Notes under the pieces: model-generated
Database searches by the model: none
Seen by the model: only the letters and a program-made list of their open reading frames with translations
Told to the model about the DNA's origin: nothing
Program-made: the position numbers and the translations under genes
DNA from: Lysobacter sp. cf310
GTDB taxonomy: Bacteria; Pseudomonadota; Gammaproteobacteria; Xanthomonadales; Xanthomonadaceae
Direction of reading: 5' to 3'
Assembly: GCF_900114355.1 (NCBI RefSeq)
Contig: NZ_FOSS01000003.1
Location: 140,250 to 181,699 of the forward strand
DNA length: 41,450 nt
Shown here: piece after piece, positions 1-41,450 of the stretch
Position numbering within the stretch: the first letter of the stretch is position 1
Layout of the letters: each line of letters opens with the position of its first letter

Positions 1-41
1 GCGCACAGGCACCGTCATCGGCAGCAGACCCGCCCGCTTTC

Positions 42-65
42 TGTGGGAGCGACGTAAGTCGCGAT
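42..65. repeat. REP-like palindromic element
   Basis: The sequence GTGGGAGC runs into a hairpin with stem GCGAC/GTCGC (49-53 and 58-62) around a GTAA loop. This is the typical form of small REP elements scattered between genes in Stenotrophomonas and Pseudomonas. It lies downstream of the mscS-like gene. Only one copy was seen in this window, so repetitiveness in the genome is inferred. Confidence 0.6.
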
Positions 66-134
66 AACGAATCTCGAACCACCCACGCAGCTCGCGACAC
101 GCGCCGCCCAGCCACCTCCAGGCGCAGCCCGCGA

Positions 135-1076
135 TCAGGCCTTCGGCTTGCCCGGCCTCGCCACATCGCCATCATCGGCGACCGCCTTCACCAGCACGTC
201 CGACAAAGGCCTGCCGTCGGCATCGTGGTGGTACACATGCAGATCGCGCTGCGGATACGGAATGCTCAGCCCGCGCCCGATGATGTCGTTGCGCACCGCC
301 TCATTGAGATCGCTGCGCGTGCGCAGCACATCACCGGTCTTGGCCCAGACCCGCAGCTCCAGATTGACGCTGCTTTCGCCCAGCGCCACCACCAGCACCT
401 CGGGCGCGGGCTCCTTCAACACCTTCGGGTGCGCGGCCGCGGCGCCCAGCAGGGTCTCGCGCGCCTGCTGCAGGTCGTCGTCGTACCCCACGCCCACCGC
501 GATGTCGATGCGGCGGCGCGGATTGGCGGTGAAATTCACGATGGGCGCGGTGGTGATGAGGCTGTTGGGCAGCACCACGGTGCGGTTGTCGATGGTGCGC
601 AGACGGGTCTGGAACACCCGAATCTGGTCCACCGTGCCCTCGACGCCCGCGGCCTGCACGTAGTCGCCCACGCGGAACGGGCGCTGCATGATCAGCATCA
701 CGCCGGAAGCGATATTGGACAGCGAATCCTTCAGCGCCAGGCCGATCGCCAGGCCCGCCGCACCCAGCACCGCCAGCACCGAGGCCGGCGACACGCCCAG
801 GGTGAACAGCGCCGAGGTCGTGACCACGACCACCATGCCGGCGTAGGCGATGTTGCGCAGGAAGCCGCGCAGGGTGGCTTCCATGTGACCGCGCGTCATG
901 GCGCGGTCCAGGGCGTTGGACAGGCGCTTGGCCAGCCAGATCCCGATCAGCAGGACCAGCAGCGCGCCGACCAGCTTGAGCCCGGCGGCCTGCGCCATGC
1001 CCAGCCAGTCGATGCCCTTGAGGTCCGCCAGCGTCGTGGGGACCTCGACCGGCACCGGCGGGGCTTTCGCCGTCAC
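135..1076 (-). CDS. MscS-family small-conductance mechanosensitive channel
   Basis: The 313-residue protein is the size of a minimal MscS channel, an inner-membrane pore that opens on membrane tension and releases solutes on osmotic downshock. A short soluble N-terminus leads to hydrophobic helices at about residues 28-50 and 75-100. The pore-lining helix is rich in Gly and Ala (about 100-125, with GAAGLAIGLALKDSL), followed by the beta domain with FRVGDYV and the family signature VVLPNS. The C-terminal cytosolic domain follows. The start is GTG at 1076, four bases after the ppsA stop, so the two genes are probably cotranscribed. No functional link with PEP synthase is evident. The fold assignment is firm; the exact ion preference is unknown. 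Confidence 0.9.
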   Translation of the reverse strand: MTAKAPPVPVEVPTTLADLKGIDWLGMAQAAGLKLVGALLVLLIGIWLAKRLSNALDRAMTRGHMEATLRGFLRNIAYAGMVVVVTTSALFTLGVSPASVLAVLGAAGLAIGLALKDSLSNIASGVMLIMQRPFRVGDYVQAAGVEGTVDQIRVFQTRLRTIDNRTVVLPNSLITTAPIVNFTANPRRRIDIAVGVGYDDDLQQARETLLGAAAAHPKVLKEPAPEVLVVALGESSVNLELRVWAKTGDVLRTRSDLNEAVRNDIIGRGLSIPYPQRDLHVYHHDADGRPLSDVLVKAVADDGDVARPGKPKA

Positions 1077-1080
1077 CGGC

Positions 1081-3456
<2,376 letters not shown>

Positions 3457-3587
3457 GGCACACTGTCTCCGAGGGGGGCGCGCGTGGGGGCGCGGCCAAG
3501 CGGATATGATCGCCGCTGCGTCGGGCGCATACAAGCTTGATCCGACGGGCTTTTTCGTATTGGAACGCGGTTTTGGAGGGGTGGGCG
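3457..3587. promoter_or_regulatory. Divergent ppsA/ppsR intergenic region
   Basis: These 131 bases separate two genes pointing away from each other and must hold both start signals. A GGAGG at 3575-3579 is the ribosome binding site of ppsR. No promoter hexamers are convincing enough to place. Confidence 0.5.
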
Positions 3588-4409
3588 ATGGCAGGAACAC
3601 GGCCGGTTTTCTACGTTTCGGACGGCACCGGCATCACCGCCGAGACCATAGGGCACAGCCTGCTGACCCAATTCACCGAGACCCGCTTCGTCACCGACCG
3701 CATCCCGTTCGTGGACAGCGTCGAGCGCGCGCGCGAGGTCGGGGCCAAGATCCGCGAGGCCGCCCAGACCCACGGGGTGCGCCCGATCGTGATCAATTCC
3801 TGCATGGACGGCGAGGTCGGCGCAGCCCTGGCCGAGAGCGGGGCGCTGATGCTGGACGTGTTCGCGCCCTTCATCGAGCCCCTGGAGCGCGAGCTGGAAG
3901 AGACCCGCGAGCGCCGCATCGGCAAGGCCCACGGCATCGCCGATTTCGAGACCTACCATCGCCGCATCAATGCGATGAATTTCGCCCTGACCCACGACGA
4001 CGGCCAGAGCATCGACTACGACGAGGCCGATCTGATCCTGGTGGCGGTGTCGCGCGCGGGCAAAACGCCCACCTGCGTTTACCTGGCGTTGCACTACGGG
4101 GTGCGCGCGGCGAACTATCCGCTGACCGAAGAAGACCTCGAGCACGACCGCCTGCCGCCGCGCCTGCGCCCGTACCGCGACAAGCTGTTCGGCCTGACCA
4201 TCGATCCGGTGCGGCTGCAGCAGATCCGCCAGGAACGCCGCCCCAACTCGCGCTACGCGCAGTTCGACACCTGCAAGCGCGAGGTCGCCGCGGCCGAGAT
4301 GATGTTCCGCGCCGAGCGCATCGCGACCCTGAGCACGACCCATACCTCGATCGAGGAGATCGCGAGCAAGGTGCTGACGACGCTGGGGATCCACCGCGTG
4401 ATGTTCTGA
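3588..4409 (+). CDS. ppsR: PEP synthase regulatory protein (DUF299 kinase/pyrophosphorylase)
   Basis: Members of this family switch PEP synthase off by ADP-dependent phosphorylation of the Thr next to its catalytic His, and on again by phosphate-dependent removal. The 273-residue product opens with [16 protein letters not shown], the family N-terminal signature. It has a P-loop-like VSRAGKTPT near residues 162-170 and the C-terminal CKREV...ER pattern. The ATG at 3588 follows GGAGG by eight bases; the frame also stays open 17 codons upstream, but that part is not conserved-looking. It is divergent from ppsA, its target. A hairpin without a T-run follows the stop. Confidence 0.95.
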
Positions 4410-4412
4410 TCG

Positions 4413-4431
4413 CGGGCTCTCTCGGAGCCCG
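4413..4431 (+). terminator. Hairpin after ppsR
   Basis: CGGGCTC and GAGCCCG pair perfectly around a five-base loop, starting four bases after the ppsR stop. There is no T-tract, so intrinsic termination is only possible. Confidence 0.4.
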
Positions 4432-4557
4432 GTGGCGCGTTGCGGATAACGTTTCCGCCGGCGCCAACCATGATGCGGTAGGAACCCTTAACTTAGGCCT
4501 CTCCGGCGGGTCCGTCAACGCTGCCGCGAAGCGGTTTGCGCGTGTAGCATCGCTCGC

Positions 4558-5091
4558 ATGAACTCGCTCGCCGCCCGCTCCGCACGCATCCCGCGACTGA
4601 CCCGTTTCGGTTGGCTGATGGGCCTGTACGCGGAGAACCACCGCCGCCTCACGCGCCTGTTCGCGCCGGCCGACCTGGCTGTCGGCACCTACCGGTCCTC
4701 GATCGGGGACGGGCTGGATCTGCAGCTGGACGTGATCGAGCAGCACCGCTACACCACCGAGCTGCGCATGACCTATGCGTTGCTGGATCCGCTCACCGGC
4801 GAGCCCGATCCCTCCGCCTGGCTGCGCCTGTACAACGACGCCCACCAGCTGGAAGCTACCAATTGCTACGTCGGGCGCCGCTGGCAGGACGTGATCGGCA
4901 TGTATCCGCCGCCGGCGGAGCTGATCGGCCACCGCATGCGCATGAACACTTTTTTAGGAAAGTGGCTCGAGTATCTAGCCGAACGTGGTCATGGCATGGC
5001 AACATTGCGCCCGGTCGAGATTCACCCGCCCGGAACACCCCTCAACGAGGGTCCCGGCGGGGCGGCAAAAAAATTAGCGATGAATGCTTGA
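4558..5091 (+). CDS. DUF1249 family protein (YqiB-like)
   Basis: The 177-residue protein begins with a basic stretch, then RFGWLMGLYAENHRRLTRLF, and has a central beta-rich part (LDLQLDVIEQHRYTTELRMTY). It ends with NTFLGKWLEYLAERGHG before a low-complexity tail. This order matches DUF1249, a family of small cytosolic proteins of unknown function in gammaproteobacteria. There is no signal peptide or membrane helix. Its last codons overlap the promoter of the downstream tRNA genes. The family call is confident; no function is assigned. Confidence 0.8.
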   Translation: MNSLAARSARIPRLTRFGWLMGLYAENHRRLTRLFAPADLAVGTYRSSIGDGLDLQLDVIEQHRYTTELRMTYALLDPLTGEPDPSAWLRLYNDAHQLEATNCYVGRRWQDVIGMYPPPAELIGHRMRMNTFLGKWLEYLAERGHGMATLRPVEIHPPGTPLNEGPGGAAKKLAMNA

Positions 5092-5117
5092 CGACATCGC
5101 TGAACGCCCGCTAGAAT
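5088..5117 (+). promoter_or_regulatory. Sigma70 promoter of the tRNA-Ala/tRNA-Glu unit
   Basis: TTGACG at 5088-5093 and TAGAAT at 5112-5117 are separated by 18 bases. They lie 20 bases before the mature 5' end of tRNA-Ala. The -35 box overlaps the stop codon of the DUF1249 gene. Confidence 0.8.
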
Positions 5118-5136
5118 TTTCGTCTTTCCAGCACGT

Positions 5137-5212
<76 letters not shown>

Positions 5213-5268
5213 CTCTTCGAACACTGTGAAAGGGTTTCGACGAGTTAGCTGCAAGAACAATCAGTTTT

Positions 5269-5344
5269 GTCCCCATCGTCTAGAGGCCTAGGACATTACC
5301 CTTTCACGGTAGCGACCGGGGTTCGAATCCCCGTGGGGACGCCA
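5269..5344 (+). tRNA. tRNA-Glu (anticodon TTC)
   Basis: The 76-base cloverleaf has acceptor GTCCCCA paired with TGGGGAC, an anticodon loop CTTTCAC giving TTC, and a T loop GTTCGAATC. GCCA ends the gene, with CCA encoded. It follows tRNA-Ala by 56 bases and is probably cotranscribed with it. Confidence 0.97.
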
Positions 5345-5347
5345 AGT

Positions 5348-5390
5348 AAAAAACACTTAGGGCTCGGGAAACCGGGCCCTAAGTGTTTTT
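5348..5390 (+). terminator. Intrinsic terminator of the tRNA unit
   Basis: An 18-bp stem (AAAACACTTAGGGCTCGG against CCGGGCCCTAAGTGTTTT, one G-T pair) has an A-run before it and a T-run after it. The flanking A and T tracts make it usable in both directions, so it could also end transcription of the diguanylate cyclase gene arriving on the minus strand. Confidence 0.9.
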
Positions 5391-5445
5391 GCGGAATCGA
5401 TACGCATAGTCGTAGCGGTCGTCGCCGCCATCGATCGAGTCGGCA

Positions 5446-7257
5446 TCATGAGCAAGACTCGGCTACCTGTCGTACGCGGTACGTGTTGCGTCCCGCATTC
5501 TTGGCCTCGTACAGCGCCGAATCCGCCGCGGACAGCAGGGCCGTAAAGTCTGCTGGTGCGCTCGAGTAAGCGATGCCGATGCTCGTCGTGACATCCAGAC
5601 ACCCGTTGTCGACGGTTATCGAGCCGTGCATCGCGTCGATCAGCTTCCGCGCCACGACCTCCGCCGCTTCCGGTACGGCGGCATCCTCGATGATGACCGC
5701 GAACTCGTCGCCGCCGAGGCGCGCGACCAGATCGGTGCTGCGCACGCTGTCCAGCAGTCGGCGCGCGAAGATGCGCAACACCTGATCGCCGGCGGCGTGG
5801 CCATGACCGTCGTTTATGCGCTTGAAGTGGTCGATGTCGAGGTACATCAAGGCGACCGGAAATCCCTGGCGGCGCATCCGCATCAAGGTGTTCGACAGGC
5901 GCTCGTCGAACTGACGTCGGTTCGCCACCTCGGTGAGCGTATCGATGCGCGCCAGACGCTCCAGTTCCAGGCGGCTTTCCTCCAGCGCCTGCTCGGCGAC
6001 GACGCGCCGGGTAACATCGCGGCCGGCATAGATGATGTCCTGCTCGCCGATCCTGTCGGCGCTGGGTATGGGCCGCGTGACTGCCTCGACCCAGACGTAA
6101 TGGCCGCCCTTGTGGCGCACGCGATAGACCGCGGTACTGGGTTGGCCGGATGAAATGACTTGCGCCATCATGCGCATCTGGTAATCGCGATCGTCCGGAT
6201 GGACGAGATCCCAGCGGGAACCGACCATCTCCTCGGGCGACCAGCCCAACATGTCCTTGGCCGAGGGGGATACGTAGAGCCGCTCGCCGTCGACGCGCAT
6301 GCGTACGATCACATCGTGCGAATAGTCGGCCAGCATTCGATAACGGTGCTCGCTCTCGCGCACGCGAGCGGTCAGTCGCTTGCGTTCGGCCATCGCCAAC
6401 GCGACCGGAATGGTCATCAGGCAGCCCCCGGCGATATAGATCTGCAGCAGCGCGATGCGCCCGGTGGTGCCGATATCCTGCACCAGCCAAAGCGGCCCCC
6501 GGCCCATGGCGGTGCCGATACTGCCTATGACCGCGAGCAGGATCACCCCGACCGCCACGCCGGCGAAGCGGTGCCGGAACGCCCCGAGTAGTAGCGGGGG
6601 ATAGGCCATGAACAGCACCGGATAGCGGGAGCTGAAAACGGCGATACTGACCGCGGCGACCAGCAGCATGCTGGTCAGAAAGGCCCAGCGCCGTCCGGGC
6701 GCGGCCACGAAATCCAGGCCTTCGCGTAGAACCACCAAGGTGGAGGTCGCGATGATGACCATGCCTACGACATGCGCCGCGAACCAGCTGATGAAGTTGG
6801 TGACCAGCGAACTGCCGTACAGGGCAGAGGTGATCGACGCGCCCAGCAGGCCGGACGCCGCGCAGGCCACCAGCGTGCTGCCGGTAGCGATGCCGCCCAA
6901 GCTGATCCAGCGCTTCGGATCGCCCACGTCGGGCACCAGACGCCTGACGACGCCGGCGACGATGAGCACTTCCAGCAGGTTGCTGCCGCTGATCGAAGTG
7001 GCATGCAGCGCCGAATAGCCAGCGGCTAGGTGGGCGACGATGTCGGCGGCCAATCCGAGCAGCAGGTAAGGCGGCCAGGTCGAGGTGGGCCTGGACAACA
7101 GCCAGCCGGTGAAGATGCCGTTGCCTATCCAGATCGCGGCCAGCTCGCCGGGGCCGCGCGCCAACGTCAGAGACAACCAAGCCGTTACGCCGATCATTAG
7201 CGTCATCGCTGATCGGTCGAGCCAGATCCGTGGCGGCGACGTCGAGAAACTGTTCAC
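5446..7257 (-). CDS. Membrane diguanylate cyclase, MASE1-PAS-GGDEF
   Basis: This inner-membrane enzyme is predicted to make cyclic di-GMP from GTP. Its 603 residues start with a multi-helix MASE1 sensory region (about 10-285). A PAS domain follows (about 298-420, with YVSPSAKDMLGWSPEEM and HPDDRDY), then a GGDEF domain. The active-site motif RLGGDEF is intact at 515-519, and the product-inhibition site RSTD lies at 506-509, so it should be active and feedback-controlled. No EAL domain is present. The chosen start is GTG at 7257, the only start before the first helix with a purine-rich leader. The input signal is unknown. It stands alone between the tRNA terminator and an unrelated dehydrogenase gene. 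Confidence 0.92.
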   Translation of the reverse strand: MNSFSTSPPRIWLDRSAMTLMIGVTAWLSLTLARGPGELAAIWIGNGIFTGWLLSRPTSTWPPYLLLGLAADIVAHLAAGYSALHATSISGSNLLEVLIVAGVVRRLVPDVGDPKRWISLGGIATGSTLVACAASGLLGASITSALYGSSLVTNFISWFAAHVVGMVIIATSTLVVLREGLDFVAAPGRRWAFLTSMLLVAAVSIAVFSSRYPVLFMAYPPLLLGAFRHRFAGVAVGVILLAVIGSIGTAMGRGPLWLVQDIGTTGRIALLQIYIAGGCLMTIPVALAMAERKRLTARVRESEHRYRMLADYSHDVIVRMRVDGERLYVSPSAKDMLGWSPEEMVGSRWDLVHPDDRDYQMRMMAQVISSGQPSTAVYRVRHKGGHYVWVEAVTRPIPSADRIGEQDIIYAGRDVTRRVVAEQALEESRLELERLARIDTLTEVANRRQFDERLSNTLMRMRRQGFPVALMYLDIDHFKRINDGHGHAAGDQVLRIFARRLLDSVRSTDLVARLGGDEFAVIIEDAAVPEAAEVVARKLIDAMHGSITVDNGCLDVTTSIGIAYSSAPADFTALLSAADSALYEAKNAGRNTYRVRQVAESCS

Positions 7258-7494
7258 GTCGATCTCTCATCCGGAGAGCTGGCCCCATCCTAGCCCCGGG
7301 AGGTGTGAAGACGGGTGAAGCCGACCGCGTCTGCAGCGCTTCAAGCTGTGCGGGCAGAGGTATTGCGGACTTCACCGACCGACGTTGCGTGGACTGCAAA
7401 CGGCAGCCCGGGTATGCGCCGCTCGCTCCGAACCGGCGTGCGGCTGGCTTGGACGCACTGCGCAGGCGCTAGCCGGCGTGTAGCGCGACGCCCA

Positions 7495-7519
7495 CCGGCA
7501 GACAGGAACCATCTGCCGG
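7495..7519 (-). terminator. Hairpin after the dehydrogenase gene
   Basis: CCGGCAGA and TCTGCCGG form a perfect 8-bp stem with a nine-base loop, 14 bases beyond the stop of the minus-strand dehydrogenase gene. No T-run follows on that strand, so it may be a weak terminator or an mRNA-stabilising end. The rest of 7258-7533 shows nothing recognisable. Confidence 0.45.
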
Positions 7520-7533
7520 CTTTCGGTCGGCAA

Positions 7534-8354
7534 CTAGGCGGCGACGCCCCGGGGCGACGCAAGGCCGTAGCGCGCGGCCGGGACCGCCAGAGACAGCCCC
7601 GGCGCCAGCGCCTTGCGCGACTGCTCGTAGGCGTTCCAATCGGCCAGGTCGGGCAGGGCGGGGATGGTCACGACTTCGCCTTGCGCCAGGCCTGCGAGCG
7701 CGGCGTCGACCATGTCCTGCGCCGACATCACGATGCCTTGCGGCAACTGGTCCATCGACACACCGGCCACGCCCCAGAACTCGGTGGCGGTGGCGCCCGG
7801 CAGCACCGCCTGCACGCGCACGCCCTTGTCGGCCAGCTCGTGCTGCAGCGATTGCGAGAACGCCAGTACGTAGGCCTTGCTGCCGCCGTAGACGCCGTTG
7901 AGCAGTTCCGGCGCCAGCGCGACGATCGAGGCGATGTTGACGATGGTGCCGGCGCCGCGGGCGACGAAGGCCGGCGCGACCGCATAGGCCAGGCGCGTCA
8001 GCACGTTCACGTTGAGGGTGATCATGCGGTCCATGTCGCCGACCTCGGCCTGCAGCAGCGGCGCGGCCGCGCCGACGCCGGCGTTGTTGACGAGCAAAGT
8101 GATGCTGGCGTCGGTGCGCAACACCTGCTCCACCTGCGCCAGCGCGGCCGGTTGGGTCAGATCGGCGACGAGGGTTTCGACCGAGCGGCCGGTGCGGTCG
8201 GTGAGGTCCTTGGCCAACGCGCGCAGCTTGTCGGCGCGGCGGGCGACCAGGATCAGGTCGTAGCCGGCGCGGCCAGGCGGTCTGCGTAGATGGCGCCGAT
8301 GCCGGAGGAGGCGCCGGTGATCAGGGCGGTGCCCTGGTGGACGAGGGTGTTCAT
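7534..8354 (-). pseudogene. Short-chain dehydrogenase/reductase gene with a one-base frameshift
   Basis: From ATG 8354 the frame reads MNTLVHQGTALITGASSGIG, a good Rossmann start with the cofactor loop GASSGIG. Near 8264-8272 the frame breaks, and the rest (GYDLILVARR onward) continues in another frame. The span is 821 bases; one added base would give an intact 273-residue enzyme. The remainder carries LLVNNAGVG, the catalytic Ser, Tyr and Lys region (NIASIVALAP, YGGSK) and a normal C-terminus. Intact members are NAD(P)H-dependent oxidoreductases of unknown substrate. The break falls in GCCGCGCCGGC, so a sequencing error is quite possible. It is divergent from the GlxA-type regulator and has a copy of its putative operator upstream. 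Confidence 0.8.
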
Positions 8355-8410
8355 GCTGACTCCGTAGGGACGGCGGTTGCCGGGTAGACGGCAAGCTAGG
8401 CTCGCTTGAC

Positions 8411-8452
8411 CTTGGCGTAAATGTCGTATAAACCTCGTTTTAGGTCATACGG
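8411..8452. promoter_or_regulatory. Putative GlxA/AraC operator, site 1
   Basis: The site lies between the divergent dehydrogenase and regulator genes, about 57 bases before the dehydrogenase start and 10 bases before the regulator start. Read on the minus strand it contains GACCTAAAACG and, 21 bases further, GACATTTACG. A second copy at 9591-9631, in the same orientation relative to its target gene, matches at 35 of 41 positions. Two half-sites two helical turns apart are typical of AraC-family binding. TATAC between them could be part of a -10 box. Binding by the adjacent regulator is inferred. Confidence 0.75.
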
Positions 8453-8461
8453 GTTCCGGCC

Positions 8462-9403
8462 ATGCTCGGCATCGGTTTCGTGCTGCCTTCGGGCTTTCAG
8501 ATCATGGGCCTGGCGGCTGCGTCGGCTTTCGAGCTGGCCAATGCCTGCGCCAAGCAGCGCCTGTACGACATCCGCCTGTACTCGGAGCGGGGCGGGGCGG
8601 TCGCCAATTCGCTGGGCATGAGCGTCGACACGCGCGCCTTGTCGCGGCAGAAGTTCGACACCCTGATCGTGTGCGGCCTGCTGAACCCGGAGCCGACCAG
8701 CCCGGAGCTGATCAAAGCCTTGCGTCGCGCCGCGGGCAACGCGCGACGCACCGCGTCGGTGTGCACCGGCACCTTCCTCCTCGGCGAAGCCGGGCTGCTG
8801 GAGGGCAAGCGCGTGACCACGCACTGGTTCCACGCGCGCGAGCTGCAGCGACGATTCCCGGACGTGCACCTGGAGGAAGACCGCATCTTCATCATCGACG
8901 GGGCGATCTGGACCTCGGCGGGCATGAGCGCGGGCATCGACCTGGCGCTGGGCATGATCGAGAAGGACTTCGGCGCCGAACTCACGCGCCAGGTCGCGCA
9001 GAAACTGGTGGTCTACCACCGTCGCGCGGGTGGCCAATCCCAACATTCGGCGTTGCTGGAGATGGACGCCAAGTCCGACCGCATCCAGACCGCGCTGGCC
9101 TACGCACGCCGCAATCTGCGTGCGCCGCTGTCGGTGGAGGAACTGGCCGAGGCCGCGCATCTGAGCCCGCGCCAGTTCAGCCGCGCCTTCCGCGCCGAGA
9201 CCGGGCAGTCGCCGGCCAAGGCGGTGGAAAACCTGCGCGTGGAGGCGGCGCGGGTGATGATCGAACAGAGCCGGCACAGCATCGACGAGGTCGCCGTGGA
9301 AACCGGCTTCGTCGATCCCGAGCGCATGCGCCGGGCGTTCCTGCGCGCCTTCGGCCAGCCGCCGCAGGCATTGCGCCGCAACGCGCGCCTGGCCGCCGCC
9401 TGA
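8462..9403 (+). CDS. GlxA-family transcriptional regulator (DJ-1/PfpI-like domain plus AraC DNA-binding domain)
   Basis: The 313-residue protein has an N-terminal class I glutamine amidotransferase-like (DJ-1/PfpI) domain, about residues 1-180. It contains the nucleophile-elbow sequence SVCTGTFLLGEAGLL and the TTHW motif, and in this family senses a ligand rather than acting as an enzyme. The C-terminal AraC domain (about 205-310) has two helix-turn-helix motifs (SVEELAEAAHLSPRQFSRAF and SIDEVAVETGFVDPERMRRAF). The start at 8462 leaves a short leader overlapping operator site 1, which suggests autoregulation. The neighbouring operator copies make the dehydrogenase and nitrilase genes its likely targets. 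The ligand is unknown; a nitrile or derived amide or acid is a guess from context. Confidence 0.9.
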   Translation: MLGIGFVLPSGFQIMGLAAASAFELANACAKQRLYDIRLYSERGGAVANSLGMSVDTRALSRQKFDTLIVCGLLNPEPTSPELIKALRRAAGNARRTASVCTGTFLLGEAGLLEGKRVTTHWFHARELQRRFPDVHLEEDRIFIIDGAIWTSAGMSAGIDLALGMIEKDFGAELTRQVAQKLVVYHRRAGGQSQHSALLEMDAKSDRIQTALAYARRNLRAPLSVEELAEAAHLSPRQFSRAFRAETGQSPAKAVENLRVEAARVMIEQSRHSIDEVAVETGFVDPERMRRAFLRAFGQPPQALRRNARLAAA

Positions 9404-9461
9404 GCCGCGCGATCGCGCTATTCAGAACCGCGTAGCCGCCGCGTTCGCAGGCGCGGCGTAG

Positions 9462-9488
9462 GATGCGGTGAGCCGGGCGAACCGCATC
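9462..9488 (+). terminator. Hairpin downstream of the GlxA-type gene, possibly a dispersed repeat
   Basis: GATGCGGT and ACCGCATC pair perfectly around an 11-base loop. GATGCGGTGAGC...GAACCGCATC also resembles a short repeat often found between genes in gammaproteobacteria. It could end the regulator transcript before the nitrilase promoter. There is no T-run. Confidence 0.5.
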
Positions 9489-9590
9489 GGCGCGAGGACG
9501 CCGCCGATAGCGAAGCGGGTCGCCGACGCGGCGACGATGAACAGGGAAGGCCTGCGGGTGTCCGAGTACGCCGGCGCAAGCCAGGACAAT

Positions 9591-9631
9591 CGTATGTCCT
9601 AAAACGAGGTTAGTTAGACATTTACGCCATG
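9591..9631 (+). promoter_or_regulatory. Putative GlxA/AraC operator, site 2, upstream of the nitrilase gene
   Basis: This copy matches site 1 (8411-8452, reverse strand) at 35 of 41 positions, including CCTAAAACGAGGTT and GACATTTACGCCA. The half-sites start 21 bases apart. It ends 70 bases before the nitrilase ATG and faces it as site 1 faces the dehydrogenase gene, consistent with activation of both genes by one regulator. Confidence 0.78.
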
Positions 9632-9700
9632 GAGTGCGGAGCCTAAGTTTTGCCCCGTACCGGCATCCCGCCGGACGCGTCCAAACCCCAGGAGTCCGTC

Positions 9701-10681
9701 ATGAGCACCGTCAAAGCCGCCGCCGTCCAGATCAGTCCCGTGCTGTACAGCCGCGCCGGCACCGTCGAAAAAGTCGTCAACAAGATCCGCGAGCTCGGCG
9801 CCAAAGGCGTGCAGTTCGCGACCTTCCCCGAAACCCTGATCCCGTACTACCCCTACTTCTCCTTCGTGCAGGCGCCCTACCAGATGGGCAAGGAGCATCA
9901 GCGCCTGCTCAACGAAGCCGTGACCGTGCCGTCGGCGGAAACCGACGCGATCGGCGCGGCCGCACGCGAAGCCAACATGGTGGTCTCGATCGGCGTCAAC
10001 GAACGCGATGGGCATTCGCTCTACAACACCCAACTGCTGTTCGACGCCGACGGCAGGCTGATCCAGCGCCGCCGCAAGCTCACCCCGACCTATCACGAGC
10101 GCATGGTCTGGGGGCAGGGCGATGCCTCGGGCCTGCGCGCCGTCGACAGCGCGGTCGGTCGCATCGGCCAGCTCGCGTGCTGGGAGCACTATCTGCCGCT
10201 GGCGCGCTACGCCCTGATCGCCGACGGCGAGCAGATCCATTCGGCCATGTACCCCGGCTCCTTCGCCGGCCCGCTGTTCGCCGAGCAGACCGAGATCAAC
10301 GTGCGCCAGCACGCGCTGGAGTCGGCTTGTTTCGTCGTCGTGGCCACCGCCTGGCTGGATCCGGAGCAGCAGGCCCGGATCGCCGCCGACACCGGCGGCC
10401 CGATCGGTCCGATTTCCGGCGGTTGCTTCACCGCGATCATCGACCCCGACGGCCGCATTGTCGGCGAACCGCTGCGCAGCGGCGAGGGCGAGGTCATCGC
10501 CGATCTCGATCTCTCGCTGATCGAAGCGCGCAAGCGCCTGATGGATGCGCGCGGCCACTACAGCCGTCCCGAATTGCTGAGCCTGCGCATCGATCGCAGC
10601 CAGACCGCGTATGTCCACGACGTCGGTGCGCCCGGCGAAGGCCGCGCCGCCGAGTCCGCGAACGGCCCCACCCAGGTCTGA
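9701..10681 (+). CDS. Nitrilase (carbon-nitrogen hydrolase)
   Basis: This cytosolic enzyme should hydrolyse nitriles to carboxylic acids and ammonia. The 326-residue protein keeps the full triad: Glu44 in [12 protein letters not shown], Lys126 in [19 protein letters not shown] (with the second conserved Glu133), and Cys160 in [12 protein letters not shown]. The [11 protein letters not shown] form is that of true nitrilases rather than amidases. ATG at 9701 has CAGGAG six bases upstream; the frame is open 17 codons further upstream, but without family-like sequence. It is a single-gene unit behind operator site 2 and should be expressed together with the broken dehydrogenase gene. The substrate (aliphatic or aromatic) cannot be read from the sequence. 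Confidence 0.93.
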
Positions 10682-11070
10682 GTTCGATCCTCGGCCTCGT
10701 TGCCGCGTCTTGCCAGGGCAGGGCGCGCAACGGGCAGGCCGCCGCTGCACGACCGGCCCTGATGCCGCGCAAGGGCGGCCGATCCCTCTGGCTGACGCCC
10801 TCCAGCCGCGCCGAATGCGACGAACTGGCGACTGGCCCCGAGCTGCCGCCGACGCGGACAAGCGCCCCCGACCGAATCCATCACCTGCCGCCTGAGGGCC
10901 GGGCAATGACGGCGCGCCGTCGCGTCCCCGGGCCGCCGTTCCCGCCTTTGTATCGAACTGTATCCGCGGCCGGAAACCGGAGGTTTCCCTACAAAAAGCC
11001 GGGGCTGCCGACACGCCACGGATACCGGCGCAGCCCGAAATAGCGTCACCGAAACGCACAGGCCCTCGCC
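10682..11070. promoter_or_regulatory. 389-bp intergenic region before the RiPP operon
   Basis: No credible gene was found here. Near its right end two direct repeats TGTATC (10949-10954 and 10959-10964) start exactly 10 bases apart, the spacing used by OmpR-type response regulators. Just after, GGAAACC and GGTTTCC (10972-10978, 10982-10988) form a perfect palindrome around GGA. These lie 83-122 bases before the first gene of the operon and are the best candidates for its control region. Confidence 0.5.
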
Positions 11071-11745
11071 ATGAATCGCTCGCTCCTTACCTCCTCGCAG
11101 CCGCCCCTGATGACCCGCGTCGGCGGCGTCGGCCAATGGCTGGGTCCGCTGGGTCTGCGCGTCCTGCTGGCTTGGGAATTCTTCGAGGCCGGCCGCGAAA
11201 AACTGCAGGGCCAGAACTGGTTCGCCGAATTGGGCGACAAGTTTCCGCAGCCGTTCGCGCTGCTCGGCCCGCAGCTCAACTGGACCATGGCCACCTGGGT
11301 GGAACTGCTGGGCGCGATCGCGCTGCTGCTGGGCCTGGGCACGCGCTATGTCGCCGCCGCCCTGTGGGTACTGACCGTGGTGGCGATCTACGCGGTGCAC
11401 TGGCCGGCGGAGTGGTCGAGCCTGGCCGAGCTGTGGAGGGGCTATGCGATCAGCAACGAGGGCTACGGCAACTACAAGCTGCCGCTGCTGTACCTGGCGA
11501 TGCTGCTGCCGCTGACCCTCAACGGCGCGGGTCGTTTGAGCCTGGACCATTGGATCGCGACGCGACGCTCGACGGTAGCCGCCGCGCCGTCCGGCCAGAC
11601 CGCCTGGGGCGTGGTGCTGCTGGCGATCGGTCTGCCGACCTCGCTGCTGCTGCCCTGGGTGGGCGGCGCCCTGGCGCTGGCCGGCCTGGCGCTGGCGATC
11701 AAGCCGCAAGCGCGCACGGCCTGGGCCGACGTCGCCACCGCCTGA
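11071..11745 (+). CDS. DoxX-family membrane protein (HvfX-like)
   Basis: The 224-residue protein has about five hydrophobic helices. DoxX-type features are [21 protein letters not shown] near the N-terminus and [20 protein letters not shown] in the second helix pair. A longer extracytoplasmic loop ([18 protein letters not shown]...) precedes helix four. DoxX proteins often accompany DUF692/DUF2063 pairs, where the gene is called hvfX in Haemophilus-type clusters. A role in quinone- or thiol-linked membrane redox is possible but unproven. It is the first gene of the apparent operon, 84 bases before the precursor gene. The family assignment is good; the molecular function is open. Confidence 0.82.
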
Positions 11746-11829
11746 AGCGCTAGCTCCCTATCCGAATTCGCGCCGCATCCGCGACGCATTCCCCCGCGGC
11801 GCTGCCGCACAACCTTTGGAGTAATCGCT

Positions 11830-12300
11830 ATGTCCCACAACACCCCGCGTAACACCGGCGTCGGCATGCTCGGCATCGCGCTGGCCGGCCTGGTCCTCAG
11901 CGGCTCGGCCTTCGCCATGCAGCCGCTCGCCCAGGGCTACATGCTCGCCGCCGGCCATGCCGCCGCGGAAGGCAAGTGCGGCGAAGGCAAGTGCGGCGCC
12001 AACGAAAGCAAGCCGGCCAAGGCCAAGAGCGGCGCGGCCAAGAAGACCGCCGAGGGCAAGTGCGGCGAAGGCCAGTGCGGCGACGCCCGCTTCGCCGCCA
12101 CCGATACCGACGACGACGCACGGGTCTCGCGCGCCGAGTTCCTGGCGGTAGTCCCGAAGGGCGAAGCCGCCTTCAAGAGCAAGGACAGCAACGGCGACGG
12201 CTACATCTCCGAGCACGAGGCGTACTACAGCGTGAAAGCCGCGTTCAACGCCAACGGCAAGGAAATCCCGCGCGGCCTGTTCTCCGGCATCACCGAGTAA
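11830..12300 (+). CDS. EGKCG-repeat RiPP metallophore precursor (bufferin/HvfA-like) with C-terminal EF-hands
   Basis: The 156-residue protein has an N-terminal signal-like segment ([18 protein letters not shown], cut probably after Ala29). A short core then carries its only four cysteines, all in the same motif: EGKCG at 47-51, 52-56 and 75-79, and EGQCG at 80-84, in two pairs separated by a Lys/Ala linker. In related systems the neighbouring DUF692 enzyme converts such cysteines to sulfur heterocycles that bind copper. The C-terminal half has two EF-hand loops: [12 protein letters not shown] (92-103, Ala at the usual Gly) and [12 protein letters not shown] (119-130, canonical). The Cys motifs are encoded by 15-base tandem repeats (11968-11997, 12052-12081). 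GGAG stands before the ATG. Metal-binding and export are inferred. Confidence 0.88.
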
Positions 12301-12313
12301 ACCTGCACCGTCC

Positions 12314-12341
12314 GCGCCCCCACGAGCCTTCGTGGGGGCGC
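12314..12341 (+). terminator. Strong hairpin between precursor and modifying-enzyme genes
   Basis: A perfect 12-bp GC-rich stem (GCGCCCCCACGA / TCGTGGGGGCGC) with a GCCT loop starts 13 bases after the precursor stop. It has no T-run. It probably acts as a partial terminator or 3' stabiliser, keeping precursor mRNA in excess over the downstream enzymes. Confidence 0.7.
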
Positions 12342-12359
12342 CTCTCCCGAGACCCCGCC

Positions 12360-13217
12360 ATGCGCACGACACACTCCGCTACATCCGCCGGCCTGGGCCT
12401 GCGTCGCGGCCTGCTGCAAGACCTGTTGAGCATGCCCGACGGCGCCGTGGACTTCCTGGAGGTCGCACCCGACAACTGGATCGGCGTGGGCGGCCAGTTC
12501 GGCGCGGCGCTGGAGCGGCTGTCGGCGCGCTTCCCGATCAGCGCCCACGGCCTGTCGCTGTCGCTGGGCGGCACCGAGCCGCTGGACATGGAGCTGCTGC
12601 GCCGCACCCGCGAATTCAACGATCGCCATCAGGTGATGCTCTACAGCGAACACCTGAGCTACACCTCCGACGACGGTCAGCTCTACGACCTCATGCCGAT
12701 TCCGTTCACCGACGAGGCCATCCGCCACGTCGCCGGGCGCATTCGCCAGGTGCAGGACGTGCTGGGCCGGCGCATCGCGGTGGAGAACGTGTCCTACTAC
12801 GCCGCGCCGTATCAGGCGCTGGCCGAGATCGACTTCATCAACGCTGTCCTGGGGGAGGCCGACACCGACCTGCTGCTGGACGTCAACAACCTCTACGTCA
12901 ATTCGATCAATCACGGCTACGACGCCGAGGCCTTCCTCGCGCGTCTGCCCGGCGAGCGTATCGCCTCCTGCCACATCGCCGGCCACTACGACGAGGACAT
13001 CGACCTGAAAGTCGATACCCACGGCGCGCCGGTCAAGGCCGATGTGTGGTCGCTGCTGGCCAGCGCCTATCGCCGTTTCGGCGTGCGTCCGACCCTGCTG
13101 GAACGCGACTTCAACTTCCCACCGCTGCCCGAGCTGTTGGCCGAGACCGAGCGCATCCGCTCGATGCAGCTGGCCTACGCCGACCGTCAGCGCTTGCTGG
13201 AGCAGGTCCATGCCTGA
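12360..13217 (+). CDS. DUF692 multinuclear iron oxidase (MNIO), RiPP-modifying enzyme (BufB/HvfB-like)
   Basis: Enzymes of this family use a cluster of iron ions and oxygen to oxidise cysteine residues of a partner peptide. The 285-residue protein has the expected TIM-barrel pattern and metal ligands: [61 protein letters not shown] and [13 protein letters not shown]. The ATG at 12360 follows the intergenic hairpin; a longer open frame upstream is only read-through of the preceding gene. It overlaps the DUF2063 gene by eight bases, so the two are translationally coupled. The substrate is inferred to be the EGKCG precursor next door. Confidence 0.95.
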
Positions 13218-13977
13218 TCGCCTGCGCGAGCAACAGTTCACCCTGGCGCGCCACCTGCGCGACCCGTCCACCCATGCGCCGCCGCCCGGCCTGGAGGACC
13301 GCCGCCTGCGCGTCTATCGCGAGCTGTTCTTCAACAACCTCGAGGGCCTGCTGGCCAACGGTTTCCCTGTGATCGCCGAAACCCTGGGCGCGACGCGCTG
13401 GACCGCGCTGGTGCGCGCCTTCTACGCCGAGCACCGCGCGCAGACCCCGCTGTTCGCGCGCATCGCCGCCGAGTTCGTCGCCTACCTCGAACAACGCGCC
13501 GACGCTACCGAACGGCCGCCCTGGCTGCCCGAACTGGCGCACTACGAATGGGTGGAGCAGGCGCTGTTCGTCAGCGACGCGCAGGCGCCCGCGCACGATG
13601 CCGACGGCGATCTGCTCGATGGCGTGCCGCTGCTGTCGCCGCTGGCGCTGCCCTTGGCCTATCGCTGGCCGGTGACCGAGCTCGGCCCGTCGTTCCAGCC
13701 CGAGCGGCCGCCCGCGGAAGCGACGACCTTGCTGGTGCATCGCGATGCCGACCATCGCGTCCATTTCGCCCGGATCGCGCCGCTCGCGTATCGCCTGCTG
13801 AGCGCGCTGCAAGGCCAGCCGCGAACCGGCCGCGCGCACCTGGCCGCGCTGGCGGCGGAGGCGGGCGGCGACGCCGCCGGGTTCGTGGCGCAAGGCTTGG
13901 CGCTGTTGCAACAACTGCATGCGCAGGGCGTGGTCCTGGGCACTCTCAACTCGATGGAGCAAGACGATGAGCACTAA
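13210..13977 (+). CDS. DUF2063 protein, MNIO partner (BufC/HvfC-like)
   Basis: The 255-residue protein begins with [14 protein letters not shown] and has [27 protein letters not shown], the typical start of the DUF2063 putative DNA-binding/RiPP-recognition domain. A second, beta-rich half follows, seen in two-domain members. DUF2063 proteins accompany DUF692 enzymes and are thought to bind the precursor and hand it to the enzyme. The ATG at 13210 lies inside the end of the MNIO gene (eight-base overlap), and the stop overlaps the next gene by 11 bases. No cysteines or membrane segments stand out. Partner identification rests on family pairing and gene order. Confidence 0.92.
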
Positions 13978-14632
13978 GACCTCGCATCTCGGCGGATGGA
14001 AGCTGTTCTGGCTGATCGCGGCCGCGGTGCTGGCGATGTCGGCGTTGATCCTGGCCCTGAATCCGGACCCGGCCGAGGCCATGCGTTCGGTGATCCGGGC
14101 GACTGCGCGCAGCTCGTTCGTCTTGTTCCTGGCCGCGTTCGTCGCCTCCTCGCTGGCGACCCTGGTGCCCAACGACTTCACCCGTGGCCTGGTGCGCGAA
14201 CGCCGCTACATCGGCCTGTCGTTCGCGTTCTCGCACCTGGTCCACCTGGGCGCGATCTTCAGCTACGGCGTGTTGAACCCGCAGTTCTGGCCCAGCCGCA
14301 GCGCGCTGACCAATCTGCCGGGCACGGTGGGCTATGTGTTCATCGCCTTGCTCGCGGTCACGTCTTTCCACGCCATCTCCAAGCGCTTGAGCGCGACGTC
14401 ATGGAAGCGCCTGCACACCGTCGGCATGTGGACGATCGCGCTGATCTTCGGCCTGTCCTTCTTCAAGCGCATTCCCACCATGGGCGTGGTCTACGCGATT
14501 CCCTTCGCCATCCTCTGCGCCGCCGTCGCCGTCCGTCTGGTCGGCAAGTGGGCGCAGGCGAACAAGCGCCAGCTGGCGCGCACCCGCAGCAACCCGCAAC
14601 ACACCTCCCCCCAAGCACTGGAGTCACCGTAA
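13967..14632 (+). CDS. Ferric-reductase-like transmembrane protein
   Basis: The 221-residue protein has about six hydrophobic helices (first near 14-31) and paired histidines at positions able to hold heme: His90 and His93 (FSHLVHL), His135 (SFHAISK) and His150 (RLHTVGMW). This resembles the heme b membrane domain of ferric reductases and of MsrQ/YedZ, without any attached flavin or NAD domain. It would pass electrons across the inner membrane. The ATG at 13967 overlaps the DUF2063 gene, and its TAA shares bases with the ATG of the next gene. Within this operon it may supply or remove electrons for metal handling or peptide maturation; that is an inference. Confidence 0.78.
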   Translation: MSTKTSHLGGWKLFWLIAAAVLAMSALILALNPDPAEAMRSVIRATARSSFVLFLAAFVASSLATLVPNDFTRGLVRERRYIGLSFAFSHLVHLGAIFSYGVLNPQFWPSRSALTNLPGTVGYVFIALLAVTSFHAISKRLSATSWKRLHTVGMWTIALIFGLSFFKRIPTMGVVYAIPFAILCAAVAVRLVGKWAQANKRQLARTRSNPQHTSPQALESP

Positions 14633-15054
14633 TGAGCAGCACCCTCGAAACCGTTATCTACACCGCGCACACCCACGTCACCGGCGGCCGCATCGGCAGC
14701 GGCACGTCCAGCGATGGCGCGATCGATGTCCAGCTGAGCTCGCCCGGCTCGGGCCGCCCCGGCACCAACCCGGAGCAGCTGTTCGGCATCGGCTACTCGG
14801 CCTGCTTCATCGGCGCCCTGCAGTTCGCCGCGGCCGCGCGCAAGATCAAGCTGCCGGCAGACGCCTCGGTCGATGCCGATGTGGCCTTGGGCCAGATCGC
14901 CAGCGGCGAGTATCAGTTGGCGGTGACTTTGAACGTCAACCTGCCCGGGCTGGACGAGGACCTGAAGCGCGAACTGGTCGCCGCCGCCCACCAGACCTGC
15001 CCGTATTCGCGCATGACGCGCGGCAACGTGAACGTCGAACTCGCGATCGGCTGA
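14632..15054 (+). CDS. Organic hydroperoxide resistance protein (Ohr/OsmC family)
   Basis: Ohr enzymes are cytosolic thiol peroxidases that reduce organic hydroperoxides, using lipoyl groups as reductant. The 140-residue protein has the usual length and both catalytic cysteines: Cys58 in GIGYSACFIGAL and resolving Cys123 in HQTCPYSRMTRGN. It also has TNPEQLF and the conserved Arg near the N-terminus (GGRIG). The start codon overlaps the preceding stop, so it is tightly coupled to the ferric-reductase-like gene. Its presence in a copper-peptide operon suggests protection against copper-driven peroxide chemistry. No separate OhrR gene is nearby. Confidence 0.94.
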   Translation: MSSTLETVIYTAHTHVTGGRIGSGTSSDGAIDVQLSSPGSGRPGTNPEQLFGIGYSACFIGALQFAAAARKIKLPADASVDADVALGQIASGEYQLAVTLNVNLPGLDEDLKRELVAAAHQTCPYSRMTRGNVNVELAIG

Positions 15055-15093
15055 GCCCGATCGCCCCCGCAGCGCCAGCCAGGAGTCAGCCTC

Positions 15094-15615
15094 ATGTGGA
15101 AGGCCATCATCGTAGCTCTCAGTCTGAGCCTCGCCGGCGCGGCGTGTTCGCCCGGCGCCAACGCCAGCCAGGCGCCGCCGGTGCAGGCCCCGGAATTCGC
15201 CGGCATCGAACGCTGGTTCAACAGCCCGCCGCTGAGCATGAGCGGGCTGAAGGGCAGGGTGGTGCTGGTGGAGTTCTGGACCTACACCTGCATCAACTGC
15301 ATCCACGTGCTGCCGCACGTGCAGCAGTGGCACCAGCGCTATCGCGACCAGGGATTGGTGGTGGTCGGCGTGCACACCCCCGAGTACGAGGAGGAGCATG
15401 CCGCCGCCGGCGTGCAGGCCGCGATCCAGCGCCACGGCATCGGCTACCCGGTGGCGCAGGACAACCGCTACGATACCTGGAACGCCTACGGCAACCGCTT
15501 CTGGCCGGCGCTGTACCTGATCGACCGCGATGGCAGGGTCGTGTATCGCCACTACGGCGAAGGCGGCTACGAGACCACCGAGGCGCAGATCCGGCAGCTG
15601 CTGGCGCAGCGCTGA
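15094..15615 (+). CDS. Exported thioredoxin-like (TlpA/AhpC-TSA type) protein with CINC active site
   Basis: The 173-residue protein starts with a signal sequence (MWKAIIVALSLSLAGAACSPG). Cys18 might be lipidated, though the lipobox is imperfect. The thioredoxin fold follows, with WTYTCINCIHVLPHVQQW giving redox cysteines 66 and 69. It also has VVVGVHTPEYEEE and RFWPALYLIDRDGRVVY, seen in the periplasmic domain of DipZ-type proteins. It is likely a periplasmic thiol-disulfide protein. It follows the ohr gene by 39 bases in the same direction. A role in keeping the peptide's or metal-bound thiols reduced is plausible but inferred. Confidence 0.86.
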   Translation: MWKAIIVALSLSLAGAACSPGANASQAPPVQAPEFAGIERWFNSPPLSMSGLKGRVVLVEFWTYTCINCIHVLPHVQQWHQRYRDQGLVVVGVHTPEYEEEHAAAGVQAAIQRHGIGYPVAQDNRYDTWNAYGNRFWPALYLIDRDGRVVYRHYGEGGYETTEAQIRQLLAQR

Positions 15616-15619
15616 GGAG

Positions 15620-15679
15620 CCGGCGCAGGGCCGCGCCGGCCCGGCGCCACCATCGCCGGCGGTGCGAGCCGCCGGCGAT
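15620..15679 (+). terminator. Two successive GC-rich hairpins before the response regulator gene
   Basis: CCGGCGC/GCGCCGG (15620-15626, 15633-15639) is followed by an 11-bp perfect inverted repeat, ATCGCCGGCGG/CCGCCGGCGAT (15652-15662, 15669-15679). Neither has a T-run. They may attenuate transcription into the two-component genes or serve as operators. Confidence 0.45.
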
Positions 15680-15696
15680 CCACCGCCAGGAAACGC

Positions 15697-16437
15697 ATGG
15701 AACACGTAGATCACATCCTGGTCGTCGACGACGACCGCGAGATCCGCCAGATGGTCGCCGACTATCTGCAGAAGAACGGCCTGCGCGCGACCGCCGTCGC
15801 CGACGGCCGCGAAATGCGCGCGGTGCTGGACACGCATGCCGTGGACCTGGTGGTGCTGGATCTGATGATGCCGGGCGAGGACGGCCTGACCCTGGCGCGC
15901 AACCTGCGCGCAGGCAAGCACCGCGCAGTGCCGATCGTGATGCTGACCGCCCGCGACGACCAGACCGACCGCATCGTCGGCCTGGAGATGGGCGCCGACG
16001 ACTACGTGACCAAGCCGTTCGCCGCGCGCGAGCTGCTGGCGCGGATCAAGGCCGTGATCCGGCGCACGCGCATGCTGCCTCCCAACCTGCAGGTCAGTCA
16101 GGCCAGTCATGTGCTGGCGTTCGGGCGCTGGCGCCTGGACACCACCGCGCGCCACCTGCTCGATCCGGACGGCACCGTGGTGGCCCTGAGCGGCGCCGAA
16201 TTCCGTCTGCTGCGCGTGTTTCTCGACCACGCCAACCGCGTGCTCAGCCGCGACCAGCTGCTCAGCCTCACCCAAGGCCGCGATGCCGAACCGTTCGACC
16301 GCTCCATCGACCTGATGGTCAGTCGCCTGCGTCAGCGTTTGCAGGACGACGCGCGCGAGCAGAGCTATATCAAGACCGTGCGCAGCGAAGGCTACGTGTT
16401 CAGCATGGCCGTGACCTTGGTCGGTGACGAGGCATGA
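15697..16437 (+). CDS. OmpR-family response regulator
   Basis: The 246-residue protein has a receiver domain (about 6-120) with acidic pocket Asp11-Asp13, phospho-acceptor Asp55 (VLDLMMP), Thr84 and Lys106 (TKPF). A winged-helix DNA-binding domain follows (about 140-238, with LSGAEFRLLRVFLDH, LSRDQLL, RSIDLMVSRLRQRL and IKTVRSEGYVF). Its stop overlaps the start of the kinase gene by four bases, a typical cognate pair. The direct TGTATC repeats upstream of the RiPP operon have the spacing used by this family, so it may control its own operon. The signal is unknown; copper or oxidative stress is likely from context. Confidence 0.95.
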   Translation: MEHVDHILVVDDDREIRQMVADYLQKNGLRATAVADGREMRAVLDTHAVDLVVLDLMMPGEDGLTLARNLRAGKHRAVPIVMLTARDDQTDRIVGLEMGADDYVTKPFAARELLARIKAVIRRTRMLPPNLQVSQASHVLAFGRWRLDTTARHLLDPDGTVVALSGAEFRLLRVFLDHANRVLSRDQLLSLTQGRDAEPFDRSIDLMVSRLRQRLQDDAREQSYIKTVRSEGYVFSMAVTLVGDEA

Positions 16438-17753
16438 CGCCGTCGCGCACGTCGCGCTGGTTGCCCAGGACCATCGCCTCGCGCTTGTATCTGATCCTGT
16501 TCACGGGGCTGCTGATCGCGCATGGTTTGTCTTTCGGCCTGCTGTTCTACGAGCGCTACGAAGCCGCGTCCTCGATGCTGATGAGCAATCTGGAGCAGGA
16601 CGCGGTGGTGGCGGTCAAATTGCTGGACCGTTTGCCCGCGCAGGAACGCGCGCATTGGTTGCCGCAACTGCGGCGACGCACCTTCCATTACCAACTCGGC
16701 CCCGGCCAGGCCGGCGGCCCGCTGATCGGCGACACCGCGCAGGAGATGAGCCGACGCGTCGGCACAGTGCTGGGCCCGCGTTACCCGATCGTCGCCAACA
16801 GCGTGTCCGCCGAGCCCGAGCGCTTCCAGATCCACCTGCGCCTCAGCGACGGCTCGCCCATGTACATCGAAGTGCAGCCGTCGATGATGCCGTTGGCCAA
16901 GTGGCTGCCGTACGTGCTGTTCGCGCAGCTGGGCCTGTTGCTGCTATGCACCTGGGCCGCGGTGCGCCTGGCGACGCGACCACTGGAGCGCCTGGCCAAT
17001 GCTGCCCAGACTCTGAGTCCGGGCGGCGACGGCGAGCGCCTGCGGGAAGGCGGCCCCACCGAGGTCGCCAAGGCGGTTGCGGCCTTCAACGCCATGCAGG
17101 ACCGCATCGCCGAGTACACCCAGGAGCGCCTGCAGATACTCGCCTCGATCTCGCACGACCTGCAGACCCCTATCACGCGCATGCACCTGCGCGCCGAGGC
17201 CATGGACGAGTCGCCCGAGCGCGAGAAGATGATCGAGGACCTGCGCCAGATGCAGCATCTGGTACGCGAGGGCATCGCCTATGCGCGCAGCGCGCACGGC
17301 GGCGCGGAAGCGTCGGTGCGCATCGACCTCAACGCCTTCCTCGACAGCCTGGTGTACGACTATCAGGACATCGGCAAGTCGGTCGCCTACACCGGCCGCG
17401 TCGATGCGCCGCTGACCACGCGCCCGCAAGCGCTGCGCCGCGTGCTGGCCAACCTGCTCGACAACGCCCTCAATTACGCCGGCGCGGCGGAGCTGGACGT
17501 CGGCCGCGAAACCGACGGCGCGGTGCGGATCAGCGTACGCGACCGCGGCCCCGGCATCCCCGAAGCCGAACTGGACAAGGTGCTGCAACCGTTCTATCGC
17601 CTGGAAGGTTCGCGCAACCGCGACACCGGCGGCACCGGACTGGGCCTGGCGATAGCGCAGCAGCTGGCCCGATCGATCGGCGCCGCATTGAGCTTGCGCA
17701 ATCGCGAAGGCGGTGGATTGGAAGCGGTGGTGCTGCTGCGCGGCGAAAACTAA
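16434..17753 (+). CDS. Sensor histidine kinase
   Basis: The 439-residue kinase has two transmembrane helices (about 15-40 and 160-182) that flank a periplasmic domain of about 120 residues. A HAMP-like linker follows (ATRPLERLANAA). The H-box SHDLQTPITRMHL contains phospho-acceptor His241, followed by N-box LANLLDNALNYA, G1 DRGPGIP and G2 GTGLGLAIAQQL, all intact. The periplasmic part has few His or Met residues, so it does not look like a CusS-type copper sensor. It forms a pair with the overlapping OmpR-type gene and ends the operon. Confidence 0.95.
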   Translation: MTPSRTSRWLPRTIASRLYLILFTGLLIAHGLSFGLLFYERYEAASSMLMSNLEQDAVVAVKLLDRLPAQERAHWLPQLRRRTFHYQLGPGQAGGPLIGDTAQEMSRRVGTVLGPRYPIVANSVSAEPERFQIHLRLSDGSPMYIEVQPSMMPLAKWLPYVLFAQLGLLLLCTWAAVRLATRPLERLANAAQTLSPGGDGERLREGGPTEVAKAVAAFNAMQDRIAEYTQERLQILASISHDLQTPITRMHLRAEAMDESPEREKMIEDLRQMQHLVREGIAYARSAHGGAEASVRIDLNAFLDSLVYDYQDIGKSVAYTGRVDAPLTTRPQALRRVLANLLDNALNYAGAAELDVGRETDGAVRISVRDRGPGIPEAELDKVLQPFYRLEGSRNRDTGGTGLGLAIAQQLARSIGAALSLRNREGGGLEAVVLLRGEN

Positions 17754-17795
17754 CTAACGATCAAGACGACCGGCGACACGACGCCGATCGTCGGC

Positions 17796-18221
17796 TCAAT
17801 GCACCGCTTCGTTACCGCCGCTGGGCCCCTCCAGCGACGGGCGCTGGCTGTCGGCGAGTTCCTTTTCGAATTCGGCTTCGAACTGCTCGAAACTCAGGCC
17901 GCGGTCGGCGGCTTCCTGGGCGGCCGCGGCGCTGAGCGCCGGCGAGAACTTGAGCTGCACGGATTCGCCTTCGCGCTCGTGCAGGGCGGCGGCGCGCTTG
18001 AGCATGATCAGGACCTTGGCGGCGCTGTCGGAGCCGCCGACGATGCGCCCGCCCAGGCCCAGGGTCCATTCGCCGTCGCGCCGCACGATGCCGCCCAGCA
18101 ACTGGCCGTTGCGGTCGCGCATCTCGGCGTGGGGCTCGATCGCGGGTGCGGCGGGGGCGCGGGCGGCCTTGGCGGCTTTGCGCTTCTTGGCGTCGCGGCG
18201 GGCTTTGGAATGGATCGACAT
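17796..18221 (-). CDS. Small conserved-looking protein of unknown function
   Basis: The 141-residue protein is not recognised. It begins with a very basic, Ala-rich tail (SKARRDAKKRKAAKAAR), then a compact part with GGIVRRDGEWTLGLGGRIVGG, an amphipathic helix (AAKVLIMLKRAAALHERE) and an acidic C-terminus. There is no signal peptide or membrane segment. The basic N-terminus could touch nucleic acid, but nothing proves it. A purine-rich AGAGGAAG precedes the ATG. It stands alone, convergent with the histidine kinase gene and downstream of the copper ATPase gene. Confidence 0.7.
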   Translation of the reverse strand: MSIHSKARRDAKKRKAAKAARAPAAPAIEPHAEMRDRNGQLLGGIVRRDGEWTLGLGGRIVGGSDSAAKVLIMLKRAAALHEREGESVQLKFSPALSAAAAQEAADRGLSFEQFEAEFEKELADSQRPSLEGPSGGNEAVH

Positions 18222-18321
18222 GGGGCTTCCTCTGGCCGCTACCGGACCGTCTACGCGCAGATCATAGCCCGAGCCGGAAGGCGCCGCGTCCCGTCGCCGG
18301 GCGCGCGGCGCTGCCTGCCGT

Positions 18322-20687
<2,366 letters not shown>

Positions 20688-20691
<4 letters not shown>

Positions 20692-21086
20692 GCGTCCTCC
20701 TGCGCCAGCGCGGCCAGGATCGGGCAACGCTGCAGCGCGCCGTGGCCGGGGCAGGCCTCGACCAGCACGCGCAGACCGTCGCGGATGCGGCTGAGTTCGG
20801 CCAGCTTGCGTTCGACATCGGCGAGCTTCTCGCTCGCGGCGGTCTTGAGACTGCCCATATCGTCGTCGCGGCGCGAGGACAGTTCGAGCAGGTCGCGGAT
20901 CTCGACCAGGGTGAAGCCCAGCGCCTTGGCACGGCGCAGGAAGCGCAGGCGTTCGACGTCGCGCTCGTCGTAGGCGCGATAGCCCGAGGCCTGGCGCTCG
21001 GGCGGCGGCAGGATGCCGTTGCGTTCGTAGTAGCGCACGGTGTCGATGGGGACGCCGGCGCGTTTGGCCAGTAGACCGATCTGCAT
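20688..21086 (-). CDS. cueR: MerR-family copper-responsive regulator (CueR-like)
   Basis: Regulators of this type bind promoters with an overlong spacer and activate them when Cu(I) binds. The 132-residue protein has an N-terminal winged helix ([27 protein letters not shown]), a coiled-coil dimer helix, and metal-loop cysteines 112 and 121 ([15 protein letters not shown]). The Cys spacing is one residue longer than in E. coli CueR. It lies directly upstream of the copper ATPase gene with a four-base ATGA overlap. A perfect palindrome within a TTGACT promoter lies 44 bases upstream of its ATG, so it likely activates itself and the pump. Metal specificity is inferred from context. Confidence 0.9.
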
Positions 21087-21116
21087 GGCTGCAGTCTCTG
21101 AGGTGGTGAAGGTGGC

Positions 21117-21151
21117 GCCAGTCTCCGGTCTGGACCATGGTCCAGAGTCAA
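21117..21151 (-). promoter_or_regulatory. MerR-type promoter/operator of cueR-copA
   Basis: On the minus strand TTGACT (21146-21151) is followed by the 16-base perfect palindrome CTGGACCATGGTCCAG (21130-21145). A weak -10-like GAGACT is separated from TTGACT by about 20 bases. A long spacer filled by a dyad is the hallmark of MerR-family promoters. A variant palindrome stands before copL. Confidence 0.75.
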
Positions 21152-21194
21152 GCCTGCGCGAGCGGCGGGGTGCGCCGCCGCCCGCGCTGCGTGT

Positions 21195-21800
21195 TCAGTG
21201 CCGGGCGTAGGCCGTGGTCGTACCGTCGCCGGCCACGAGTTCGACGGTGTAGGCCTGCTTGCGGCCGTCGGGCATCTCCATGCCCGGCGAACCCGCCGGC
21301 ATGCCGGGCACCGTCAGGCCGCGCGCCTGCGGACGTTCCGCGAGCAGACGCTGGATATCCGCAGCCGGCACGTGCCCTTCGACGAAGTAACCGCCGACCT
21401 CGGCGGTGTGGCAAGAGCCTTTGGCGTAGGGCACGCCCAGGGCTTGCTTGATCGCCGACAGGTCCTCGCGGTCGCGCACTTCGACCTCGAAGCCGGCCGC
21501 GCGCACGTGATCGACCCAAACGCTGCAGCAACCGCAGGTCGCGCTTTTGTGCACCACCATCTTCGGCCGCGATGCGGAGACGGGCGCGGGCTTGGCGGCG
21601 TCGCCGTGATCGACGTGCAGGTCGTGATCGGCGTGTTCCTTGTGATCGGCGTGTTGGTCCGGCGTCTGCCTGACGTCCGCCGCGACTTTGCTCGGCGCCG
21701 TCGTCGCGGCGTTCGGCTCCGGCGCGGCACCGCCACCGCAGGCGCTGACCGCCAATGCCAGGCTCAGCGTGGTGGCGAATCGGCTCATCCAAGTGTTCAT
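21195..21800 (-). CDS. DUF411 metal-binding lipoprotein
   Basis: The 201-residue protein has a lipoprotein-like signal (LALAVSACGGG) and a His/Asp-rich linker (DQHADHKEHADHDLHVDHGD). The DUF411 domain follows, with KSATCGCCSVWVDHVRAAGFEV, GSCHTAEVGGYFVEGHVPA and GLTVPGMPAGSPGMEM. DUF411 proteins are periplasmic or surface proteins frequent in copper and silver resistance clusters and are thought to bind metal through the CGCC pair. It follows the cytochrome gene by 13 bases in the copper operon. Its His-rich linker resembles the tail of the cytochrome and may buffer copper. Confidence 0.88.
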   Translation of the reverse strand: MNTWMSRFATTLSLALAVSACGGGAAPEPNAATTAPSKVAADVRQTPDQHADHKEHADHDLHVDHGDAAKPAPVSASRPKMVVHKSATCGCCSVWVDHVRAAGFEVEVRDREDLSAIKQALGVPYAKGSCHTAEVGGYFVEGHVPAADIQRLLAERPQARGLTVPGMPAGSPGMEMPDGRKQAYTVELVAGDGTTTAYARH

Positions 21801-21813
21801 GCGGGATCCTCGG

Positions 21814-22635
21814 TCAATGCGCATGTTCGTGCGCCTCGTGTTCGTTGGCAGGCGCATCGATGACCGCTGCGGGCTTGGGCGCGACCGTCTTCGCCGGTGT
21901 CGGCGGTGCTGTCGGTGTCGGCGGGTGCGCGTGCGGCTTGCCGTCGGCATGCACGTGAGCGGGTCTGCGCTCGGAGCCAGGCTCATCGGTCTCCGAGCCG
22001 CTCGCCGCCGCCTGCGACGGGTGCCCGGTCCCTTCCAGCTCAGCGGCCGCGCCGTGGTCGCCGTCGTCGCCATGGGGATGGTCGCGGTCGGCGGTTTCCC
22101 CGCCGCCATGCGAATGACCGCCGCTTTCGGCGACCAGGGCGCGGTACTGATCCGCATCCATGCCCGGCAGCGCCTGCAGCAAGGCCGCCATGTTCCAAAT
22201 GTAGTCGTCGCCCATGCTCGCACCCCAGGCCGGCATGCCCGAGGCCTTGATGCCGTGCTTGATGGTCCAGAACGCGTGGCGCGGATCGACCGGCGTCTTG
22301 CTGAGATCGGGCGGGGCAGGGTAGAGGCCGCGGCTGAGCTCGGTGCTCCGCATGCCCGGGGCCAGATGGCAGCCGGAGCACATGGCCTCGTAGTTGCCCG
22401 CGCCTTGGCGGAGGCGCACCGGGCTGCTCAGGTCCGGCGGCGCCTGCAACTCGTCCGCACGCACGGCGATCGAACGCTTGCGCACCGTTTCCAGCAGCGC
22501 GTACACCGGTCGCGTATGCGGCGCGTCGGCGCCGACGTCGTAGACGCCGGCCCAGACCAGGCCGCCCGCCGCCACGGCCGTCGCCGTGGCGGCGATGGCG
22601 AGCGCCAGCGCCGTCTTTCGGGTTGTGAGTGCCAT
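21814..22635 (-). CDS. c-type cytochrome with long His-rich C-terminal tail
   Basis: The 273-residue protein has an N-terminal signal or anchor helix (LALAIAATATAVAAGGLVWAG). A single cytochrome c domain has heme motif CSGCH and a Met ligand in the region KASGMPAWGASM. After about residue 170 it changes into a low-complexity tail rich in His, Asp, Pro and Ala (HSHGGGE, DHPHGDDGDHG, AHVHADGKPHAHPP, NEHEAHEHAH). The domain itself is ordinary; the tail is not typical and suggests metal binding. It lies between copB and the DUF411 gene. It may accept electrons from, or deliver them to, the periplasmic copper oxidation system. Confidence 0.87.
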   Translation of the reverse strand: MALTTRKTALALAIAATATAVAAGGLVWAGVYDVGADAPHTRPVYALLETVRKRSIAVRADELQAPPDLSSPVRLRQGAGNYEAMCSGCHLAPGMRSTELSRGLYPAPPDLSKTPVDPRHAFWTIKHGIKASGMPAWGASMGDDYIWNMAALLQALPGMDADQYRALVAESGGHSHGGGETADRDHPHGDDGDHGAAAELEGTGHPSQAAASGSETDEPGSERRPAHVHADGKPHAHPPTPTAPPTPAKTVAPKPAAVIDAPANEHEAHEHAH

Positions 22636-22645
22636 GGTCGCGCCC

Positions 22646-23626
22646 TCAGAACCAGATCCGCACGCCGGCGACGACGCGGGTGTCCTCGCGGGCCTCGCCT
22701 TCGTCGCGGCGCAGATCGGCGGTGTTGCCGAAGCTGCGTTCGTGGACCACACCCACATAGGGCGCAAAGCGGCGGATGAACTCGTAACGCAGGCGCAACC
22801 CGGCTTCCAGCGTACTCACTCCGGAGCCGATGCCGCGGCGCGTGTCCTGGCTACCGTTGAAGTCGAGCTCGACCAGCGGCTGCAGGATCAAACGATTGGT
22901 GAGCAGCACGTCGTACTCGGCCTCGACATTGGCCGCGACGCGCCCCGAGGCGCCGACATAGGCGGTGGCTTGAACCTCGAACTTGTACGGCGACATGCCC
23001 TGCACGCCGACGGCCAGCCAATCCTGCGAGCGACCGGGCTTGAAGTCGTGCTTCACACCGACCACCACGTCCCACCAGGGCGTGACGCTGCGGCCGTACA
23101 GCACCTCCAGATCGGCCGCGGCGGTGGCGCCGCCTTCGCGCTCGCCTTCGCTGCGCAGCCATACGCGATTGAGATCGCTGCCGAACCAGGCCGTAGCCTC
23201 CCAGGCCTCGCTGCGGCCGTGGTCGGTATGGCCGACTTCCAGGCGATCGAACAGCACGTAGCTGTTGAACTCGCGCGCGTGCTGCATGTGGTAACGCAAG
23301 TCGGGGAACGCGGCGGCGCGATCGGCGTCGGTCAGCGGTGGAATGGGTTCGCGCGGGGTCTGGCTCGCGGCGGGCGCAGCCTCATGACCCATGGCGGCGT
23401 GGTCCATCTTCGAGTGGTCCATGCCGCCGTCACTGGCTTCGGTCTTCTTGGGCGTGCCATGCCCCATCGCGGCGTGATCCACGACCGGCTCGGTCGCGGC
23501 CGGCGTGGGTTCGGGCGGCGTCGGCGCGGCGTGCGTACTGTGGTGCTGGGCCTGCGCGGCGCCGACGAATGCGAGCGCCAGCGCGGCCGCGAGCGCGGCG
23601 TGGTGCGGAGAGTGGAGGGCGCTCAT
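22646..23626 (-). CDS. copB: Outer-membrane copper resistance protein B
   Basis: The 326-residue protein has a signal peptide (ALAAALALAFVGAAQA). A Met/His-rich N-terminal region follows (DHAAMGHG, GGMDHSKMDHAAMGHE) that can bind copper. Then comes an outer-membrane beta-barrel of about 220 residues (LVFD-like strands, LLTNRLILQPLVELDF, RYEFIRRFAPYVGV) ending in the aromatic RIWF. This is the standard CopB/PcoB layout. The start overlaps the copA oxidase stop by four bases, so the proteins are made together. It is thought to sequester or export copper at the outer membrane. Confidence 0.95.
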   Translation of the reverse strand: MSALHSPHHAALAAALALAFVGAAQAQHHSTHAAPTPPEPTPAATEPVVDHAAMGHGTPKKTEASDGGMDHSKMDHAAMGHEAAPAASQTPREPIPPLTDADRAAAFPDLRYHMQHAREFNSYVLFDRLEVGHTDHGRSEAWEATAWFGSDLNRVWLRSEGEREGGATAAADLEVLYGRSVTPWWDVVVGVKHDFKPGRSQDWLAVGVQGMSPYKFEVQATAYVGASGRVAANVEAEYDVLLTNRLILQPLVELDFNGSQDTRRGIGSGVSTLEAGLRLRYEFIRRFAPYVGVVHERSFGNTADLRRDEGEAREDTRVVAGVRIWF

Positions 23627-25428
23627 TCTTCGACCCTCACTTCGCGCATCATGCCCGCTTCCATGTGGTAAAGCAGGTGGCAGTGGTAGGCCCAGCGGCC
23701 CAACGCGTCGGCGCGCACGCGATAGCTGCGACGCGTTCCGGGCGGCATGTCGATGGTGTGCTTGCGCACCATGAACTCGCCGCGCTCGTCCTCCAGGTCG
23801 CTCCACAGGCCGTGCAGATGGATCGGGTGGGTCATCATGGTGTCGTTGACCAGGGTGATGCGCATGCGCTCGCCGTAGTTCAAGCGCAGCGGCTGCGCAT
23901 CCATGAACTTCAGGCCGTCGAACGACCAGGCGAACTTCTCCATATGCCCGGTCAGGTGCAGCTCGACCGTGCGGCTGGGATCGCGGCCGTCCGGGTCCTC
24001 GAACAGGCTCTTGAGATCGGCGTAGCGCAGCACGCGACGTCCGTTGTCGCGCAGCCCGATGCCCGGATCGTCCAGGCGCGGCGTGCTGGTCATCGCCTGC
24101 ATGTCGATCAGCGGATTGCCGTCCTCGCTGGCCGGGTGCGCGCCGCCGCCATGGTCCATGCCCGCCATGTCCTGGCCTGCGTGGTCCATGCCGGCCATGC
24201 CCATGCTGGCGCCACAGCTGCCCTCGGGCATGGCCTTCTGCTTGGGCGCACCGTGGCTGCCGTGGTCCATGCCGCCGTGGCCCATGTCGTCCATGGTCAG
24301 GATGACGCGCGGATCCGACGCCGGCACCGGCGCCGACAAACCCTCGCGTACCGCCAGGGTGCCGCGCGCATGGCCGGTGCGGCCCATGTCCTGGGCGAAG
24401 ATGGTGTATGCGTCCTGGCCCGAGGGTTCGACGATCACGTCGAAGGTCTCGGCCACCGCGATGCGGAACTCGTCGACGCTGACCGGGTGGATGTACTGGC
24501 CGTCGGCCGCGACCACGGTCATCTTCAGGCCGGGGATGCGCACATCGAAGTAGGTCATCGCCGAGGCGTTGATGAAGCGCAGCAGCACCTTCTCGCCGGA
24601 GCGGAACAGGCCGGTCCAGTTGGCGGCAGGCGCGGTGCCGTTGAGCAGGTAGGTATAGGTGTGCGCATTGATGTCCGACAGATCGGTCGGTGTCATGCGC
24701 ATGCGTCCCCACTGGCCGCGGTCGCGCAGCGCCGCCGCCAAGCCCTGCGCGTGCGCGTCGCGGGCGAAGTCGCCGACGGTGCGCTTGTAGGTGTTGTCGT
24801 AGTCCGACATCTTCTTCATGCGCCGGAACAACGCAGCCGGATCCAGGTCGGTCCAGTCCGACAGCAGCATCACGTGCTCGCGGTCGTAGTGGAACGGCGG
24901 CGGCTGCAGCGGGTCGACCACGATCGCGCCGTACAGCCCGGCCTGTTCCTGGAACATGGAATGGCTGTGGTACCAGTAGCTGCCCGATTGGCGTAGCTGG
25001 AAGCGATAGGCGTAGGTCTCGCCCGGCGGAATGCCGTCGAAACTCAGGCCCGGCACGCCGTCCATGTTGGCCGGCAGCAGGATGCCGTGCCAATGGATGG
25101 AACTGGTGTCGCGCAGGCGGTTGGCGACGCGCAAGGTGACCGTGTCGCCCTCGCGCCAGCGCAGGATCGGACCCGGCAGCGAACCGTTGACCGTGATCGC
25201 CGGGCGCACCCGGCCGGTGAAGTTGACCGGCGCCGCATCGATGGCGAGATCGAAATCGAGGCCGCGCAATTCGCGCGCGGTGGTGGCCAGCGCCGTGCCC
25301 GCGAACGCGGGCGAGCGCCACAGGCCCAGGCCGGCGGCGACGCCGCCCGCGGCCAGACCGGTGACGAAACGCCGGCGCGAAGGCTCGGCCAGAGCATCCG
25401 GCCGTCGGCCGGAGAAATCGGAAGACAT
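23623..25428 (-). CDS. copA: Periplasmic multicopper oxidase, copper resistance protein A
   Basis: This oxidase detoxifies periplasmic Cu(I). The 601-residue protein has a Tat signal (SRRRFVTGLAAGG) and three cupredoxin domains. All four copper-ligand segments are present: HWHG (His112, His114), WYHSHS, HPIHLHG and HCHLLYHMEAGMM. A Met/His-rich insertion (MDDMGHGGMDHGSHG and GMAGMDHAGQDMAGMDHG) is typical of CopA/PcoA and binds extra copper. Start ATG 25428 was chosen because it directly precedes the Tat signal and has GGAG upstream; the frame is open 26 codons further without useful sequence. It is the first enzyme gene after copL. Confidence 0.96.
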   Translation of the reverse strand: MSSDFSGRRPDALAEPSRRRFVTGLAAGGVAAGLGLWRSPAFAGTALATTARELRGLDFDLAIDAAPVNFTGRVRPAITVNGSLPGPILRWREGDTVTLRVANRLRDTSSIHWHGILLPANMDGVPGLSFDGIPPGETYAYRFQLRQSGSYWYHSHSMFQEQAGLYGAIVVDPLQPPPFHYDREHVMLLSDWTDLDPAALFRRMKKMSDYDNTYKRTVGDFARDAHAQGLAAALRDRGQWGRMRMTPTDLSDINAHTYTYLLNGTAPAANWTGLFRSGEKVLLRFINASAMTYFDVRIPGLKMTVVAADGQYIHPVSVDEFRIAVAETFDVIVEPSGQDAYTIFAQDMGRTGHARGTLAVREGLSAPVPASDPRVILTMDDMGHGGMDHGSHGAPKQKAMPEGSCGASMGMAGMDHAGQDMAGMDHGGGAHPASEDGNPLIDMQAMTSTPRLDDPGIGLRDNGRRVLRYADLKSLFEDPDGRDPSRTVELHLTGHMEKFAWSFDGLKFMDAQPLRLNYGERMRITLVNDTMMTHPIHLHGLWSDLEDERGEFMVRKHTIDMPPGTRRSYRVRADALGRWAYHCHLLYHMEAGMMREVRVEE

Positions 25429-25546
25429 CGTCGAACTCCAAAGGATCGATAACGCCGGCGCACGACGCGACCGGCGACACCAGGTCCATGCGCGAACGTC
25501 GCGCACAGCCTGCCTGAGCGCGCCGCGATGGCGGCGCGTGGAGCGC

Positions 25547-26023
25547 TTAAGCGATGGGAGGTCGGATGGGGTAGGGCAGGGCCGGCGCGTCGTGGTCGAC
25601 CGACATCGGCCGCGCGATCAGGCTGTGACCGATATGCGCGCCACCGAAGGCGAACGCGATCGCCGTGGCCGGTGCGGGCTGCAGACAGGAGCAAGTACAG
25701 GTCGGCGATTTGCAGCAGTCCGGCTGGGCCGCGTCGGGCGCCTGGCCCTGACCGTGATGGCGGTGATCGGCGGACGCCGACATCGACTCGTGATCCATGC
25801 CGGCCATCGACATGCCGGCCATCGACAGGCCGTCATGCGTCATGCCGTTGGCAGCCATGCCGTCTTGGGGCATGCCGTCGTGACAGGAGGTCTGGGCCAA
25901 GGCCGCCGCTTCGATCGCGGCGGTCATGTGCGTCAACTGCATTTGGGTGGACGCGACCGCATACGCCGACCCGTTGAGGATCAGGCCTACGCACAGCAGC
26001 AGTCGCAGCAGGACGGACATCAC
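25547..26023 (-). CDS. copL: CopL-family metal-binding regulatory protein
   Basis: The 158-residue protein has a signal peptide (LLLCVGLILNGSAYA) and a Met/His/Asp-rich body (GMPQDGMAANGMTHDG, SMAGMSMAGMDHESM, DHRHHG). A cysteine cluster CCKSPTCTCSC follows. In Xanthomonas the gene copL lies just before copA and copB and is needed for their copper-induced expression; the order here is the same. Start codons GTG 26023 and ATG 26020 are both possible. The stop is about 120 bases before the oxidase start. Whether the protein or its transcript carries the regulation is not visible. Confidence 0.88.
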   Translation of the reverse strand: MMSVLLRLLLCVGLILNGSAYAVASTQMQLTHMTAAIEAAALAQTSCHDGMPQDGMAANGMTHDGLSMAGMSMAGMDHESMSASADHRHHGQGQAPDAAQPDCCKSPTCTCSCLQPAPATAIAFAFGGAHIGHSLIARPMSVDHDAPALPYPIRPPIA

Positions 26024-26087
26024 CCGACTACTTTAGCGCCAGCGCGTGGGCTTGTCGTCAAATCCGCCGAAAAACGCCGCTGCAAGC

Positions 26088-26103
26088 CTGAACCATGGTT
26101 CAG
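26088..26103. promoter_or_regulatory. Palindrome upstream of copL, related to the cueR operator
   Basis: CTGAACCATGGTTCAG is a perfect 16-base dyad, differing from the cueR-copA palindrome (21130-21145) only in one symmetric pair. It lies 65 bases before copL and 72 bases before the divergent topoisomerase gene. No good -35 box flanks it in either direction, so the direction of control is uncertain; copL is the more sensible target. Confidence 0.65.
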
Positions 26104-26174
26104 ACCCTGGACCTCCCGAGCGGCGTCGCGGGGCGTTTTCACCGCGTTGACGGACCGCTGCGTATGTGTGGCGC

Positions 26175-27272
26175 ATGGCTAAACCCGCTAAGGCCGTACC
26201 CACGCCCGCCCCCGTGCCCGATGCCGCGTCCGTACGCGTGGCCGCGCAGGCCGGCTTGCGCTACGTCAGCGACGCCGATCCCGGCATCGCGCGCCTGCGC
26301 TCGGGGCGCGGCTTCCGCTACCGCGACGCTCAGGGGCGGCCCATACGCGATCCGGCGACCCTGGACCGAATTCGCGCCCTGGCGGTGCCCCCTGCCTATC
26401 GCGAGGTATGGATCTGCGCCCAGCCCAGCGGCCACCTGCAGGCCACCGGCCGCGACGCGCGCGGCCGCAAGCAGTACCGCTACCACCCGGATTGGCGGCA
26501 TGCGCGCGACCACGGCAAGTTCGACCGCATCGTGGAATTCGGCGCGGCGCTGCCGCGCCTGCGCCGGCGCTTGCGCAGCGATCTGAAGCTGGCGGGCTTT
26601 CCGCGCGCCAAGGTGCTGGCGATCGTGGTCGCGCTGATGGCCGATACCTTGCTGCGGGTCGGCAACGACGCCTACCTGCGCAGCAACGGCACCTATGGCC
26701 TGAGCACCTTGCGCAATCGCCACATCGACTTCCTGCGCGACGGGCGCGCGCGACTGCATTTCCGCGGCAAAGGCGGACAGATGCACGACGTCGCGATCGA
26801 CGACGCCAAGCTGGTCCGGCAGATCCGACGTTGCCAGCAACTGCCCGGACAGTCGTTGTTCCAGTACCGCGACGACGACGGCACGGTGCAGCCGGTGGAT
26901 TCGGACGCCATCAACGGCTACCTGCGCGAGGCCACGGGCGGCGAGTTCAGCGCCAAGGATTTCCGCACCTGGGGCGCGACCCTGGCCGCGTTCCGGCGCC
27001 TGGCTCAGCTGCCGCTGCCCGAAGGCAAGCGACGGGCCGCGCCCAGCGAGCGTGCGCTGGCGCAGGTGGAAAAGGCGGTGGTGGGCGAAGTCGCGCAGGC
27101 CCTGCGCAACACGCCCGTGGTCTGCCGCAAGTCCTACATCGACCCCACCGTGTTCGCCGGTTGGCGCGAGGATGCCCTGGCGCCGTACGCGGCGCGGGCG
27201 CGTGGCGACCGGCAATGGGAGCAGGCGCTGCTGAGCTTCCTCAAGCGTCGCCGCCGTCGGCGCCAGTCGTGA
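26175..27272 (+). CDS. DNA topoisomerase IB (poxvirus-like)
   Basis: This enzyme relaxes supercoils through a transient 3'-phosphotyrosyl link. The 365-residue protein has the N-terminal beta domain (GRGFRYRDAQGRPIRDPATLDRI) and the catalytic domain. Active-site residues are Arg and Lys in RVGNDAYLRSNGTYGLSTLRNRH and FRGKGG, a His-like position in FRTWGATLAA, and nucleophile Tyr321 in RKSYIDPTVF. The ATG at 26175 gives MAKPAK; the GTG three codons earlier is the only alternative. The basic C-terminal tail (RRRRRRQS) may help DNA binding. It is a single-gene unit, not linked to copper. Confidence 0.94.
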   Translation: MAKPAKAVPTPAPVPDAASVRVAAQAGLRYVSDADPGIARLRSGRGFRYRDAQGRPIRDPATLDRIRALAVPPAYREVWICAQPSGHLQATGRDARGRKQYRYHPDWRHARDHGKFDRIVEFGAALPRLRRRLRSDLKLAGFPRAKVLAIVVALMADTLLRVGNDAYLRSNGTYGLSTLRNRHIDFLRDGRARLHFRGKGGQMHDVAIDDAKLVRQIRRCQQLPGQSLFQYRDDDGTVQPVDSDAINGYLREATGGEFSAKDFRTWGATLAAFRRLAQLPLPEGKRRAAPSERALAQVEKAVVGEVAQALRNTPVVCRKSYIDPTVFAGWREDALAPYAARARGDRQWEQALLSFLKRRRRRRQS

Positions 27273-27277
27273 ACCTT

Positions 27278-27311
27278 GGCACTGGTGCGGCCTTTCCGCC
27301 GCACCAGTGCC
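27278..27311. terminator. Bidirectional hairpin between topoisomerase and RND pump genes
   Basis: GGCACTGGTGCGG and CCGCACCAGTGCC form a perfect 13-bp stem with an eight-base loop between two convergent genes. A short GGTTT follows on the plus strand. Confidence 0.75.
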
Positions 27312-27329
27312 GGTTTCTGCGTTGCGCCG

Positions 27330-30300
27330 TCAGGCTGCCGGCGGCTGCTGGGCCGGATGCGAGGAGCGATGACGGAAGCGCCGCGTCATCCATTCGCCCA
27401 GATCGTCGACCACGGTGAACGCCGCCGGGATCACGATCAGGCTCAGCAGGGTCGAGGTGATCAGGCCGCCGATGACCGCGATCGCCATCGGCGCGCGGAA
27501 GCTGGAATCGCCGGAGAAGCCCAGCGCGATCGGCATCATGCCCGCGCCCATGGCCAGGGTGGTCATGATGATGGGCTGGGCGCGCTTGCGGCAGGCGTCG
27601 ATCAGGGCGTCGTGCTGGCTCAGGCCGTGCTCGTCCTCGGCGATCACCGCGTAGTCGACCAGCAGGATCGAGTTCTTGGTGGCGATGCCGATCAGCATCA
27701 GCAGACCGATCAAGGCCGGCAACGACAGCATGTTCTGGGTCAGCAGCAGCGCGCCGAACGCGCCGCCCGCGCACAGCGGCACCGCCGTCAGGATGGTCAG
27801 CGGCATCAGCGCGTGGTTGAACAGCAGCAACAGCACCATGTAGATGCAGACCAGGCCTGCCGCCATCGCCAGCATGAAGCCGATGAACAGTTCGACGAAG
27901 ACCTCGGCGTCGCCGGTATTGAGGAAGCTCACGCCGGGCGGCAGTTGCTTCACGCTGGGCAGCTTCTGCACCGTCTCCATGACATCGCCCAGCGGCCGGC
28001 CGTTGAGCTCGGCGGTCAGGGTGACGTTGCGCTGACGCTGGTAACGCGAGATCAGCGACGGGCCGCTGCCCATCTTGATGTCGGCGACCGCCGCCAGGGG
28101 CACCGGCCCGTAGCGGCCAGGCACGCGCAACTGCCCGATCAGGGCCGGGTTCGCCAGCGTCGATTCGGCGAAGCCCACGCGGATCGGGATCTGGCGGTCG
28201 GGCAGATTGAGCTTGGCCAGGCGCTGTTCGTAGTCGCCGGCGGTCGCGATGCGCGCGGCCTCGGCGATGTCGGCGGTGGCCACGCCCAGGTCGGCGGCCC
28301 GCGCCGGATCCGGCAGGATCTGGATCTCCGGCCGCAGCAACGAGGCCGACGACGTCACGCTGCCGAGGCCCGGGATGCGGCGCAGGTCGCGTTCCAAGGC
28401 GATCGCCGCGTCGTGCAGGTGCTGCGGATCGTCGCCGGACAGCACCAGTTGCAGCTGATTGCCGGGCTCGGAGCTCACATAGCTCACACGCACGCCCGCC
28501 AACTGGGCCAGTCGCGACCGCGCCTCGCGTTCGAGCACGCGCTGATCGCGTTCGCGCTCGTCGGCCACGCCCCAATCCAGCACCAGCGTGGCCTTGCGCG
28601 CCTCGCCGATGCCGGTGGTCGAAGGATCGCCCAGGTCCAGCACGCTGCCGATCGCGGTGTAGACCTGCTTGAGCTCCGGCATGTCCTTGAGCAGCACTCG
28701 CGCGCGCTCGGCCACCGCCTTGGTTTCCTCCAGGCGCGTGCCCGGCGGCAGTTCCAGGCTCAGGTTGCTGCGCCCCAGATCGGACTGCGGAATGAAAGTG
28801 GCGGGGATCAGCGGCACCAGCGCCAGCGAGGCGACGAACAGACCGGTGGCGATCCACAGCGTGCGTGCGCGATGGCGCAGGGCCGCGTCCACCCAGCCCA
28901 GGTACCAGCGCATCAGCTTGCTATCGCCTTTCTCCTCGCCATGCGGCTTGAGCAGATAGGCCGCCATCATCGGCGTCAACAGGCGTGCGACCAGCAGCGA
29001 GAACAAGACCGCGGTCGCCGCGGTCCAGCCGAATTCGCGGAAGAATTTGCCGGCGATGCCGGGCATGAACGCGACCGGCACGAACACCGCCGCCAGGGTC
29101 AGCGAGGTCGCGATCACCGCGTTGCCGATCTCGCTGGCCGCCTCGCGGGCGGCCTCCAGCGGCGGTTTGCCCATGCGCAAGTGGCGCACGATGTTCTCGA
29201 TCTCGACGATGGCGTCGTCGACCAGGATGCCCACCACCACCGACAGCGCCAGCAGGGTGATCAGGTTCAAGGTGAAGCCGAACCAGTACATCACCGCGAA
29301 GGTCGGAATGATCGACAAGGGTAGGGCCAGCGCCGACACCCAGGTCGCGCGCCAGTCGCGCAGGAACAGCCACACCACCAGCAAGGCCAGCAGCGCGCCT
29401 TCCCACAGCATGGTCATCGACGAATCGTAGGAACGGTGGGTCTCGTCGATGACGGTGGTGACCAGGCGGAAGTCGATGCCCGCATGGTCGGCCTTGAGGG
29501 CATCCAGCGCCTTGTGCACGCCTTCCTCGACCTTGACCTCGCTGGAGCCGCGCGTGCGCGACATCGAGAACGCGACCACGTCGCGTCCGTCCAGCAGGGC
29601 CGCCTCGGTGGGATCGGCGGCGGCGTCGGTGACCTTGGCCAGCGCCGACAAACGCACCGAACGGCCATCCGGCAGGCTGATCGTGTAATCGCGCAAGGCC
29701 TGGGCGTTGCCGACCGTGCCCAGGGTCCGGATGGTTTGCTGGGCGCCGTCGAGCTCGGCCTTGCCGCCGGCGCGCTCGACCTGGATCTGCGCGAGCTGGC
29801 GCGAGACGTCGCCGGCGGTGACGCCGAAGGCCTGCAACGCGTTCGCGTCCAGGTCCACGCGTACCTGCCGCTGCACGCCGCCCACGCGCGTGACCCGGGC
29901 CACGCCGGGCACGCCGTACATGGCGCGCGAAACCTCGCGGTCGACGAACCAACTGGCTTCGTCCGGCGTCATCTGCGACGCGACCAGGGCATAGGTCATC
30001 AGCGAACCGCCGATATCGACCTTGGAGATCACCGGCTCCTGGATGTCCTGCGGCAGGTCGGTGCGGATACGGGTGACCGCGTCGCGGGTATCGTCCAGCG
30101 CGGTGGCCAGATCGGCTTCCAGCTGGAACTCGATGGTGGTGGTGCTGACGCCTTCGCTGACCGTCGAGATCACCCGCTTGACGTTGGTCACCGTGGCGAC
30201 CGAGTCCTCGACCTTGCGCGTGACCTCGGCCTCGAGCTGGCTGGGCGAGGCGCCGGGCTGAGTGATCGTGACCGTGGTCATCGGGAAGGCGATATCGGGG

Positions 30301-30410
30301 AAGCGCGCCACCGGCAGCTTGTGGAAGCCCCACAACCCGGCCACGCACAACACGAAGAACACCATCAGGGCCGGCAACGGCCGCTTGATCGCCCATGCGG
30401 AGAAATTCAT
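27330..30410 (-). CDS. RND efflux transporter, inner-membrane pump subunit
   Basis: The 1026-residue protein has the full RND length and layout: 12 transmembrane helices in two repeats, each with a large periplasmic loop. It opens with SAWAIKRPLPALMVFFVLC and has the FPDIAFPMTTVTI and PGASPSQLEAEVTRKVED signatures. The proton relay pair is in VVGILVDDAIVEIENIVRH. LMLIGIATKNSILLVDYA is the second-half counterpart. These place it in the HAE1 hydrophobe/amphiphile group rather than the CusA metal group. The ATG overlaps the adaptor gene stop by four bases. No outer-membrane channel gene follows, so it probably uses a TolC-like protein encoded elsewhere. The substrate is unknown. Confidence 0.94.
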   Translation of the reverse strand: MNFSAWAIKRPLPALMVFFVLCVAGLWGFHKLPVARFPDIAFPMTTVTITQPGASPSQLEAEVTRKVEDSVATVTNVKRVISTVSEGVSTTTIEFQLEADLATALDDTRDAVTRIRTDLPQDIQEPVISKVDIGGSLMTYALVASQMTPDEASWFVDREVSRAMYGVPGVARVTRVGGVQRQVRVDLDANALQAFGVTAGDVSRQLAQIQVERAGGKAELDGAQQTIRTLGTVGNAQALRDYTISLPDGRSVRLSALAKVTDAAADPTEAALLDGRDVVAFSMSRTRGSSEVKVEEGVHKALDALKADHAGIDFRLVTTVIDETHRSYDSSMTMLWEGALLALLVVWLFLRDWRATWVSALALPLSIIPTFAVMYWFGFTLNLITLLALSVVVGILVDDAIVEIENIVRHLRMGKPPLEAAREAASEIGNAVIATSLTLAAVFVPVAFMPGIAGKFFREFGWTAATAVLFSLLVARLLTPMMAAYLLKPHGEEKGDSKLMRWYLGWVDAALRHRARTLWIATGLFVASLALVPLIPATFIPQSDLGRSNLSLELPPGTRLEETKAVAERARVLLKDMPELKQVYTAIGSVLDLGDPSTTGIGEARKATLVLDWGVADERERDQRVLEREARSRLAQLAGVRVSYVSSEPGNQLQLVLSGDDPQHLHDAAIALERDLRRIPGLGSVTSSASLLRPEIQILPDPARAADLGVATADIAEAARIATAGDYEQRLAKLNLPDRQIPIRVGFAESTLANPALIGQLRVPGRYGPVPLAAVADIKMGSGPSLISRYQRQRNVTLTAELNGRPLGDVMETVQKLPSVKQLPPGVSFLNTGDAEVFVELFIGFMLAMAAGLVCIYMVLLLLFNHALMPLTILTAVPLCAGGAFGALLLTQNMLSLPALIGLLMLIGIATKNSILLVDYAVIAEDEHGLSQHDALIDACRKRAQPIIMTTLAMGAGMMPIALGFSGDSSFRAPMAIAVIGGLITSTLLSLIVIPAAFTVVDDLGEWMTRRFRHRSSHPAQQPPAA

Positions 30411-31504
30411 CGTACGGCCTTCCCGGCAGCGGCGGCCGGCACCACCCGCACGCGATCGCCGTCGCCTAGGAAGCCCGCGCCTTCGGCGACCACCTGATCG
30501 CCGTCCTTCAAGCCTTGCACGATCTCGACCTGGCCGTTGCCGGTCTGGCCGGTGCGCACGCGCACGCGCTGGACGATCTGCTGGTCCTTCATCGTGAACA
30601 CATAGCTGTGACCGTCGCGCTGCACCACAGCGGCGGTGGGCACCATCAGCGCACGGCCGGCGCCGGTGACGATGCGGCCTTCCACATAGACGCCGGGCTT
30701 GAGCGGGCCCGGCTCGGGTAGGTCGACGTACACCGTGCCGGTGCGGGTCTGCGCATCGACGCCGGGCGTGACCGCGCGGATGCGACCGGCGATGGTGCCG
30801 CCGGCATAGGGCAGTTCGACCGTGTTGCCGACGGCGACCCCGGCGAGCTGGTCTTCCGGCAACTCGGCGCGCCATTCCAGGCGGCCGTCGCGGATCAGGC
30901 GCAGCAGTTCGTTGCCGGCGGCGACGACCTGGCCTGGCTGCACCAGTCGCTTGGAGATGACGCCATCGGCCGGCGCCCGCAGCTCGGCGAAATCGCGCCG
31001 GAGCTTGGCCGCGTCGCGACCGGCACGGGCGGTGGCGACCTGGGCCTCGGCCTGCACGCGGGTGGCGCGCAGCTCGTCCAGATTGCCGGCGCTGATCAGT
31101 TGTTCGGCCGCAAGCTTGGCGCCGCGGTCGTAGCTGACCTGCGCCAGCGACAGCGATGCCTGCGCCTGCCGCAGCGAAGCCTCGGCCTGGGCCAGTTCGC
31201 TGTCGAGGGTGCGATGGTCCAGCTCCAGCAGCACCTGGCCCTTGCGCACCGACTGGCCGACGTCCACCAGCAGCGAGGTCACCCGTTGCCCACTGAGCTC
31301 GACGCCCAGTTGCATCTCCTCGAAGGCCGACACCGGGCCGGACACCAGCACGCTGCGAGCCAAGGGTTGCGGACGCGCTTGGGCCAGCGACACCGCCAGC
31401 GCCGAAGCGTCGCTGGCCTGGGTTTCCTCCTTGTCGCCTCCGCATGCCGCCAACAACGAACAAACCAGGAATACGAGTAGCCAACGCGGGGGGCGTGCAC
31501 GCAT
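30407..31504 (-). CDS. RND efflux periplasmic adaptor (membrane fusion lipoprotein)
   Basis: The 365-residue protein begins with a lipoprotein signal (WLLVFLVCSLLAACGGDKEE, lipobox LAAC). A barrel-sandwich segment (GVELSGQRVTSLLVDVGQSVRKGQVLLELD), a helical hairpin (about 95-165), the second lipoyl half (FAELRAPADGVISKRLVQPGQVV) and a beta-barrel follow. Start ATG 31504 was chosen because it begins right before the hydrophobic signal; the frame is open 13 codons upstream. It links the pump to an outer-membrane channel and is cotranscribed with it. No regulator gene is adjacent. Confidence 0.93.
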   Translation of the reverse strand: MRARPPRWLLVFLVCSLLAACGGDKEETQASDASALAVSLAQARPQPLARSVLVSGPVSAFEEMQLGVELSGQRVTSLLVDVGQSVRKGQVLLELDHRTLDSELAQAEASLRQAQASLSLAQVSYDRGAKLAAEQLISAGNLDELRATRVQAEAQVATARAGRDAAKLRRDFAELRAPADGVISKRLVQPGQVVAAGNELLRLIRDGRLEWRAELPEDQLAGVAVGNTVELPYAGGTIAGRIRAVTPGVDAQTRTGTVYVDLPEPGPLKPGVYVEGRIVTGAGRALMVPTAAVVQRDGHSYVFTMKDQQIVQRVRVRTGQTGNGQVEIVQGLKDGDQVVAEGAGFLGDGDRVRVVPAAAAGKAVR

Positions 31505-31797
31505 GGGAGGTTCCGTAGCAGAAGTGAGTAGGGGGTGGCGCATCGAGGCTCGCGGTCGCAGCGGGTGGGCTGCGTCGGCGGCGAACGGATCCAGCCTCGA
31601 CGGGCAGATTGCGTCCAGCTTATGAGGACGAGTTTAAGAAGGATTAATAAGTCCACACCGCGTGGCGTCGTGCGCAGGTCCGAAGCCGGAGCGGTTGCGG
31701 GGAGTAGCAAGAAGCTGCGATTCGAACCCAGATGCTTTCACAAGCGGGTATCCGCTGCCGAGATCGAAACGAAGAAAGCCGGTCGAGCGACTGCAAA

Positions 31798-31816
31798 GAT
31801 ATTGATTATCATTCGC
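31798..31816. promoter_or_regulatory. Fur-box-like sequence
   Basis: GATATTGATTATCATTCGC matches the classical 19-base Fur consensus at 15 positions. It stands about 290 bases before the RND adaptor start and 254 before the Hsp70-like gene, unusually far from both. No iron gene is adjacent. Confidence 0.55.
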
Positions 31817-31901
31817 ATTAATGTTAGATAGCATCGGGCAACGCGTCAAGCCGGCTGCGCCTGGGGCCTCAAGGACCCGTTCCGGCCTCGAACGGTCGCG
31901 G

Positions 31902-31925
31902 GACATCGACATCGACATCGACATC
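31902..31925. repeat. Tandem hexamer GACATC, four copies
   Basis: Four perfect head-to-tail copies of GACATC followed by a further G lie in the leader region of the Hsp70-like gene. It is a simple-sequence tract that could vary in length by slippage. Confidence 0.85.
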
Positions 31926-32069
31926 GTTGCCGGCCGTCGCAGCGCAGGGTCGCGTCATGGAAGCGACGAACGTGCGGATCGCGCCCTCGCCGCGATGCGC
32001 GCGCGGCGGTCCGCGCCGATGCGGTTTCCGGGCAAAATGGCGGGTCAGTGTTCATTGCGCCGGAAGCCC

Positions 32070-33512
32070 ATGCGGATCGGAATCGATTTTGGTACCAGCT
32101 ATTCGGCCGCGGGCGCGGTAATCGACGGCCGCTTGCAGCTGATCCGCTTCGGCGACGACCATCAGTTCCGCACGACGGTGTTCTTTCCGCTGCGAATGCC
32201 CGATGTCGCTCAGTTCGAGTTGACCGAGGCGCTGAGCGAGCAGGTGAGGGTGCTGGTCGCCGGCGCCAAGCGCGATCAGACCCAGGAGCAGGCGCGCGTC
32301 CAGCGCCTGCGCGAGGAGGCGATGAGGCAACCGGCGCATGCGCGCGCTCAGGCGCTGGCGCTGGTGCCGACGGCGCGCAAACAGTCGGACTTCGAAATAC
32401 AGCGCGCCGCCGTCGTCGCGGTGCGCCGGCAGTGGGCCGCCGACCAGATTCGCCAGGCGATGACCGCCGGCGCGGACGTGGACAATGCGCTGTACGGCGA
32501 CGAGGCGGTGGAGGCCTATATGGCCAGCGGAACCGGCCATCTGGTGGTCTCGCCCAAGTCCATGCTGGGCTACAAACTCGAGGGCAATGCGCGCGAGACC
32601 CTGCTGCGGATCGCCACGCAGCTGCTGAGCCACATCCGCACGAAGGCGTCCGCGCAGTTGGGCACGCAGGTGCGTGCGGCGGTGATGGGCCGGCCGGTGC
32701 GCTTTCGCAGCAGCATGAAGGAAGCCGGAAGCGCGCAAGCACTGGAGATCCTCACCGATGCCGCTTACGCCGCCGGGTTCGACGCCATCGATTTCCTCGA
32801 GGAGCCCGCAGCCGCCGCCTACGGGTATCACCGCGAACTGGCCGCTCCGAGTCGCACGCTGATCCTGGACATCGGCGGCGGCACCACGGACATCGCACTG
32901 GCCGATGTCGGCGGGCCGAGCGCGGCGCCCGTCATACATGGGTCCTGGGGCGATCCTGTCGGCGGCACCGACGTCGATATCGAGCTCAGCATGCGCGGGG
33001 TCATGGCCTTGTTCGGCAAGGGCATCACGCCCACGGCGGTGCATCGCTACTACGAGGCATCGACGGTGCACGACCTGGAGCGGCAGAACAACTTTCGCCA
33101 GGCCTCGTTCAAGCACGTGGACGCGCCCTATGGCCCGCGTCTGGAGCGGCTGAAACTCCCCGGGCACACCGTGCGCCTGAATCGCGCCGTCGAACGGGCC
33201 AAGATCGGCCTGAGCGAGCAAGACCAGGTCGGCGTCGAGCTGGACTACATCGAGCCGGGACTGCGAGCGCAGCTCGACCAGACGCGCCTGCAGGATGCCG
33301 CCAGCCCGTTCCTGCGCCATCTGGGCGAACTCATGCGGCGCGCCAAAGCGGATCTCTCCGTGGAGCCGGACAGCGTCTACCTCACGGGCGGCATGTCGCG
33401 CTCGCCTTACGTGCCGGCGGCTGCCAGGGAGATATTCCCCGGCGCGAAGATCGTCACCGGCGATGCCTCGCTGGGCGTGGTGGCGGGCCTGGCGCACGCG
33501 GCCGGCGCATAA
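32070..33512 (+). CDS. Stand-alone Hsp70-like ATPase (YegD-like)
   Basis: The 480-residue protein has the actin-fold phosphate loops of Hsp70 (IGIDFGTSYSAAG at the N-terminus, LILDIGGGTTDIALADVGG in the middle, and YLTGGMSRSPYVP near the end). It lacks the substrate-binding and lid domains of DnaK. A charged helical insertion (about 65-130) is typical of the YegD group. Start ATG 32070 has GGAAG before it and begins the first phosphate loop; the longer frame from 31821 adds only repeat-encoded sequence. YegD-type proteins have no settled function. It is convergent with the immunity gene of the first Rhs module. Confidence 0.88.
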   Translation: MRIGIDFGTSYSAAGAVIDGRLQLIRFGDDHQFRTTVFFPLRMPDVAQFELTEALSEQVRVLVAGAKRDQTQEQARVQRLREEAMRQPAHARAQALALVPTARKQSDFEIQRAAVVAVRRQWAADQIRQAMTAGADVDNALYGDEAVEAYMASGTGHLVVSPKSMLGYKLEGNARETLLRIATQLLSHIRTKASAQLGTQVRAAVMGRPVRFRSSMKEAGSAQALEILTDAAYAAGFDAIDFLEEPAAAAYGYHRELAAPSRTLILDIGGGTTDIALADVGGPSAAPVIHGSWGDPVGGTDVDIELSMRGVMALFGKGITPTAVHRYYEASTVHDLERQNNFRQASFKHVDAPYGPRLERLKLPGHTVRLNRAVERAKIGLSEQDQVGVELDYIEPGLRAQLDQTRLQDAASPFLRHLGELMRRAKADLSVEPDSVYLTGGMSRSPYVPAAAREIFPGAKIVTGDASLGVVAGLAHAAGA

Positions 33513-33513
33513 G

Positions 33514-33566
33514 CCGCCGATAGCCGTATCGGCGGTTGGCGGGCCTGGGCTGGCTCATCCCAGGCC
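33514..33566. terminator. Two hairpins between the convergent Hsp70-like and immunity genes
   Basis: CCGCCGATA/TATCGGCGG (33514-33522, 33527-33535) and GGCCTGGG/CCCAGGCC (33542-33549, 33559-33566) are perfect stems just beyond the Hsp70-like stop. Neither has a long T-run, but the location between convergent genes fits termination. Confidence 0.65.
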
Positions 33567-33605
33567 GGAGAGCGCAGGGCGCGGCAGACCCAGACCCCGC
33601 GAAAC

Positions 33606-34193
33606 TTAAGCGTTCAGGACGCGATTCAGTAGGTCTTCGAGCCGGTCCGCGTTGAAGTCGGCCGGCGCCGGAGCCGGCGTTTCCTGCATGAGTCGCCGAC
33701 GATAGTCATCGAGCTGATGCTCGGTGACGAAGACGTCGCCCTCGCGAAGGTCTTCGTCTCGCCCTTCCTTGTCGACCAAGAGCGGCAGGATCGCCAACAA
33801 GTGCTTCGCCAGCCGCACTCTATCGCCTTGCCCGGCCTCCTGCAGGAATGCGCCGACCGAGTCCACGCCGACGTACTTGTAGAGCAGCTTCACATCATCG
33901 AATTTTCCGGTATCGAAGACCCCGGAGGCGCGGTAGCTTCTGTCGAAGCCGCTCGACATGACCTCGCGCCAGTCTTGCCAGGTACAGGCGACCCACAGTT
34001 CCGGCGCGTTCAGAAAAAGATGGGTATTGAACCGCGTGCTCATGTTTTCGAAGAGGATCGGCCAAAACTCGCGTGCCGGGTAGGCAAGAAGCCTCGGGAT
34101 GTTGCGTTCGAGGCGCGCACGGTCGTGGACCGCATCCTCCGCATCCATACGATCGAGCATGGGCAACAGCTCGGCGAGCGTGTTCTCGTTCAT
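33606..34193 (-). CDS. Putative immunity protein of the first Rhs toxin
   Basis: The 195-residue protein is not recognised as a named family. It is acidic, mostly helical-looking and cytosolic (no signal or membrane helix). It has an aromatic patch (ELWVACTWQDWREVM) and a Pro/Ala linker near the C-terminus (TPAPAPADF). The ATG at 34193 overlaps the TGA of rhs by four bases, which couples its translation to the toxin; an in-frame start three codons upstream also exists. Base composition is clearly poorer in GC than in flanking genes, as usual for exchanged toxin/immunity cassettes. The role is inferred from position. Confidence 0.72.
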   Translation of the reverse strand: MNENTLAELLPMLDRMDAEDAVHDRARLERNIPRLLAYPAREFWPILFENMSTRFNTHLFLNAPELWVACTWQDWREVMSSGFDRSYRASGVFDTGKFDDVKLLYKYVGVDSVGAFLQEAGQGDRVRLAKHLLAILPLLVDKEGRDEDLREGDVFVTEHQLDDYRRRLMQETPAPAPADFNADRLEDLLNRVLNA

Positions 34194-37100
34194 AGCCGGC
34201 ATGTCTTGGCCACCTTCATGCTGATGACGTTCCCGTCGCCGTCCAGAGTAAATGAATACATGTTCAGCACAGTACCATCGACATTCAAGCCGACGCCCCT
34301 CAACAGGTCGCCGAATCTCGCCGCCTCCTCCACGCTCGGACGATAGTGGCCGGAGAGATTGTCGACAGCGGCCACACGCCCCTTACCGTTCAACTTCATC
34401 TGACCGGCCGCAAGCACGTCGGACCGGTCGCCGAGCAGATGATGTTTGTCGCCCAGGATCAGTCGATTGTCCGCCGTGATCACGAAATCGAAATTCTTGC
34501 GTCCGTCCTTTCGCTGGATATAGCCATCCTCTCCGATCGAATGGGGCACGATCTTGCCGTTGGCAGGCAGTTCTTCATCGGGGAACTTGTTCGTGATCAG
34601 TTCCGACAGCCCGCATGGATCGGTCCATCGGAGCGTGTTAGGCGCAAAATTGTAGGGATTGGAGCCTCCCACCAGGCCGATGGGGTCCTGACTTACGAAG
34701 GCGCCGATGGCCGAGTCGAAGTATCGATGCCGGTTGTAGCTGAGGTCGGTTTCCGGGTCGAAGTACTGACCTTGCAAGCGCAGGGGATTGTCGATCGAAT
34801 TCGCATGCAACTGCCTGACCGCTCCCCATGCCGCGAAGCTTGCCGACCAGACGACCTTTCCGTCCATCGCGGTCAGCCTGACCGGACAGCCGTTCGGGTC
34901 GACGTGATAGTGGTAGGTGGCTTTCTTCTCAACGGGGGAGGCGCGATCGGCGGCCGACGTCGGCGCCGGCGCTTCGCGCTCCGAGCATGATCCAGCCGAC
35001 GGCGCTGGTGCGGCTGGCTGGTCGATCAAGGCCAGTGGGACGAAGGATCTGGGGTAATAGACATACTCGCGTACGTCTGGATGCAGCCCCTTGAAGGCGC
35101 GCTGGCGGCGACGCGCTTCAAACAGGTCGACCACGACACCGTCGCTGGGGGAGGGAGGCACTTCGACCTGATCGTTCTCGTGGGTGACCTCGCCCAGCAA
35201 TGCATCGCCATCCCAGTAGAACCAAGTGGTGCGCTTGGCGTTGCGCTTGAACACGCGTCGCCCCAGTGGGTCATAGCCGTAGCGCGTGGTCTGGCCGTCC
35301 CTGCTGCTTTCGACGAGACGCTGGCTTGCATCCCAACGCAAGTGCAAGGCGCGCGTTTCATCGCCCGCGCGGCCACGCCGCGTCAGATTGCCGGCACGAT
35401 CGAAGACATAGCTCGACCCAGCGTAATCACCTTCGCGCGTCCATTCGTCTGGCTGCGGTTCGCCGCCGACCGCCAGCTTCCGCTGTTTGGCGTGCACGCG
35501 GGTGCGCAGGCGATCTCCGGCAGGATCGTTCAGGAAAGTCGCCAGCATCCCGCCTGGATCCGTGTGCGCCAGGATTCGACCCATCGGGTCATAGGTGTAA
35601 GCATCCACTCCTTGCTGGCTGTCGTGGCGCCGGATGAGATTTCCCGATTTGTCGTAGGTGTAGGTCGTCTCGAATAGCGGCGCTTCGTCCTTCAGTACCG
35701 CCTGGGCGGTGAGCAGGCCGCGTTCGTCGTAGCGCAACTGACGCTGCATCTGCGGGCTCAGACGCTCGGTCATGGCACGACCCAACGCGTCGCGCTCGAT
35801 GGTTATCGGCGCCTCGTCGTTTATGGCGATGCTGTGCAATTGGCCACGCAGGTCGAAGCTGCTGACGACGCGATTGTCCGCGCTGGTGGTGCGGACGATG
35901 CGACGACCGAGCGCATCATAGGTGCTGGCGATGACGAAGCCGTCCTGATCTTCCTCGATCAGACGCCGCTCCGGATCGAAACGACGCTTGATCTGACGGT
36001 GGGCGTTGCGCAGCTCGATCAGCTGACCGCACGCGTCGTAGCGGAAGACTTCCTTGGTTTGCAGGCCGGGACTATCCGCTTCGTGCAAGGTCTTGGCGGT
36101 GATGCGTCCCAGCGGATCGGTGGCATAAGCAAGCCTATGACCCAGCGGATCGATCGCGCTCCTCAGGTGGCCGACGGCATTGTAGCGGTACCGGCGGCTC
36201 TGCCCCCAGTAGTCGACTTCTTCGACGATGCGGCCCAGCGCGTCGTGTTTGAGTTCGTAGCGTTCGCCCCGCTGGTTGATCAACGCCGTCAGCTGTTCTT
36301 CGCTGTCGTACTCGTACTGGATCATCTGGCCGTCCGGCTGCAGCCGGCGAGCGATCCGACCGATGCCGACATAGGCCAGCTGGGTCACCGCGCCGGCCTC
36401 GTCGGTGTAACGGATCAGTTGGTCCTCGGCGTCGTAGACCGCGCGCACGCGGCTGCCGTCGGGCTGCAACACGCTCAGCAACCGCCCCTTGGCGTCGTAG
36501 TCGTGACAGGTGCGCTGCTCGGCGGCGTCGCTCTGCTCCAGCAGCCGGCCCAGCGCATCGTGGCGGAACGCGCTGCGCGCCCCGAGCGGATCGACCAGGG
36601 CCTGCAACTGGCCGTGGCGGTCGTAGTGCAGGGCGGTCACCGCGCCCAGTGCGTTGGTATGCGCCGTCAGCTGACCGTGCGCGTCGTAGACATAGCGCGA
36701 ATGCGCGCCCAAGGGACTGGTCTGCTCGACCAGCAGGCCACGCTCGTCCCAGTGCTGCTGCCAGCTCGCTTGCAACGGGTCGATCACGGCGGTTGGCCGG
36801 TCGTCCTCGTCGTACTCGGTCTGCAATGTGCTGCCGTCCGGCCGCGTCAGCTGCAGCAGATTGCCGCGCTCGTCGTAGGCGAACTGGGTGCGCAAGCCTT
36901 CCGGGGCGACCACCGCGGTGGTGCGACCGACCTCGTCGTACTCGAACACCGTCACGCCGCCCAGCGGGTCGATCTCGCACAGGGGCAGGCGGTATTCGTC
37001 GAACTTCACCAGCGAGGTATGCCCCAGCGAGTCGGTGACCTCCACATCGCCCAGCAGGTCGTCGTAGCCGAAACGGTAGTCGTACAGGCCGCCGTCGCCC

Positions 37101-38485
37101 CAACTGTGGACCACGCGCCACTGCGCGTCGTAGGCGTAGTGGAACGACAGACCCAAGCGGTCGGTGTGGCGCACCATGCGGTGCTGGCGGTAGTCGAAGG
37201 TCCGCGGCGCATCCAGCGGGTCGAACGCCGCGCAAAGATCGCCGGCCTCGTTGTATTCGTAGCGCACCAGCGGATGGTTGCGGCCGGTCGCCGGGTCGTG
37301 CAGCTCCAGCGCCTCGATCCGGCCCCGGCGCGAGGTTACCTGCAGGAAGCGGCCCTGCAGCGGCTGGCCGCTATCGGGATCGACGGTGCCGCTCTCTACG
37401 ATCCGCACCAGATCCGCGCCACGGCGCTCGAAACGCCAGGCGTTGCCGCAGGCGTCCTCGATCCGCTGGATCGGCAGGCGCTGCGCCGTCAACGCGACCA
37501 GGTTCGCGGCCGGACGCGCGAACACGTAACGCAGGCCGTCCTTGGTGCGCACCTGCCACTCGTCGTCCTGTGCGTACAGACGCGCCCCATCGACGAACTC
37601 GCGCACGGCATGGTCCAGGCCCGGCGCGCTCGGCGCCTGCGGAAACACCGCCACCCCTTCGCCGCCGTGGAACAGCACGCTGCCCTCGGCGTCCAGCTCC
37701 AGCCGGATGTCGGCCGGCGTCTCCCAGCCGTGGCCGCAGGCGCCGACATGGTCATTGTTGGAGCCGTACTCGCGCGTCCAGGTCAGCGGCAGGCGGCCCG
37801 GCACGGCGAAGTCCTCGTGCGTCACCGACACGCTGCCGGTGCGGATGTCCACCGGCTCGGCGCGCAGCACCTTGCACTTGAGGAAGCCCGGCTTCATGTT
37901 GCCGAACACCTTCTGACGCAGCTTCTTGAAGGCTTTGCCGCCGCGTTTGAACACCGGCCCCAGCAGCTTGAACAGCCCCTTCATCGCCATCGCCATCAGC
38001 GAGATCGTCGGCGGCCCGCCGACGTTGACGTTGGTCGGAATGGCCAGGTTCACCGCCGTGGGCAGGGTCAGTGACATCTTGGGCTTCTTCGGCTTGCGGA
38101 TGCGGAACGGCGGCACCATGCCGACCACGTTGCAGTCCAGCACCGGCATGGCCAGCTTGGAGAAGGGGTCGCCGTCCGCCGATACGGTCAGGCTGCCCAT
38201 GAACAGTTCGTCGTCGGTCTGCGGCCCCGTCGGCAGCTTGGGCAGAAAGGCCGGGTGGTAGGCGCCCATCGGGATGTGCAGGTTCAGGCCGCCGGTGCCG
38301 GCGGTGGCGCGCTTGATCCCGTTGACGTGGACGGTGCCGCCCAGGAAGGGCAGGTAGTCGAAGGGGTCCAGCACGATGCCGATGTGCGGCGTCGGCAGCG
38401 GCACCGGCAAGGGCACCGGCGGAAACACGTACATGTGGATGTCGATACCCAACTGCGGGTCGAAGTGCTTCGCGGCGGTGGTCAT
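34190..38485 (-). CDS. Rhs-family polymorphic toxin, type VI secretion associated (first copy)
   Basis: The 1431-residue protein begins with a PAAR-like region (HMYVFPPVPLPVPLPTPHIG, TAGTGGLNLHIPMG) and a hydrophobic, basic segment (about 145-195). A DUF6531 domain follows (VDIRTGSVSVTHEDFAVPGRLPLTW). About 20 YD repeats form the shell that encloses the toxin. The core ends with NPLRLQGQYFDPETDLSYNRHRY...FVSQDPIGLVGGSNPYNFAPN and DPCGL (residue 1293), where Rhs toxins are cut. The 138-residue tip (from LSELITNKF) contains LILGDKHHLLGDRSDVLAAGQ and NLSGHYRPSVEEA; I cannot assign its activity. The tip is GC-poorer than the core. Loading on a VgrG spike is inferred. Confidence 0.93.
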   Translation of the reverse strand: MTTAAKHFDPQLGIDIHMYVFPPVPLPVPLPTPHIGIVLDPFDYLPFLGGTVHVNGIKRATAGTGGLNLHIPMGAYHPAFLPKLPTGPQTDDELFMGSLTVSADGDPFSKLAMPVLDCNVVGMVPPFRIRKPKKPKMSLTLPTAVNLAIPTNVNVGGPPTISLMAMAMKGLFKLLGPVFKRGGKAFKKLRQKVFGNMKPGFLKCKVLRAEPVDIRTGSVSVTHEDFAVPGRLPLTWTREYGSNNDHVGACGHGWETPADIRLELDAEGSVLFHGGEGVAVFPQAPSAPGLDHAVREFVDGARLYAQDDEWQVRTKDGLRYVFARPAANLVALTAQRLPIQRIEDACGNAWRFERRGADLVRIVESGTVDPDSGQPLQGRFLQVTSRRGRIEALELHDPATGRNHPLVRYEYNEAGDLCAAFDPLDAPRTFDYRQHRMVRHTDRLGLSFHYAYDAQWRVVHSWGDGGLYDYRFGYDDLLGDVEVTDSLGHTSLVKFDEYRLPLCEIDPLGGVTVFEYDEVGRTTAVVAPEGLRTQFAYDERGNLLQLTRPDGSTLQTEYDEDDRPTAVIDPLQASWQQHWDERGLLVEQTSPLGAHSRYVYDAHGQLTAHTNALGAVTALHYDRHGQLQALVDPLGARSAFRHDALGRLLEQSDAAEQRTCHDYDAKGRLLSVLQPDGSRVRAVYDAEDQLIRYTDEAGAVTQLAYVGIGRIARRLQPDGQMIQYEYDSEEQLTALINQRGERYELKHDALGRIVEEVDYWGQSRRYRYNAVGHLRSAIDPLGHRLAYATDPLGRITAKTLHEADSPGLQTKEVFRYDACGQLIELRNAHRQIKRRFDPERRLIEEDQDGFVIASTYDALGRRIVRTTSADNRVVSSFDLRGQLHSIAINDEAPITIERDALGRAMTERLSPQMQRQLRYDERGLLTAQAVLKDEAPLFETTYTYDKSGNLIRRHDSQQGVDAYTYDPMGRILAHTDPGGMLATFLNDPAGDRLRTRVHAKQRKLAVGGEPQPDEWTREGDYAGSSYVFDRAGNLTRRGRAGDETRALHLRWDASQRLVESSRDGQTTRYGYDPLGRRVFKRNAKRTTWFYWDGDALLGEVTHENDQVEVPPSPSDGVVVDLFEARRRQRAFKGLHPDVREYVYYPRSFVPLALIDQPAAPAPSAGSCSEREAPAPTSAADRASPVEKKATYHYHVDPNGCPVRLTAMDGKVVWSASFAAWGAVRQLHANSIDNPLRLQGQYFDPETDLSYNRHRYFDSAIGAFVSQDPIGLVGGSNPYNFAPNTLRWTDPCGLSELITNKFPDEELPANGKIVPHSIGEDGYIQRKDGRKNFDFVITADNRLILGDKHHLLGDRSDVLAAGQMKLNGKGRVAAVDNLSGHYRPSVEEAARFGDLLRGVGLNVDGTVLNMYSFTLDGDGNVISMKVAKTCRL
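36300..36607 (-). repeat. Rhs core direct repeat, copy within the first rhs gene
   Basis: This stretch is nearly identical at base level to 41143-41450 (constant offset 4843). Similarity continues with more substitutions to about 35000 (against 39843). The long shared tract is a substrate for recombination between the two rhs genes. Confidence 0.85.
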
Positions 38486-38644
38486 AACAGTGTCGACATC
38501 CTTATCTTGACGCTTACCCTTGGCCGGGTGACGCGGCTATGGGGCGCCTGGTGAAGACGCCTCTCGCAGGCGGCTTGAAGCCTAGTCGCCAGCCGTACGC
38601 TGACCCGGCCGGGCACGATCGGGCCTCGGCATTCGCAGACCGGG

Positions 38645-38667
38645 GGACAGCAGGCTAGGCCCTGTCC
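38645..38667 (-). terminator. Weak inverted repeat after the Imm22-like gene
   Basis: GGACAG and CTGTCC flank an 11-base spacer just beyond the immunity gene stop. There is no T-run; it is a weak candidate. The rest of 38486-38670 shows no gene and must hold any separate promoter of the first rhs gene. Confidence 0.3.
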
Positions 38668-38670
38668 GGG

Positions 38671-39039
38671 CTACTTGCTGTACGTAAATGCACCCACAAA
38701 CACCAGCCTGTCGGCGTCGCTGCGCAGCTCGGTCGCATCGACGTCGTAGATCGCATAGATCGAGTTCGCGCCTGCAACGCGGCTCATGGCCTCGACCGCC
38801 TTTGGCGGGAACGTATCTCCGTAGGACAGCTCGCGGATCGCCGATTCGACGCCGCCGTCGGTGAAATAGTTGCCCTCGGCGAAGTCCTCATCGTAGAAGC
38901 CGATCCCGGAGTCGCGGATGAATCCGCTGGTCGCTCCGCTGTCGGGATAGGTCTTCTCGACATAGGAAAAGAAGTCGTCCTCCGAGGCGAACCGACCACC
39001 CCAAAGCGACACGACGCCCATTCTTTCCACAGCGCTCAT
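38671..39039 (-). CDS. Imm22-like immunity protein of the second Rhs toxin
   Basis: The 122-residue protein has VVSLWGGRFASEDDFFSYVEKTY near the start, then SGFIRDSGIGFYDEDFAEGNYF. This pattern (WxG, F, Y, then IxxYDEDF) is that of the small acidic immunity proteins called Imm22. It is cytosolic and GC-poor. The ATG at 39039 shares a base with the rhs stop (TGATG); a GTG two codons upstream is the alternative. It should protect the producer from the toxin tip encoded just before it. The family call is from memory of the pattern and is moderately sure. Confidence 0.72.
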   Translation of the reverse strand: MSAVERMGVVSLWGGRFASEDDFFSYVEKTYPDSGATSGFIRDSGIGFYDEDFAEGNYFTDGGVESAIRELSYGDTFPPKAVEAMSRVAGANSIYAIYDVDATELRSDADRLVFVGAFTYSK

Positions 39040-41450
39040 CAACACCTCATTCTCAGTCCGCTGGGAAGATCGTTGATCCCATTGGACAGTCTAAAGTTGG
39101 CCCAGTTGTTCAACCTTCGTTTGAAGTCGTCGAACGTCAAACTGGAATCGATGATTCCCAGTATCTCATTATGCGCCGAGGTGGATCCGGTCCGCCCATG
39201 GCGCCAGTTGGGGTTGATGCCGCCGGTGGTGCTGGTGGGCGTTCTCCATTCCCAGATTTGCTCGGCGGTGACGCCCCAGCGCTTGAAGACATCGGCCCGG
39301 CTCACCAGCAGCCACTCGTGCATTCCTCCCGGATGTCGCAACCGGTCCTTGATCGTCGAAGCATGGTCCTTCCAGACGGCATCGAACTCATCGGGCGTCA
39401 GATTATTGAACCAGTTCGCGAATTCGCCGTTGGCGACGCCCGGAATAGGCGACGGACTCAAGCCCAGCGGGTCCGACCACTCCAATGCATTGGGCGCGAA
39501 CCGATACAGATGCTCGCCCGCCAACATGCGCAGCGGGTCGGCGCCGATGAATTCGCCGGTCTTGGGCTCGTAATACCGATGCAGGTTGTAGTGCAGCCCG
39601 GTCTCGGCGTCGAAGTACTGGCCCTGGAAGCGCAAGGGGTTGTCGATTTCGTCGGCGTATTGACGGGTGACTTCACCCCAGGCCGTGTAGCTGACCGCCC
39701 AGGCCACGTGGCCTTGCGGGTCGGTCGCACGCGTGGGGCAACCGTTCGGGTCGACGTGGTAATGGAACACCCGGGCGTGTGGCGCCGCTGCCGGCCCCGT
39801 CGCGTCCTGCGAGGGGCGCGCATCGGAGTCGGCTTCGGCCGCCTCGATAGGCGTCTTGTCGATCAGCGCCAGTGGCACGAAGCTGTCCGGGTAATAGACG
39901 TATTCGCGAGCCAATGCATGCAACCCGGCGAAGGCGCGTTTGCGCCGCCGGGCCTCGAACAGGTCGACGACCAGACCGTCGCCGATGGGTCCCGGCACTT
40001 CGGCATCGCCATTTTCCTGAGCGACCTCCGCCAGCAGGGCGTTGCCGTCCCAGAAGAACCAGGTGGTGTGGCTGGGATTGCGCTTGAACACGCGCCGGCC
40101 CAGCGGGTCGTAGCCGTAGCGCGTGACTTGCCCGTCCTTGACGCTTTCGACCAGGCGCTGGCTGACGTCCCAGCGCAGGTGCAGGGCGCGTGTGTCGTCG
40201 CCGGCGCCGGTTTCGCCGCGCCGTACCAGGTTGCCGGCGCGGTCGTAGACGTAGCTCAGTCCCGCATGCTCGCCTTCGCGACTCCACTCGTCGGCTTGCG
40301 GTTCGCCGCCTACGACCTGCTGCGCTTGCTTGGCATGCACGCGGGTATGCAGCCGATCGCCGGCCGGGTCGTACAGGAAAGTGGCCAGCGCACCGCGTGG
40401 ATCCGTATGCGCCAATATCCGCCCCATCGGGTCGTAGCTGTAGGCATCGGTACCGTGCCGACTGTCGCGGCGCTGGGTCTGGTTGCCCGCCTCGTCGTAG
40501 GCGTACTGGGTATCGAACAGCGGCGTTTCGTCTTTCAACACCGCTTGGGCCGTGAGCAGGCCACGATCGTCGTAGCGTAGCTGGCGCTGCAGTTGCGGAC
40601 TCAGGTGTTCGGCGAGCACACGCCCCAGCGCGTCGCGCTCGGTCACGATGGCGGGATCGTCGTTGATGGCCAGGCTGTGCAACTGACCACGCAGGTCGAA
40701 AGCGCAGGCGACGCGATTGCCGGCACTGGTCGCGCGACCGATACGCCGACCGAGCGCATCGTAGGTGTTGGCTATGCTGAAGCCGTCCTGGTCCTCTTCC
40801 AGCAAGCGTCCTTCCAGGTCGAAGCGGCGCTTGACCTGGCGGTGGGCATTGCGCAGCTCGATCAGCTGACCGTTGGCGTCGTAACGGAAGGTGTCCTTGG
40901 TCTGCAGGCCCGGGCGATCGGGATCGGGCGCAGTCCTGGCGGTGATGCGGCCGAGGGGATCGGTGGTGTAGGCGATCTGTTGCCCCAGCGCATCGGTGGT
41001 GACGGTCAGGCGACTGGCGGCGTCGTAGCGGTACCGGCGGCTCTGGCCCCAGTAGTCGATCTCTTCGACGATGCGGCCCAGGGCGTCGCGCTGGAGTTGG
41101 TAGCGTTCGCCGCGCTGGTTGAGCACCGCGGTCAGTCGCTCCTCGCGGTCGTATTCGTACTGAACCAGCTGACCGTCGGGCTGCAGGCGGCGAGCGATCC
41201 GACCGATACCGACATAGGCCAGTTGGGTCACCGCGCCGGCCTCGTCGGTGTAACGGATCAGCTGGTCCTCGGCGTCGTAGACCGCGCGCACGCGGCTGCC
41301 GTCGGGTTGCACCACGCTCAGCAACCGCCCCTTGGCGTCGTAGTCGTGACGGGTGCGCTGCTCGGCGGCGTCGCTCTGCTCCAGCAGGCGGCCCAGCGCA
41401 TCGTGGCGGAACGCGCTGCGCGCCCCGAGCGGATCGACCAGGGCCTGCAA
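39039..41450 (-). CDS. Rhs-family polymorphic toxin, second copy (N-terminus beyond the window)
   Basis: 803 residues are visible; the gene continues past the right edge. The visible part is YD-repeat shell, nearly the same as the first Rhs (for example 41143-41450 against 36300-36607). It has the same core end NPLRFQGQYFDAETGLHYNLHRYY and FAPNALEWSDPLGL. The 139-residue tip is unrelated to the first: PGVANGEFANWFNNLTPDEFDAVWKDH in two parts, then GGMHEWLLVSRADVFKRWG, a His/Arg/Asn-containing stretch (NWRHGRTGSTSAHNEI) and LTFDDFKRRLNNWANFRLSNG. His and Asn residues would suit a nuclease of the HNH type, but this is unproven. It is followed by the Imm22-like gene. Confidence 0.9.
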   Translation of the reverse strand: MQALVDPLGARSAFRHDALGRLLEQSDAAEQRTRHDYDAKGRLLSVVQPDGSRVRAVYDAEDQLIRYTDEAGAVTQLAYVGIGRIARRLQPDGQLVQYEYDREERLTAVLNQRGERYQLQRDALGRIVEEIDYWGQSRRYRYDAASRLTVTTDALGQQIAYTTDPLGRITARTAPDPDRPGLQTKDTFRYDANGQLIELRNAHRQVKRRFDLEGRLLEEDQDGFSIANTYDALGRRIGRATSAGNRVACAFDLRGQLHSLAINDDPAIVTERDALGRVLAEHLSPQLQRQLRYDDRGLLTAQAVLKDETPLFDTQYAYDEAGNQTQRRDSRHGTDAYSYDPMGRILAHTDPRGALATFLYDPAGDRLHTRVHAKQAQQVVGGEPQADEWSREGEHAGLSYVYDRAGNLVRRGETGAGDDTRALHLRWDVSQRLVESVKDGQVTRYGYDPLGRRVFKRNPSHTTWFFWDGNALLAEVAQENGDAEVPGPIGDGLVVDLFEARRRKRAFAGLHALAREYVYYPDSFVPLALIDKTPIEAAEADSDARPSQDATGPAAAPHARVFHYHVDPNGCPTRATDPQGHVAWAVSYTAWGEVTRQYADEIDNPLRFQGQYFDAETGLHYNLHRYYEPKTGEFIGADPLRMLAGEHLYRFAPNALEWSDPLGLSPSPIPGVANGEFANWFNNLTPDEFDAVWKDHASTIKDRLRHPGGMHEWLLVSRADVFKRWGVTAEQIWEWRTPTSTTGGINPNWRHGRTGSTSAHNEILGIIDSSLTFDDFKRRLNNWANFRLSNGINDLPSGLRMRC
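41143..41450 (-). repeat. Rhs core direct repeat, copy within the second rhs gene
   Basis: This is the counterpart of 36300-36607 in the same orientation. The window ends inside it, so its full extent is not known. Confidence 0.85.

Follow-up and report, generated by a model that had tools for sequence, protein, structure and literature searches.

The window, the whole 41,450-nucleotide stretch of Lysobacter sp. cf310 DNA analyzed here, carries a gene for an EGKCG precursor with a C-terminal pair of EF-hands, followed by the gene for an HvfB-family MNIO (DUF692) maturase (Table 1). An MNIO at 12360-13217 had been proposed in an earlier note on this DNA, and the PF05114 and NF003818 scores bear the proposal out; by sequence, the best solved relative of the enzyme is 3bww. 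The DoxX/HvfX gene upstream and the HvfC/DUF2063 gene downstream, both absent from that note, complete the standard cluster, and HvfX, the precursor, HvfB, and HvfC all scored above curated NCBIfam cut-offs. The HvfC gene overlaps the MNIO gene by 8 nt. The ferric-reductase-like gene beyond it recurs near relatives; its ORF (13919-14629) matched PF01794 (30.6 bits; cut-off 28), and the MsrQ model NF003831 scored 38.4 bits on the protein, below its cut-off of 130. For each protein of the two-component pair, 25 NCBIfam models were listed and all fell below cut-off, with OmpR and EnvZ nearest, and a link between this pair and the precursor is a guess. Farther upstream (8462-10681) lie an AraC-type regulator, whose best models, FtrA and GbdR, were below cut-off, and a Nit6803-like nitrilase (482.5 bits; cut-off 502.6), both probably unrelated to the precursor cluster.

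Table 1 Features of the precursor cluster, in window positions
Feature	Position	Strand	Basis and remarks
DoxX/HvfX-family membrane protein, 224 aa	11071..11745	+	PF07681 77.6 bits (cut-off 23.6); NF050144 142.1 (cut-off 80)
EGKCG precursor with C-terminal EF-hand pair	11830..12300	+	156 aa; NF050137; four Cys, two EF loops
Hydrophobic N-terminal stretch, residues 9-29	11854..11916	+	Ends in signal-peptidase-like AFA; putative signal peptide or membrane anchor
First Cys doublet, residues 47-56 (Cys50, Cys55)	11968..11997	+	Motif match
Second Cys doublet, residues 75-84 (Cys78, Cys83)	12052..12081	+	Directly N-terminal of EF-pair; Cys83 9 residues before loop 1
EF-hand loop 1, residues 92-103	12103..12138	+	Pattern; conserved ligands; modeled EF-pair; no Pfam match
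EF-hand loop 2, residues 119-130	12184..12219	+	Pattern; Pfam matches below cut-off
12-bp hairpin, precursor-MNIO gap	12314..12341	+	RNA fold of 59-nt gap, -29.3 kcal/mol
HvfB-family MNIO (DUF692) maturase, 285 aa	12360..13217	+	NF003818 413.9 bits (cut-off 360); PF05114 337.3 (cut-off 25)
HvfC/DUF2063 partner, 255 aa	13210..13977	+	NF050145 299.4 bits (cut-off 142)
Ferric-reductase-like transmembrane protein (MsrQ-like)	13967..14632	+	Start inferred from ATG 13967
Ohr/OsmC-family peroxiredoxin	14632..15054	+	Start inferred from ATG 14632; TIGR03561 153.4 bits (cut-off 88.85)
TlpA/ResA-like thioredoxin-fold protein	15094..15615	+	PF00578 49.3 bits (cut-off 26)
OmpR-class response regulator (15697-16437) and histidine kinase (16434-17753)	15697..17753	+	Homologues near some relatives

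The only cysteines of the precursor are residues 50, 55, 78, and 83, and all four lie in EG[KQ]CG motifs (EGKCG starting at residues 47, 52, and 75 and EGQCG at 80), the two-pair arrangement that had been read from the sequence before. The two EF loops, also placed correctly in that reading, were recovered as exact matches to the EF-loop pattern. Chance is a poor account of these motifs, since among 200,000 shuffles of residues 29-156 only 2 contained two or more EF-loop patterns and only 1 contained two or more EG[KQ]CG motifs. The Cys part was confirmed by the curated model NF050137 (KCGExKCG_twice; 38.2 bits, cut-off 19.5). Identity as a strict HvfA equivalog was rejected (NF050188, 27.2 bits; cut-off 95). 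Hydropathy alone suggests a signal or membrane segment at the N terminus, with a Kyte-Doolittle peak of 2.32 at residues 13-24 among the 12-residue windows sampled.

On the precursor, all five listed EF-hand models of Pfam stayed below cut-off (best PF00036, 23.6 versus 25.4 bits; EF-hand_5, 18.6 versus 25.9), and their best stretches cover loop 2 and not loop 1. Position 6 of loop 1, usually Gly, is Ala in the precursor; among 42 C-terminal-form representatives, a query-biased set, it is Ala in 5 and Gly in 33. Loop 1 is backed by its ligands, which are conserved across relatives (D92, D96, S100, and E103 are invariant in 39/39 aligned rows), and by the structure model, in which short strands at 98-100 and 125-127 lie inside two helix-loop-helix units. 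In this model, made from 39 rows, residues 6-84 had pLDDT values below 50 and no confident structure, just a low-confidence helix at 34-41; block 81-90 averaged 58, and the blocks across 91-140 averaged 85 to 90. The first EF helix is modeled at 85-91 and begins two residues past Cys83. The EF-pair is predicted as a folded domain and the Cys region at low confidence.

Frequency and layouts of the EF-hand forms

Searches of 198 same-family genomes found the Cys model in 116, and a whole-protein search gave matches, many of them partial, in 149. Among 29 same-family loci fetched by Cys motif alone (L009-L037), 9 encode an EF-pair: 1 in the C-terminal form of the window protein and 8 in a sandwich form, with the EF-pair flanked by two EGKCG regions (as in L010, L022, L034, and, beyond these 29 loci, L119-L136 and others). 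A named scan, from which the best 80 of at least 327 confirmed loci were kept (at least 592 stretches matched), yielded 81 ORF rows from Lysobacter, Pseudomonas, Stenotrophomonas, Rheinheimera, Steroidobacter, and other genera, comprising 52 C-terminal, 20 sandwich, and 9 without an EF-pair. When the sets were merged, 147 loci gave 148 stop-terminated ORFs carrying two or more motifs, of which 133 were unique and 105 remained under 90% identity; this merged set is biased toward the query, draws in part on the best 80 of at least 327 named loci, and has ORF starts guessed by script. Among these 105 query-biased representatives, 42 have a C-terminal EF-pair and 30 a sandwich (72 with an EF-pair), 29 have no matched loop, and 4 with a single matched loop were left unclassed, although by eye some of these seem to contain another loop that departs from the pattern. 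One locus, from Lysobacter prati (L070), contains two C-terminal-form precursor ORFs.

The earlier note had not taken the fusion for the standard form of the family. With an EF-pair in 72 of 105 precursors (query-biased) and in 9 of 29 motif-fetched loci, that judgment fell, while the picture of an MNIO-associated EGKCG precursor with an EF-hand pair in a bufferin/oxazolin-type cluster stood. A rare or unreported fusion is ruled out by the same 72 of 105 together with the second precursor type described in the available part of PMC12452194; the fusion is common and already in print, and the observation itself is confirmed. The note had held that its proposal would fail if the EF-hand form proved common and already characterized. 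The form is common and described; its characterization as a modified peptide was not seen in the parts of the papers available.

The genome of the window also holds a second MNIO cluster (L001, C6:66787-70569), whose precursor is a plain 8-Cys EGKCG form without EF-hands; both precursor types are thus kept in one genome. An ORF upstream in that cluster resembles a sigma factor by eye.

Structured gaps between precursor and MNIO genes were commoner in EF-hand forms than in plain forms. With z-scores taken against mononucleotide shuffles, a hairpin with z below -2 occurred in 19/30 C-terminal, 12/22 sandwich, and 1/10 no-EF gaps of at least 25 nt (gaps in all: 30, 34, and 27, respectively). The hairpin in the window is a possible attenuator or RNA-processing site, and a hairpin between the genes could keep precursor expression above enzyme expression.

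Cysteine-to-loop spacing and MNIO association

The last Cys lies 9 residues before loop 1 in all 42 C-terminal representatives of the query-biased set, Cys83 of the window protein included. In the 30 sandwich representatives of the same biased set, the distance is 6 in 26, 9 in 3, and 18 in 1. The EF-pair is free of internal Cys in 42/42 C-terminal and 29/30 sandwich representatives (query-biased). The 17 C-terminal representatives with four motifs serve as an internal control: the inner doublet spacing is fixed at 5 and the inter-doublet gap takes 8 values from 13 to 23. The second-to-last-Cys span takes 24 values in the 42 C-terminal representatives, a figure that mixes motif number with gap length. 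Because 30 named members of the 42 (from the best 80 of at least 327) were fetched partly by the pattern CGEG[QK]CGD, the selection itself accounts for some of the conservation seen in the second doublet but not for its distance to loop 1.

The fixed Cys-loop distance and the modeled helix after Cys83 indicate that the second doublet abuts the EF domain with no variable linker, which suggests, without proving, that the two parts are coupled. Part of the fixed spacing is expected of any EF domain, since the distance includes the first EF helix, and shared descent and a fixed EF helix length are the main alternatives to coupling. The two halves could also be independent, with the EF-pair just anchoring the protein stably in the periplasm or keeping it soluble, and with calcium irrelevant to the Cys part. 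The model, with its unstructured residues 6-84, accords with independence, as do the 29 of 105 representatives (query-biased) with no matched EF loop, among them the precursor of the second cluster in the same genome. Independence is nonetheless unlikely given a constant Cys-loop spacing of 9 (mostly 6 in the sandwich form) against a variable inter-doublet gap, and given the co-segregation of MNIO clade with precursor layout described below. What the analysis shows is the operon, its motifs, a fixed Cys-loop distance, and a predicted border where the low-confidence part gives way to the folded one. Neither the sandwich layout nor the constant spacing is described in the available main text of PMC12452194, PMC12668002, PMC12538549, PMC11559002, PMC4053335, or PMC9132961, and the term EF-hand has a count of 0 in the available text of PMC12636315 and PMC13419390.

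Loop starts are 27 apart in 35 of the 42 C-terminal representatives (query-biased), 25 in 4, and 26 in 3. The 15 residues between the loops of the window protein approach the 12 to 13 of lanmodulin, compared with about 25 in usual EF proteins (PMC11845868, available part), and a closely spaced pair might bind lanthanides rather than calcium. Weak sequence matches to 8fns (E 0.045) and 6mi5 (E 0.067) point the same way, 6mi5 being labeled lanmodulin and 8fns being discussed among lanmodulin structures in the part of PMC11845868 available. In 2 of the 30 sandwich representatives (L019 and L063; query-biased), loop starts are 24 apart with 12 residues between, which is the lanmodulin spacing. Such binding is very improbable here: EfhP, an EF-hand protein of Pseudomonas aeruginosa (PA4107) with the same 27-residue loop-start spacing, binds Ca2+ with a Kd near 13 uM (PMC4053335 and PMC9132961, as far as available), and neither window loop has Pro at position 2. 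Membership in the lanmodulin family is ruled out by the NF053806 score (18.3 bits; cut-off 135), despite the short loop spacing.

Association with MNIO was followed across relatives on a quick tree of 94 MNIO rows, 93 of them different, with 34 of 90 inner branches open. Layout labels required 9 changes on this tree versus a shuffled mean of 44.7, and none of 200 shuffles was as low. The C-terminal form (33 rows, which take in both the window and its duplicate, L038) required 2 changes versus a mean of 27.3, with none of 500 shuffles as low. The MNIO clade co-segregates with precursor layout.

In the named set (best 80 of at least 327), an MNIO is absent from the flanking sequence fetched (at most 4 kb) for 32 of 51 C-terminal loci, and modification is therefore not tied to the operon. 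These stand-alone genes are mostly from Pseudomonas (for example, L071-L073, L078-L085, L097-L100, and L102-L110). An MNIO was found elsewhere in the genome in 20 of 20 cases drawn from the 32, a result that is only mildly supportive because the base rate is already 63 of 79 genomes in a draw from the genus of one tested genome, three of the twenty included.

The neighborhood of C-terminal loci bears on a reading in which the protein is mainly a calcium sensor like EfhP, the Cys region senses metal (iron has been suggested) or redox state, and the MNIO only prepares that site. Genes of redox type (ferric-reductase-like, Ohr/OsmC, or TlpA) are neighbors of 13 of 19 C-terminal loci with MNIO versus 1 of 27 other MNIO loci in the named set, the best 80 of at least 327 (Fisher P = 3.1e-6, with relatedness ignored). 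As far as the available text goes, EfhP binds Ca2+ (Kd 13.7 uM; N 1.8 after decalcification), binds neither Mg2+ nor Sr2+, and undergoes a Ca2+-dependent structural change (PMC9132961), and its authors have raised the idea that the EGKCG repeats make it a sensor of both Ca2+ and Fe (PMC11559002). On the other side, the EGKCG peptides studied carry 5-thiooxazole and one of these peptides bound copper (PMC12668002, available part), no sensor partner is evident in the window, and the two-component pair is unspecific to any known signal. We consider a mainly sensory role improbable.

A possible order of modification, export, and folding

Free calcium is scarce in the cytoplasm but not in the periplasm, and Sec requires an unfolded protein. 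Since the Kd of EfhP is about 13 uM, an EF-pair of this kind would be expected to fold only after export from the calcium-poor cytoplasm, and the EfhP Kd, the calcium distribution, and the Sec requirement together favor modification first and folding second. In the cytoplasm, the whole precursor would be loose, and the MNIO and HvfC would convert its four Cys to copper-binding 5-thiooxazoles. The loose, modified precursor would then be exported by Sec, and in the calcium-rich periplasm the EF-pair would take two Ca2+ and fold. The folded pair would hold the second thiooxazole doublet at the start of the first helix, with the first doublet on a flexible arm, and the mature product would bind copper or a related metal near the membrane. 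The order of cytoplasmic modification, export, and Ca2+ folding is put forward tentatively, at slightly less than even chances. Modification, export, and binding of copper are inferences, as is any effect that calcium may have on these steps.

The window protein has two double repeats, and the double repeat is the unit modified in the FonBC system, where, in the available part of PMC12668002, a double-repeat peptide lost 8 Da and a single repeat was unmodified. The peptides of this kind that have been studied carry 5-thiooxazole, and one of them bound copper when expressed with added copper; Pro was not tolerated, from which the authors suggest a need for flexibility or backbone contacts (same source, same limit). 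That the protein belongs to the published Buf_EGKC|EF-hand_5 precursors as one of the EfhP type, with the neighboring HvfB-family MNIO and HvfC as its maturation enzymes, is almost certain. The overall explanation, which joins this identity to modification, export, Ca2+ folding, and copper binding, is probable. Against it, EfhP work in the available part of PMC11559002 concerns calcium sensing and iron uptake and not copper, loop 1 departs from the usual Gly at position 6 and all Pfam EF-hand models listed score below cut-off, and plain EGKCG precursors (29 of 105 representatives, query-biased) manage without an EF-pair.

The EF-pair might further act as a calcium-operated folding switch for a copper-binding RiPP, unfolded for modification and export and Ca2+-folded afterward, and in this way set copper binding. 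Folding would fix a thiooxazole doublet 9 residues from loop 1 (6 in most sandwich forms), and the sandwich would be a second design of the same switch. We regard such a switch as doubtful. The constant Cys-loop spacing and the sandwich layout are a direct and testable reason to expect that the two metals interact. It is this dual-metal question, together with the spacing and the sandwich layout, that keeps the system of interest. In the available text of PMC12452194, PMC12668002, PMC9132961, PMC4053335, PMC11559002, and PMC12538549, no experiment was seen that tests an EF-hand form for modification, for copper binding, or for coupling to calcium.

Comparison with published systems

The available part of PMC12452194 (Microb Genom 2025) divides EGKCG precursors into two types, the second with two EF-hands C-terminal of a short EGKCG region that is predicted unstructured and placed after a transmembrane helix, and it cites EfhP to illustrate the roles that calcium may have. 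The window protein matches this Buf_EGKC|EF-hand_5 type in its EGKCG region and C-terminal EF-hands, its hydropathy suggests an N-terminal helix of the same kind, and both have MNIO, DUF2063, and DoxX neighbors; in the window, the MNIO and DUF2063 genes lie downstream of the precursor and DoxX lies nearby. The one difference found is the EF-hand_5 score, which is below cut-off in the window protein. The published example, WP_187711723.1, was compared by its published description, as far as available.

Lanmodulin resembles the window protein as an EF-hand protein with short inter-loop spacing and differs in having four EF-hands, at least one of which carries Pro at loop position 2 (PMC11845868, available part), against two loops with no such Pro in the window. 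HvfA/oxazolin and fontiphorin share EGKCG motifs and HvfB/HvfC-type enzymes with the window system. Those reported are repeat peptides, and the term EF-hand has a count of 0 in the available text of PMC12668002 (2025 preprint), whereas the window protein has an EF-pair. A precursor of that form, with 8 Cys and no EF-pair, is encoded separately in the second MNIO cluster of the same genome.

EfhP was compared by published features rather than by sequence alignment, from the available parts of its papers. It has four EGKCG repeats (PMC11559002, mBio 2024), a membrane segment, and loops at 88-99 and 115-126, with DUF692 and DUF2063 genes adjacent and apparently operonic (PMC4053335, PLoS One 2014). 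The window protein likewise has four EGKCG-type repeats, a putative N-terminal membrane segment, loop starts 27 apart, and adjoining DUF692 and DUF2063 genes, and the residues that would serve as Ca2+ ligands are in place. One window motif is EGQCG, and window loop 1 lacks the Gly6 that EfhP has in both loops. DoxX lies directly upstream in the window and has a term count of 0 in the available text of PMC4053335. The window protein thus stands between two bodies of work. In one, EfhP is treated as a calcium sensor; its calcium binding was measured on protein produced in E. coli, and no MNIO or other modification is mentioned in the available part of PMC9132961 (Sci Rep 2022). In the other, EGKCG peptides without EF-hands are treated as copper binders (PMC12668002, likewise in part). 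Should EfhP-type proteins carry the modification in vivo, the calcium measurements would have to be redone with modified protein.
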